Of a DNA stretch of 64,000 nucleotides, positions 1-64,000 are shown in pieces. The translations under genes were made by a program, and so were the position numbers. Below the pieces are notes generated by a model. That model was not told the DNA's origin and did no database searches. It worked only from the letters and a program-made list of their open reading frames with translations. Position 1 is the stretch's first letter, and each line of letters opens with the position of its first letter. Origin of the DNA: Lumbricus terrestris (Eukaryota; Annelida; Clitellata; Crassiclitellata; Lumbricidae); the NCBI GenBank assembly GCA_949752735.1, contig OX457036.1, positions 12,912,016 to 12,976,015 of the forward strand. Direction: 5' to 3'.

Positions 1-159
1 GAATGGTTCTGGATACTACTAGCAAGGAGAGAACAAAAGAAATGGAGAGCCATCTTGTACAATCTCATTGTCGCACACGCTTAACGGAAGAGAAAATCTA
101 AAGATAATCACAGAAGCTAAAAGTTTGATTTTTTTCGCACGTAGAATCGCTGAACTTAC

Positions 160-288
160 AATGGCCTTGTACGCAGTGCAGCCGTAGACAAGATCCTGGA
201 CGACAGGATGTTCAAGCAGCACGGTGATTGGTAGAGCCTGGCGACCATCTTCAGCCCCCAAGTCCATGAAGATGTTTGCGAGACGATC
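160..288 (-). CDS. SPEF2: SPEF2 exon 40 (last exon seen, residues 1837-1879)
   Basis: Encodes RLANIFMDLGAEDGRQALP and LLEHPVVQDLVYGC. The donor GTAAGT follows, so coding continues beyond position 1 of the window; no terminal exon is visible in 1-159. Confidence 0.9.
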
Positions 289-3200
289 CTGTTAACATAC
301 CGTACACATAACACTGTAAATCGTGTTTGCATGCATACATGGATGCATGTATGGTAGGTGTGTAGTTACAAGTATGTATGGTGTGTGTATGTCTGACTAT
401 AAATACAAAAAGCACAAATCAAAACATTAATGTGTGTATGCATGTAGCAGTACACATATGCATGCAGGCATGAATTGTATGTATGTATATTTATACAATA
501 TATATTATATATATATATTATTTAAATATTGTATTGTACTTGATTATTTGTAAAGCATGCCTAGATAGTAGATAAATGTAATGTAAATCACCTCTACAGA
601 AACTCACAAAGTGGTACGTCTTACCTGTATGTACCAAACGTATGAGTGAGGATGCGTGTACACATGGGTGTATGGGAGTATGTATTCAGATGTGAAATTG
701 GGTACAAAGTCGTACGACAGACTCTGGCTGCACTCACCTTTGAAATTGCATCTTCAGAATCCGATGCAGAATTTAAAACGAATCTGTTGTATTCGCCGTG
801 CTGACTCCTACCATGAAGCAACACCTAGACGACAGGAACAAGCACAAATTAGTACTACTAATATTACTAGGTACTACTACTACTGAACTGCCTGTACTAT
901 TTAATACTTAACTGGCAGAGCGTGCAACTGCCAAAATCCCAGGCCCAGAATGACTGGGTCTGCCTAACTCCCAGATAAATAATTATGTTATGCCAACCGG
1001 GATTATATTATGTGTGAGGTGGTTTCCCATTAACCTCCTCAGTTAAATTGATAATTGTTGGTAAGCAACTTGTCCAAGAGGCCTGAGGTAGATTCGAAAC
1101 CTACAAACTCCAGTTACAAAGCACAGAACATATATCACTTCACCACTGTATCCTTATATAATTAAAATTATTGTATATTTTCAATCAAAATTGTGAGAGT
1201 GGTGGCTGATTAGTTTTGAAGTGTGTTGTGGATACTACATGCTCGAGCCTCAGATGTGGTGATCACTTGTGTAATGACTTTGAGAAAGTCCTTCACCCAC
1301 AAATTTATGCTTAGCATCAGTGACATTCCACTTGTAGTAATGTTGATTGTTGGAAATCTCAACTTTTTTTAATCCTGTAGCTTATTAAGCTTTTACATAA
1401 TTTCTGGCTGCGGAAAAGAGCAGATTGTCTAAAAAAGGAGATTATCCAAAACACATTTCTTGGATCGAGAGAGTTCAAGGAAGAACAAAACTATGGATTG
1501 ATGGCAAAAGGTCATGGACAGGGTTATTATTTGACCAGTTAGCCAATTGGGGGAGATGTGCAATGGCGGTGCCAGGTATACAATTTCGAAGGGTCGCCTG
1601 AGGGTCATGAGAGTTATTTAGCAGGTCGAAGAACCTATTTGTACAGCATATGTTCTTTGGAATTTTTAGCAGGTCGTAAGGCAGGTCAAGAGTAAAATAG
1701 GTAAAAATAACCTGCTACAACCTATGGCAGGGTAGCGCCGCCACTGGAGACGGGAACAGAAGTAGATGGAACAGAATTGTCGAGAGTGGCCAACCTTGAG
1801 CTCGATGATGATTGAAGACAAGACAATGCTAACTTATTTACTCTATTTTTGTGATTCTTACAATTGGCTACGTCAATGGCATAATAAATATCACGTCAAT
1901 GCTGTATCTAATTAATGAATTTTCTGTAAACACATTATTACTGACTTTTAGGATGTTGTCCATGGTGACTCTAGCATTGATGGCGGACTCAGGTATGTCC
2001 TCCGGCCAGACAACCTTTGCCTCATCTTCGGCCAGCTTATCCACCTCTTCCACTCCATCGCTAATTAATATCACACAATAAAAAATATAATATCACAATG
2101 AAACAATTTAATATCACACAATAAAACAATTTAATATCACACAATGAAACAATTTAATATCACACAATAAAACAATTTAATATTACACAAAAAAACAAAT
2201 TAATATCACAATGGCACAAAACAAAACTAGGCCTAATGATGCACAATTTTAAGTAAGATATGGACTTCTGACACTTCTATTAGAGTTTTGAAATTATAAC
2301 TACGGCCTACCACAAAAATGAACAAGTGGACAAATACCAAACATAATTTTAATTAATTAATCACTTAATTTAAACAAAATTAAAAAATTTCAAACATTTT
2401 AAATGAAAATTTTATCAGAAAAAGTCATGGATTTAAATGATATCATATTAAAAGAACAGTATCCTAAATATCAATGAATAAAAAAGCTGATCTTACATAA
2501 ATATATAAACAATATGGATCCTAATAATTGAATATGCATAATATATAAAATTTTATATATGCAATTAAGCATATATATATATATATAATATGTATATATG
2601 TCTACCCTGGTATGCATATATATGAATAAAGAAATATCAGAGGCTTACCTTGTTGGTTGTTTCTTTGACAGCAGTTTCTTCTTTGCCAGCCTTGGCATGT
2701 GCTGCTCTGTGACTACGGCAAGGGCTCGGAAGAATCCCTCAAACGGATCCGGTGCCATTCCAAAGTATAACAGCTTCGGAAAACAAAGAAAATCCCACCA
2801 CTTACCAAGCGTAATCTCCAATTTTCAAAAGCGCTATTTGAAGGCTATATGCAGGGCACCAGCTTTTTCATGAGCATCGCATCAAATCAGAGGGGTTTCT
2901 GAGGTAACAAATGAAGATTCTAGTCTGGTCAACAAAGAGAAGAGGTAGAAGAGCTGATAAGGTGCACTTTGTTTTTCAATCAGTACATTTAAAGGCAGTA
3001 ACTTTAGAAGTACTTCCATGCAGTTAAAAAAATAGTAAAAAGATCATTTTCAATTGATTTGGAGTAATTTAAAATGGAGGTTGTGTAGGAAAACAAGGGT
3101 GTTGTGCAGTTCCAAAAATTCCTTAAAAGAAGCCATGATTTATAGATACAATACAATATTGGAACTGGTACATGAGGAGCAAAAATAACTTACCATATCA

Positions 3201-6200
3201 ACGTAGTTGAGAAGGGACGGATCCTTAGAATGATCGGCGAAAATATCGAAAAATGCCGCAGTCAGATATTCGATCCTATCGAAGCGATCAACCGTGTCCG
3301 AAGGATCAACGGTTTCGCTTGACTCCTTCAGCCAGAGATTGACCTCGTTGAACTGTTCCCTCGTCACGGTTCCTTGACTCTTCTGGTCCATTTCGTGAAA
3401 CAGTCGCAGAGCGTCTAAGAGCTGTGACTGCGTTGGCATCAGCCACGGCTGCGAGACTTGGAGCAGGAAGCTACGCCAGTCAATGTATTCGTGATCGGCC
3501 GACAACTGAAGACTGATCTGTTCCAGCTGTGAGAATAGAATATCATTTCTATGATATACTATCATTTCTATGATATAAGATCATTTCTATGATCTAAGAT
3601 CATTTCCATGATATAAGATCATTTCTATGATATAATATCATTTCTATGATCTAAGATCATTTCCATGATATAGGATAATTTCTATGATTTAAGATCATTT
3701 CTATCATGTAAGATCATTTCGATGATATAAGATCAGTTCTAGCATGTAAGATCATTGGATTGTGTTGTATTTGGCCATTTATAAAGCGCTTCTCTCAGCA
3801 AGGGCTTTTTTAGCCTGTGGTTCTGCACACTATGTACAATTCTATAATGGGGGTTTGCAGCTGTAGAAGCACTTCTGTACAGTTAAAAATAGTAAAAAAG
3901 GTAACTGTCATCCAACTGGTAGTAATAATATTTGCCATGGAGGATGAAAAAAAGAATAGGGTTCAGCAAGTCTAGAAAAGTTCTTCAAAGACAAGAGCCT
4001 TCAAAGTGCTTGCACAAGCACCCACAGAGAAAAGGTAAAATTTGACATGAGAGAAAGAAGAGAGACTACCAGAGAAGATGGTGGTCATTGGTGGAGTGAA
4101 CTGCCGGGGGATGGGGGGAAGTCTATTGCATAGAGAGGGAACCATGCAAGGCAAAGGATCTGGATAGAGCCATGGTGGTCTTCATGTGGGGAACAGAGTT
4201 CAAGCCAATCAGAGGATTGAAGTCCACGTATTGTCATCGTCGTCATCATCATCTTCGTCGTCGTCATCATCATCATCATCATCATCATCATTCCACCTTG
4301 TTGGAGACTGACCTTGTCATTTGTCAAGGTTAGCCATGATTCCGGAAGTAGTTCTGCATGATGAGCCAAGGCAGCCATTGTCAGAATCATCTCCTGGAAA
4401 GACTTGATGGGAAGGATTCCATTCGGGGCAGCCACGGAAAACTACCACAAAAACAACACAACTATTAAATTATTCATACAAGAGCTATTGCATAATAATA
4501 ATAGCAAAAACAATACCAACCCCAAGAATATTAATAATGCACTTATAATTATAATGATAAGACCATTATTACTGCTATTAAACTGCGCCTTGTCACAAAT
4601 ATAAGTACAATTAATTAGCACTTTGACATTCATAATTATGCGAGTGCTATGCTCTGCCACCTGTGCAAATCTGCCGGTCTCTGCATCTTTGTACATGTTC
4701 TTGCTTTGATCAAATCACATGAAATGGGAAAATGCATTTTGCAATCTGTCACCATGCTACACTCAAAACGTGAAGAGACCAATCTATTGGATTATTTCAA
4801 TGGAAGTCTTTAACTTCAACCAACACTTTTCACGCCAGTCAGATTTGATTTCAGCTTAGATGAATATTGTACATGTGTGTGCTCAAGGAAGTGACTTCAT
4901 CTGAATGATTTACCTAATTATATAACTTGACCTGAATTTATCTCTGCAGTCATACAGTGAGATGACCTGAAGTTACTTAATTATGCAGTGCATTGACCTG
5001 AATTTACCTAATTATACAGTGACTTGACCTAAATCTACCAGGACATGCAGTGACATGACTTTAAATTACCTGGTTGTGCAGTGACTTGACTTGGACTGAC
5101 CAGATTATACACTCACATGACCTTAAAATAGTAGGCCATGCAATGACTTGACCCGGATTCATATAGTTCAATATGCAGTGACATACTGATGGTAACCTGA
5201 ACTTACCTGGTTATATAATGCCTTGATCTGCTGGACTGTGAAACTGTCTGGAGTGGACTCTTCCACAACTTCTGGAGGGGGAGGGGGGCTTGGTGACTTT
5301 CCAAGTCTTGCATCCTACCAAACAGTCAGAGCATGACATTCAGTTATTGAAAAAAAACAGTTCAACAATAAAATTAATTATTATTCATAAAACAAGAGAT
5401 GCAACAAAGTTGTCTTGACAATCTTTAATATCACAACACTTTTGCACAACACCCATTTTTCATAACATCCATTTTTAAAATAGCCTAGTTGATCACCATG
5501 GCTAAGAACATTGAAATCAGTAGAATCATACAAATCTCCCAGATCAAGCACTACAGTTAAAAAATTTAACAATAATAATAATATAATTATAATATTTTTT
5601 ACAAATAATAATAATAATTTCAACATTCAAGACACTGAGAGGTCATGAACTGAATGACCATCATTACATAATATTGAAAACGATCAATTTCATTATTCTG
5701 TAAAGGAGTCTGTCAGTTTTTTTTAAAGAAATAAATGTGTTTATAATCATAGTTTTAAAAAAGTAATAAGAGCAATAGTCACAACAAGTTTTAAAAAAGT
5801 AATAAGAGCAATAGTCACAACAATAATATTCATTACAGTAATTATCACTATTTAAATAAAATAATTTATAGCAACTGGAGACATCAGAGAAACTATATAT
5901 ATATCTCTACCAACACTTATCTGTTGCCATCCAATGCTTTAACACAATCGCTTTTCACGGCACTGTTGCATCAATTGAGCAAGACATCAGCAAAGAAATG
6001 CTATCTTTAATCTTGAAATCTTGTAATTCAGGAGAAAAATAATAATACTCCTCTGCCAGTCTTTCTTTTGTATACTATTCATTTTTCTTCATTTTGGTTC
6101 ATTCAACTTTTTCATGCCATTTCAACTTCTACTCTTCACACATCTACTTCTTTCCCAAACATATAGGCTGTCCTCCTCCACTTGTCCTCTGCACTTGCCT

Positions 6201-9200
6201 TATCTTCAGTATCTTTCCAGTTGCAACTGAAAACCAAACTCTTCAAGCTACACTATCTTTATTTCCACTCCTGCATCACAATACAACTTCCATCACCAAT
6301 TATTTCCATCATGCCATCACCCCAGTCTGACCCCACCCAAGATTCTGGCCTGGCACTGACACAGATCAAACGATCTAGCTATAGACGACTTGAATTGATA
6401 TAGCACCAGTGTGGCTGATCTTTTCTTGTACACTGTGAATCTTTGGAGACCTACATTACATTAGATTACAATACCATATGGACCACAAGTTAGAAGAACT
6501 GGTTTCAATAAAGAACAGTGATTTAAGCTTCATTGCCACATATAGAACAATCCCGTACCAAAATCTTAGGCAATCTTCCCAGATATAAAAATTACTTAAA
6601 TAGTCAATAAATAAGCAAAATTAGCAGAAGATTACAGAATTGTAATAAAACTTTGCACACAAGCTCATAATATGCTTTAAGCAAGGCAAAACAAATAGCA
6701 ATATCGTGTTTACGTTGTAAGATTTTCAGCATACTGATCGATATCAGCAAAAGATATTAACATTAGTAATAATAATGCCTTTAGCAAAAGCAATATAATA
6801 ATAATAACAACAACAACAATAATAATACCTGATTATTATTAAAAATAATATCTGATTGCCGGCTTACCAAAGTTCGGGCGTGTATCAAATCTTATACGGG
6901 AGGAACTGCACTGGTTACTTATGAAATGATGATTTGAGTTTAAGATTCTAATACTCATTGGTTATTGCCTAGCAGACCGAGGTCCAATTTATCTTGGGAG
7001 TTTTGTGTGTAAGTGTTATCCGTTTCAGGTCGTAGATTCCTTCGCTCTGCCATGCAAGGTTACCTGGTTGTCCTTATGACTCGAACCTTCACAGTGCTGC
7101 ATTAAAGTTTCACTATGGTCTGTCCATCTTTCTAGAATAAGTTACTTAACAGCCTCCGTAATGAACTTCTTGGTTTTCCTTTGCCGTGCAGGAACCTTGA
7201 GTAAGTCTTTCACTTACAATTACTCAGTGCCACCTATTCATACTTGGCAATTAAAATAGTATTGCTTAACATTTCACTGATAGCAGTGTACTAACAGCGA
7301 ATGGGAAGCCAAGGCAGCTTCCTTAATCTGTTAATGATGATAATAATAAAGAAAATTGAGAAAATTATCCACTCAGGGCAAACAAACACATGCAGTGTAA
7401 CAAAAACTGTTGCAATGATGAACAACTCAATTGCAATTAACTTAATTGGTAATTGTTAAAATTAAAATTCATATTCTGTCAACAAAACGAATTGTTAAAA
7501 CTCTGCAATTGTAAATACAAAGGTCTCTTTCCCTTTGTTTGAGGTGATGATTAAGCAATCAAATAAGCATTGAAAATTTTCTCTGGAAAACGAGAAAATT
7601 TTAGTCACTAATCAAAACTGAAAACAAAATAGAAAACTTAACAAAAATGAAATGAACAACCAATTAAAACTCAAAATCTAATAAATTAGTTTTAAATTCA
7701 GGTATAAGCATAGAAGATTTTCTCCAATAATTATATATCTAGAAAAAATTTAATCGCAAATTAAGCACATAAAATTAAAAATCTTGGTCCTCAGATTAAT
7801 AAAATAAATAACCTGAATGAAAGAATAAACCAGCTAAATAACCACAAACATTATCTTCGGGTTTTAATTTAGAAAATTTAACTCACAAATAACTTATACA
7901 AACCCCGGTCTGTGAAATTCTGAAAAATTATCTGAATTAATGAAAAAGGTAATTAAATAAAGATTTAACATTTTAAAATTTAGATTTAAATATTTAAATT
8001 TTGTTTTGTTCAGAATTTTGGCTTTGAAGGACTGTTGCTAGGTTGACTAAGGTGTGAATATTTAGGCAACATGAGAAAATCTTTCAGCATCAGATAACTG
8101 CAATCATACAATTTTATCTCACTCTGCACAACTTATATTAATGATATTCTTCGTACCTCTCCACCTATACACCAAACATCCTGAAACAAAGTGCATTAAA
8201 ATGAGACAAACAAACAGATAGATAAGAAAACCTCCAAATCTCCAAAACTATCCAATTCAACATACACAATAAATCAGATCAAGTTTTGCATGAAGAACCT
8301 ACTCCCACCGAGAAAATCAACAACCTATCTCACGACAGAGGCTCGACTATTTTAGACAGCAATATGAAGACAACAGTTCTAGGAAGAATGCCTCACTCCT
8401 ATCGATTTTGCTGGTTTAATAAAGAATATAGTTATTCACTTAAACATCATATCTTCAGTGTTTCTGACCAAGAGTAAATGAACTCCTTTTGCCTTAAAAT
8501 TTATAAAGCTAGTCGAAAGCTATGTGCACTGTGCAGAGACCAACTTATTCACGAACGCTGCTCCGATTCAAGGGATTGTCCAGAAATGCCCAGTGGAGAT
8601 CTTAGCCCAGTTGTTCAAGAAACAAGAGTGTGAGGCAGAGTAGCTGCTGCTAAAATGGGTTTAGCTGTGAAGAAGAAAGAACAGATGGCAAAACTATGGA
8701 TGAATTAGGGTAGGATAAACACACCTATCTTGAGAGTCAGTCTTTCCTATAACCAGCCTTGACTAAGCTAATAATAATCATTAAACAACAGAGCTACTGG
8801 AGGCTGTCACCTAACTGTACATCTAATGTTTGCTGCAGTTAAACATTCAAGAACAGCAAAAATATCGGTTCTGTTCTTTTCTGGCAATCAGAGACCCTGA
8901 AAATTAAAATTTGCAAAGCTCAATAAAATAGCAGTATACTATCATATAACAAAAATAAAACAATAATAATAATAAAAACTCCGCCACGAAGGGGAACTCA
9001 TCGCGCCAGTCCCAAGCCAGGATAAGGGAGGAGGGTTGATCTAAGGACAATAGGCATCATCTGGGTTGTAAAAACAGCAATGTCGGCAATCCAATGTAAA
9101 CAAAGAAATCCAAACCTTACGGGCCCGGACGTCGCCCCGGTTAAAAAGGTCCGCGAGAAATCGAGGCTGGGTCGAGAAGTCAGAAAGAAGCAAAACTAGA

Positions 9201-12200
9201 TAATGTATGGAACTAATACGAGAGGCAGACCACATCGGGAATGGAATGAGGACATAAACAAGACTTGTGTGATGACTCACTACAAAAGCTGTTCCACCTG
9301 GCCCAGGACAGAGGCGGTTGGAAGAAGAGGACGAAGTTGGTATGGACACCTACGAGCATATGGCTCATGGTGAATGATGATGAATAATAATAATAGTAAT
9401 TTAAAAAAAATAATATTACTACTAATAATAATAACAATAATAATAATAATAATAATAATAATAGTAATAAGAATAATGATGAAGATACTGAAAATAAAAA
9501 CAATATATCAAATAATGACAAATGATTCTAAATAGCAATAATAAAATCAATAAAAAATAATTCAATAAACAATAATTTAAGTCATAAAAGCAGAACAAAT
9601 GACAACAACAACAACAACAACAATGACAACAGGAAAGGCAACGACAACAACGACGACAATACATCAAGAAATAGAAAGTTTGAACAAGTCTTGCTTACAG
9701 AAGATACAGTTCTATTCCAGTTAGGCATGGTGCATTGCATAGACACACAAAATGAAAGACAGAAATCTCAGATGGTGCAAGTGCGTAAGTTAGATAGAGT
9801 CTGGCCAGTTGGCTGGCTAGACTTGAGCCTCTTACGCTGTTAATCACGAAGTCCTTTTGCTGGAGGGTGAGCTCTTCGTAAAGCTTCGAAGATGTTTCGA
9901 TGGCATTTCTCAAGACCTCAGTCAGTTCATCAATGCTGAGAATTCACAACATAGAAAACAAGTTGAAACAAATTCATAAAATAGAAAGCAATGCAAGCAT
10001 TTAAGTTAAGGGCAAATACGCATAAAATGAGGTAATTGATGGAAAGTAAGATGAAAAGCAAAGAAAGAGGAGATGAGGCAAGTCTCAGTTATGGCAAGCA
10101 AAGATGAGGCAAGGAATCATGCAAGACCACACATAGGGGCTAGATGGACCACCTACCCCTTGAATATTGACATTTATTTCTAGCAATGATTATATAATGG
10201 TTTCTTATGTTAGAAAACTGTTGTTTCTTGATCCCTGATTTGGTTGCCAACTAAAAATGATTTGATCTATAATTTTTGATTTTTAAACAAATTTTTTCGC
10301 ACTAAAGCACCAATGATATTATTTATATACAAAGTGAAACTGAGAAATCTACATTTAGAAACCTTTACGAAATACATCCATGTTCTTAATTTCTTGCTTT
10401 ACATTTTTAAGACACTTGTTAAAAATTTAACAGTGACAATTGTGCATTGCCCCCCACCCTGGCAAAAAATCTGTGTGTGCCGATGTAAGGAACGCAAAAG
10501 TAAGTAGCACTTTAGACGTACGGAGATAACAATCACGATCATTTTGTGTTTACGATTACGATTACGAACCTGGCCATTTCTTTAAGGAACTCATCTCCGA
10601 TGCAGTCGTTGAGTACGTTGTACGTTGATTCGACCTTTGTCTTCAACTCCTGCAGGATGAGACTTGAGACGCATCGAATGAGGCTGATGCGACACTTGGC
10701 TGCGGCAGCTGTGAAAAGTCAAACATCTTTGGAATTAATGGTTTTGCCATCAATGATCAATCGCAAGACTTCTACACTGACCAAGGTAAGCAGAGTTACA
10801 GGAACAAGATGATTCGCTGGTGCTCAGTCAAAACAAAATCAATACACAGATAGGAACAAAATCAATAGGTAAGTAAGATCAAAAATAATTATCAATAGGT
10901 AGGTAAGTACATAGGTAAGTAAGCATATGGGTAAATAAGCATTTGGGTCAGTAACTATGTTGATAAGTATTCAGGTAAGTAAGTATCTAGGTAATTAAGT
11001 ACTGAGGTAAGTAAATAGGTAAGTAAATAGGTAAGTAAATATCTAGGCAAGTAAGTATCTAGGTAAGTACGTATATAGGTAAGTAAGTATATAGGTAAAT
11101 AGGTAAGTAAGTATCTAGTCAAGTAAGTAAATAGGTAAGTATCTAGGCAAGTAAGTACATAGGCAAGTAAGTATCTAGGCAAGTAAGTAAATAGGTAACT
11201 GAGTATCTAGGCAAGTAAGTATACAGGTAAGTAAGTATATAGGTAAGTATCGAGGCAAGTAAGTATATATGCAAGTAAGTAAATAGGTATCTAAGTATCT
11301 AGGCAAGTAAATAGGTAAATCAGTAGATAGGTAAGTGAGTACCTAGATAAGAAAGTACATAGGTAAAGTAAGTACATACGCAAGCATATAGATAAGTAAG
11401 AATATAGGTAATGAGCGTAAAGTACTGTACGTGTAGTTAGACAGACCTTCTTCCATGATGGCCGCGAAGTATTCCTGCTTTCCTTTCTCTTTGTCGATCT
11501 TCTTCTGCTTCTCCTCCTCCGTCTCCTCGGAAGCCACTGCAAAGTCATCGGTAAATGTAACGACATCGCAAACGTAATGTAAAGATAAGTAAATGTAGCA
11601 TACGTGTATGTGAGTCAATCTAATTATATATGTCAAGCTTTGTTATGACAAAGTTTACAGTTCAGTTGGTCATCTTCACGGTTCACCACACCAATACGAC
11701 CAATACCACCGACACATCACCATCTATATGCAACCACATGTTTGCCACATCCTGTACTACTATCACCATCACACTATACCATCATCGCCACCCATACCAC
11801 AACTCTAAATGACCATCATCAATACCACCATCACTGCCAATATGTCACCATCTATACCATGATATATGTGGTGCCGCACACCGAAATGAGCATTAAGTCG
11901 GAGATTGCACATCAGAGATATTAGAGAAATAGTATGTTTGTGATTCTTTAATTTTTTTTACAAAATTTAATTTTAAAAAATGTTTTATCAAATTTTTAAA
12001 AACTTATTTCAAAAGACCAGCAGCCAAGCTATTTTAATGCTCTTAATATGCAATTTACTTACTTAGTTACTTACTTACTTACTTAGTTACTTAGTCCCTC
12101 CCGTGCAGAACTGCACATCGGGCAACGCAGTCTCTCCATTCCTCCCGGTCCATCGCCATCTGAACAGCATCCTCCATCGTCATCTCCAAGCACTTCAGAT

Positions 12201-12764
12201 CTTCTCGAACCGTTCCCATCCAGTTTTTTCTTGGTCTTCCTCTCCCACGCTTCCCCTCCGGAGTCCACTTGGTCACTTGGCTGGTTTTTCTATCACTATT
12301 CATTCGGGCCACGTGTCCCATCCAGTTCAGTCACTTACTTAATTTACTTAAATTAATTAATTAATTTAATTGGATCACTTTTTCCCTTGTATATTTGACT
12401 AGAATTAATGAATGAATGAAGAATAAACGAATTAAACCAATTAAGAATAAACGAATGAAACGAATAAACGAAGAATAAACGAATGAAACAAATGAAACGA
12501 ATGACTGTGACTGACCTGGTAGCGGTGTTTCAACAGCCACCGCCTCTTTTCCCTTTCCTTTCTTTGGTGATGGACTGCGACCTTTCTTGTCGTCTCCTCC
12601 ACCCTTTGCCGCCTTTCCAGCCCTCTTCCTCTCCGCTGCCTCCTGCTTCTTCCGTTCGGCCTCCTTGGCCACCTGTCTCTGGCGCTCGGCCTCCTCCTCT
12701 GCCTCACGAAGAGCAGCCTCTGTAGCCACCTGTCATAGAGTACCAGCACCGTAACCGTTATCGC

Positions 12765-12795
<31 letters not shown>

Positions 12796-15700
12796 GTCGT
12801 CGTCATCATCATCATCATCATCATCACCACCATCATCATCAACATCATCATCATCATCTTCATCATCATCTTCATCCTCATCATCTTCATCACCTTCATC
12901 ATCATCCTTGCCCTGATCTTATTAACAGCAACAGCAGCATCAGCAGCAGCAAACAACAACAACAATTACAAAAACAACAGCAGTAGCAACAATGACAACA
13001 ACAAAAACAGCAACAATTTAATTAATGAATAGTGATAACAATAAGCAATAATTGCAACATTCATGTGAAATCAAACTTACTATTTTCTCAATAGCTGTTA
13101 AGGCCGATACGTAAACATCATAGATGAGTTTATCATCCAGGTCCTGAGGTGGAGGGGGCACATCCTCCAAGTCTTTCCCACCTTTACCTTTTGCCTTCTC
13201 CGCCTTTGTTCGAGCCGTCATATCAGGTGACACAGGTCTTCTTGGAATTAGCGGTATTCTGCAAAACAATATGATTCCAACATTTGATCTGGTGGGAATT
13301 CCATTTGATACACTGGTGCACATTCCACCATTCACTCCGAAACAATTTAATTCTGTTAATTAACTTAATTTTCATCTAATTAATTAGCTAATTTACACTG
13401 AGACAATTCCAATTCTGTTAATCAACTTAATTTTTATTGGCTTAATTGATTTTAAACTGCAGAAATGGTATTTGGCCCATGCACTGATAACTTTTCTACT
13501 GTGGTAGGTTTACGACTAAGCTGTCAAGTGCAAACAACAACACCAATAAAAAATGGTCTGCAATTCTGCCATTTCCCACGAGTTTCTCTGGTGATCATCA
13601 AATAAAAAAGCTCCGTTTTGCTGGCACAGTTCAACCATGTGACATAAACTGACCAATGCTCACTTTTCCAGTGATTGACTGAAGAAAGAAATATTCAACA
13701 CCGCACAGATCAAAGTCTAACCCAGTGCTGTCCAACGTGCGGCCCGCGGGCCGCATGCGGCCCGCGAGGTCATTCCAAGTGGCCCGCACAGGCTCACTAA
13801 ATTTTGGCACTTTGTATAAAGCGAAGTAAAGGATAAAGTCACTGATCGACTTGAGCGCTTATTTTTGTTACTGATGTTGTGACAGTTGCCGATTTGGAAT
13901 GCTACCTGGAAGGTCAATCCGAAAACTATTTCTCTTCTTTCCTTTCCTGGGGTTAGGTTCCCATAGTCTATCTGGAGATTGACACACGAGTGACTCGACT
14001 TCTGGTTTTGACAACTCTTATTAGGCTACTGTTGGCCTACTCAACTAGACGGACCTCGCAAATCCTCTCAAATCGTTCTCTTCTAGAGAGTCCCTGTGAT
14101 GTCTAGGCTACAGAGTTCAGCACGTCTGCATGTGACTGCGACCATTCTTTCGAGAGATAGCCGAGTTCTAGCTCTAAGGATTATAAAAAAACACCGATAA
14201 GACCCTATAGATAGGGTTGACGAATGGTGATGTCTTTGCTAATTCTGGTCAGACGACTATGATTGCTAGCTCGATCTTTAGACCGAGATTCGGGCTTCGA
14301 CGAATTTTTATGAAAGCTAGAGCATGAGGATGTAAATTCGGCCGTCATAAAGTGGACTTGGCAAAAAGCATTGACTGCTCGACGTAATGAAGAGCCGAGC
14401 TGGTCAAACTGTGTCTGGGCAACGAAACCGAGTGCGATAAACGCCACCTTGCACACTTTGGTGCTCAACTACAGGCTATTGTAAGTAAATAAGTAAGTGT
14501 TCTTTATTGAACCGCCTGCAAACGCACTGCGGGAAGTGAAGCATGACAATCGTGATTTGTTTAGTCCACATGCTATTATTCATTTCTGCTACTCCTGTCG
14601 GACTTGTCGAACTCTTCCATAAACTGCTCAAGACTTTCCTCTTTGGCTACTCTTGGGTCGAAAGCATCTTTGATTAGTTATCTTGAACCGTCGGTAAATA
14701 AATTTCATAATTATGTACGCCTAACTAGCTAGGTTGATAGAGAGATTATAATCATTACATATAAATGTCAATACTCGTCTCAATGTTAATATAATTATTA
14801 TCAATAAATTTTAGCCATTGCTTTTGTGTTTTCTGTTGCGGCCCTCGGCTTCAAGAATCCTGCTTTTGCGGCCCGTGGTACCAAAAAGGTTGGACAGCAC
14901 TGGTCTAACCCCAAGTCTTTTTTCTACAACTCTCACTCTGAATTATATGTGTCCAGTCTAACACAATAACGCAAGTAATATAACACAAGCATTGTATAAA
15001 TTAATACATTTACTATGGCAACCGGTCAATCTGTGTAACGTTTAAGAATAAAAGTGGATATATTAATTATAAGCATTTGCATGACTGGATCAAACTAACT
15101 TTCTCTTTTCCTCTGTCGTCGTTTCTTGTGTTTCCAGTTTCTTCTTCCTTCCCACTGGAGTCACTGACTTCTTTCCACCTTCCAACTCAGCTCCTGATGG
15201 AGAGGCGAGCGATGACTGTGTTCGCTCCCCGGGGTCCCCCTTAGACGGAGTGGCAGGGCTTTCTGTCGGCAAAACCTGCATCATCAATTGTACATCCAAA
15301 GTTGAACGCTGCACTATCCTTTCAATACGATTTTTGTTGTCTCAAATGCTGTATTCGAGTTGAGATCACTTGAAGCTTTATTAGTAAACAAAGTATTGTT
15401 TACTATGATTGCTGGAAATTTTGAAAAAGCTCAGTGTTGCTTCACTTTCCAGTAGCTAACATTCAAACACCATCTGCAGGTGAGTCTAGCACTCAGAAAA
15501 GAGGTCACGACACAAAATAACACAATATAACACTATATGAACGCAATATGAACACAATATAACACAATATAACACAAGTCCAATTGAAGTCCAGTCAAAA
15601 GGTTAATAGCAAATACAATCAATCTGTGAAGCGAGCAAACACAACAGCTGCAACATACAAGGAGACATTCTGTAATTGTCAGCCAAGCCAGAATTACAAA

Positions 15701-18700
15701 GAAGTCAAAGAATTAATTAACTAAAACTAAACGAAAAAAAAATTCAAAATAACGTTTGCTAACACCACGAGACCATTTATAGTGGACAGATTACCAAAAT
15801 CGACTGGGAACCAATACAGCCTGTTAAATTAGTAACAAGAACAATAGAACATTGACGTCTGCAGATATTATTGGCCAAGGAGGGGAGGGGAGACGTATTG
15901 GTCCCGGTAAATTTTTTAGCAAGAGCTTGAAAAATGCAAAGCAGGAAATTGAGAACATGGGTATTTTTAATATAGGTCTCGAAGTGTAAATTTCTCAGTT
16001 TCACGTTGTGTATCATCAGTATCATTTCTGCTTCAGCACGAAAATAATTTGCCAAACATCAAAATGTAGTAGTTCAAAAATAGATGTCAATTGTCAAGTG
16101 CAAGAGTCCCTCATTCCCCTATACGCAGGAGCATCTAAAAAAGAAATATAACTTGAAATAAATAAGACAGAAAAAATTAGAAAAACGCCATCAAACAGAC
16201 AGACAGACAGACAGACAAGACAGACAGACAGACAAACAAGACAGACAAACAAGATAGACATACAGACAAGACATACAGACAAGACAGACAGACAAGACAG
16301 ACAAGACAGACAAGACAGACATACAGACAGACAGACAAGACAAAGACAGACAGACAGACAGACATAAATACAGACACAGAGACACACAGACAAGACAGAC
16401 AAGACAGACAGACAGACAGACAAGACAGACGCACCTCCAGAAGTGGAATCCTAGCAAAGTCGCTGCTCGTTTCGTCCGGCACCTTGCCCTCCATTCCTCT
16501 GTAGTAGTCCTGGAGCAGGTGGACCGCATCCTGGAACCGATCCAGCTCCACCTGCATCAGCGAGATGTAATGGTTGCTGAGGATGCCGGTGTGGTCGTCC
16601 ATCCATCCGTTCGCCATCAGTCGCGCGCGCTCCTTCTCCGCATTCTCTTTCCGCTCGTCGGAAATGTTCCACAGACGTTCTCGAAGGTCGTCGACGCGTT
16701 GGTGAAGGTCGGCTCTCATGTCCTCATCGTCACGGAGTTCGTCGGGAACTTCGTTGTAACTCTGTCATCGGTAAAGTAATTTTTCTACGATTTACAGCAT
16801 GTGTAATAATTATAGTCTTACGTAATTAAACATAATTTGTGTAATAATTATAGTCTAATGTAATCAAACATTTGGGTAATAATGGCTGAGTTGCATGGAT
16901 CTAATAGACCAGGTTCAATTTTGGTTTAGAAAGTTGAGGTGCCAAATTTCGCAGCGTTTTGCTTTGCGACTATAAATAATAATAACAATGCCATTCATAT
17001 GCAGCGCTCATGCACCATTATTTTTATTTTTTTAAAGCTCGTAGGTATGCAGGATCCTCAGGGACTTAAATATTAACCGTTGCTATAAAATAAAATGTTC
17101 AGAATGGCCCTACATGTTTATTATTATTATTATTATTTTATTATTATTATTATTACTATTATTATTATTATTACCATTATTATTATCACCATCATAATTA
17201 TTATTATTTTTAGCATTATTATTATTATTATTTGTGATATTATTACAGTACTACTACGACTACTATTCCTTTATTGGCATAAATGTAACAATGGAACAAA
17301 GGCTACAGTATAAAGCAAGGACACTGAGAAAAAATTGCCAATTGACTACAAGACTAAGTAGTGAAATAAGGATCAATAGCTCTAGCAAAAGAAATTAATT
17401 GTTCAGCTTAAGACACTGGTATGTAACGAAATGTGGATATGAAAATTTGATTGTGAAATCATGAGGATAGGTTCACAGAGTATAACGTCAAATAACATTA
17501 GGTGGAAATAGGTGGCATTATAACCGATAGTGATTATAGTAATAGTTTCTAAACTGACCTTCTGCCACTGAGTGATGAATTCCTGTTTGAAATCGGGTCT
17601 CTTGAGATACTCCCCGAAATCCACTCTGCCAAGCATAGAAATTTACATATATATTAATACAGCAGACATGTACAATGTAACAGGTTGCAATGTAAGCAAT
17701 AACCAGAAATTACATAACAGCATCTGTAAAAGTGTTGAGCAACAGATCATCAAAGAGGAAGTAAAGAAAACATTGGTATTTTTCACAGAGGTGAAAATTC
17801 AAAATAACGTTTGCGAACACCATGAAACCATTTATAGAGGACAGATTACCAAAATCGACTGGGAACCAATGCAGCCTGTTGCTAAATTAGTAACAAGAAC
17901 ATGAACGCAAAATTTGCAAAATTTAAATTTTTTTTAGCATCGTTAATGCTTTAGCTGCAAAGAAATTTGTTAGAAACCAAAAGTTAGAAAAAGCTAGAAA
18001 AACAGGTGTCAATTTTCCAAGGGTGAGGGCAAATGTCCTCTCTTGGCCAATGTATGGGTGATATGGACAGGTAAGACTAACGAAGGCAAACAGATTGGAA
18101 ACAGATCAGGTACTTTTACCTGGCGCAGGTGAGAAAACCTGAAATGGCTAACAAGTAGGTAATGTATGTATGTGCACTTGTTATAGCGCCCCTTCAAGCA
18201 CTCTACTCAGAGGCGCTCCAAACTGCAGAGCGGACACTGCATCCGAGTTGCGGTGAGCAATTGCAAGTGAAGGACTTGCCCAAGGTCCCTACGCGGCGAC
18301 TTGAGGTGGATTCGAACCTTGAACCTTCCGGCTTCAAGGCAACGACGCCACCACTACACCACCGCACCCCACAATAATAAGTGAGACTACTGTAAACCAG
18401 CACAGATATGTCATAGCAGGTGTAACTACCTGATCTGATACAGATAGCGAATAATCTGTTCTCTCTCATCGCGAATAAGTTGGAAAGCGTCTTTGCTGCT
18501 CGTCATGTACAAGGCTTCAGTCGTCTCCCAGTAGGACATCAACACCTTTGCCAAATCCTACAAAGAAACGTTACCAGTTCAACATGCATTGTCTGTGAGT
18601 CAGACGTGCACCAAACTGTCACTACCTGAACTCTACTAAAGTTCCTAGGTGTGCCTAACTGTTGAGTTGGATGGGTTGGAGTCTGATCAATCAAAATTTG

Positions 18701-18990
18701 TTTCAGAAATCTCTTAAAAGTCTTTTTTGTTTACCATGGCTGGGCTGAGAGTGTTTTTGAGTAGATATCTTGAAGGGACGCTATAGGCCCATAGAATGAA
18801 TGAAAGAAAGAATGAATGATTGAACGAATGATTGAATGAATGAAAGAATGAATGAATGCATAGCTCCTTCATCTTAATTCTCATGGTGTGAGCACCTTAA
18901 TCCTTTCATCCCCTTTTAGCTTTATCTTTAATGAGTTTGGCGGATTCAACTGATAGGATAGATAGATTGTATTGATTGTATGATTGATCG

Positions 18991-19032
<42 letters not shown>

Positions 19033-22000
19033 CTTGTCTCACCATATCGATTGGCTGATTGACGTAGACCCATTCACTTGATCCAGGCTGTGGAGGTGGG
19101 GGTCCTGTCGGTTCCACTGGTTCCGGCTCTGCTTCCACTTCCTTCTTTCCCTTTCCACCCTTCTTCGGAGACTTCCCTGGCTTTGGAGATTTCTGCGGAG
19201 ACTTCGGTGGAGACCTCGATGGGGACTTCGGTGATGCACCTGCAATATTGGAAGCAATAAAGATATATGTACAATGTACACATGCGCACACACACAGAGA
19301 CACACACACAGAGAAGGTTCAAGTCTAAGAAATGGGGATCACGCAATGTAGGGCATGGTAACCAACTGATTAAGGTGCTTGCCCTGAAGGGCAGGTAATG
19401 AGCAAGGCACAGGTTCAAGCCACCTCTGCACATTCCATCTCTGAACCAGGGCTTTTTTAGCGTGCAGTTGTACACAAAATGTGCAGTTCTAAAAAGATTT
19501 GTGCAGTTGTAAAAGCACTTCCGTGCCGTTGAAAATAGTAAAAAAAAGGCCAGTGTCGTCCGATTGGAGGTAATTTACCCTGGAGGATGGGAAAGAAAAG
19601 AAGGGGTTGTGCAGTTCAAAAAATTCCTTAAAAACAGCCCTGCTCTGAGCAAGATCCTAAGTTCTTCTCAGTTGCTCAGCATATCATCGATTGATTGACG
19701 ATTTTTGCAGATGTCTTGCGAATTCCAGACGTTTGAAAGATTTTAAAGACTTCTTGAATTTATCTTAAAAAGCAAGTAACACGGAATGAACACATTTTTT
19801 GAAGTCAGTCGGATAGCTTCCAAAAATCGGATAAGAAATCTACACTAGCAAATCAAGTCGAAGACAGAAGTAAAAGCTGGGAAAGCAAAAGATAAATAAG
19901 CAATGCTATCATTTAACGGAGAAACAGGATAGTATCCTGGATATCGTATCCTGAGGATATGATATCCATCTAGGTAATCCTCTGTCATCCTCAAAAAAGC
20001 CCTCTTCCACAGATCATTGATCAGCCTCTTCCCTCTGGTCTCTCTCAGCCATCTGGATTAGGTTTCCACTGGACATCATTGACAAGATACGGTGCTCATG
20101 AACAAGGTGGTGCCCTGTGCTCGGCTGTTATTTTTAATTTGGAGTTTGCGAGTTTTGATCACAATAAAAATAAAAAAGAAAGCATTTAAAAAAGCAGACA
20201 AAGCTCTGTTACTTTATTGTTAAGTCAACTCAAAAGGAAGAAGCAAAGTCAACCCAAAAAGACAAAGCAAAGTCAACCCAAAAAGACAAAGCAAAGTCAA
20301 CCCAAAAAGACAAATCAAAGTCAACCCAAAAAGACAAAGCAAAGTCAACCCAAAATGACAAAGCAAAGGCAACTCAAAAGGACACAGCAAAATCATATAA
20401 AATAAAATCAAAATTATTGTTCCCAATAATGTACAAAATATGACCACGTAATTTAATAACAACTTTACGCATGATTCATTCAGTCACGCAGTAAGAAAAA
20501 TTTAACAAATTAAGGTTTGTGAACCAATAAATTGATCAAATACGTAGTCACAGGAGATAATGTCGCAATGAATAATTGGGTGCAACAGGCCTACCAAAGG
20601 GACAAAGTCCCGCTCAAAGGGGCCTATTTATCTTTTGGAAAAAAATACTGAAACAGCGCAGGAAAAAATCAATGAATCGATCAATTAATTTTTTTACAGG
20701 AAATACAACAAAGCAATTTAATTATTTCAATAAAAAGTCAACCACGAAACAACATAATAAAATTAACCCAGATAAGACAAAGCCATCAAACAAATAAGAA
20801 AAGCAAAGTCAATCAAAAAAGGCAAATCAAACTACAGAATTCAACCAGGATTAATGACAAATCAAAAGAAAGACCAAGAGAGAAATCAAAACCTCTCAGT
20901 CTTTCTTCTAAGACAGTCATAGATAAAAATACAACAATAAACCATGACTCCTCCAACTTTAAAATAACTTCCCCCACTGATTTACATAACCGTATAAAAG
21001 CTTCAATCCATTGCTTAGCAACTTGTAACCAAGCAAATAGCTTTGCCAATAGCTGAGGCTCATGAAGCATGAAGCCACTCGGCCTTACTCACAGGCCGTC
21101 ACCATGGTAACTGACCTCTGCTTGAAGACCTGTCCTTTTTACTCAGGAGAGAACTCGCAGAGCCTGACCTAAGACTCTCCCTGTCAGAACCTGAAAATGT
21201 TTACGTATTAAGACCCATCTAATCTCATATTAATGGTCTGATCCAACCAAAATCCTTTGCTTGCAAAGTGCCGCACGTACCACTTTGAACAAGTTCCTCA
21301 GTCTACTGTCAGCTGCATTGACCTGTTTGACCTACAAATCCCTCTGTACCAGCACACCTGCATTGGCTTCCTAGCAGTTTTAGGATAAAATTCAAATTGA
21401 ATTGTTTGATCTACAAAAGATATCCCTCAGTACCAGAACACCTCAGTAAAGCGCTTTTTAGCACGCAGTTCTACACAGGTGCAGTTGTAGAGGCACTTCC
21501 ATGCAGTTAAAAATAGTAAAAAAATGTCATTGCCAGCCGCTTGGGAGTAATATAACATGGAGGATAAGAAAGGAAAGGAGGGGTTATTGTGCAGTTCCAA
21601 AAACTCTGTAGAAGAAGCTCTGTATCCCTACCTTCGTTGCTTGCGATCGTCAAGTATGGGTCTTTCAGCCAGGCCCCGATACAGAACAGTTACGGGCTCA
21701 GGCGCATTTCATGCTTCTGCCCCAGGGAATGGAATTGACTAATTGTTGACCAATGGTTCAAATTTTCAGCAATTATGGTTACTGTGTCAATTCTCTTGGC
21801 CTGGTGCTATATAAATTTCCAATTGCAATTACAATACGATACACTAAATCTCCTTCATAATATAGTCACTGCAGAAATGTTACGTTGTGCACTACATAAC
21901 TGTTGAAAATGACTTGCAGGTCCTCTAAGACAATGCCTTCCAAGTAACTCTGTTAGTAACACTGTTACCCCCAAACAGTAGACAAGAGAAGGGGGTCTCT

Positions 22001-25000
22001 CACCGGTTCGGCCTCCCTGACGTGACCTGTGACCCTCGGCAGGACTCTCTGGAACAACCTCCTGGTTGAAAAAAAAATACAATTTTAGCCAGCACATAAC
22101 CAACAATGTGCGACAAACCAAGACAAAACTGGGGTTATTGTCCTGGGGTAATTGTCTGGGGGCAGTAATTGTCCTGTTACCAACCTGTCACATCTTCTAT
22201 TTGCAGGTTCTATTAGCTGTTAAGCCACTACACAATCACCAAATAGAAAAACCTAACTCATGGGAATCAGGATATTTAGCAATGAATGACAAAAATCTAT
22301 CATCATCATCAATTCCTGATGCCAGTGATTTGGCACCTGCCCGTAGAAAACAGATGATCTCCTTTGTCATTTGCAAGAATGTTGCTCCTGACGTAGCTTT
22401 TGAGGCCGCTGAGAAATCTCAAACACATGCATTACATTGCACATCACTCAAGGCGCCTGTGAACAGTTCATGCTAGCGTTAGAGTCGAATCTCTTAAATA
22501 AGAGACCATCTCGCTAACTGGCAGAATCTAGGTCAGTGCCGGGCTGTGACCCTGAGGTCAGACATGCGCACAGGCAGATTATATTTATGAAATTTGTTGT
22601 AGCAACGATAATGAGGAATGACGAAAAGACTGACTTACTAGTGGTTTGACCGGCTCTGGGGGTGGAATTACTTCGGGTGGCTTTTCCTCGGCTGCAATCA
22701 ACTCCAACACCATTTCGTCCAACCCTTGCAGCTTTAGGTTGAGAAAAAAGAAAAGAAATCACAACACATTGCCAAGAACATAAAAAAACACAATGGTTCA
22801 TGTAAACATAAGTTCCTAATATTTCATTCAATCACTAGTTCCTACTATTTCACATAATCATAAGTGTATAGTGTTTTTATGCAATCAGAAGTTGCTATTA
22901 TTTCATGCAATCACAAGTTCCTACTATTTCACATAATCATAAGTACTTAGTGTTTTATGCAATCAGAAGTTCCTACTATTTCATGTAATCACAAGTTCCT
23001 AACGATTTCGCATAATCATAAGTTCCTACTATTTCATGTGATCATAAGTTCCCACTATTCATGCAATCATAAGTTCCCACTATTTCATGCAATCATAAGT
23101 TCCCACTATTTCATGCAATCATAAGTTCCCACTATTTCATGCAATCATAAGTTCCCACTATTTCATGCAATCGTAAGTTCCCGCTATTTCATGTAATCAT
23201 AAGTTCCCACTATTTCATGTACAGTAATCATAAGTTCCCACTATTTCATGCAAACATACTGCAGTTTCTCAATTTGAATAGAATACATGATTATTATTAC
23301 TAAATTAGAATCAATTTATTTATACAATGCGATACGCAAACAAAGACCAACGAACCTTCTGAAGCGTATCGTCTACTGCGTTTGAGACTTCAGAGATAAG
23401 GACGTCCTCTGATTGGCTGGCATCAACAGTCACCAGGTGGCCATATTTGCTGAACCATTTCGTCAGCTTAGGCCACTCATCCGCAAATGCCGACAGCCTG
23501 CAAATAAAAAAAATTAAATTCTCCCACCAAAGAAAAAACCAAATTCATAACTCCATCAAAGAAAAGTAAAAAATAGAAATTTCCCACCAAAGAAAAGTAA
23601 AAAATTGAAATTTCCCACCAAAGAAAAGTAAAAAATAGACATTTCCCACCAAAGAAAAGTAAAAAATAGAAATTTCCCTCCAAAGAAAAGTAAAAAATAG
23701 AAATTGCTGTCAATGCTGTGCTGATTACGGCTCGATTTTCATGATTCACCTGTCGATACATAGTTTACTAGACGCTGGTGCTATAGAAATGATAGATTAC
23801 AATTACACAGATGGTCAACACTTCTTACCAACAGACCAGACCTCTCCATCTGTTGCAGCGTGGCAGACTCTGCCTAGCCATCATACCAACGAATGTATCA
23901 TTTCTCCTCAGTATTTATACAATCTATTACTACGATTATTTTTACTTTGATTTATCATCGTTACTTTGCATAACCAATGTCTCAATGTGCGTTACAAATT
24001 TGGTGTATTGAAGACTGTACTTATTTTCTTACTCATATGAAAAAGAAGATATCATTTTCTTACCATCAACATATGAGGGACGGGTGGCCAGGCCTCTCCT
24101 CTGCCATCTCATCCTCACACTGACAGTGTAGCCAATTATAGATGACTCTTTAAATGATGAACTTCCCCACTGGTTGCACTCTGCTAGTGCCAGTCCCAAG
24201 CCTGGATAAATGAGGAGGGCATCGCTAATGGTTTTTGTTACCACACAGTGACGTTAAACTGCAAATACCACCTTTAAATGTTTGCATTAAACTATCTTCT
24301 AGCTTGAAAGACTCTTTGCAGTCAGCTTGAAGCCTTATGAGTAAGTTTTTATTCTATATCAATCAGCATGGATGTATCACCTGTGGTGTATCTGTTCCTG
24401 GTCATGAGCCACATCCTGGACTGGTATGACCATCTCCTGGCTGCTGAGACCAGTCATGCTACCAGCTGGAGGCGGCTCAAACTCCTGCTCGGACGAGTTG
24501 CCAGCCTGGCCCGCATCTGTTAAAACACGGAAATCTATCGTAAAATGTCTTAGCAAAACAAATCACAATAAAATTCTCATCAGATTATTGTTACTGACCT
24601 TCCACACACCCAATAAGGGCAAAAAGTTTTCTAAAATGTAAATGTAAATGAACGCATGTTTCGGTAACAGCCATATGGCCTTGACCTTGCTCATATTTAC
24701 AATCAATTTGGTAATATTCACCATTGCTGACTACATGAATGGGTGCCATGACGTTTAACCCTTCACTATACTATTCCTCCTCATTGCCTGTGATCATCAA
24801 ACATGGGTCTTTTAGTTGAGCCTGGATGCAGAACTGTTATGGGCTCGCGTGCATTCCATGCCTCTGCTCCCAAAGAATGGAATCTACTTCCACTCTCTCT
24901 TCGTTGCTCAAATTCACTCCCTTCCTTCAAAAACGGCTCAAAACTCACTATTTCTCTTTGGCTTTCAAGCACATGCATCTTCCTCTGGCGGCTAACTATC

Positions 25001-26277
25001 CGCGCCTCAGATTCACACTTTGGTGTGACCTTGCGTGCGTAATAAATTTATGTAATAATAATAATAAAATATACTAGGGTATAGTATTACCCATACCATT
25101 TACTACACTATAGTCGGTCAAGGGTTAAGGTCTCCATGCATGGACCATGCTAGCCATAGACTCAAATCATGGCAACCATAATTACAGCCTCTACACCCTG
25201 CTCAATTGTCATCGAATTGTTCTGGTGTGGTCCTTAACCATGACTACCCAAGGTGAGAATTGCCGGGGGGTTTCAACCCCAGTCTTTCTTAGAGCTACAT
25301 AGCAAAGTCTGTTTTTCACACCACAATTCCAAGTGGATCATAGTCCAACCCCTCAACCCCCGTTACTTTTCCACAATTCTCACACTGCAACAACCCATTT
25401 GGACGAGTGTCCCCACCATTCAAGGTCATCATGTATGGACCATGCAAGCTCTCAATGTGGGGTACCTCAATGTGGAATTACCTTTCCCCTGCAATTTGTA
25501 GCAGGATTTTGGTATGGAATTCACCTGCATCTCTTCGCTGCATGACGACCTTTCTCTTTGCATGGGCCTGTCACGCTGAGAGCACTTCTGAATAGCTCTG
25601 CTGTGAGAAGCACCTTATAAATGCTCACATTAGATTAGATAAGATTTAGATATGATTTAGATTAGATTTCGATTTAATTAGATTAAATTAAGATAAGATT
25701 TAGATTATATTAGATCAAATTTAGATAAGATTAAAGTTAGATTAGATTAGATCAAGGCTAGATTAGATAAGATTAGATTAGATTAGATTAGATCAGTGCT
25801 AACAGAATCTTCCAGCGGATCTCTTAAGACATGCATCATCTGGTAGATCCAGCTCAATGACGAGGTTGAGTCCACTCTTTGGTTCCACAGGTGGAGCGCT
25901 GGGATGTGGATTCGAAACCAGCTGCACCTTCTTCGGGTTCTTTCCAACGGTCAGTCTTTCCAGGTCATCTGGTGACTCGGCATCCGTCATGTCGTAGCCG
26001 GTCAATGCCTTTTCCAGAAGCATCAGTTGGGAGAATCGGACAGGGAAGCCATCCAGAACCCATCCAGACTCCGCTGGAAGATTGCTACGGTAAAACAAGC
26101 GACACAACACAAGTTATCGTATTTCTGTACATTTAATAATAAGAATAAGAATAATGATAATAATAATAAATAAATGACGTTTAATAAATGATTGTTATAA
26201 TAATAATAATATTATTATTATTTTAATAAATGATTGTTAAAATAATAATATTATTATTATTTTAATAAATGATTGTT

Positions 26278-26311
<34 letters not shown>

Positions 26312-27220
26312 CTGGTCGCTTACACCCTGAAAACGAGGCCTGACCCACCAGTTAGATTGCAGCAGTTGATTAATCTCTAAACGTATAATCATTGTCCTGT
26401 GCTGTACTACAATAATCATTGTGTTGTACTGCCATAATCTTTGCATTGTACTACCATAACCTTTGTGTTGTACTGCCATAATCTTTGTGCAGCCCTGTTC
26501 AACATATTTACATTCCTGTATACACATATAAATATGATGCATGTATATTAATGGCTTAACAATAATATAAATATGTATAACAATACCAAATTCAGTGCAT
26601 GTGGTTTGTCTGCATTTATAAATACTCTTTGTACATGTTTCATCAGCAGCTGAGAATGTTTACCGAATTGTTTCGGCAATGATGTCAACAAGGATTTCAT
26701 CGTCGACTGCCTTTCCTTGTGAAAGACACTTCAGAGCCTGCTCTCCGAGACGCGCTCTAGCACTTGGCTGTCCGCAAATATCAAAAATAACAGCAATTTT
26801 GAAGTTTTACAGACTTAATTTATATTTTCGTCATTTCCATTAAAAACCATCTTAGAACCATACACCAAATTGGGTCCTGTTATTCCTTTGATCTTGGCGT
26901 TATCCAGTTGTCGATGAGAGTATTGTCATTGAATGCATCAATCGTCAATTAGGCTGGACTGAAGCAGAAGTGCAGAACTCTCTGGTGTATTCCAGGGCTA
27001 GTCCAGCCAAAGAAACTCACATTAAGAGAATCAAGAATTAAGAAGAATCTTGAAAATAATCTTCTCTTCTGGGCCAGCTGGTATGGTTATAATAACAACA
27101 ATCATATAATGACAAAATAAAATATAAAATATTATTTTTATTTTATATAATAAAAAACAAGACGACGACGACAACAACAACAACAATAATAACAATAATA
27201 ATAATAATTTAATAATAATA

Positions 27221-27266
<46 letters not shown>

Positions 27267-29023
27267 TAACAACGACAACAATAACTTGTCTTATGTCTGA
27301 AAATGCATGTCTAAAATAGCTGTTTAAAATAGTTTAACACATTGACCGCCTACACGCCATGTTAAATGACTGGCTGAAGGACGAGTTAACTCGTCCTTGG
27401 CGGTCAACGTGTTAAAGGTCAAAATCGAACTTACAACTTCTCTGATCATTTTCTCTTCAAAATACGGCTTCTCAGGATCCGCTAGATTTGTGACAAAACA
27501 GAAACATGATTAATTAATTAATTAACATTAATTAATCATTAAAAATTGAATCTTTGGATTGTTCGATAACTTTTTTGCTAATTTTTAAAACTCATTTGAT
27601 GCTGTCATTGCCTGCCAAGCAGTATACTGCAGAGCAAAGAACATGGTGAACTTGTTAGTGGAAAATTAACCGATCATTTTGCATATGAGGTAAATGCCAA
27701 TGGAAAAATCCAAGATGGCGACAACAAGATTAATAACAGTGCAGTTCTACACAAAAATGTGCAGTTCTAAATGGATTTGTGCAGTTATAGTGCAGTTAAA
27801 ATAGTAAAAAAGTGATTGTCATTAGATTCAGAGTCACTTACCATGCAGGATGGGAAGGAAAGGAAGGGTTGTGCACAATGTGCAGTTCTAAAAATTCCTT
27901 TAAAAGACCTTGGTACAGAGAAAGTAGCGGCAAGCTTAGTGACTGCATTTCTGACAGTTTTCACGCTTTACAAAACATAGACCAAACTAATCAACTCTAA
28001 TTCAATAATGTCGATCACATTTTCATGATTAGACGACTGAAATTAATTTAACCAGTACCAGACTTAGATGATATACTTTGTTAGCGTTTAATGAGTAAAT
28101 ACTTTTCTCTTCAAGGGCCAGCTGTTGATCTGTTGTGCCAAGAGTGTTTGGATCGAGATCTGTCTGGGACGCTATTGGATCTGTGGCTCTACCATGTGGC
28201 GATGGTGATGGTGATGGATCTGCAATCACCATCCGCTGAGACCCGGATGCAGCTGGAACAACAGCGGGAATCAAATACAATAGACAACAGAAACTTGAGT
28301 ATTACCGGTACTAATGTTTAGCCGGGCTGCTGCATTTAAAATAGATTTAGTAGTCATGTAAAATCAAATCAAATACACTTTATTGTTCATCAATATAGAA
28401 GCAACGTCAGCAATTTACACAACATAATTATGCAAGCAGTGATAAAAGAAAAAACCAAAGGAAGACACTGTTCTGCTAACAGCGTCGCTTAACTACACAA
28501 ATAATAATTAATTATCAAACCAGTGGAGCGGCATATAACAATACAAACCATATTTAATAATCCAACTTTGTAGCATAGGCTAGAGAGTCGATTTGTAAAT
28601 ATGCACACTCATATCACATTTCACGAATCCTATTATAGAGTTTCATTACTGAGAGGAACCTGAGAATAAGACTGTCCATTAAAATTTAAGTTTTATGTGT
28701 TTTCATGAGAAGGTGTTTTAATCTGTTTTTAAAGTGGGGCAAGTTATTAAGACTAGCGAGATCCAGTCATCAAACCGCATATAGGTACGGAGACTACATG
28801 AAAAATTGTTACTAAATTTGTTCTCATAATTTTTTTTATACCATTTTCTGTATGAAACTCTTTGAAACAAATTTCTATCATCTTTTTATCTTTTATCTTT
28901 TTTATCATCTAGATTAAGTTTCAGCATACCCCACCACCCGCATCTCTTCTATTGTGAAGCCATGTTACAGATTTCCTTCTTCCAGATTTTAAGCTATATG
29001 AAGATGATGATGATGAAGACAAC

Positions 29024-29066
<43 letters not shown>

Positions 29067-29300
29067 TGAGTTAAAAATGATGCTCCTCTTTCAATGAACT
29101 GACCGGGTGAGATACATCACCACCGCTGCAATTTTTAATGAGCGCCATGCCATTTTAAAGTCCCTGTACACATACCATGCTAGAAATTTAAATCTCTTAA
29201 AACGCCAACTTTTGCAGGCAAACTGTGAACTGCACGCATTTCAAGACCATTAGGCGCCCTTGTAGCGGTATGGCCGCGTTACGGCGCCATATAAATTGTC

Positions 29301-29333
<33 letters not shown>

Positions 29334-32300
29334 GAGATGCTTGAGATACAGTCTACGTTCTAAAGTAGCTAACAAAATAACAAAGTAGCTAAGAAGACCA
29401 GGCTAACCGTGGACTTAAACTGAGGACATACCTGCAGCATCACTCTGGTCCAGCCACTGATCCATGGAAGTCAAATGTGCGCTTCTTACAGACCCGGACT
29501 CAACAGCATTCTCCTCTTGTCTGGTCACAGTGTACTACAACACCAACAATTAGAATAAATACGGATCTGGTCACAGTGTACTACTACACCAACAATAGAA
29601 TAAATTACTAACATAGAAACAAAGTGAAAATATTATATTTGTATTTTGATATAAAAAATTAACGATAGCAGAAATTAAAAAATCAAACATCAACAAAACA
29701 ATCTATCAACCAATTCACTCATGAAATCGTCATCATCATCAACATCATCATCATCAACATCATCATCATCATCTAGATTAAGTTTCAGCTTACTCCACCA
29801 CCAGCATCTCTTCTATTGTGAAGCCTAGATTTCCTTCTTCCAAATTTTAAGTTATATGAAGATGATGATGAAGACAACAACAATGATGATGATGATAATG
29901 ATGATGGTGATGATGATAAAGTCCGTCTTCCTGCAGAGCTATAATACCGTAGCCTTTAAGAACTATTCCTTTCAGCAAAACGATGGGTACAAGAACCTCT
30001 AGAGCAAATGCTTAGTTTCTTAGAGTCTGAGTGACTCTTAACACCACGGTTGCAAAAACTTTGAATAAATAACAACAATAATAATTGAATAAAAACATTT
30101 AAAAAATAAAATAATAATAATATGAACAACAGCAGCAGCAACAATAAAAGCAATAATGTAACAACGATAATGATAAGAATAATGAAAATACTGGTAATAA
30201 CCATCCTCATCATTCATTCCGGCCTTGTCGCCAGACTCCCATACCCACACTTCATGGCCTCACCAAAAACAACACAATGTATGTATGCATGTATGTGTGT
30301 ATACATGTATACATACATGTATGTATGTACGTATGTACGTATGTACGTATGTACGTATGTACGTATGTACGTATGTACGTATGTACGTATGTACGTATGT
30401 ATGTATGGATGTATGTATGTATGTATGTATGTATGTATGTATGTATGTATGTACGTACGTATGTATGTATGTAAATGGCCATTTATATAGCGCCGCCTTA
30501 ACAAGAACCTAACAAAGGCATAGGAGAAACAGAAGTTCCTGATTTTATCAGATTTTATTAGATCAGATGATTAACCACTTACCTCCTCTTCGACAACCTC
30601 CCCCTCCTGAAACGCTCTGATGGCTTCACTCAGCAACTCATCAACAGATAACACATCGAGATTGTGACCTTCAACAAACAGACACGATTAAAATTATAAT
30701 TAGCAAATGGAACAATTATAAAAATTCAGGATAAGAGACAGATGATAAACGACTTTATGCCTCGTTGTGGTCTACGGAGTAGTGCATGCCGCGCCTGTGA
30801 ACCGATCATTGCGGGTAAGAGCCTGCTCAACAGATTCTCATGGCTAAGATTAAGGTTTACAGTTTACTGACCTGGCGTGTGTACAATTGCAACAAACAAA
30901 TTAAATACATACGTAGGCAGTAAGGCAAATCGCTAACTTCCTGTTTCTCAATATTGTATTGTATTGTTTCTCAATATTGTATTGTATTGTATTAAAACAT
31001 TTACAAAGTGGTCCCAATATGGTGAACCACTCAGCGCATAAGACCACAAGAGAAGAAATAAGTTTTGAGAATAGAAAATGTCCTCCTAGAAGTATAAAAT
31101 ATAAATTTTTAGAATGAATGAATGAATGATTGAATGAATGAATTAATGAATGAGTAAATAAATGAATGAGCGAATGAATGATTGAATGAATGAATTTTTA
31201 GAATGAATGAATGAACGAACGAATGAATGCATGAATGAACGAATGAATGAACGAATGAATGAACGAACGAACGAACGAATGAATGAATGAACGAATGACC
31301 GACTGACTCTCCTGTAGCTTCATAGCACATGTCGTCTTTCCAGAGAATGACTTTCCGAGGATGCACGCCTTCATCGGATGTGCTGGAAACTGAGGTGTGG
31401 CAGGAGCCAGCTTGAAAAAACATCACCATTATCTGATTCTGCATTTATATGGTGTCAATGGCTAAAGCATAAAGCTAATAAGAAACCCTGATGTTTACAA
31501 AAGTGAGATATACTGCAATAATTTTTTACGCATTTCCTGCAGAAAGAAAGAGTCTGAGCAGCAGAAAACATCAGTAGGTGGATATATTCCTTCGGGGTAT
31601 GGCATAATACTGAGATCTTATCTTACCGGATCTGGATGGACCATGTCCAGAAGACGATGAACCACATGACCAAGGACTGGATTGTCCTTCGGAGGACCAG
31701 TCACCGGACACGCTTCCGGTGCACTCCATTCGCCATTCATCCACTGAAAAACAAACAACAAGATACCATAGCAACGGACAACAATGGAAAGAAATTGAAA
31801 AATCAACCACTGCCAAAAAATAATGCATCCTTAGCTCCAATACGACTTAGTGTCTCTGTTTCCTACATTTCAAGCATTCCAAATCCGAGTCCATATTCAT
31901 TCGTTCGTTCGTTCATTCGTTCATTAGCTCATCAGTTCATTAATTCATCAATTCATTCATTCGTTAATTCATTCATTCATTCGTCAATTCATTCATTCGT
32001 TAATTCATGCATTCATTCATTCATTCATTCATTCATTCATTCATTCACCCATTCATTCGTTAATTCAGGCATTCACTCGTTAATTCATTCATTCGTTAAT
32101 TCATGCATTCATTCATTCATCCATACATCCATTCATTCATCCATCCATCCATTCATTCATTCATTCATTCATTCATGACAGAGATTTATATAGCGCCAGT
32201 CAAGGCGACTACTCAGAAGTGCTCCAGACTCCAGTACAGCCAAAAATGAGTTTTCATTTGTGCATAGAAAGAGTCAGAGTGGATGCTGGAGAACAAGCAC

Positions 32301-34015
32301 AGCGACAAAGGAATCCAATTTCAAAGTGAGTGACCAACCACCGAAAAGATATAATTTTGCTTGGTGGCTGTGCAGGCAAAAGGAGGGACGATGAGTAGAG
32401 CAGATAGAGTGACGAGCCAGTGCGATCACAGGGTAGGGTAGCAGAGGTCATGAAGACAGGTCAGAGCAAGACCCAACATGGACCGCCAAACCAAAGAGAC
32501 GATCCAGTACGAGATCCCACATCAGACCCTTGAACACTTGTCCAATCTGATCTACAACAGTAATGGTAATTGCAGATCTATATAGTGTGCCTCTTCAAAA
32601 CCGATGCAGCACGGTATTTACCTTGTACTCTTCGAAATCCGATTCATTGAGGAGTTGATGCCGGAGTGCTTTGAGGAGTTCATTGGATTTCTCCTCTTCC
32701 ACTTCTCCCTGATCCATCTCCTGGTCTTGTTCGTCGTACTGAGGTTGCCCTCTTATGAACAATTCCGTCCAGTCACGCATCACCCTTGCAGGAATCAACC
32801 TATTCGGAAAGAAAACTTGGATAGATATCTTTCTGACGCACGCCTTTGTAAACAATGTAAGTCATGTTAGCTCTCTCTATGTAAAGTCTGAGACAAAGTT
32901 ACTACCATGAATACAGTTCAGTTCAAATTTAGTTTATAAGACATTTGGCAGATACCCAGTTGACTCCCTAAAATCAGGACTCAAGACTTATTTATTTTGT
33001 AAGGCCGATACTGCTGCTAGTTTTTGTGAGGCGGCCTTGTAACTTTACTTTTTACCTTTGCTCATCACCTTTACTCTTTACCCAATGCCCATAGATACTT
33101 ATACGCCTTCCCTGTGTAACAATGGATACTGACTGGTTTGTGAGTTCTCGATATTCGCCGACCTTCGTAACCAAATCGACAATATCCGAGACGGTATCGT
33201 AGCAGAAGTCATAATGCTTGGCGTATTTCTGCTGCGCTCTCTCGGCCATCAGTCGATCGTGAAGTTCCTGATCGTGACGCATCTGCTCTTCGTACTCGAT
33301 CTTCGCGAGACGAGCCATCTCCTGGATGCAAAAAAACCAATTGAACATCACGCTTGATTGAACACCATGCTTAATTGAACACCACGCCTTATTAGATTGA
33401 TTCAATTCAATCAAATCAAAATCATATCTGTATGCATGCAACAGTGAGATTACTATTGAAATTCAAATTCACTTATTATTCCGAAAACAAGTATACAGTA
33501 TACACACACAGTATAGTGTTACACGAGCGTTGAGTATTATGACGTTACGTCATTCGGTAATGACATTGGGGAGCAATAGGCACCCCAAAAGGGACAAAGT
33601 CCCGCTTAATGGAGGTTCATTTACATATTATAAAGTTTGGCAAAGATGATGGGGAATTATTTAAAGGAAAACGGCAGTTTGATACCGTTAACTACGGTAC
33701 TCAAGAAAATAAAATAAAATCTTAAATGGAACCTAACTAGCAAAAATAAGCAGGATAAAGTTAGGCAATTGATATTAATTAATGTGTTTGCACCTGCAGT
33801 GTTTTAAAGTGCGTGGGAGATGTAATAGTACGAAATAAAGCTGTTCAAGTACCCTGGACTCTAAGTGAAAATTTACGAAGATTAATTCTGTCTTTGCGAA
33901 TACACATTTGCTATAGCAACAATCATAAAACAAATTGTAAGTGCACAATTAAAACTCCTCATCAGGGTTGTAACTTTCAATGTGACAATAAAAAGATTGA
34001 GAAACAGATCAGAAT

Positions 34016-34089
<74 letters not shown>

Positions 34090-35203
34090 TACTTAGACAC
34101 TGACAGAGACAGAGGGAGAGAGAAAAAGAAGGATGTAAGAAAGGAACAAGGAAAGAGAGAGAGAGAGAGATCCCAACATATGCCCTGTGGAAAAGATCCT
34201 AAACGACTGATGACAAAACTTGTCAAAGAAACAGAGATGGTGTCTCAGGAGGAACAAAGAGAAGACGGACTTACGAGAATCTCTCTATAATTATATCCAG
34301 CGGTTTTGAAAGATGATGCCAATTAAGAGGAATGATGATAAACACATAGATAAGCATGTAAATATTTATATTAAATAAACTTGGACAATCTTGTCCTTAA
34401 TTAGTCATATACATCCAGGTCTATAGTGTCCTGAGAATGATGTTTTTCTGCTTTCCACTTCCTCTGTCTTGTTACTGTGCAACCATTACCGGGTTAACTT
34501 CATGTCCCTATGAGCGTACTTCCACCGGGCAGCAATGCACTTTCCCTGCTGCTGGCTCTGTGGTCTGGAATGGACTACCTTCATACATGCCCTGACTGCC
34601 AAGGGTTCCCTCTGACACATTCTACTGCAATCTTAACACCATCCTCTCTAGCTAAGGTCTGGCTGGGAGCACTCCTGAGTAGTAACCTTGAAGGGGCACT
34701 AAAAATAAAATAAATCCTTTTAGTGAATTTAATTGAATGAATAAATCCTTTTAGTGAATTGAATTGAATGAATGCATGATTTATTTAGCGAACAAAACAT
34801 TGATAAAAATTCATCGTTGGACATACAGCTTCCTTGTCAAGAGCGAGTTGAAATTCCTTCAGTCGACGTTCCTCGAACTGCTTTTCACGCATCAGTCGGT
34901 TGTTACAGATGACTTGTTTCTCGTGACGCACGTGCAACAGCTGCGTGGCGATGCGACGCTCCTGGAGTGATTGGCGCATCAGAAAACTCACCAACGTCGC
35001 CTCTCGTTTCTCTTCCTATGGTTAAAAAAAGAATCAAAACTAGGAATTGAAATTAAGAATAAAAAAATTAGAATGAGAAATTAGAATCAAAGTTAAGAAT
35101 CAGACATAGGAATGGAAAATGTAAAAAATAACAATTAAAAAGAATTGATAATGATAATGATAACAATAATAATAATGATGATGATAATAATAATAATAAT
35201 AAC

Positions 35204-35234
<31 letters not shown>

Positions 35235-35249
35235 GTAATAGCAATAGTA

Positions 35250-35309
<60 letters not shown>

Positions 35310-38300
35310 GGAAATTAGTTGTCCGTGTTGGGCATTACAGAACTGATCAGTCAAGACACAGAGAGGCTTAGGGCCTAATGTTGAAAGCGATAATTTTACT
35401 TGTCTGTATACGATTTTGTCAGTTTTTGAAGAATGAAATGTGTATAATAATAATAATAAAAATAATAATAATAATAATTATAATAAAAATAGTAATAATA
35501 ATAATAATATTAAGCGCTTCAATGGTATCAACTTCCGTGGCACTTGAAGAGTTATACACATTCCATACAAGAGTTATCTACCCCAGTCAAATTAAAATAA
35601 CAATAACGGTAAAACAATAACATTAATAACAATGAGCATAACAAATACAATTTCATAATGTATCAAAAGAAGAAGTTCTAAAACAGTAGCAAAGTTCTCC
35701 TATCTGTGTTAAAAGCTGCACTTACCTCTTGTGCCTCCTGTGCTTTCAGCTGTTCGAACAACACCTTACGCCGTCTCTTCTCTCTTTCCAGTCTTGCCGC
35801 TTTGTTTTCGGCTGCATTCTGCTTCAGCTTCTGCAAATATTCATCGTTTGCGCACTCCTTTCCCGTAGCAATGCGCTGCGGTGAACTGCTTTCGAAATCG
35901 TCCGACGATTTTGAAGGGCTGCATCAAGAAACAACAGAAAAACATGTTCTCTTCACCCCCACACATTGCTCCACTCAGTGGCGTAACTATATAGGAACTC
36001 GGGGGCCCCTAGACAAAATGTGAATATTGAAATGTATTATCACTTACAGTGGCGTAACTAGGAACTCGGGGGCCCCTCTGGGGGCCCCTAGACTTTGTCT
36101 GCCCTATTGTTACGCCACTGGCTCCACTGTCCACTCAGCCACCAGAGATCTTCTGGCTGTTCCCATATACTCTGCTCAATCAAGAATCCTTCCTTTGTGT
36201 GTGTGTGTGTGTTGTGTGCATGCATGTACCGGTATGGATGTATGCATGTATATATGTATGTATGCATTTATGCATGCATGATAAACGACATCATTTTAGC
36301 ATTATAAAAGAACTGCAGCTTGATAGCGTTGAAGTATGTATGTATGTATGTATGTATGTATGAATGTATGCATGCATGTATGCATGCAAAAGCCATACAT
36401 GCATGCATGTATGTACGTATGTAAGTACGTTTGCATGTAGTGCTGTAAAAATTACTAGTTGTATTACATATGTTGCATTGTTGCATGTACACTTATGCTT
36501 CACATGCATGCACGTCTGTTTAATCGTCAGCCTCCTTATGTATGGTTGTATTTCTGCATTGTGTCAGTGCACAGTGTCAGGTGGTTGAGCTCTGCAATAA
36601 TGAATTTTCGATTTCATTGTTGTTTCATTTCTGCTGCACCTTTCAATGTGCGATTATTATGCCTAGGTGCGCATTGTTCTCCACATCATGTTACATTGCA
36701 TTCTTTAATATATATCGCTGTGCGCCACATTTTAAACCGTAAGCCTGCATGCATTGTAGGTTGCAAGACTCACTCTCTTGCACCAGATGATGTCATGCTC
36801 CGTTGAAGCCTTGTATCAAACATCGTCATCTCCTTTGTCATCTCCTGTAAACAAAGAAACACATGCGAAGGTAAATGAAAGTAAGTTCAGGCAGGGTGTG
36901 TAAGGAAGAAACGTGAGGCAAGGTAAGTTAGTACAATACAGTAGACAATGCAATATACAAAGCAACACAATGCAATACAATGCAATGCAATACAATGCAA
37001 TGCAATACAATACCATGCAATACATTGTCTTTCTTCCAAAGCTTAGAATGTACATCAACGTTCAGGTTTCTATAAAATGACTGTAGAGGATGCATGACTG
37101 AAATCTCTGCCATTCTGCGTGCTGCTTAAAAAGGGGGAGGGCACTCCCCTGGAAAAAATTGACAGCCATTTTTTAACTGCTACTTTTTGATTTTTAACAA
37201 ATTTTATCGCACTGAAGCACAATGATACTAATGATACCAATGATACACAAAGTGAAACTGAGAAATTTACATTCATTCATTCATTCATTCAGAGCATTTA
37301 TATAGCGCCCCATTCAAGAAACTAATCAGAGGCGTTCCCAGCCCAACCACGAAATATAGAAACCTCAGTGAAAAGTACCCGTATACTTAACTTCCTGCTT
37401 TGAATCTTTCAAGCTCTTAGGTCAATGGAACATTTCAGGAGACATAAGCATCAAAACAGAAGTTCAACGACCAAAATGAACCTAGCGTTGGCCACATCTC
37501 ATGTGCCTCAGTGAAAGAGAATGCAGACCGTCACTCACTTCCCGATGCTGGGATACTACTGAGAGATCTAAGTCTCAGGTCAGCATGACAGATGCAGACT
37601 GCACAGCCACATGGCTTATGGACAAGACTGTTGGCGAGATGTCTCTTATTACCTCAATTGCAAGTTGCTTCTTCCGACTTCTCTTCAACGCGATGGCTTT
37701 AGCCGTCTTATTTGGTGGCGGCTTTGGAATGGTCACATTGGCAGCACTGGAACAGAAAGCATATCATGAAAACTGGTCATCCAGGACATAATTATGTACA
37801 AGACATCAGTTGGTGATAGAAAAAGAAATTGTAGTCAACAACATTAATAGTGACATTCAAGCGTTCATTTATTTTTATTTATTTATTTATTTATCTATTT
37901 CTATAGCGCCCCTTCACGCTCTCTACTCTGAGGCACTCCCGACTACAGCTCAAACACTGCATCGGAGTTTCATGCCGAAGTGCCCAAGCAATTGCGAGTG
38001 AAGGACCTGCTCAAGGTCCCTACGCGGCGACTTGAGGTGGATTCGAACCTTGAACCTTCCGGCTTCAAGGCAACGACGCCATGACTACACCACCACGCCC
38101 CAACATACTCTGACAGAGCCAGTCCCAGTCCCAGAGCAGGAGACAGAACAAGGGGCTGCTAATCATCTCTGTCTTGACACAGTGCTGTTATATAGGAACC
38201 AGTAAAGCAGCTGAAATACAATACAACTCTATTTGACGGTGAAACTGATGAACCTGTCCTTTGCCGTGACAGTATTTTTTTTACATCTTTAAGGCACCAG

Positions 38301-41300
38301 ATTAGCAAAACCTTCCATAATTTACCATAGTGTTCTTAAAGTGCGATTTAGAAAATTTACACTACCAATAATTCTTTCTTCACAAATGGAGCTGTTATCT
38401 TTCCCATGGCATTGCTCGTGGCCAGTGCCTGTGAATAAGCTGGTGCCTAGCGCTTGGTTATCGAGTGGCACTTTAGAAATTTGTAGATTATGATTACAAC
38501 TATGATTATGATTACGATTATGATTGAATTGTGTGCTTAGGTGTAATTTTATGTTGATTGACTTAGACCTGGATTCGACTTTTACTGACTCAGAATTGGA
38601 CTAGGACTTGAACGCCGTTGGACTCGGACTCGGCATAAGATTGACTTTGACTTGACTTGGACTAAATCACTCAAACTCGATGTACACTTATGTACATGTC
38701 CATGTCGATGTACACTTGTGTACATGTCCATGTCGATGCACATTTGTGTACATGTCAACCAGAGACAACAAATCCAAACTACATCTACCGGTACCTGCAT
38801 CTAGAATTTATATCTAGCACCGTTTAATATTATCGAGTGCATTTCAAATGTTTATGCTGCAAAAATAACTAAATTAAATAAAGTATAAAATAAATCATGC
38901 AAAATAGCCATAGCACACCAAGACGCAACTAAAACAACCAAGTGGAAGTGACCAAGCGGTCTGATCAATAACGTACAGCAAACAAGATCAATAGAGGAAG
39001 AAATCAAATAAATGATCATTAATAATAATAATAATCAATATATAATTTGAATATAATTTGAATATAATAAAACAATAACAACAACAACAGCAACAACAAA
39101 AACAACAATAATAATATTGCCCTTCTAGACAATTATGAACTTTATATAATTTGAAGCCCCGGAGAGATACATTTTACTTACGTTATGGACATAACATTCA
39201 AAATAATAATGCTAATACTACTAATAATACTAATACTACTACAAAACTAATAATCTCCTCTATTTGAAAACTAATCATCTCCTCTATTTGAAAACTCCAG
39301 TGCATGGTTGTTTGGACAGACTTTTTTGTGTGCATTAATAATTTCGATAACACAATAATGATAATATTCAATATAATCAGTAATAATAATAGCAATCAAC
39401 AGAAATCAATAATTGAGATAATCATGAAAATAGTTCCATGCAGACATACAGGTTCTGAGCGTTCTTACCGTTTGCCCGGTTCTCTGAGAACGGCAGCAAT
39501 AGAGAACAGAACAAGGAAATTGGCTTTCAATCAACAAGCCTCTCATGCACGTACATTCATGCATCACTTTTCGATACAATAAAAATGAGCTAAATCAATT
39601 GTTAGTTGGTTTACATTACATTTACATCACTCAGAAGAGTGGTACAGTGGCCTAGTCACTGATAGCATGAACTACTTCAACTCTGAGGCTGAGGGTTCAA
39701 ATTCCGGAAAGTAGTCCTGAGATATTTGATCACAAAGGGAGTTTGCAGACTATAAACCGGAAGCTCAGAAGGCAAGGGAGAGGAGTAATCACCTTTTGGT
39801 CTACATGGTCACCATTGTTTTTGCTCGGTGGCTCATGGTGAGCTGTTTGTCCCAATTACATGGGCGTCCAAGCTATGTTTGAAGGATGGGGTCACGTTTA
39901 ATATTTAGCAGGAGCTTGAAAAATGCAAAGCAGGAAATTAGGAAAATGGGTATTTTTCACAAAGATTTCACAGTTTTACCTTGTGTATCAATTCGTATAA
40001 ATAGTGCTTTAGTGCGAACACCCCTCTCGCCCATAATGTTTGGGCACCCATTTTTTTCAGTGTATTGAATTGTGTCCGACCATTTATAAAGCACTTCTTG
40101 CAGCAAGAGCCTTTCAGAAGCACCAGTCCATGTACCTCTATTATGCCGCATTGTGCTTTTTATATTGTTGGTCCAGCTGTTTGCTATGTACTCCCGGAGT
40201 TGAAACTCATACCTACAAGGATTCTTCGGACACATTCTGAAACAGCCTATGCAGTCTGTCCTTTTCCCGTACGCATTGGGTTTGGAGCATCACTGGCTTG
40301 AAATCTCGAAGGGGCGCTACACAAATTTTCTGAATGAATGGATGAATATGAAGTCACAAAGAAACATGATGGAACTTCTATGTTCCGACTCTTCTAAACC
40401 TGCCATAATAAGCTCAAATAATTTCATGGTTTAAGACGTTCATTTATTAAACTTTTAGTGGTTTTAATTGCACTTTGATACCAATAAAACAAAACAAATG
40501 TGAGAAAGCACAGAACTTTACTCCCTTGCACACGACTCCTTTAGGTTCCCCTCTTTAACCAGCTTTTATTATTTTCACTGTCTTCAGAGATTTGTCTGTA
40601 TTATTTGTTTTAAAATATTTTGTTCATCTTCCAGCACTAATCATGGATCTCCCAGCATCTTACAGGGTTAATTTTGAAAATAGGGTCCCTACCTAGCAGG
40701 ATTTTTTCCCTTCAGGGGTTCCCATTGTTTTCCATGCATAGTCATATACATTGATCATTTTCTGTAATCACATTGGTTGTCTACTCAACTCTTAATCGTG
40801 TTACATTATTTTCTGTATGTTATGTTTTATTGTTGGAACAATAAATGATTTTGATTTTGATTGATTTTGATTTTTTTATTGTTCTGATAAATAAATTTTC
40901 AAAAAAAAAAATTCTTTTATTAAAAAAATAAGATGATACTTACAGTATTTTGGCTAATGTTTCCGACTTCTGATCTCTGTTCTCCTTCAGCTGATGGATG
41001 AGTTGAAGTCGTTGGTCCTGCAGCTGGCGCTGGCGCCGTTCCTCCTCCTCGAATCGTTCCTTGAACGCCGTCTGCTCCAACTCTTGCTGCTTGTGGTGGA
41101 ACCGAGTCATCATTGAGTCGAGGTTGATATCCGTCTGTCGAGGAGTCAGGTGCTTCAGCCGCTGATTCAGTAACAGATGCATATTTATAGCATATCAAAG
41201 GAACATGATTGCATATATATAATTATAAATATATATATTATTATATATATATAATTTATGTTTATGTATGTCTTGAATGCATGTCTGCATTTAGTTTTGT

Positions 41301-43671
41301 ATGTACAGATGAATGAATGTAATCATGCATGTATCTATGGCTCTATGCATGCTAATTTGTATGCATGTGACTGTGCATGCATGCATACATGTATGTATGT
41401 ATGTATGTAGATATGTATGACTATGTATGAATGCATTTATGTATTACATCTATTGCGTACAATAATTAACTGTGTATTTTAAGAAACTGAGACTCACTTA
41501 ATTCCTCCTCTAGACAACGTAGTTAACAACTTACATACGTACACATACGTACATACGTACGTAACATACATACATACATACACACACATACATACATACA
41601 TACATACATACATACATACATACATACATACATACATACATACATACATACATACATACATACATACATACATACATACATACATACATACATACATACA
41701 TACATACATACATACATACATACATACATACATACATACATACATACATACATACATACATACATACATACATACATACATACATACATACATACATACA
41801 TACATACATACATACATACATACATACATACATACATACATACATACATACAAATATACATACACACACACTCACATACATACATAGTTACATAATACAT
41901 GCATACATGCACACACACACACACACATGTCTATGAAACCGACCTCTCTGTACATGGTGCTTGTAATGCCTTCGAGCTTGGCAGGGGCTGCGGGTCTCAT
42001 CGTCTCCATGGCAACCCCGGTCAGATTGCTCTTCTGTTTCTTCGTGAGCGCGACGAACAGCTCGTAGATGAGTCGTGTCGCCGACTCCTGCTTTTCCGTC
42101 ATCACGTCGCGCGCTATGTTCGTGTCAAACGACACGTTGAGCAGGTGGAGCTTCGGCTCAATGCGCGTGAAGTTGTTCAGCTTTGCCTCCGATGTTCTGT
42201 TTCACGGTTGAAACAAAGAAACAACGCCATGATGAAGTTTTATGCAACATAAAGGATGAGTAACAAGATTTCATGTTGAACTCAGGGCCGTATTGAGGAT
42301 AGCGTGGGTCGGATGCTGCGATTACCATCCAATGCCCCCGTCTGACAATCCACTCGTCCACCACGCACATATTCGTTATAACTGTGGTCTTTAAAAACTG
42401 TGGGTTTGAGTGCTCCTTTAGCATATTTAAATCATTGACACAACATCTTGGCGAATAGGCCTATAATAAAACCTGATTTTCGTAGACTTTAACTGCAGGT
42501 AATTTTAGTTTGATAATAATACTTCTTGCGATTCGGAAAGCTAAATTCAACATGTTCAACATTACTTTTTCCTCAGGCCCGCTCTTTTTTCAAATCATCA
42601 AATCACTTTAAAGGTTTAACCTGCGAGTTTCAGCATTGTCGACCATAGGATTATCAATCTCATCACAGTAAAAAATTATAGCCAGCACTGCGGGGCCCCG
42701 GAAAGAGCGGGGCCCAAGGCGGCTGCCTCGCTCGCCTTCCCCTAAGCAAACACATCAACAGGCAGACCATGTGGATACTGTTTTAATGGGAAAACTGTGA
42801 CACTGACCTGTTCTGTGAAAATTGGTCAAAATCATCTTGCAGACCAAACTTGTGCAACAGCTCACCAAGCAAAAATCCCGATGCAAATTCACGGGCAAAG
42901 TTGGTTGGCGCTGACAGAAACAAAATGTTTAATATTAATCAACATTAAAGTAAAGCAATTAAAATAACATGGACCTTAATGTTCTATTATCATTATTATA
43001 GAACGAAACTAAACTGAACACAACAAAATAAAATATTCTTTATTGAAATCAATAACTGCATGCCCATTTTGGCACACAAAAGCTTTAAGATGTTATTATC
43101 TTCGCCATAATAATCACCATCACTGCAATTATTAATACCATTTCATCAGACCTCCATCAAGTGCCGAAACACTGTTACAGGAGGTTCTCAGAAATTTTAA
43201 ATTATTATCAGCCTAATTGTTGACAGCAATCGTAGTATGTTACATGATGTTTAAAAAGAAACTGCTGGACTAATTGCTGATGGATATAGGGTGACCCTGT
43301 TTAGCGAAACCTTTGGGTTTGCCTATTGACGCCAATGTACACGAATGTTCAATCTGCTGATTGCATGCATCACGGTGAAGTATTGATTGATTGGTCGATA
43401 ACATCATAACCAGCATTAACGGTATGTGCAGAATATAAATTGATTAGACTGGACAGCTTAGCACTGTATTACAAATACATGTAAATTTAATAAAATGTGA
43501 AAGTTTGCACAGATGACAACTCAAATTGACCGGTGTCTGAGGTCTGAAAAGAAGGATAATGCCAAACAGCGAGTAAGCGCAGAGCGAAGAATTCTGCAAA
43601 AAATCTCATTTACCTATCTTAGTCGACAATTTCACTTCAGTATTCAACCAGCTACACAAGAGGTCCGTCAT
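160..43671 (-). CDS. SPEF2: SPEF2 (sperm flagellar protein 2 / KPL2), 40 exons, C-terminus outside window
   Basis: Central-pair apparatus protein of motile cilia and sperm flagella (C1b projection; CPC1 in Chlamydomonas). In mammals it also binds IFT20, and its loss gives short immotile sperm tails. I joined 40 exons by GT-AG sites; every junction keeps phase, giving 5637 nt = 1879 codons without a stop. The human protein is about 1820 residues, so only one or two exons should be missing beyond position 1. Domains in order: calponin-homology-like N-terminus (about 1-110); basic/acidic coiled coil (about 140-510); adenylate-kinase-like domain with P-loop GKSFSGKT (566-573) and GWVLDGFP (752-759); Pro/Lys/Ser-rich linkers; conserved helical blocks (1073-1246 and 1466-1545); degenerate EF-hand-like region (1625-1735). 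The start ATG at 43669-43671 opens MTDLLCSWLN, the expected SPEF2 beginning. No frameshift or internal stop was seen, so the gene appears intact. Confidence 0.96.
738..800 (-). CDS. SPEF2: SPEF2 exon 39 (residues 1816-1836)
   Basis: Encodes HGEYNRFVLNSASDSEDAIS. Three nearby AGs could be the acceptor; only AGTCAG|CAC keeps phase 0 with exon 38 and an open frame. The donor is GTGAGT. Confidence 0.83.
922..1152 (-). mobile_element. tRNA-derived SINE
   Basis: On the minus strand, box A-like TGGTGAAGTGA (about 1137-1147) and box B-like GGTTTCGAATC (about 1091-1101) are followed by CTTGGACAAGTTGCTTACCA, a common SINE body start. Confidence 0.65.
1455..1830 (+). mobile_element. LINE 3' remnant, interrupted by a MITE
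   Basis: Reads RTKLWIDGKRSWTGLLFDQL before the MITE and GDGNRSRWNRIVESGQP then stop after it, the usual C-terminal pattern of a non-LTR reverse transcriptase ORF. Only the very end survives. Confidence 0.75.
1561..1746. mobile_element. hAT-type MITE inserted in a LINE remnant
   Basis: The ends CAATGGCGGTGCCA and TAGCGCCGCCACTG are imperfect inverted repeats. Flanks GAGATGTG and GAGACGGG agree at six of eight positions. The LINE reading frame continues on either side. Confidence 0.75.
1946..2060 (-). CDS. SPEF2: SPEF2 exon 38 (residues 1777-1815)
   Basis: Acidic helix with EAKVVWPEDIPESAINARVT. The acceptor is TTAATTAG and the donor GTCAGT. Confidence 0.91.
2061..2215 (+). repeat. ~23-bp minisatellite
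   Basis: Six or seven units of ATATCACACAATAAAACAAT directly upstream of the exon 38 acceptor. Confidence 0.9.
2649..2773 (-). CDS. SPEF2: SPEF2 exon 37 (residues 1736-1776)
   Basis: Encodes LLYFGMAPDPFEGFFRALAV, the conserved DPxEGxxRAL block, then a basic helix. The donor is GTAAGC. Confidence 0.95.
2995..3136. mobile_element. Family A MITE copy, 5' truncated
   Basis: Shares ACTTCCATGCAGTTAAAA, GGAGTAATTTAAAATGGAGG and GTGCAGTTCCAAAAATTCCT, ending AAGAAGCC. Confidence 0.7.
3194..3526 (-). CDS. SPEF2: SPEF2 exon 36 (EF-hand-like region, residues 1625-1735)
   Basis: Contains HEYIDWRSFLLQVSQPW and EMDQKSQGTVTREQFNE. The loop DQKSQGTVTREQ has the EF-hand Gly and hydrophobic positions but lacks the usual acidic ligands, so calcium binding is doubtful. 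It ends DPSLLNYVDM. Confidence 0.96.
3540..3755 (+). repeat. ~19-bp minisatellite
   Basis: About eleven units of ATGATATAAGATCATTTCT next to the exon 36 acceptor. Confidence 0.9.
3790..4005. mobile_element. Family A MITE copy, diverged
   Basis: Shares GGGCTTTTTTAGC, AAGCACTTCTGTACAGTTAA and CATGGAGGATGAAAA with the 19-kb copy. Confidence 0.7.
4240..4292 (+). repeat. (CAT)n/(CGT)n microsatellite
   Basis: Trinucleotide tract about 20 bp from the exon 35 donor. Confidence 0.9.
4313..4441 (-). CDS. SPEF2: SPEF2 exon 35 (residues 1582-1624)
   Basis: Encodes APNGILPIKSFQEMILTMAA and LLPESWLTL, matching SPEF2. The acceptor is GTGGTAG and the donor GTCAGT, the latter followed by a (CAT)n/(CGT)n tract. 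Confidence 0.94.
4880..5205 (+). repeat. Diverged ~43-bp tandem repeat
   Basis: About seven units around CAGTGACTTGACCTGAATTT and ACCTAATTATA, ending at the exon 34 donor. Confidence 0.75.
5207..5314 (-). CDS. SPEF2: SPEF2 exon 34 (residues 1546-1581)
   Basis: A Pro stretch (SPSPPPPPEVVEE) is followed by SFTVQQIKALYNQ, the conserved sequence after DFxI in SPEF2. It joins exon 33 in phase across a 4.5-kb intron. Confidence 0.93.
6880..7260 (+). mobile_element. Decayed CR1/L2-like LINE fragment
   Basis: Broken frames read EELHWLL, FKILILIGYCLADRGPIYLG and LSKSFTYNYS, resembling the C-terminal part of CR1/L2 reverse transcriptase ORFs (LHWLP...FKILLLTYKxLxGLAPxYL). Confidence 0.55.
9000..9400 (+). 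mobile_element. LINE 3' remnant
   Basis: Reads TRGRPHREWNEDINKT and LQKLFHLAQDRGGWKKRTKL before an AAT-repeat tail; this is the conserved C-terminal Arg/Trp-rich end of a non-LTR retrotransposon ORF. The opening GCCAGTCCCAAGCCAGGATA is shared with about 24190 and 50330. Confidence 0.7.
9836..9935 (-). CDS. SPEF2: SPEF2 exon 33 (residues 1512-1545)
   Basis: Encodes IDELTEVLRNAIETSSKLYE and LTLQQKDFVINS, matching SPEF2. The donor is GTAAGA. Confidence 0.94.
10235..10505 (+). repeat. Dispersed repeat family B copy
   Basis: Shares AAAGTGAAACTGAGAAAT, the ATTTCTTGCTTTACATTTTT region and a C-rich end with the reverse complement of the copy at 15740. Confidence 0.65.
10570..10708 (-). CDS. SPEF2: SPEF2 exon 32 (residues 1466-1511)
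   Basis: Encodes CRISLIRCVSSLILQELKTK and IGDEFLKEMA, a conserved SPEF2 helix pair. The acceptor is TTTCACAG and the donor GTTCGT. Confidence 0.95.
10860..11425 (+). repeat. Degenerate GTAAGTA-rich minisatellite
   Basis: About 30 units built from AGGTAAGTAAGTATCT variants, between exons 31 and 32. The open frames on either strand (YLLTYL repeats) are by-products. Confidence 0.9.
11447..11536 (-). CDS. SPEF2: SPEF2 exon 31 (residues 1436-1465)
   Basis: Encodes an acidic/basic helix (EEKQKKIDKEKGKQEYFAAI), a typical SPEF2 segment before the next conserved block. The donor is GTCTGT. Confidence 0.92.
12060..12325 (-). mobile_element. LINE ORF2 C-terminal remnant with (TAAG)n tail
   Basis: An intact 77-codon frame reads MGHVARMNSDRKTSQVTKW, RGRGRPRKNWMGTVREDLK and DREEWRDCVA before its stop. 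It matches the universal end of many LINE reverse transcriptase ORFs (GHVxRM...RGRPxxxW...DRxxWR), and a TAAG repeat tail follows. Confidence 0.9.
12516..12729 (-). CDS. SPEF2: SPEF2 exon 30 (charged coiled coil, residues 1365-1435)
   Basis: Ala/Glu/Lys/Arg-rich helix (REAEEEAERQRQVAKEAERK), then a basic SPKK-bearing segment. The acceptor lies about 40 bases from a (CAT)n tract; the donor is GTCAGT. Confidence 0.92.
12760..12905 (+). repeat. (CAT)n microsatellite
   Basis: CAT/CGT/CTT trinucleotides close to the exon 30 acceptor. Confidence 0.92.
13081..13258 (-). CDS. SPEF2: SPEF2 exon 29 (residues 1305-1364)
   Basis: A Lys/Pro linker is followed by DDKLIYDVYVSALTAIEKI, which matches SPEF2. 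The acceptor is GTTTTGCAG and the donor GTAAGT. Confidence 0.93.
13723..14902. mobile_element. Non-autonomous hAT element with perfect 8-bp TSD
   Basis: The ends CAGTGCTGTCCAAC and GTTGGACAGCACTG are perfect inverted repeats, flanked by GTCTAACC at 13715-13722 and 14903-14910. Subterminal GCGGCCC motifs occur on both sides, as in many animal hAT elements. The 1180-bp interior has no recognisable transposase. It sits in SPEF2 intron 28. Confidence 0.93.
15100..15275 (-). CDS. SPEF2: SPEF2 exon 28 (low-complexity linker, residues 1247-1304)
   Basis: Ser/Pro/Thr/Lys-rich linker ending ETTTEEKRK. The donor is GTTAGT. Assigned by phase and splice sites. Confidence 0.85.
15740..16100 (-). repeat. 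Dispersed repeat family B, longest copy
   Basis: Contains GACAGATTACCAAAATCGAC, CTTGAAAAATGCAAAGCAGG and AATTTCTCAGTTTCACGTTG. Parts recur at 10235-10505, 17795-18035, 37120-37275 and 39870-40035 in both orientations. The ends and class are not clear; a non-autonomous DNA transposon is likely. Confidence 0.7.
16194..16430 (+). repeat. (CAGA)n microsatellite touching the exon 27 donor
   Basis: Interrupted CAGA/CAAGACAGA repeat that begins a few bases after the donor on the minus strand (CTGT repeats). Confidence 0.94.
16435..16761 (-). CDS. SPEF2: SPEF2 exon 27 (residues 1138-1246)
   Basis: One of the two longest exons found. It encodes DLHQRVDDLRERLWNISDER, GWMDDHTGILSNHYISLMQ and DRFQDAVHLLQDYYRGMEG, a conserved helical block. 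The donor GTGCGT runs directly into a CAGA/CTGT microsatellite. Confidence 0.96.
17112..17240 (+). repeat. (TTA)n microsatellite
   Basis: ATT repeats with a few interruptions. Confidence 0.9.
17559..17625 (-). CDS. SPEF2: SPEF2 exon 26 (residues 1115-1137)
   Basis: Encodes FGEYLKRPDFKQEFITQWQK, the conserved continuation of exon 25. The acceptor is TTGGCAG and the donor GTCAGT. Confidence 0.95.
17795..18035 (-). repeat. Dispersed repeat family B copy
   Basis: Shares ATAACGTTTGCGAACACCAT and ACAGATTACCAAAATCGACT with the copy at 15740; the inner part is deleted. Confidence 0.7.
18178..18372 (-). mobile_element. tRNA-derived SINE (family C)
   Basis: On the minus strand: box A TGGTGTAGTGG, box B GGTTCGAATCC, then CACCTCAAGTCGCCGCGTAG, ending GGGGCGCTATAAC. 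About 85% identical by eye to the copy at 37895. Confidence 0.85.
18430..18557 (-). CDS. SPEF2: SPEF2 exon 25 (residues 1073-1114)
   Basis: Encodes LAKVLMSYWETTEALYMTSS and RDEREQIIRYLYQIR, a strongly conserved helical block. The donor is GTAGTT. Confidence 0.95.
18775..18862 (+). repeat. (GAAT)n microsatellite
   Basis: GAATGAAT units adjoining AAGGGACGCTATAGGCCCAT, again the SINE 3' end plus tail arrangement. Confidence 0.8.
18965..19034 (+). repeat. (GATT)n microsatellite next to the exon 24 donor
   Basis: GATTGATT units ending about ten bases from the donor. Confidence 0.9.
19043..19239 (-). CDS. SPEF2: SPEF2 exon 24 (SPK-repeat linker, residues 1007-1072)
   Basis: Starts with repeated SPK/SPxK units (SPKSPSRSPPKSPQKSPKPG), then Lys- and Pro-rich sequence, and ends EWVYVNQPID, which returns to conserved SPEF2. 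The donor GTGAGA leads straight into a GATT-repeat tract. Confidence 0.92.
19345..19680 (+). mobile_element. tRNA-derived SINE split by a family A MITE
   Basis: A box A-like GGTAACCAACTGATTAAGGTG and box B-like CAGGTTCAAGCC precede the MITE at 19447; SINE-type GCAAGATCCTAAGTTCTTC continues after it. Confidence 0.55.
19447..19642. mobile_element. 196-bp hAT-type MITE (family A), best copy
   Basis: CAGGGCTTTTTTAG...TTAAAAACAGCCCTG inverted ends are flanked by CTCTGAAC and CTCTGAGC (7 of 8). The interior has several GTGCAGTT words. It splits a tRNA-type SINE: SINE-like sequence precedes at 19345 and resumes after the element (GCAAGATCCTAAGTTCTT). Confidence 0.85.
20222..20395 (+). repeat. 24-bp minisatellite
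   Basis: Seven units of GTCAACCCAAAAAGACAAAG plus CAAA. Related words recur at about 20800-20825. Confidence 0.92.
21116..21190 (-). CDS. SPEF2: SPEF2 exon 23 (Ser/Arg-rich linker, residues 982-1006)
   Basis: Encodes a Ser/Arg/Lys-rich linker (SDRESLRSGSASSLLSKKDR). The acceptor is TTTTCAG and the donor GTCAGT; no conserved motif. Confidence 0.77.
21310..21790 (+). mobile_element. CR1/L2-like LINE 3' fragment split by a MITE
   Basis: HLHWLPSSFRIKFKLNCLIY before and RYRTVTGSGAFHASAP after the MITE at 21446-21625 together give the usual LHWLP...GxRAFxxxAP order. Confidence 0.8.
21446..21625. mobile_element. Family A MITE copy nested in a LINE
   Basis: Shares the GCAGTT words, ACTTCCATGCAGTTAAAAAT and CATGGAGGATAAGAAAGG segments with the copy at 19447. 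It interrupts a LINE frame between VPEHLS and YRTVTGSGAFHASAP. Confidence 0.8.
22004..22061 (-). CDS. SPEF2: SPEF2 exon 22 (linker, residues 963-981)
   Basis: A 58-nt exon of low complexity (VVPESPAEGHRSRQGGR). Supported by splice sites (CAACCAG and GTGAGA) and phase only. Confidence 0.77.
22639..22731 (-). CDS. SPEF2: SPEF2 exon 21 (residues 932-962)
   Basis: An acidic helix is followed by a Pro-rich stretch (EVIPPPEPVKPL). Phase 0 at both ends; the donor is GTAAGT. Confidence 0.88.
22795..23265 (+). repeat. 26-bp minisatellite
   Basis: About 17 units of AATCATAAGTTCCCACTATT plus TCATGC; the left half is more diverged. Confidence 0.93.
23356..23497 (-). CDS. SPEF2: SPEF2 exon 20 (end of kinase-like domain, residues 884-931)
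   Basis: Encodes FADEWPKLTKWFSKYGHLVT and VDASQSEDVLISEV, the conserved C-terminal part of the SPEF2 kinase-like fold. Confidence 0.95.
23515..23708 (+). repeat. 31-bp minisatellite
   Basis: Six units of AAATTTCCCACCAAAGAAAA plus GTAAAAAATAG, next to the exon 20 acceptor. Confidence 0.93.
23709..24380. other. SPEF2 intron 19, mostly unassigned
   Basis: No conserved frame. The part 24060-24250 ends GCCAGTCCCAAGCCTGGATA, sharing this phrase with repeats at 9010 and 50330, so it is probably a LINE-derived fragment. Confidence 0.4.
24381..24516 (-). CDS. SPEF2: SPEF2 exon 19 (residues 839-883)
   Basis: Begins YAGQAGNSSEQEFEPPP and ends HDQEQIHHR, which joins the conserved exon 20 helix in phase. 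The donor is GTGATA. Confidence 0.91.
24780..25065 (+). mobile_element. CR1/L2-like LINE 3' fragment with AATAAT tail
   Basis: Reads RTVMGSRAFHASAPKEWNLL then PSFKNGSKLTISLW, the typical LINE end (RxFxxxAPxxWNxLP...FKxxLKTxLF), followed by an AAT-rich tail. Confidence 0.88.
25630..25797 (+). repeat. TTAGA-type microsatellite
   Basis: ATTAGATTAGATAAG units running to the exon 18 donor; probably the tail of the degraded repeat at 25250-25630. Confidence 0.88.
25804..26084 (-). CDS. SPEF2: SPEF2 exon 18 (kinase core motif, residues 745-838)
   Basis: Contains SGWVLDGFPVRFSQLMLLEK, the adenylate-kinase signature with its Asp-Gly-Phe-Pro, followed by a SPEF2-type insertion and NLVIELDLPDDACLKRSAGR. 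The weak donor GTTAGC abuts a TTAGA-rich repeat. Confidence 0.94.
26138..26312 (+). repeat. AT-rich tandem repeat with (AAT)n/(ATT)n
   Basis: Three ~54-bp units containing TTTAATAAATGATTGTTA and ATAATAATATTATTATT, each self-complementary in part. Confidence 0.88.
26664..26767 (-). CDS. SPEF2: SPEF2 exon 17 (adenylate-kinase-like domain, residues 711-744)
   Basis: Encodes LGEQALKCLSQGKAVDDEIL and VDIIAETIR, the helix and strand between the P-loop and the GWVLDGFP motif in adenylate kinases. Confidence 0.94.
27165..27280 (+). repeat. (AAC)n/(AAT)n microsatellite
   Basis: Trinucleotide tract in intron 16. Confidence 0.92.
27435..27481 (-). CDS. SPEF2: SPEF2 exon 16 (residues 695-710)
   Basis: A 47-nt micro-exon encoding TDPEKPYFEEKMIREV, with acceptor AATCTAG and donor GTAAGT. 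Phase fits both neighbours. Confidence 0.87.
27738..27912. mobile_element. Family A MITE copy
   Basis: Several GTGCAGTTCTA words, then ATGCAGGATGGGAAGGAAAG and TAAAAATTCCTTTAAAAG, as in the other copies. Confidence 0.7.
28103..28252 (-). CDS. SPEF2: SPEF2 exon 15 (insert in kinase-like domain, residues 645-694)
   Basis: Contains a short SP repeat (ADPSPSPSPH) and ends QQLALEEK. The acceptor GTTGTTCCAG is preferred over a later CTCAG because only it keeps phase with exon 14. The donor is GTATTT. Confidence 0.84.
28370..28900 (-). mobile_element. Probable LINE 3' end on the minus strand
   Basis: On the minus strand it ends AACAATAAAGTGTATTTGAT and then short GATTT units. No open frame remains. 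Confidence 0.45.
28910..29070 (+). repeat. Duplicated ~115-bp segment with (GAT)n, copy 1
   Basis: AGATTAAGTTTCAGCATACC, then CATCTCTTCTATTGTGAAGC and a (GAT)n tract. A second copy lies at 29770-29925. Confidence 0.85.
29432..29534 (-). CDS. SPEF2: SPEF2 exon 14 (insert in kinase-like domain, residues 611-644)
   Basis: Low-conservation Ser/Glu-rich segment with in-phase junctions. The 3' splice site lies in a 46-bp tandem duplication, so a second acceptor copy sits just upstream (about 29570-29585). Confidence 0.87.
29700..29925 (+). repeat. Duplicated ~115-bp segment with (CAT)n and (GAT)n, copy 2
   Basis: Same words as copy 1 (AGATTAAGTTTCAGCTTACT, CATCTCTTCTATTGTGAAGC), flanked by CAT repeats on the left and GAT repeats on the right. 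Confidence 0.85.
30284..30472 (+). repeat. (GTAT)n/(GTAC)n microsatellite
   Basis: Long alternating GTATGTAC block flanked by pure GTAT, ending at a SINE-like GCCATTTATATAGCGCC. The MYVC/THTY-type frames on both strands are artefacts. Confidence 0.95.
30583..30668 (-). CDS. SPEF2: SPEF2 exon 13 (adenylate-kinase-like domain, residues 582-610)
   Basis: Encodes NLDVLSVDELLSEAIRAFQE, the segment after the P-loop in SPEF2. The acceptor is TTGTTGAAG and the donor GTAAGT. Confidence 0.93.
31108..31300 (+). repeat. (GAAT)n microsatellite next to the exon 12 donor
   Basis: GAATGAAT/GAACGAAC units ending about eight bases from the donor. Confidence 0.94.
31308..31389 (-). CDS. SPEF2: SPEF2 exon 12 (P-loop of adenylate-kinase-like domain, residues 555-581)
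   Basis: Encodes PMKACILGKSFSGKTTCAMK. The Walker A motif GKSFSGKT is intact, including Lys572 and Thr573. The donor GTCAGT runs within about ten bases into a (GAAT)n tract. Confidence 0.94.
31627..31743 (-). CDS. SPEF2: SPEF2 exon 11 (residues 516-554)
   Basis: Ends NPVLGHVVHRLLDMVHPDP, the conserved lead-in to the kinase-like domain. Phase 0 at both ends; the donor is GTAAGA. Confidence 0.94.
31893..32175 (+). repeat. (ATTC)n microsatellite
   Basis: ATTCATTC with ATTCGTTA variants, joined to a SINE 3' end. Confidence 0.94.
32176..32260 (-). repeat. SINE 3' end with (GAAT)n tail
   Basis: ATTTATATAGCGCC... adjoins the ATTC tract at 31895-32175. The same junction occurs at 30478 and 37295, so the tetranucleotide tract is a SINE tail. 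Confidence 0.65.
32622..32799 (-). CDS. SPEF2: SPEF2 exon 10 (residues 456-515)
   Basis: Encodes LIPARVMRDWTELFIRGQP, the conserved DWxELF block of SPEF2, then an acidic helix. The donor is GTAAAT. Confidence 0.94.
32930..33050 (+). mobile_element. Short LINE 3' fragment
   Basis: SGLKTYLFCKADTAASF resembles the FKxxLKTYLF end of CR1/L2-like ORFs. Small and decayed. Confidence 0.5.
33134..33321 (-). CDS. SPEF2: SPEF2 exon 9 (residues 394-455)
   Basis: Contains KHYDFCYDTVSDIVDLVTKV and EYRELTNQ, a conserved SPEF2 block. Two donors are possible; AACCA|GTCAGT is chosen because it joins exon 10 in phase as NQLIPAR. Confidence 0.94.
34015..34090 (+). repeat. (CAGA)n microsatellite
   Basis: About 17 pure GACA units. 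Confidence 0.96.
34495..34715 (+). mobile_element. Decayed LINE or SINE 3' fragment
   Basis: Frame pieces (WNGLPSYMP-like) end with CCTTGAAGGGGCACTAAAAA, the same tail sequence that ends other repeats here, then short GAAT units. Confidence 0.45.
34827..35015 (-). CDS. SPEF2: SPEF2 exon 8 (coiled coil, residues 331-393)
   Basis: Encodes a highly charged helix including ERRIATQLLHVRHEKQVICN, typical of the SPEF2 coiled-coil region. Phase 0 at both ends; the donor is GTATGT. Confidence 0.94.
35145..35310 (+). repeat. (AAT)n microsatellite
   Basis: AAT repeats with AGT and AAC interruptions just downstream of the exon 8 acceptor. Confidence 0.94.
35726..35918 (-). CDS. SPEF2: SPEF2 exon 7 (coiled coil, residues 266-330)
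   Basis: A Ser-rich start is followed by a long charged helix ending KVLFEQLKAQEAQE. The acceptor is TGATGCAG and the donor GTAAGT. Confidence 0.93.
35976..36120. mobile_element. 145-bp hAT-type MITE with perfect 8-bp TSD
   Basis: CAGTGGCGTAAC...GTTACGCCACTG inverted ends are flanked by GCTCCACT at 35968-35975 and 36121-36128. The 5' end (GTGGCGTAACTA, GGAACTCGGGGGCCCC) is duplicated internally at about 36050. Confidence 0.93.
36330..36425 (+). repeat. (GTAT)n/(GCAT)n microsatellite
   Basis: GTATGTAT, then GCATGCATGTATG. Confidence 0.9.
36774..36844 (-). CDS. SPEF2: SPEF2 exon 6 (residues 243-265)
   Basis: Short exon, EMTKEMTMFDTRLQRSM and following, between a TTTACAG acceptor and a GTGAGT donor. 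Phase 0 in and 2 out fit both neighbours. Confidence 0.87.
36935..37026 (+). repeat. ~10-bp minisatellite
   Basis: AATACAATGC/AATGCAATAC units. Confidence 0.85.
37120..37275 (+). repeat. Dispersed repeat family B copy, partial
   Basis: Has GAGGGCACTCCCCTGGAAAA and ACACAAAGTGAAACTGAGAA, as in other copies, then joins a (CATT)n SINE-like tail. Confidence 0.6.
37276..37345 (-). repeat. SINE 3' end with (CATT)n tail
   Basis: CATTCATTCATTC, then GCATTTATATAGCGCCCCAT, the same junction as at 32176. Confidence 0.6.
37653..37746 (-). CDS. SPEF2: SPEF2 exon 5 (residues 211-242)
   Basis: Encodes IPKPPPNKTAKAIALKRSRK, matching the conserved IPKPPPN segment of SPEF2. The acceptor is CTGTTCCAG and the donor GTAATA. 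Confidence 0.94.
37862..38102 (-). mobile_element. tRNA-derived SINE (family C) with (AAAT)n tail
   Basis: Same box A and box B and body as 18178-18372; the 3' end is GGGGCGCTATAG followed by TAAATAAATAAA. Confidence 0.88.
38675..38758 (+). repeat. 32-bp tandem repeat, about 2.5 copies
   Basis: CGATGTACACTTGTGTACAT plus GTCCATGT; each unit is itself partly palindromic (TGTACA). Confidence 0.88.
39640..39890 (+). mobile_element. tRNA-derived SINE-like sequence
   Basis: TACAGTGGCCTAGTCAC resembles box A and GAGGGTTCAAATTCC resembles box B, about 40 bp apart, then AGTAGTCCTGAGATA. Confidence 0.5.
39870..40035 (-). repeat. Dispersed repeat family B copy
   Basis: Shares AGGAGCTTGAAAAATGCAAA and GCAGGAAATT with the copy at 15740. 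Confidence 0.65.
40560..40880 (+). mobile_element. LINE 3' untranslated end with (GATTTT)n tail
   Basis: Ends TTGTTGGAACAATAAATGAT followed by GATTTT repeats, typical of a non-LTR element 3' end. No frame is left. Confidence 0.5.
40944..41161 (-). CDS. SPEF2: SPEF2 exon 4 (coiled coil, residues 139-210)
   Basis: The start LKHLTPRQTDINLD is SPEF2-like and is followed by a Glu/Arg/Gln-rich helix (FEEEERRQRQLQDQRLQ). The acceptor is GAATCAG and the donor GTAAGT, which splits a Leu codon. Confidence 0.94.
41560..41860 (+). repeat. (CATA)n microsatellite, ~300 bp
   Basis: About 70 almost uninterrupted CATA units between exons 3 and 4. The MYVC frames on the minus strand are artefacts of it. Confidence 0.97.
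41944..42196 (-). CDS. SPEF2: SPEF2 exon 3 (end of CH-like domain, residues 54-138)
   Basis: Includes NNFTRIEPKLHLL and RLIYELFVALTKKQKSNLTG, a strongly conserved SPEF2 block. The donor GTCGGT is followed at once by a CA/CATA-repeat intron. Phase 0 out. Confidence 0.96.
42808..42910 (-). CDS. SPEF2: SPEF2 exon 2 (CH-like domain, residues 20-53)
   Basis: Contains FASGFLLGELLHKFGLQDDF, typical of the SPEF2 calponin-homology-like fold. The acceptor is TTTCTGTCAG and the donor GTCAGT; phase 1 in, phase 2 out. Confidence 0.95.
43614..43671 (-). CDS. SPEF2: SPEF2 exon 1 (start codon; residues 1-19)
   Basis: Encodes MTDLLCSWLNTEVKLSTKI plus one nucleotide, the first helix of the CH-like domain. 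The donor is GTAAAT. The first in-frame ATG is chosen because the peptide matches the known SPEF2 N-terminus. Confidence 0.93.
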
Positions 43672-45385
43672 CCTGAGTTTTATTAAAATCCTCAAGCAGG
43701 AATTTATTATTACATCAAACTAGTACGCCATAATTTATAAAACCTGCGTGCATCGGTTTTGATTGGGCCAATGTTTCCTTGACAACCGCTTCCGGACAGC
43801 TTCTTCTTATAGCGCTATACTTTAGTCGATGGAATGACATCTGTAATGACATAGTTTTGCATTATTTTGCTTTACTACTTGGTATCCAGCTAGTTCACAT
43901 GCGCTATCAGCACTAATAATTAAAAGCAAAAACCAGGGTTTAGTGCAGACGACAGAGTGCAGTAATAGGTTGTCAGTTCACTCTTTAGGCAAGGGCAAGT
44001 ACATGTAGCTATAGTGCCTAAGCTAAACAAATTATTAATATAATCCTTTAGGCCTAATAATAATTAATCTATGCCATATTTCACATATCGCATTGTTCAT
44101 CAGTTTTACACAGGGTTAGAATTGCCGGAGTTGTGGGTTTCAACTCTCCCAGTCATTCAAAGAGCCCCATATAGGCTAATTATAGTAGTCAATTCTTCAC
44201 ACCCCAATTCCAAGTGGATAATGGTCCAAACCCTCAGTTTTTTTTCCACAATTCTTACACTGGTTTTACAAGTCTTGAACATAGGCTAACTGGTAGCCGA
44301 CCTCCTAAAGTTTTTTAAAATGATATTGACCATTCATTTCAGCCTATAGGTCGAATAAAGTAGAACAGGTTCTGTTACGAAACTTACGATTAAGTTATGA
44401 ATCGAGTCGATCATTAGCCTATACTAGGCCTACAATTACCAAGATCTTTGCCTTGGATAGGCGGGATTGACAATGGAAAATGGATTGGCGCTTTAGTGCG
44501 TGCACAATACGTAATCATTCTTGACTCAACAAGCTATATTTATTAGCTATTAGGAATTTAATGTAGGCCTAATGTAAATCTTCGAGAAATTCTCAGCGCC
44601 CACAAAAGTCACGTCAGAGAGACCAGCTTATTAGGTGTCGAAAGCACCAGAAATAAATTAATCTTCGTTTAATTACACAAAATAATCAGGGTGCTATGAC
44701 TATTTACAATGTTTGATAATTACTCAGTGTCTCGGAACGTATAGTTGTTATTCCATTTTAGTATGCTGACGGTGATGTGGCGGACCCTGGCGAAAGCGCC
44801 AGAATTAGTGTGTGTACATATCGTTCGCCAGAGCGCAACGGCGCTGACTCCACTGCATTTAGCACTGAAGTAAATGACACCTATGATATTTTATAGGTCC
44901 GTGTATTCATCTGTTTCCTAATCTGTTATTATTTATCATATTATAGTGAAGAGTTTTTCTTTGGTAAATAGGCCCCAATAGCGGAATCACTCCCTTCGGG
45001 TAGCCTATAATTGCTCCCTACATTTCACAGTAGGCCTAATGATTGTACACTAAGCTATAGGCCTACCATCGGAATTGTTAACTGCAATTAATCACTTTGT
45101 GTACCATTTATGAATGCATAATTGTCTGTTTGATATTTTTGGGATCAATAAACAAGTCGAAGTTGAAGTTGAAGTAATCGTTTGCAGCCGTGCATCTACA
45201 GCTGCGCTATAACATTTTGTAGACAGAGTTGGCACATGACGAACCCAGCTGGCCAATCAGCTGCGCTTGTTTTGTTTTGTGCGGGAGTGGCGGAAAAATA
45301 AAGGAGCGACGAATAACACGTGCTTTAAATTTTTAGTGGGTCGCAGTTCATACGGAAGCCGAAGAAGTCTTGGTCTGTCTGAAAG
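43672..45385. other. Intergenic region between divergent SPEF2 and the 45-kb gene
   Basis: About 1.7 kb with no convincing exon. It holds the SPEF2 promoter motifs, a degraded interspersed repeat at about 44095-44285 that also occurs at 25250-25440, a repeat tail at about 45140-45175 (AATAAA, then GAAGTT units), and a CCAAT box (45253-45257) beside CAGCTG about 130 bp upstream of the next ATG. Confidence 0.5.
43761..43786 (-). promoter_or_regulatory. SPEF2 promoter: CCAAT palindrome plus X-box-like RFX site
   Basis: ATTGGGCCAAT (43762-43772) is an inverted pair of NF-Y CCAAT boxes. It abuts GTTTCCTTGACAAC (43773-43786), which fits the RFX X-box consensus GTNRCCNNRGYAAC at 12 of 14 positions. 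The pair lies about 100 bp upstream of the SPEF2 ATG, the usual place in ciliary genes. The motif match is seen; binding is inferred. Confidence 0.6.
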
Positions 45386-48300
45386 ATGTTCGCTCACGGT
45401 GCAAAAGACGACGAAATTCTACCTACTCCTTCTGCCGAAACGGTGAATTCGTAATTCGTACTATTTTAAGTTAAGCCATAAGTAGAAAATAACCCCTATC
45501 ACATTGCGTAGGATATTGAAATAATGTATTCAGGCCATGGTAGCCTATGCCATATTGTTCATAATAATATGGCTTCTGCCTGTTAGCTAATTAATTATTA
45601 TTGGCATTCGCGTTAAAGCTAATTCTATTTTAATTTGTCCAGACAGCCGACCTTTGTAGTTCTATAGGCTTGTGTGCTCATTCGACCTTGGCACTGTGTA
45701 GAGATGACATATTGTCATTTTCTTGTCTAGACACGAAGTCACATGTCCTAATAAACTCTGTCATAATCTCATCACTGATAGCTTAGTCTCTAAGGAGTTG
45801 ACCGTGCAATGGACAATATTATCGTCCCACCAACAGTTCCTATAGATTATCATCGACTCGAAAAGTACAACTACGACTGCACTACGACTCGGTTTCATGA
45901 ACGGTCCATAGTCGTAATTTACTCTGACTGCATTGCATAAATTGTATGTACAGTGCTTGGACATATTACTGCACATCTCACAATTAGACCATAGATTTCT
46001 CTCCGATGCTATCGATAATTTAATTCCGGAAGTATTTCAGTTGGATACGACCTACTCCATTAACCACCAACGTTCATCTGGTGGTACATAGGCAATGATT
46101 TTCCAAACTTTTATATTATTTGTCGGCCAGTTATAAGGCACATTGCTTAGAGGGGGGCATAATAATATTCTATTCGAAATTCATTATGCAGTGAATGTCT
46201 CCCTGTTTCCCCTGTATGTTTTGTCTGTATTCGTTCTCTGTGCTTGTATACATTAATTATGCTTTATTTAAATAATACTAGAACTTTGCGTGTTGGTTGT
46301 TAGCAAGTCTCACGCATAAATAAAAGTATTTAAAATTGGAATGGGGAAAATTGGATGGTTGAAATGGGATGGGTGGAATGGGATGGGTGAAATGGGATGG
46401 GTGAAATGGGATGGGTGAAATTGGATGGGTGAAATGGGATGGGTGAAATGGGATGGGTGAAATGGGATGGGTGAAATTGGACAGGTGAAATGGGATGGGT
46501 GAAATGGGATGGGTGAAATGGGATGGGTGAAATGGGATGGGTGAAATGGGATGGATGAAATGGGATGGGTGAAATGGGATGGGTGAAATGGGATGGGTGA
46601 AATGGGATGGGTGAAATGGGATGGGTGAAATGGGATGGGTGAAATGGGATGGGTGAAATGGGGTGGGTGAAATGGGGTGGGTGAAATGGGATGGGTGAAA
46701 TGGGATGGGTGAAATGGGATGGGTGAAATGGGATGGGTGAAATGGGATGGGTGAAATGGGATGGGTGAAATTAGATGGGTGAAATTAGATGGGTGAAATT
46801 AGATGGGTGAAATTCAATGGGTGAAATTCAATGGGTGAAATTGGAGCAGGGAAAATGGGAAAATAGAAAAATGGATAGCGATTAAAAATTAGAAAATAAA
46901 TAGCAACTAAAAATTAGAAAATGGATTGCAATTTAAAAATTAGAACATAGATAGTAATTGTATGGTGACTGTAATGCCACTATACAATGTACACTGTATT
47001 GTATGCATGTTGACGTTGTATTAACGAAAAACAGGGAGCCAGGATCTGCTTAAAATTATTTAATAATATAACGATAAATGCAATGCGACCTCTATGTGTC
47101 CGATAACTTCTATAAAACTTTGTCGAAATCATTGCCTTAAGAAGACCAGATGAACGTTGTTGGTTAATGGAGTAGGACAGCCCCATCTGAAATAAATTTC
47201 GGAATTCAACAGTGGATCGCATCGCAGATCGATCCAAGGTCTCATTGTGCGATGATCAGTAATGTGACTAAGTACTGTACATGTAATAAAAGCATGCAGT
47301 CAGTAAATATAATTACGACTATTGGCCGTCCATGAGATTGATTTTTGTAGTCCAGTCCTAATTGTAGTTTCGAGTCGATGATAATGCATGGACTCTTGTT
47401 GGGACGATATTGTCCATTGCACGGTGAAGTCTTTAGAGACTGAGCTACCCGTCAACGAGACTATGATGGAGTTTGGCATTAGGACAAGCGACTGCATGCA
47501 CGTCTTGACAAGAGAATGATGAGATTTCACCACTGCACGATGCCAAGGTCGAGTGCTGATGCAAGTCTGCAGAAGTAAAACAGTAGGTTGTCTGGGTGAA
47601 TAGAAATCGAATTAATTAACGCCAATGCAGGATAGGTAGGGTTTTATTAAGTAGTGTAGTTCCTTGCATATTAATTAGGGTGCTTTCTGTATTTCGCCTT
47701 TCTGATCTAAATATTTGTATCCACTATGTAGCGACTTTTGTAGCTGGTATTTCTTAATATAATTATAATGCAGATTGCACTTTAGTTCAGCTATAGAGGC
47801 TTCTGCAGCCTGTAAGAACCATAAAATAAGAACCATAAAATAGCAATATGAATAAAAAAATATAAAAGTAAAATAGCATATAAGATGTAATGCATCAAGT
47901 AAGAAGATTTTACCTTTGGGTTCTTGGGTACTGCCTAAGTTCTTGTTCTTTCAGATCTCGGAGGAGCTGATCGCGGATTGGGGGACGGTGGAAGATGCGT
48001 GGAATCTCCAACAACGATCGCCTGGATCCGTGGTCATTTCGGCATCACGACGTCTGATGGGTCGTGGACAAAAGTGGGTGATGTATATCGAGCCTCTTGT
48101 TCTTTCAGGTTTTCTTCTAGTTGCCTGGAACAAAAAGCGTCTGGAGCACGACCACTGGATCCCAAAGACGGTGACAGACTGGGATATGGTGGAAAATAGG
48201 TCGAGTATCCGACGCCCAACAATCCTCGACATTGTAGGTTGCGAGGTCGGATGGGTCATGGTTGGTTAGTGCCCTCTTGTGATCGCCATCTTGGTAGGGA

Positions 48301-51300
48301 TGGTGACCATACAAGGGGCGATAGGATTAGCCACCAATTTACAATGTTCTTGTCCTTTCAGTTTCTATTGTAGTGATTCAGAGCATGGAGCAGCAAAAGT
48401 CTGAAGCACACAGGACCTACCGATCATCTGACTGGCCTCACCCCCCTCCCCAGGCCTCACCCTCACCCCAGGCCTCACCCCAGGCCACAGCCCACCCCAG
48501 GCCTCACCCTCCCCCCCAGGCCTCACCCTCCCTCCAGTCCATATGCACGTCCAACCACTAAAAATTACAAAAATTAAAACAAAAGTAAAAATGTTAAAAT
48601 GTAAAAAAAGTAAATGAGCAAAAACCAAAAATGTGAAAAGTAAAATGTTAAATTCAATATAGCGATAACTAAAATCTAAAAAAAAATGTTTAAATGTACA
48701 AAACAAAAATCGTCCGTTCGTTTGCACTCTGACCCCCATTGTTTTTTCCATTCGTTTTCCGTTCTCGTTTTTTCAGGTTCTTTCATTGTAAACAATGATT
48801 GCATTTTAATTGTTTCTGATTCTTTTATTGCTTACATGTATTGTGTTCTTGTTTTATGTTCTTTTACTGTTAATGTAACGGTGTTCTTGTTTTTTAGGTT
48901 CCTTTATTTTTAACGTAACTGTTCTTGTTGATTTAGATTCTTTTATTGTAAATAATGATTGCATTCTTATTGTTTCTGATTCTTTTATTGCTTACATGTA
49001 TTGTGTTTTTTTTAGGTAGGTTCTTTTAATGTTAATGTAACAGTGCTCTTACTCTTCTTTTTTTAGGTTCCTTTACTTTTAACGTAACTGTGTTATCGTT
49101 AATTTAGATTATTTTATTGTAAATAATGATTGCATTCTAATTATTTAGATTCTTTTATTGCTTACATGTATTGTGGGTTTTTTAAGTTCTTTTACTGTTA
49201 ATGTAACAGTGCTCTTCCTCTTCTTTTTTTAGGTTCCTTTACTTTTAACGTAACTGTGTTCTCGTTGATTTAGATTATTTTATTGTAAATAATGATTGCA
49301 TTCTAATTATTCTGATTCTTTTATTGCTTACATGTATTGTGGGTTTTTTTAGGTTCTTTTACTGTTAATGTAACAGTGCTCTTGCTCTTCTTTTTTTAGG
49401 TTCCTTTACTTTTAACGTAACTGTGTTCTCGTTGATTTAGATTATTTTATTGTAAATAATGATTGCATTCTAATTATTCTGATTCTTTTATTGCTTACAT
49501 GTATTGTGGTTTTTTTTAGGTTCTTTTACTGTTAATGTAACAGTGCTCTTCTTTTTTTAGGTTCCTTTACTTTTAACGTAACTGTGTTCTCGTTGATTTA
49601 GATTATTTTATTGTAAATAATGATTGCATTCTAATTATTCGGATTCTTTTATTGCTTACATGTATTGTGGTTTTTTTTAGGTTCTTTTACTGTTAATGTA
49701 ACAGTGCTGTTCCTCTTCTTTTTTTTAGGTTCCTTTACTTTTAACGTAACTGTGTTCTCGTTGATTTAGATTATTTTATTGTAAATAATGATTGCATTCT
49801 AATTATTCTGATTCTTTTATTGCTTACATGTATTGTGGGTTTTTTTAGGTTCTTTTACTGTTAATGTAACAGTGCTCTTTTTCTTTTTTTAGGTTCCTTT
49901 ACTTTTAACGTAACTGTGTTCTTGCTGATTTAGATTATTTAATTGTAAACAATGATTTCATTCTAATTGTTTCTGATTCTTTTATTGCTTACATGTATTG
50001 TGTTGTTTTAGTTTCTTTTACTGTTAATGTAACAGTGCTCTTCCTCTTCTTTTTTAGGTTCCTTTACTTTTAACGTAACTGTGTTCTCGTTGATTTCGAT
50101 TATTTTATTGTAAATAATGATTGCATTCTAATTGTTTCTGATTCTTTTATTGTTAACGTTCATTGCATTCTTATTGTTTCTTATATTGTTTCTGATTCTT
50201 TTTGTTGTTAGGGTAATTGTGTTCTTGTTGTTTCACGTTCTTTTGCTAACTTCGAATGTGTTTTTCTATTGTAGGTAACTCCGCCACAGGGAACTGCAAA
50301 TCTGGAGGGATTTGCAGTTCCCTGCGCCGGTCCTAAGCCCGGATAAAGGAGGAAGGTTTACAATGTTCTTGTCCTTTCAGTTTCTATTGTAGTGATTCAG
50401 AGCATGGAGCAGCAAAAGTCTGAAGCACACAGGACCTGCCGATCATCTGACTGGCCTCACCCCCCTCCCCAGGCCTCACCCTCACCCCAGGCCTCCCCCC
50501 AGGCCACAGCCCACCCCAGGCCTCACCCTCCCCCCAGTCCATATGCACGTCCAACCACTAAAAATTAAAAAAATTAAAACAAAAGTAAAAATGTTAAAAT
50601 GTAAAAAAAAGTAAATGAGCAAAAACCAAAAATGTGAAAAGTAAAATGTTAAATTCAATATAGTGATAACTAAAATCTAAAAAAAATTTTAAATGTACAA
50701 AACAGGTTCTTTCATTGTAAACAATGATTGCATTTTAATTGTTTCTGATTCTTTTATTGCAGGTGGGTGTCGATCCCTGGCAGTAAAACAAAGACGACTG
50801 AAGTTCGATGCCAAACAGAAACGATGTCGGGATACGCCAGCTCGGATGACGCATGGACAAACGAGGTCCGCAAAACCAGTCGTGCAGTTGGGATTGGATC
50901 GGGACCTGCTACCGAAAGAAAGTCGAGACCTGCTGGAGCTTGGAATGGTCGCACTCTCTGGTCGGCGGGAAACTGGAGTTGCTGGAGATGTCAAGATGCT
51001 CATTCAGCGGCCAGCCACGATCTTCTGGATCCTTCTGCCCTCTTGGAATCCTCACAGGTAGCTGAGATCAGCCGGATGACATGTTAATTTGCTAATTGTC
51101 TGTTAATCGTATTTGAATTTTTGATGGATGTGATTCATGATCAACTGATTACTTGATATTGTTAATTAATTAATTAATATTATTAATTAATTATTAATTA
51201 TATAATTAATTAATTAATATTATTTATTAATTAGCATTAATTACTCTATCCTTTGGCCTATTACCAAACATACCAGGCTCGCTCGTGCATTCATTCTTCG

Positions 51301-51798
51301 CTACTACCTACAGAAAACTTGGCTTGGTATTTGCTGGAAGAAATTGCGTCTGCTGCATGTTGTTGAGTTGTTCCATGCGTGAAGTAAACGATTTTGAAAT
51401 TCGTTTGAGCATTTCTTTGGCACAGAGCGCTGCATGATCTGAAACGTCTAGAGTTCCAGACACAATTATAGCTAACAAGGCAATCATTCTTCTTGAATAG
51501 ATTTCAACTCTTAAAGTCAACTCTGTTATTAACTTTGTTTAAATGATGTTTATCGCAGCGGAAAGAAAACGGTGAAGAAGAGCAACGAAGACGGCAAAAG
51601 AAGATGACGGAAACGCAACGCAATCCTGAAGAACTTTTATTGACTGTGCAAAGAACAATTTTATTGACTGTGCAAAGAACATTTTTATTAACTGTGCAAA
51701 GAAAATTTTTACTAACTGTAAAGAACATTTTTATTGACTATGCAAGGAACATTTTTATTAACTGTGTAAATAACATTTTTATTGACTGTGCAAAGTAA
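45386..51798 (+). CDS. Possible divergent gene, 4 exons, 236 aa, product not recognised
   Basis: Exons 45386-45442, 47955-48073, 50763-51057 and 51559-51798 join in phase through GT-AG sites into one open frame. It starts MFAHGAKDDEILPTPSAET and contains ISEELIADWGTVEDAWNLQQ, EVRCQTETMSGYASSDDAW and RKENGEEEQRRRQKK. The last exon runs into a 24-27-bp tandem repeat coding LTVQRT-like units before TAA. A at -3 of the ATG is a good start context. I recognise no domain. The frame of exon 3 is uncertain, because a second frame is also open across 50693-51061 and would splice to a different C-terminus (SGKKTVKKSNEDGKRR then stop). The first exon is only 57 nt, so this may be a lineage-specific gene, a wrong frame, or chance. 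Confidence 0.35.
45655..47585. repeat. Old inverted duplication (~550-bp arms) around a minisatellite
   Basis: 45655-46215 matches the reverse complement of about 47030-47585. Shared stretches include CCGTGCAATGGACAATAT, TTATCATCGACTCGAAA, CTACTCCATTAACCA and AACGTTCATCTGGT, with clear divergence and indels between. The loop holds the 15-bp minisatellite. It lies in intron 1 of the possible plus-strand gene. Confidence 0.75.
46345..46855 (+). repeat. 15-bp minisatellite (GGATGGGTGAAATGG)n
   Basis: About 33 nearly identical tandem copies, with variant units (AATTGGA, AATTAGA, AATTCAA) at both edges, as expected for array ends. Confidence 0.95.
48347..48705 (+). repeat. C-rich duplicated block, copy 1
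   Basis: Contains TTCAGAGCATGGAGCAGCAA, a CCAGGCCTCACCCT minisatellite and an A-rich tail. The same block, with small changes, recurs about 2 kb downstream, on the other side of the 165-bp array. Confidence 0.9.
48765..50200 (+). repeat. Array of ~165-bp units resembling repeated 3' splice sites
   Basis: About eight units, marked by TTGCTTACATGTATTGTG near 48828, 48988, 49158, 49324, 49490, 49650, 49820 and 49984 (period 160-170). Each holds two pyrimidine-rich tracts ending TTTTTAGG. The segment TTCTTTCATTGTAAACAATG also occurs just before the third exon (about 50707), so that acceptor appears to be the end of a repeat unit. Confidence 0.85.
50360..50705 (+). repeat. C-rich duplicated block, copy 2
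   Basis: Near-identical to 48347-48705 in the same orientation, with one CCAGGCCTCACC unit fewer. It lies directly upstream of the TTATTGCAG acceptor of the third exon of the possible gene. Confidence 0.9.
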
Positions 51799-51800
51799 AT
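51635..51800 (+). repeat. ~25-bp tandem repeat at the end of the possible gene
   Basis: About six units of TTTTTATTGACTGTGCAAAG and variants, read as LTVQRT-like peptide repeats in the last exon model. Confidence 0.8.
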
Positions 51801-52604
51801 AAGCATGTAATTCTGAACTTTTATTGTATTGAAGACTTAAGGGCATTTTGGTTCATACGAACATCTCCAAGAACTTGCATTAAACACTGCTGGACTTAAC
51901 ACCTATGCATTCCATCTTCCAACTGAACATTTCCAGTCCCTCTCCCAATCTTGCTCTCCCCTCCAATCATCCTTTGGACTTTAAAATGCCTGTTAATGAG
52001 TTTGCAATATCAGAACTCCTTTTTAATGATGAACGATTAGATTGAAGAAGGCTGCATTTTCCGAGTGTTTCTCCCATTTTCTGAAGAAACTTTTAAAAGC
52101 AGTCATTTTCATTGATATGTACTATATAGTTACTGGATTGCTAATTGCGTATGAAAGTTCGGATTATCGCTCACTCGGGGAATCCCAGAATTCCTAGAGG
52201 CGAACTATAGTAAAGGATAGGCGGCACACCACTTCGCCTTAAAACGCAAATTTCTGGGCAATGTTAACAGAAATGTTTAAAACTAGGGTGGGGATTTTGA
52301 GTTGAGTGACATACAAAACTATCAATCAACTTAACCAAATTGTGCGACCACCGGCCAGATTTCTGGAAAATATCCTTTAAAGTTGACGAATTTAAAATGT
52401 TTTTACATATACAACAAGTACACGCTGCCCATACCGGAAGTCAGAGCTGATTCGCCGTCTGCCGTAGGCCAATAGCCGAAGCTTTACCTATCCAGTAACT
52501 ATATAGTACATATCAAAAGGATAACCAATATCGTTTAGCGCCTTCCTTTACCCAGCCTCGACATATCGAGCATTGGCCCAACATTTAATAAGCGGAGGCT
52601 GTTA
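51799..52604. other. Region between possible gene and minisatellite
   Basis: AT-rich, no convincing gene. Holds the MITE-like element at 52114-52514. Confidence 0.4.
52114..52514. mobile_element. MITE-like element with 24-bp perfect terminal inverted repeats
   Basis: The 24 bases at 52114-52137, containing TATAGTTACTGGA, are exactly complemented at 52491-52514. There is no coding capacity in 401 bp. If the ends are placed at TA|TAGTTACTGG, flanking TA dinucleotides would suit a Tc1/mariner-type MITE; the true ends are uncertain. Confidence 0.7.
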
Positions 52605-54506
52605 AAAAGATGGTGCTAAAGCTTCATAAACCAAGGCCGAGGAAAAGACGGCGGCGGCTCTTCAAATGCCGAGGCGGTGGTTTATATGACGAGGCCGAGA
52701 AAATGAGGGTGGCAGCGGCTCATATCCCGATACTGAGAAAACAAGGGCGGCATCGTTTAAATGCCAAGCCCGAGAAAATGAGGGCGGCGGCGGTTTATAT
52801 GCCGAGGCCGAGAAAATGAGGGTGGTGTTCCATATGCCGAAACCGAGAAAAGAGGGCACCGTTTTATATGCCCAAACCGAGAAAATGAGGGCGGCGGCAT
52901 TTCCTATGCCGAAACCGAGAAAATGAAGGCGGTGGCGGTTTCTGCGCCGAAACCGAGAAAATGAGGGCGGCTGCGTTTCATATGCCGAAACCGAGAAAAT
53001 GAGGGCGGCGGCGTTTCATATGCCGAGGCCGAGGCAATGAAGGCGGTGGCGGTTTATATGCCGAAGCTGAGAAAAAGAGGGCGGCGGCATTTCATGTGCC
53101 GAGGCCGAGAAAATGAAGGCGGCGGCGGTATATATGCCAAAGCCGAGAAAATGAGAGTGGTGTGTCCATATGCCGAAACTGAGAAAATGAGGGCGGCGGC
53201 GTTTCCTATGCCGAAACCGAAAAAATGAGGGCGGCTGAGTTTCATATGCCGAAACCGAAAAAATGAGGGCGGCTGAGTTTCATATGCCGAAACCGAGAAA
53301 ATGAGGGCGGCGGCGTTTCATTAGCCGAAACCGAGAAATGAGGGCGGCTGCGTTTCATATGCCGAAACCGAGAAAATGAGGGCGGCGGGGTTTCATATGC
53401 CGAGGCCGAGACAACGAAGGCGGTGGCGTTTCCTATGCCGAAACCGAAAAAATGAACGCGGTGGCGGTTTATGCGCCTAAACCGAGAGAATGAGAGCGTT
53501 GGGTTTCATATGCCGAAACCGAGAAAATGAGGGCGGCGGCGTTTCATAAGCCGAAACCGAGAAAATGAGGGCGGCGGCGTTTCATATGCCGAAACCGAGA
53601 AAATGAGGGCGGCGGCGTTTCATATGCCGAAACCGAGAAAATGAAGGCGGCGGCGGTAGGCCTATATATGCCGAAACCGAGAAAATGAGGGCGGCGGCGT
53701 TTCATATGCCGAAACCGAGAAAATGAGGGCGGCGGCGGTATATATGCCGAAACCGAGAAAATGAGGGCGGCGGCGGTATATATGCCGAAACCGAGAAAAT
53801 GAGGGCGGCGGCGGTATATATGCCGAAACCGAGAAAATGAGGGCGGCGGCGGTATATATGCCGAAACCGAGAAAATGAGGGCGGCGGCGTTTCATATGCC
53901 GAAACCGAGAAAATGAAGGCGGCGGCGGTAGGCCTATATATGCCGAAACCGAGAAAATGAGGGCGGCGGCGTTTCATATGCCGAAACCGAGAAAATGAGG
54001 GCGGCGGCGTTTCCTATGCCGAAACCGAAAAAATTAACGCGGTGGCGGTTTATGCGCCTAAACCGAGAGAATGAGAGCGTTGGGTTTCATATGCCGAAAC
54101 CGAGAAAATGAGGGCGGCGGCGTTTCATAAGCCGAAACCGAGAAAATGAGGGCGGCGGCGTTTCATATGCCGAAACCGAGAAAATGAGGGCGGCGGCGTT
54201 TCATATGCCGAAACCGAGAAAATGAAGGCGGCGGCGGTAGGCCTATATATGCCGAAACCGAGAAAATGAGGGCGGCGGCGTTTCATATGCCGAAACCGAG
54301 AAAATGAGGGCGGCGGCGTTTCCTATGCCGAAACCGAAAAAATTAACGCGGTGGCGGTTTATGCGCCTAAACCGAGAGAATGAGAGCGTTGGGTTTCATA
54401 TGCCGAAACCGAGAAAATGAGGGCGGCGGCGTTTCATAAGCCGAAACCGAGAAAATGAGGGCGGCGGCGTTTCATATGCCGAAACCGAGAAAATGAGGGC
54501 GGCGGC
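52605..54506 (+). repeat. GC-rich 38-bp minisatellite with higher-order units
   Basis: About 50 copies of a unit containing GCCGAAACCGAGAAAATGAG followed by GGCGGCGGCG and TTTCATAT. Variant units recur in blocks: the set with AACGCGGTGGCGGTTTATGC, GAGAGCGTTGGG and CATAAGCC appears near 53455, 54035 and 54343, the last two ~308 bp apart. The left third is more diverged. Open frames on both strands are repeat by-products. Confidence 0.92.
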
Positions 54507-57500
54507 AGTAGTTGTTAGAGTACAGGAGTTGGCACAAGTAGGCCAAGGTTCATTGATATAGAGTACAGGAGCTAGCACAAGTAGGCCAAGTTCACTGATA
54601 TAGTATTCTGGCACAATTTGCACTCATTGACCATATTACGTCACTGATTTAGTATCGTAGCCAATGGCAAGCAGCCAAATTGTCACGCGACATGCCAATC
54701 AATTATTTGTCTGTATGTTTGTATGTGTGCCTGACTGTATGCGTGGCTGTGTCTTTGTATGTGTGTGCGACTGTATCTGTATGTGTGTGCTACTGTATGA
54801 CTGTGCATGTCTTTGTATGTCTGCATATTCTGCCCCATACAGACACCTATCCAAAATGGAATCGTCCAAAGGCTGCGGTGGCGGCCAGCCCCCTGTCCAA
54901 TCAAAATCCTCATCCAAAAAAATGGAATCGTCCAAAGGCTGGTGTTGCGCGCGGCTATGGGCTAACCCTCTGACCAATCAGAAGCTGCGGCGGGCAGCCA
55001 CGGACTAGCATGGGCTAACCCTTGTGCGGCGGGCAGCCACGGACTAACAAGGGCTAACACCCATATCCAATAAAAATTGACAGCTGGCAGCTGCATCCAT
55101 TGGCACATGATGACAGATCCAATTTGAATTGATGCCACATGTGTCGGTAACTCCTATCCAATAAAAATCTTCACAAGCAATTCTGCCGCCGCAGGCACCG
55201 ACATGTCAATCCAATTATTGTCCGTGTCATGGGAAGCCTTATGCGCTGGCATCGGAAACCGTTGTTGTCACATGTGGTTTAAATATTAACAGTCTTTGAA
55301 ACGCTCTCTCAACGGTATATTGGTGATTCTATCTCAACCCCCCCCAGGCAATAGTCACATGTGGTTTTAATATTAGCACTCTTTGAAATGCTCTCTGATG
55401 TATTACTGTATATCAACGATAAATAGTGGTGGCAGTATTTGAATATTATAATTAAACCATTGTATGTGGCATTGAAAATTCCTTTAATTTAAGTATTTGT
55501 ATATACGCATGTACTGGTTCACATACATGAGAAATTTATTTTAAGTGAAAATTCTTAAATTTTCCAAAACAACTTTATTGTAAGTAGTTACATAACCACA
55601 TGTTTTGGCTCACATGCATAAAAAATTTATCGTGAAAATTCTTAAATTTTTCAAAAGAGCTTTACTGTAAGTAGTTGCATATCCATATGTTTTGGTTCAC
55701 ATACATGAAAAATCTTGCACATGCAATCGATTTTTCAAAAGTCCTTTAATTTAAGTAGTTGTATATATGCACGCATTGGATCACATACATAAAAATTTAT
55801 CTTAAGTGAAAATTCTTAAATTTTTCAAAAGAGATTTATTGTAAGTAGTTGCAATTTCTACAAATCCATACATGCAGACTTACTTACTCACCAAATGATA
55901 ACACTTCAACAGATTTACACATGTGCATGCAAGCACATATTTCCAATTTCTTCATTCATTCAGTTCTTAATACTTGCATCTTCCAAAATCTCACGCATGC
56001 AATTTCTACAATTCCATACCAACTTACTTACTTATTCACAAAATTTCAGCAATTCATCAGATTTACACATGCACATACATGGTCATATTTCTCATTTCTT
56101 CAAACCGTCAGTTCTTAATACTTGCGTCTTTCAAATTCTCAACCATGCAAATTCCACAATTTCATACCAACTTACTTACTTATTCACAAAATGTGAGCAC
56201 TTCATCAGCTTTACACACGCTCATACATGGTCATATTTCTCATTTCTTCAAACCGTCAGTTCTTAATACTTGCGTCTTTCAAATTCTCAACCATGCAAAT
56301 TCCACAATTCCATGCCAACTTACTTACTTATTCACAAAATGTCAGCAATTCGTCAGCTTTACACGTGCGCATACATGGTCATATTTCTCATTTCTTCATT
56401 CCTCCATTTCTTAATACTTGCATCTTTCAAATTCTCAACCATGTAATTTCTACAATTCCATACCAACTTACTTACTTATTCACAAAATTTCAGCAATTCA
56501 TCAGCTTTACACGCGCACATACATGGTCATATTTCCATTTCTTCAACCCTCCAATTCTTAATACTTGTATCTTTCAAATTCTCAACCATGTAATTTCTAC
56601 AATTTCATACCAACTTACTTACTTATTCACAAAATTTCAGCACTTCATCAGCTTTACATGTGCACGTACATGGTCATATTTCCATTTCTTCAATCCTCCA
56701 ATTCTTAATACGTGCATCTTTCAAATTCTCAACCATGTAATTTCTACAATTTCATACCAAATTACTTACTTATTCACAAAATTTCAGCACTTCAACAGCT
56801 TTACATGTGCACGTACATGGTCATATTTCCATTTCTTCAATCCTCCAATTCTTAATACTTGCATCTTTCAAATTCTCAACCATGCAAATTCGACAATTTC
56901 ACACCAACTTACTTACTTATTCACAAAAGTTCATCAATTCAACAACTTTACACATGCACATGCATTATCATATTTCTCATTTCTTCAAACCGACAGTTCT
57001 TAATACTTGCATCTTTCAAATTCTCAACCGTGCAAAGTCCACAATTTCATACCAACTTACTTACTTATTCACAAAATTTCATCAATTCAACAGCTTTACG
57101 TATACACTATCCTGCACATATCTGTCATTTCTTCAAACCATCAGTTCTTCATATTGACATCTTTCACCATGTCAACGTTAGAAACTCTACAATTTCTCAC
57201 ATGCTTACTTACTTATTCACAAAAATGTCTACATGCCAAAGTTTTACACAAGTACAAGCATGCAATTGTTATTCATTTCTGCACTTCTTCAGTTCTTAAT
57301 ACTTGCATCTTTCAACATCTCAAACATGCAAATTCTGAAATTCCATGCATACTTACTTACTTACTCACAAAATTTTTGCAATTCATTTGCTTTTCAATTG
57401 TACAAGCGTGCGCATATTTCTCATCTCTTGATTCTTACGATTTTCAACATCTCAAGCTCATCATTCTACAATTTCTCAGCTACTTACTTACTTACTTGCA

Positions 57501-59192
57501 TATGTTGTGCACACCAACAGCTTTACACACGTATATTCCTACTCTTATTCTCAAATCTTCATTCCTTCAATTCATACTTTGGACATGTTTCAACTTCTAA
57601 ATCGCATGCGGCTACAATTCTGCACACACTTGCTTACTCACTAGTATAAGTTTTACAACCAATCAGCTTTACATGTACAATTATTTCTCATTTCCCATTT
57701 CTTCAATACTTCAACTCTTACTTCTTACATGTTTCATTCCCACAACATAACAATTCTGCTATTCCACATATACTTAGCTGCATACTTACTTACTTACTTG
57801 ATGCACAGAACTCTTCAATTGCAAATTCAAGCGTTTGGCTCTCATTTGTTCAATTCTTCAACTATAACTCTTAATTCTTGCACGTTTCAACTCTACGACT
57901 TAGCAATTGCTCAGTTACTTACTTCTTGAAGTATCAAAAAAATAAATAAATAAATTGAAGAGTAAGAATCATCATTTTTCTTCGCAAAGTTTCTAAGTCC
58001 ATACATTTTCTGACACCGAAAGTTTCGAAGTTCCAAAATTTTCTCCATGTTCATAAAATTTTCTTCACAAATATTCTATGTTCAATCATTTTCTGTGACG
58101 AAAAAATTTCTAAGATCGAAAATTTCTTACTTGTTGACAAAATTTTCTTCGCACGTGATGTATGAGGAGAATAAGGAAGTTGAAGAAGAGAACAGATATG
58201 AGGAGAATGTGAAGGATGAAGATGAGAAGAATATGGTCTTAGACGTATGAATTCAAAGTTTCTAATTCTGACATGAAAAGTTTCTAAGTCCCAAAATTTC
58301 TTCCATTTCCACAAATTTTTCTTCGCACGAAGATGAGTATGAGGAGGCAGAGGAAGAAGATGATGATATGGGACTTAGAGGTATGAATTATTGCGATACA
58401 TAGACGAATTAACGATATGCAAGGCGAATATTTTGGAATGCACATGTGCAAAGCAATGTTTTTGTGAATTTTCTACATTTAAAATGTCAAATGTTGCAGG
58501 AATAGTGTGACACATGATGCTCTCATTTGTTTGCATTACTTGTTTGCATTACTTCTTGAAGTATCAAAAAATTGAAGAGTAGTTACTTTACATTACTTTG
58601 TATGGAATCGCAAATTTCAGAGGCAACAGATGGTAAAGTTTGCAACTCTTAGTCATAAAACTTTTAGTTTGTCAACATATGTAAGTTTAGCTAAGTCAGC
58701 ACTTTATGCAAGAGTATCGATTTGCTTTAGCAAAGTCATATAGGATTGTGAGTTCTCACCTGATGGTACGAGTGCATGAAATTATGCTGCGCAAGTATGT
58801 TAGATACATGACTCATTCATTTTCGTTTGGTGAGGCGTATGCAATTTTAGCTGAGTCATCAATTTTGCAAAAAGCATGCGTTTGAGTGAATAAAATACCA
58901 ATGTTGGCTGGTTCAGTAATGCGAACTCTACACCATTTTAAGCTAAATGCATGTCAGTGCAATTGTACGAGTTGCCACTTTAGCAGAAATTCGTGTGCGC
59001 AACAATTGCAATTATAACTCCCAACAGTTTTTTCACCAACTAAAATCACGATCATACTTAGGAATTCAATGTTGTACGACTTGGTGGCACGCGAGTCTGA
59101 TGCGGTGGACACACCTGCTCCGGCGGCGGCGGAGGTGTTTGCGATCTGATCCGTTCCGTCTTTGACGCGCGCAAGTCAGTCGATCGTGCGCA
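54507..59192 (+). repeat. Left arm of the giant palindrome
   Basis: In order: a tandemly doubled ~45-bp subterminal unit (54515-54605); a GT-rich TGTATGTG tract (54707-54830); short GC-rich direct repeats (54850-55050); about five AT-rich ~87-bp units (55480-55850); ~148-bp tandem units (about 55860-57800); then unique AT-rich sequence to the centre. All open frames inside are mirrored in the other arm and repetitive. Confidence 0.85.
55860..57800 (+). repeat. Tandem array of ~148-bp units in the left arm
   Basis: The phrase CTTACTTACTTATTCACAAA recurs near 56023, 56171, 56319, 56467, 56614, 56762, 56908, 57056 and 57204, spaced 146-148 bp; about 13 units in all, the later ones more diverged. 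Each unit also holds an AATACTTGCATCTTTCAAA-like segment. Where the unit is 147 bp the frame stays open, giving a repetitive 258-codon frame (56227-57003) with a 49-residue period. I regard this as a by-product of the repeat. Confidence 0.85.
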
Positions 59193-59230
59193 GCTTCAAC
59201 TCATACTCCACACTTCATACATTACATTAT
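59193..59230. other. Central spacer of the palindrome
   Basis: The 38 bases not matched between arms. Directly outside, the arms carry GC-rich GCGCGC and GATCGTGCGCA on the left with complements on the right, so the centre would form a hairpin loop of about 38 nt. Confidence 0.75.
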
Positions 59231-62200
59231 TGCGCACGATCGGCTGACTTGCGCGCGTCAAAGACGGAACGGATCTAGATCGCAAACACCGCCGCCGCCG
59301 CCGGAACAGGTGTGTCCACCGCATCAGACTCGCGTGCCACCAAGTCGTACAACATTGAATTCCTAAGTATGATCGTGATTTTAGTTGGTGAAAAAACTGT
59401 TGGGAGTTATAATTGCAATTGTTGCGCACACGAATTTCTGCTAAAGTGGCAACTCGTACAATTGCACTGACATGCATTTAGCTTAAAATGGTGTAGAGTT
59501 CGCATTACTGAACCAGCCAACATTGGTATTTTATTCACTCAAACGCATGCTTTTTGCAAAATTGATGACTCAGCTAAAATTGCATACGCCTCACCAAACG
59601 AAAATGAATGAGTCATGTATCTAACATACTTGCGCAGCATAATTTCATGCACTCGTACCATCAGGTGAGAACTCACAATCCTATATGACTTTGCTAAAGC
59701 AAATCGATACTCTTGCATAAAGTGCTGACTTAGCTAAACTTACATATGTTGACAAACTAAAAGTTTTATGACTAAGAGTTGCAAACTTTACCATCTGTTG
59801 CCTCTGAAATTTGCGATTCCATACAAAGTAATGTAAAGTAACTACTCTTCAATTTTTTGATACTTCAAGAAGTAATGCAAACAAGTAATGCAAACAAATG
59901 AGAGCATCATGTGTCACACTATTCCTGCAACATTTGACATTTTAAATGTAGAAAATTCACAAAAACATTGCTTTGCACATGTGCATTCCAAAATATTCGC
60001 CTTGCATATCGTTAATTCGTCTATGTATCGCAATAATTCATACCTCTAAGTCCCATATCATCATCTTCTTCCTCTGCCTCCTCATACTCATCTTCGTGCG
60101 AAGAAAAATTTGTGGAAATGGAAGAAATTTTGGGACTTAGAAACTTTTCATGTCAGAATTAGAAACTTTGAATTCATACGTCTAAGACCATATTCTTCTC
60201 ATCTTCATCCTTCACATTCTCCTCATATCTGTTCTCTTCTTCAACTTCCTTATTCTCCTCATACATCACGTGCGAAGAAAATTTTGTCAACAAGTAAGAA
60301 ATTTTCGATCTTAGAAATTTTTTCGTCACAGAAAATGATTGAACATAGAATATTTGTGAAGAAAATTTTATGAACATGGAGAAAATTTTGGAACTTCGAA
60401 ACTTTCGGTGTCAGAAAATGTATGGACTTAGAAACTTTGCGAAGAAAAATGATGATTCTTACTCTTCAATTTATTTATTTATTTTTTTGATACTTCAAGA
60501 AGTAAGTAACTGAGCAATTGCTAAGTCGTAGAGTTGAAACGTGCAAGAATTAAGAGTTATAGTTGAAGAATTGAACAAATGAGAGCCAAACGCTTGAATT
60601 TGCAATTGAAGAGTTCTTTGCATCAAGTAAGTAAGTAAGTATGCAGCTAAGTATATGTGGAATAGCAGAATTGTTATGTTGTGGGAATGAAACATGTAAG
60701 AAGTAAGAGTTGAAGTATTGAAGAAATGGGAAATGAGAAATAATTGTACATGTAAAGCTGATTGGTTGTAAAACTTATACTAGTGAGTAAGCAAGTGTGT
60801 GCAGAATTGTAGCCGCATGCGATTTAGAAGTTGAAACATGTCCAAAGTATGAATTGAAGGAATGAAGATTTGAGAATAAGAGTAGGAATATACGTGTGTA
60901 AAGCTGTTGGTGTGCACAACATATGCAAGTAAGTAAGTAAGTAGCTGAGAAATTGTAGAATGATGAGCTTGAGATGTTGAAAATCGTAAGAATCAAGAGA
61001 TGAGAAATATGCGCACGCTTGTACAATTGAAAAGCAAATGAATTGCAAAAATTTTGTGAGTAAGTAAGTAAGTATGCATGGAATTTCAGAATTTGCATGT
61101 TTGAGATGTTGAACGATGCAAGTATTAAGAACTGAAGAAGTGCAGAAATGAATAACAATTGCATGCTTGTACTTGTGTAAAACTTTGGCATGTAGACATT
61201 TTTGTGAATAAGTAAGTAAGCATGTGAGAAATTGTAGAGTTTCTAACGTTGACATGGTGAAAGATGTCAATATGAAGAACTGATGGTTTGAAGAAATGAC
61301 AGATATGTGCAGGATAGTGTATATGTAAAGCTGTTGAATTGATGAAATTTTGTGAATAAGTAAGTAAGTTGGTATGAAATTGTGGACTTTGCACGGTTGA
61401 GAATTTGAAAGATGCAAGTATTAAGAACTGTCGGTTTGAAGAAATGAGAAATATGATAATGCATGTGCATGTGTAAAGTTGTTGAATTGATGAACTTTTG
61501 TGAATAAGTAAGTAAGTTGGTGTGAAATTGTCGAATTTGCATGGTTGAGAATTTGAAAGATGCAAGTATTAAGAATTGGAGGATTGAAGAAATGGAAATA
61601 TGACCATGTACGTGCACATGTAAAGCTGTTGAAGTGCTGAAATTTTGTGAATAAGTAAGTAATTTGGTATGAAATTGTAGAAATTACATGGTTGAGAATT
61701 TGAAAGATGCACGTATTAAGAATTGGAGGATTGAAGAAATGGAAATATGACCATGTACGTGCACATGTAAAGCTGATGAAGTGCTGAAATTTTGTGAATA
61801 AGTAAGTAAGTTGGTATGAAATTGTAGAAATTACATGGTTGAGAATTTGAAAGATACAAGTATTAAGAATTGGAGGGTTGAAGAAATGGAAATATGACCA
61901 TGTATGTGCGCGTGTAAAGCTGATGAATTGCTGAAATTTTGTGAATAAGTAAGTAAGTTGGTATGGAATTGTAGAAATTACATGGTTGAGAATTTGAAAG
62001 ATGCAAGTATTAAGAAATGGAGGAATGAAGAAATGAGAAATATGACCATGTATGCGCACGTGTAAAGCTGACGAATTGCTGACAATTTGTGAATAAGTAA
62101 GTAAGTTGGCATGGAATTGTGGAATTTGCATGGTTGAGAATTTGAAAGACGCAAGTATTAAGAACTGACGGTTTGAAGAAATGAGAAATATGACCATGTA

Positions 62201-63918
62201 TGAGCGTGTGTAAAGCTGATGAAGTGCTCACATTTTGTGAATAAGTAAGTAAGTTGGTATGAAATTGTGGAATTTGCATGGTTGAGAATTTGAAAGACGC
62301 AAGTATTAAGAACTGACGGTTTGAAGAAATGAGAAATATGACCATGTATGTGCATGTGTAAATCTGATGAATTGCTGAAATTTTGTGAATAAGTAAGTAA
62401 GTTGGTATGGAATTGTAGAAATTGCATGCGTGAGATTTTGGAAGATGCAAGTATTAAGAACTGAATGAATGAAGAAATTGGAAATATGTGCTTGCATGCA
62501 CATGTGTAAATCTGTTGAAGTGTTATCATTTGGTGAGTAAGTAAGTCTGCATGTATGGATTTGTAGAAAATGCAACTACTTACAATAAATCTCTTTTGAA
62601 AAATTTAAGAATTTTCACTTAAGATAAATTTTTATGTATGTGATCCAATGCGTGCATATATACAACTACTTAAATTAAAGGACTTTTGAAAAATCGATTG
62701 CATGTGCAAGATTTTTCATGTATGTGAACCAAAACATATGGATATGCAACTACTTACAATAAAGCTCTTTTGAAAAATTTAAGAATTTTCACGATAAATT
62801 TTTTATGCATGTGAGCCAAAACATGTGGTTATGTAACTACTTACAATAAAGTTGTTTTGGAAAATTTAAGAATTTTCACTTAAGATAAATTTCTCATGTA
62901 TGTGAACCAGTACATGCGTATATACAAATACTTAAATTAAAGGAATTTTCAATGCCACATACAATGGTTTAATTATAATATTCAAATACTGCCACCACTA
63001 TTTATCGTTGATATACAGTAATACATCAGAGAGCATTTCAAAGAGTGCTAATATTAAAACCACATGTGACTATTGCCTGGGGGGGGTTGAGATAGAATCA
63101 CCAATATACCGTTGAGAGAGCGTTTCAAAGACTGTTAATATTTAAACCACATGTGACAACAACGGTTTCCGATGCCAGCGCATAAGGCTTCCCATGACAC
63201 GGACAATAATTGGATTGACATGTCGGTGCCTGCGGCGGCAGAATTGCTTGTGAAGATTTTTATTGGATAGGAGTTACCGACACATGTGGCATCAATTCAA
63301 ATTGGATCTGTCATCATGTGCCAATGGATGCAGCTGCCAGCTGTCAATTTTTATTGGATATGGGTGTTAGCCCTTGTTAGTCCGTGGCTGCCCGCCGCAC
63401 AAGGGTTAGCCCATGCTAGTCCGTGGCTGCCCGCCGCAGCTTCTGATTGGTCAGAGGGTTAGCCCATGGCCGCGCGCAACACCAGCCTTTGGACGATTCC
63501 ATTTTTTTTGGATGAGGATTTTGATTGGACAGGGGGCTGGCCGCCACCGCAGCCTTTGGACGATTCCATTTTGGATAGGTGTCTGTATGGGGCAGAATAT
63601 GCAGACATACAAAGACATGCACAGTCATACAGTAGCACACACATACAGATACAGTCGCACACACATACAAAGACACAGCCACGCATACAGTCAGGCACAC
63701 ATACAAACATACAGACAAATAATTGATTGGCATGTCGCGTGACAATTTGGCTGCTTGCCATTGGCTACGATACTAAATCAGTGACGTAATATGGTCAATG
63801 AGTGCAAATTGTGCCAGAATACTATATCAGTGAACTTGGCCTACTTGTGCTAGCTCCTGTACTCTATATCAATGAACCTTGGCCTACTTGTGCCAACTCC
63901 TGTACTCTAACAACTACT
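59231..63918 (-). repeat. Right arm of the giant palindrome
   Basis: Reverse complement of 54507-59192 (paired coordinates sum to 118423-118425). Scattered single-base substitutions change a few codons of the mirrored frames, for example V to I and F to V in the 197-codon frame, showing two real, slightly diverged copies rather than one copied string. Confidence 0.85.
60620..62565 (-). repeat. Tandem array of ~148-bp units in the right arm
   Basis: Mirror image of the left-arm array, with the same unit number and order. The mirrored 258-codon frame lies at 61421-62197. Confidence 0.85.
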
Positions 63919-64000
63919 GGCGGCGTTTCATATGCCGAAACCGAGAAAATGAGGGCGGCGGCGTTTCCTATGCCGAAACCGAAAAAATTAACGCGGTGGC
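63919..64000 (+). repeat. Minisatellite resumes to the right of the palindrome
   Basis: Two units of the same 38-bp repeat in the same orientation as 52605-54506, including the AACGCGGTGGC variant at the window edge. Confidence 0.92.

Follow-up and report, generated by a model that had tools for sequence, protein, structure and literature searches.

The 64,000-nucleotide stretch of Lumbricus terrestris DNA considered here (the window) carries a 9.4-kb, almost perfect palindrome. That this palindrome is a mobile element that entered a pre-existing array is well supported at the level of sequence, since a minisatellite flanks it on both sides in direct orientation, a short duplication brackets it, and an empty site can be restored. 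We favour, with some reserve, the explanation that a non-autonomous fold-back element inserted here once, and that it most likely descends from, and was moved by, the Maverick/Polinton family of giant, virus-like transposons. The element is essentially two long inverted terminal repeats with almost no middle. The following features define its junctions with the array.

52673-54506, plus strand: 38-bp minisatellite, left flank, 48.2 copies by Tandem Repeats Finder with a 309-bp higher-order period; the insertion target.
63919-64000, plus strand: 38-bp minisatellite, right flank, in the same orientation as the left flank and beginning right at the element end.
54501-54506 (GGCGGC, 6-bp reading) or 54502-54505 (GCGG, 4-bp reading), no strand: left target-site duplication.
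63919-63924 (GGCGGC, 6-bp reading) or 63920-63923 (GCGG, 4-bp reading), no strand: right target-site duplication.

Self-BLAST aligns the right flank (63919-64000) directly to 53045-53126 at 81.7% identity over 82 bp, and other copies in the array match it too. In an empty site built by script, with position 54506 joined to 63925, 104 of 110 bases spanning the join are identical to the array at positions 53938 and 54247. Removing the element and one copy of the target duplication restores the array sequence. Read by eye against the 309-bp higher-order pattern, two monomers seem to be absent across the insertion point, perhaps as ordinary array variation.

The length of the duplication can be read in two ways. 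Sites of the form GAGGG(CGG)nCGTTTC, searched with n from 0 to 5, occur 17 times in the array, and all 17 have n=2, which yields a 6-bp duplication, GGCGGC, for an element at 54507-63918. A looser site pattern (31 matches at n=0 and 25 at n=1) was set aside because it can match within longer CGG runs. In the 4-bp reading, GCGG is duplicated, the ends become CAGTAGT...ACTACTG, and C54506 and G63919 fall inside the element, with an identical empty site. The strict palindrome bears on this choice, as it includes exactly that one further pair, C54506 with G63919. Both readings agree equally well with the sequence, and the element measures 9412 bp under the 6-bp reading or 9414 bp under the 4-bp reading.

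The palindrome itself is made up of three parts.

54507-59192, plus strand: left arm, 4686 bp, from self-BLAST and base-by-base comparison.
59193-59230, no strand: spacer (hairpin loop), 38 bp.
59231-63918, minus strand: right arm, 4688 bp, an inverted copy of the left arm with an identical set of repeat arrays.

Self-BLAST of the window returns an inverted self-match at 54500-63925 with 99.385% identity over 9430 columns, the spacer being counted in. Base-by-base alignment puts the identity of the arms at 99.72%: over 4688 columns there are 13 differences, of which 11 are substitutions and two are 1-base gaps. The original prediction had placed a palindrome at 54507-63918 with arms of about 4.69 kb and a 38-bp spacer, and these values prove correct. 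Its estimate of more than 99% identity, its mention of arm-to-arm differences and its near-perfect palindrome are likewise borne out. Folding of the central 225 bases gives z = -26.6 against 200 shuffles, so the palindrome is not attributable to chance. The substitution divergence of 0.0024 places the last agreement of the arms about 0.2-0.6 million years ago if 2-5e-9 substitutions per site and year are assumed, a range not drawn from a database.

Long palindromes with tiny spacers are known from fold-back reads, which speaks for an assembly artefact, either such a read or an inverted-repeat misassembly. A fold-back would give a mirrored flank, however, and here the minisatellite resumes in direct orientation after a short duplication, which makes that origin unlikely. 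The 13 differences between the arms also count against an artefact of either kind, and we regard it as quite improbable. An assembly fold-back as the main reading was set aside on the direct flanks and the short target duplication. A longer unique middle may nevertheless have collapsed in the assembly.

The high arm identity would also suit a palindrome that arose in the chromosome at this very site through inverted duplication, as by replication template switching, and whose arms have since been kept alike by gene conversion between them. Four of the 13 differences fall within 59118-59180, adjoining the spacer (scan p 0.0055 from 50,000 simulations, a post hoc test), as might happen if conversion or repair were less faithful at the hairpin tip; the cluster would reflect either such poorer fidelity or chance. 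Differences are absent between 57806 and 59118. An origin in place leaves the target duplication, the direct flanks and the inverted end motif unexplained, however, and the left arm has no BLAST match (E 1e-3) in positions 1-52600 of the window. We consider this origin very improbable, and the reading as an inserted fold-back element is retained. Each arm of that element has a zoned anatomy, given here for the left arm.

54507-55481, plus strand: outer zone, 975 bp, GC 0.449.
54516-54603, plus strand: subterminal tandem duplication with a 43-bp period (Tandem Repeats Finder).
55482-55853, plus strand: 87-bp tandem repeats, which hold three copies of AGTAGTTG.
55850-57429, plus strand: 148-bp tandem repeats, about 10.7 copies, strand-biased (G 0.07, C 0.26).
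58501-59192, plus strand: inner zone, CpG observed/expected 1.05 against 0.66 in positions 1-52600.

A decayed zone lies between the 148-bp repeats and the inner zone in each arm, and the outer zone is possibly the remnant of a terminal repeat of ordinary length. The overall structure is that of a fold-back: very long inverted terminal repeats with internal tandem repeats, and a short middle. Six 148-bp units with clean anchors show a mean identity of 99.9% across the arms (n=6), while within the left arm the same six units average 86% (15 pairs, range 78-95%). This difference indicates that the arrays of the two arms have had no long separate evolution. The palindrome may have arisen as one unit not long before it inserted; alternatively, its arms may be re-copied from each other at each replication, and hairpin replication would achieve such re-copying without an additional process. 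The original prediction offered recent formation or ongoing gene conversion; recent formation or homogenisation fits the data, and gene conversion in place is not needed, because replication as a unit before insertion can explain the arm identity. It was also right about the palindrome, its identity and its tiny spacer, but did not see the likeness to a transposed element whose arms hold tandem repeats and whose termini are Maverick-like.

Other repeats occur elsewhere in the window. A second and more diverged inverted repeat lies at 45604-46146 / 47080-47628 (arms of about 545 bp, 74% identity), with a 14-bp minisatellite at 46337-46845 between its arms; it is possibly a decayed fold-back or terminal-repeat element. 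Direct repeats at 48338-48705 / 50357-50704, 92% identical, flank a 167-bp tandem array at 48761-50152, and the region 48338-50704 may hold one copy of a repeat-bearing unit that was tandemly duplicated.

No gene is recognised in the arms. Ten arm ORFs have no Pfam match at the curated cut-off, the best values below it being E 0.029, 0.2 and 0.34; one of the ten is the left arm's longest ORF, of 268 aa, which lies within the 148-bp repeats. The Maverick genes sought were the protein-primed polymerase, integrase, capsid proteins, ATPase and protease. In a Pfam scan of 150 window ORFs at E up to 0.05, none of the 24 families returned is one of these, nor do the Maverick families appear among the Pfam matches of the ten arm ORFs at E up to 1; of the 39 left-arm ORFs with at least 45 aa, the scan of 150 took in 23. 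The element would therefore be at most a non-autonomous derivative and not a Maverick proper, and this absence from the scanned ORFs counts against the Maverick assignment. Weak matches in the pooled 150 ORFs, whose source ORFs are not assigned, include EI24 (0.00015) and DUF7534 (0.00041), among others. The same set contains domains of SPEF2, with SPEF2_D5 in three ORFs and SPEF2_C in two, and on the minus strand the ORF at 3143-3580 hits the PDB entry for sperm flagellar protein 2 (9ijj, residues 1422-1541, E 3.4e-21). These matches mark the DNA as eukaryotic, most likely animal. This ORF and further ones up to about 42500, a limit judged by eye from the ORF list, are exons of a SPEF2 gene with its C-terminal part at low coordinates.

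No relative was found among viral contigs, which were scanned exactly for three patterns, or among phages and plasmids, against which the left arm was run in a distant BLAST; these results say little because animal DNA is hardly expected in such collections. Over the window, Rfam had no match at gathering scores and a tRNA scan came back empty, and a taxonomy look-up had no entry under the name Polinton. In the open-licence literature, searched by titles and abstract openings, no non-autonomous or palindromic Maverick appears among the matches listed.

The Maverick assignment draws on the ends of the element, which read AGTAGTTGTTAG...CTAACAACTACT and carry the following motifs.

54507-54512, plus strand: terminal motif AGTAGT, (AGT)2.
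63913-63918, plus strand: terminal motif ACTACT, (ACT)2.

A repeated end motif of the Maverick/Polinton kind is thus present, one base inside the end under the 4-bp reading. According to the end-motif survey in PMC8097293, which covers vertebrates and may not apply to this host, (AGT)2//(ACT)2 is the commonest end motif of vertebrate Mavericks, other types such as (AG)3//(CT)3 exist, and 6-bp duplications are among the features of intact copies. The bare hexamers are common in the window (16 AGTAGT and 23 ACTACT), so only their position at the boundary carries weight. For one fixed boundary and one motif, (AGT)2 would occur there by chance once in 4096 cases, and a few times more often once the figure takes in the further motifs on record and a boundary that may lie one base away. 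The assignment uses two short sequence features in one copy, of which one, the duplication length, is ambiguous. The terminal octamer AGTAGTTG occurs eight times in the window (both strands), always within the element: once at each terminus and, in each arm, three times in the 87-bp repeats, oriented like the near terminus. These internal copies amount in effect to one event, since the 87-bp repeats form one tandem family, and they are treated as a lead only. In Galileo, internal repeats are described as bearing extra transposase sites (PMC4079207).

If the element is of Maverick origin, its palindromic form could have arisen through replication. In adenoviruses and tectiviruses, according to PMC8097293, a repeated end motif lets protein-primed replication jump back, and the same would be expected in Mavericks. 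From what is known of the family, the (AGT)2 ends would be the sites where a protein-primed Maverick polymerase starts by jumping back, and the 6-bp duplication would be the work of a Maverick integrase. A displaced single strand might anneal to itself and be copied back into a palindrome, which would give a self-complementary genome with an identical origin sequence at both ends. In later rounds of hairpin replication both arms would be copied from one strand, leaving identical tandem arrays. Taken further, this route leads to a more speculative proposal, to which we give limited credence: a gene-less, self-complementary Maverick satellite, a linear replicon whose single strand would form one hairpin of 4.7 kb, with the protein-priming origin at the sole duplex end, and which would depend on Maverick enzymes acting in trans for both replication and integration. 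If so, Mavericks would have gene-less dependants, as viruses do.

An element that is palindromic throughout and has Maverick ends points to a possible further way in which fold-back inverted repeats become so long and stay so alike, namely protein-primed strand displacement followed by snap-back copying. If true, this would be a fold-back element with a replicative origin, unlike those explained by recombination between terminal repeats.

The ends and the duplication also bear on another reading, in which the element is a fold-back transposon of another or an unknown superfamily (Mutator-type, Galileo-like P-type, or a superfamily with 4-bp duplications) and its Maverick-like ends are due to chance. 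The fold-backs compared here are linked to Mutator- and P-type transposases in PMC4079207 and PMC4168063, and the first of these sources describes Mutator as including most fold-backs. Outer, tandem-repeat and inner zones around a short middle resemble both Tetris (PMC4079207) and some Galileo copies (PMC4168063), and CAGTAGT ends with a 4-bp duplication are an equally valid reading. Against this, a duplication of 6 or 4 bp does not fit the 8-10 bp reported for Tetris or the 7-8 bp reported for Galileo in these sources, and this reading has to accept (AGT)2 exactly at the boundary as a coincidence. We judge such an origin possible but doubtful, and keep the Maverick-derived fold-back as the preferred explanation.

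Among known fold-backs, Tetris of Drosophila virilis is apparently non-autonomous, like the present element, and in its long inverted repeats tandem repeats of about 220 bp are accompanied by a flanking and an inner domain (PMC4079207). Its authors suggest that it belongs to Mutator. Tetris differs in its duplication, which is longer than the 6 or 4 bp seen here, in inverted repeats of up to 1735 bp and in a middle domain of variable size, as the same report gives them. Galileo, of the P superfamily, shares fold-back-like inverted repeats, and in three D. willistoni copies these are lengthened through tandem repeats, the insertion of elements or the uptake of non-repeat sequence (PMC4168063). 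Its duplications have the consensus GTATTAC in D. willistoni according to that paper, and GGCGGC or GCGG is not of this GTANTAC-like, 7-8 bp kind.

Outside transposons, the closest parallel would be a viral one. Self-complementary or copy-back defective genomes of linear-DNA viruses have one end duplicated in inverted orientation and can snap back to a hairpin. The satellite proposed above, if real, would be their counterpart among virus-like transposons, an analogy only, as those genomes are free molecules and the element here is an integrated chromosomal copy.

Compared with Maverick/Polinton elements (polintoviruses) as PMC8097293 describes them, the element is unlike in having no recognised gene and in being palindromic over nearly its whole length. 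At 9.4 kb it is shorter than the intact vertebrate copies reported there (12.7-24.6 kb), and its 4.69-kb arms exceed their terminal repeats of 46-1447 bp, which speaks against the assignment. It resembles them in its inverted terminal repeats, in its (AGT)2//(ACT)2 ends and, under one of the two valid boundary readings, in its 6-bp duplication.
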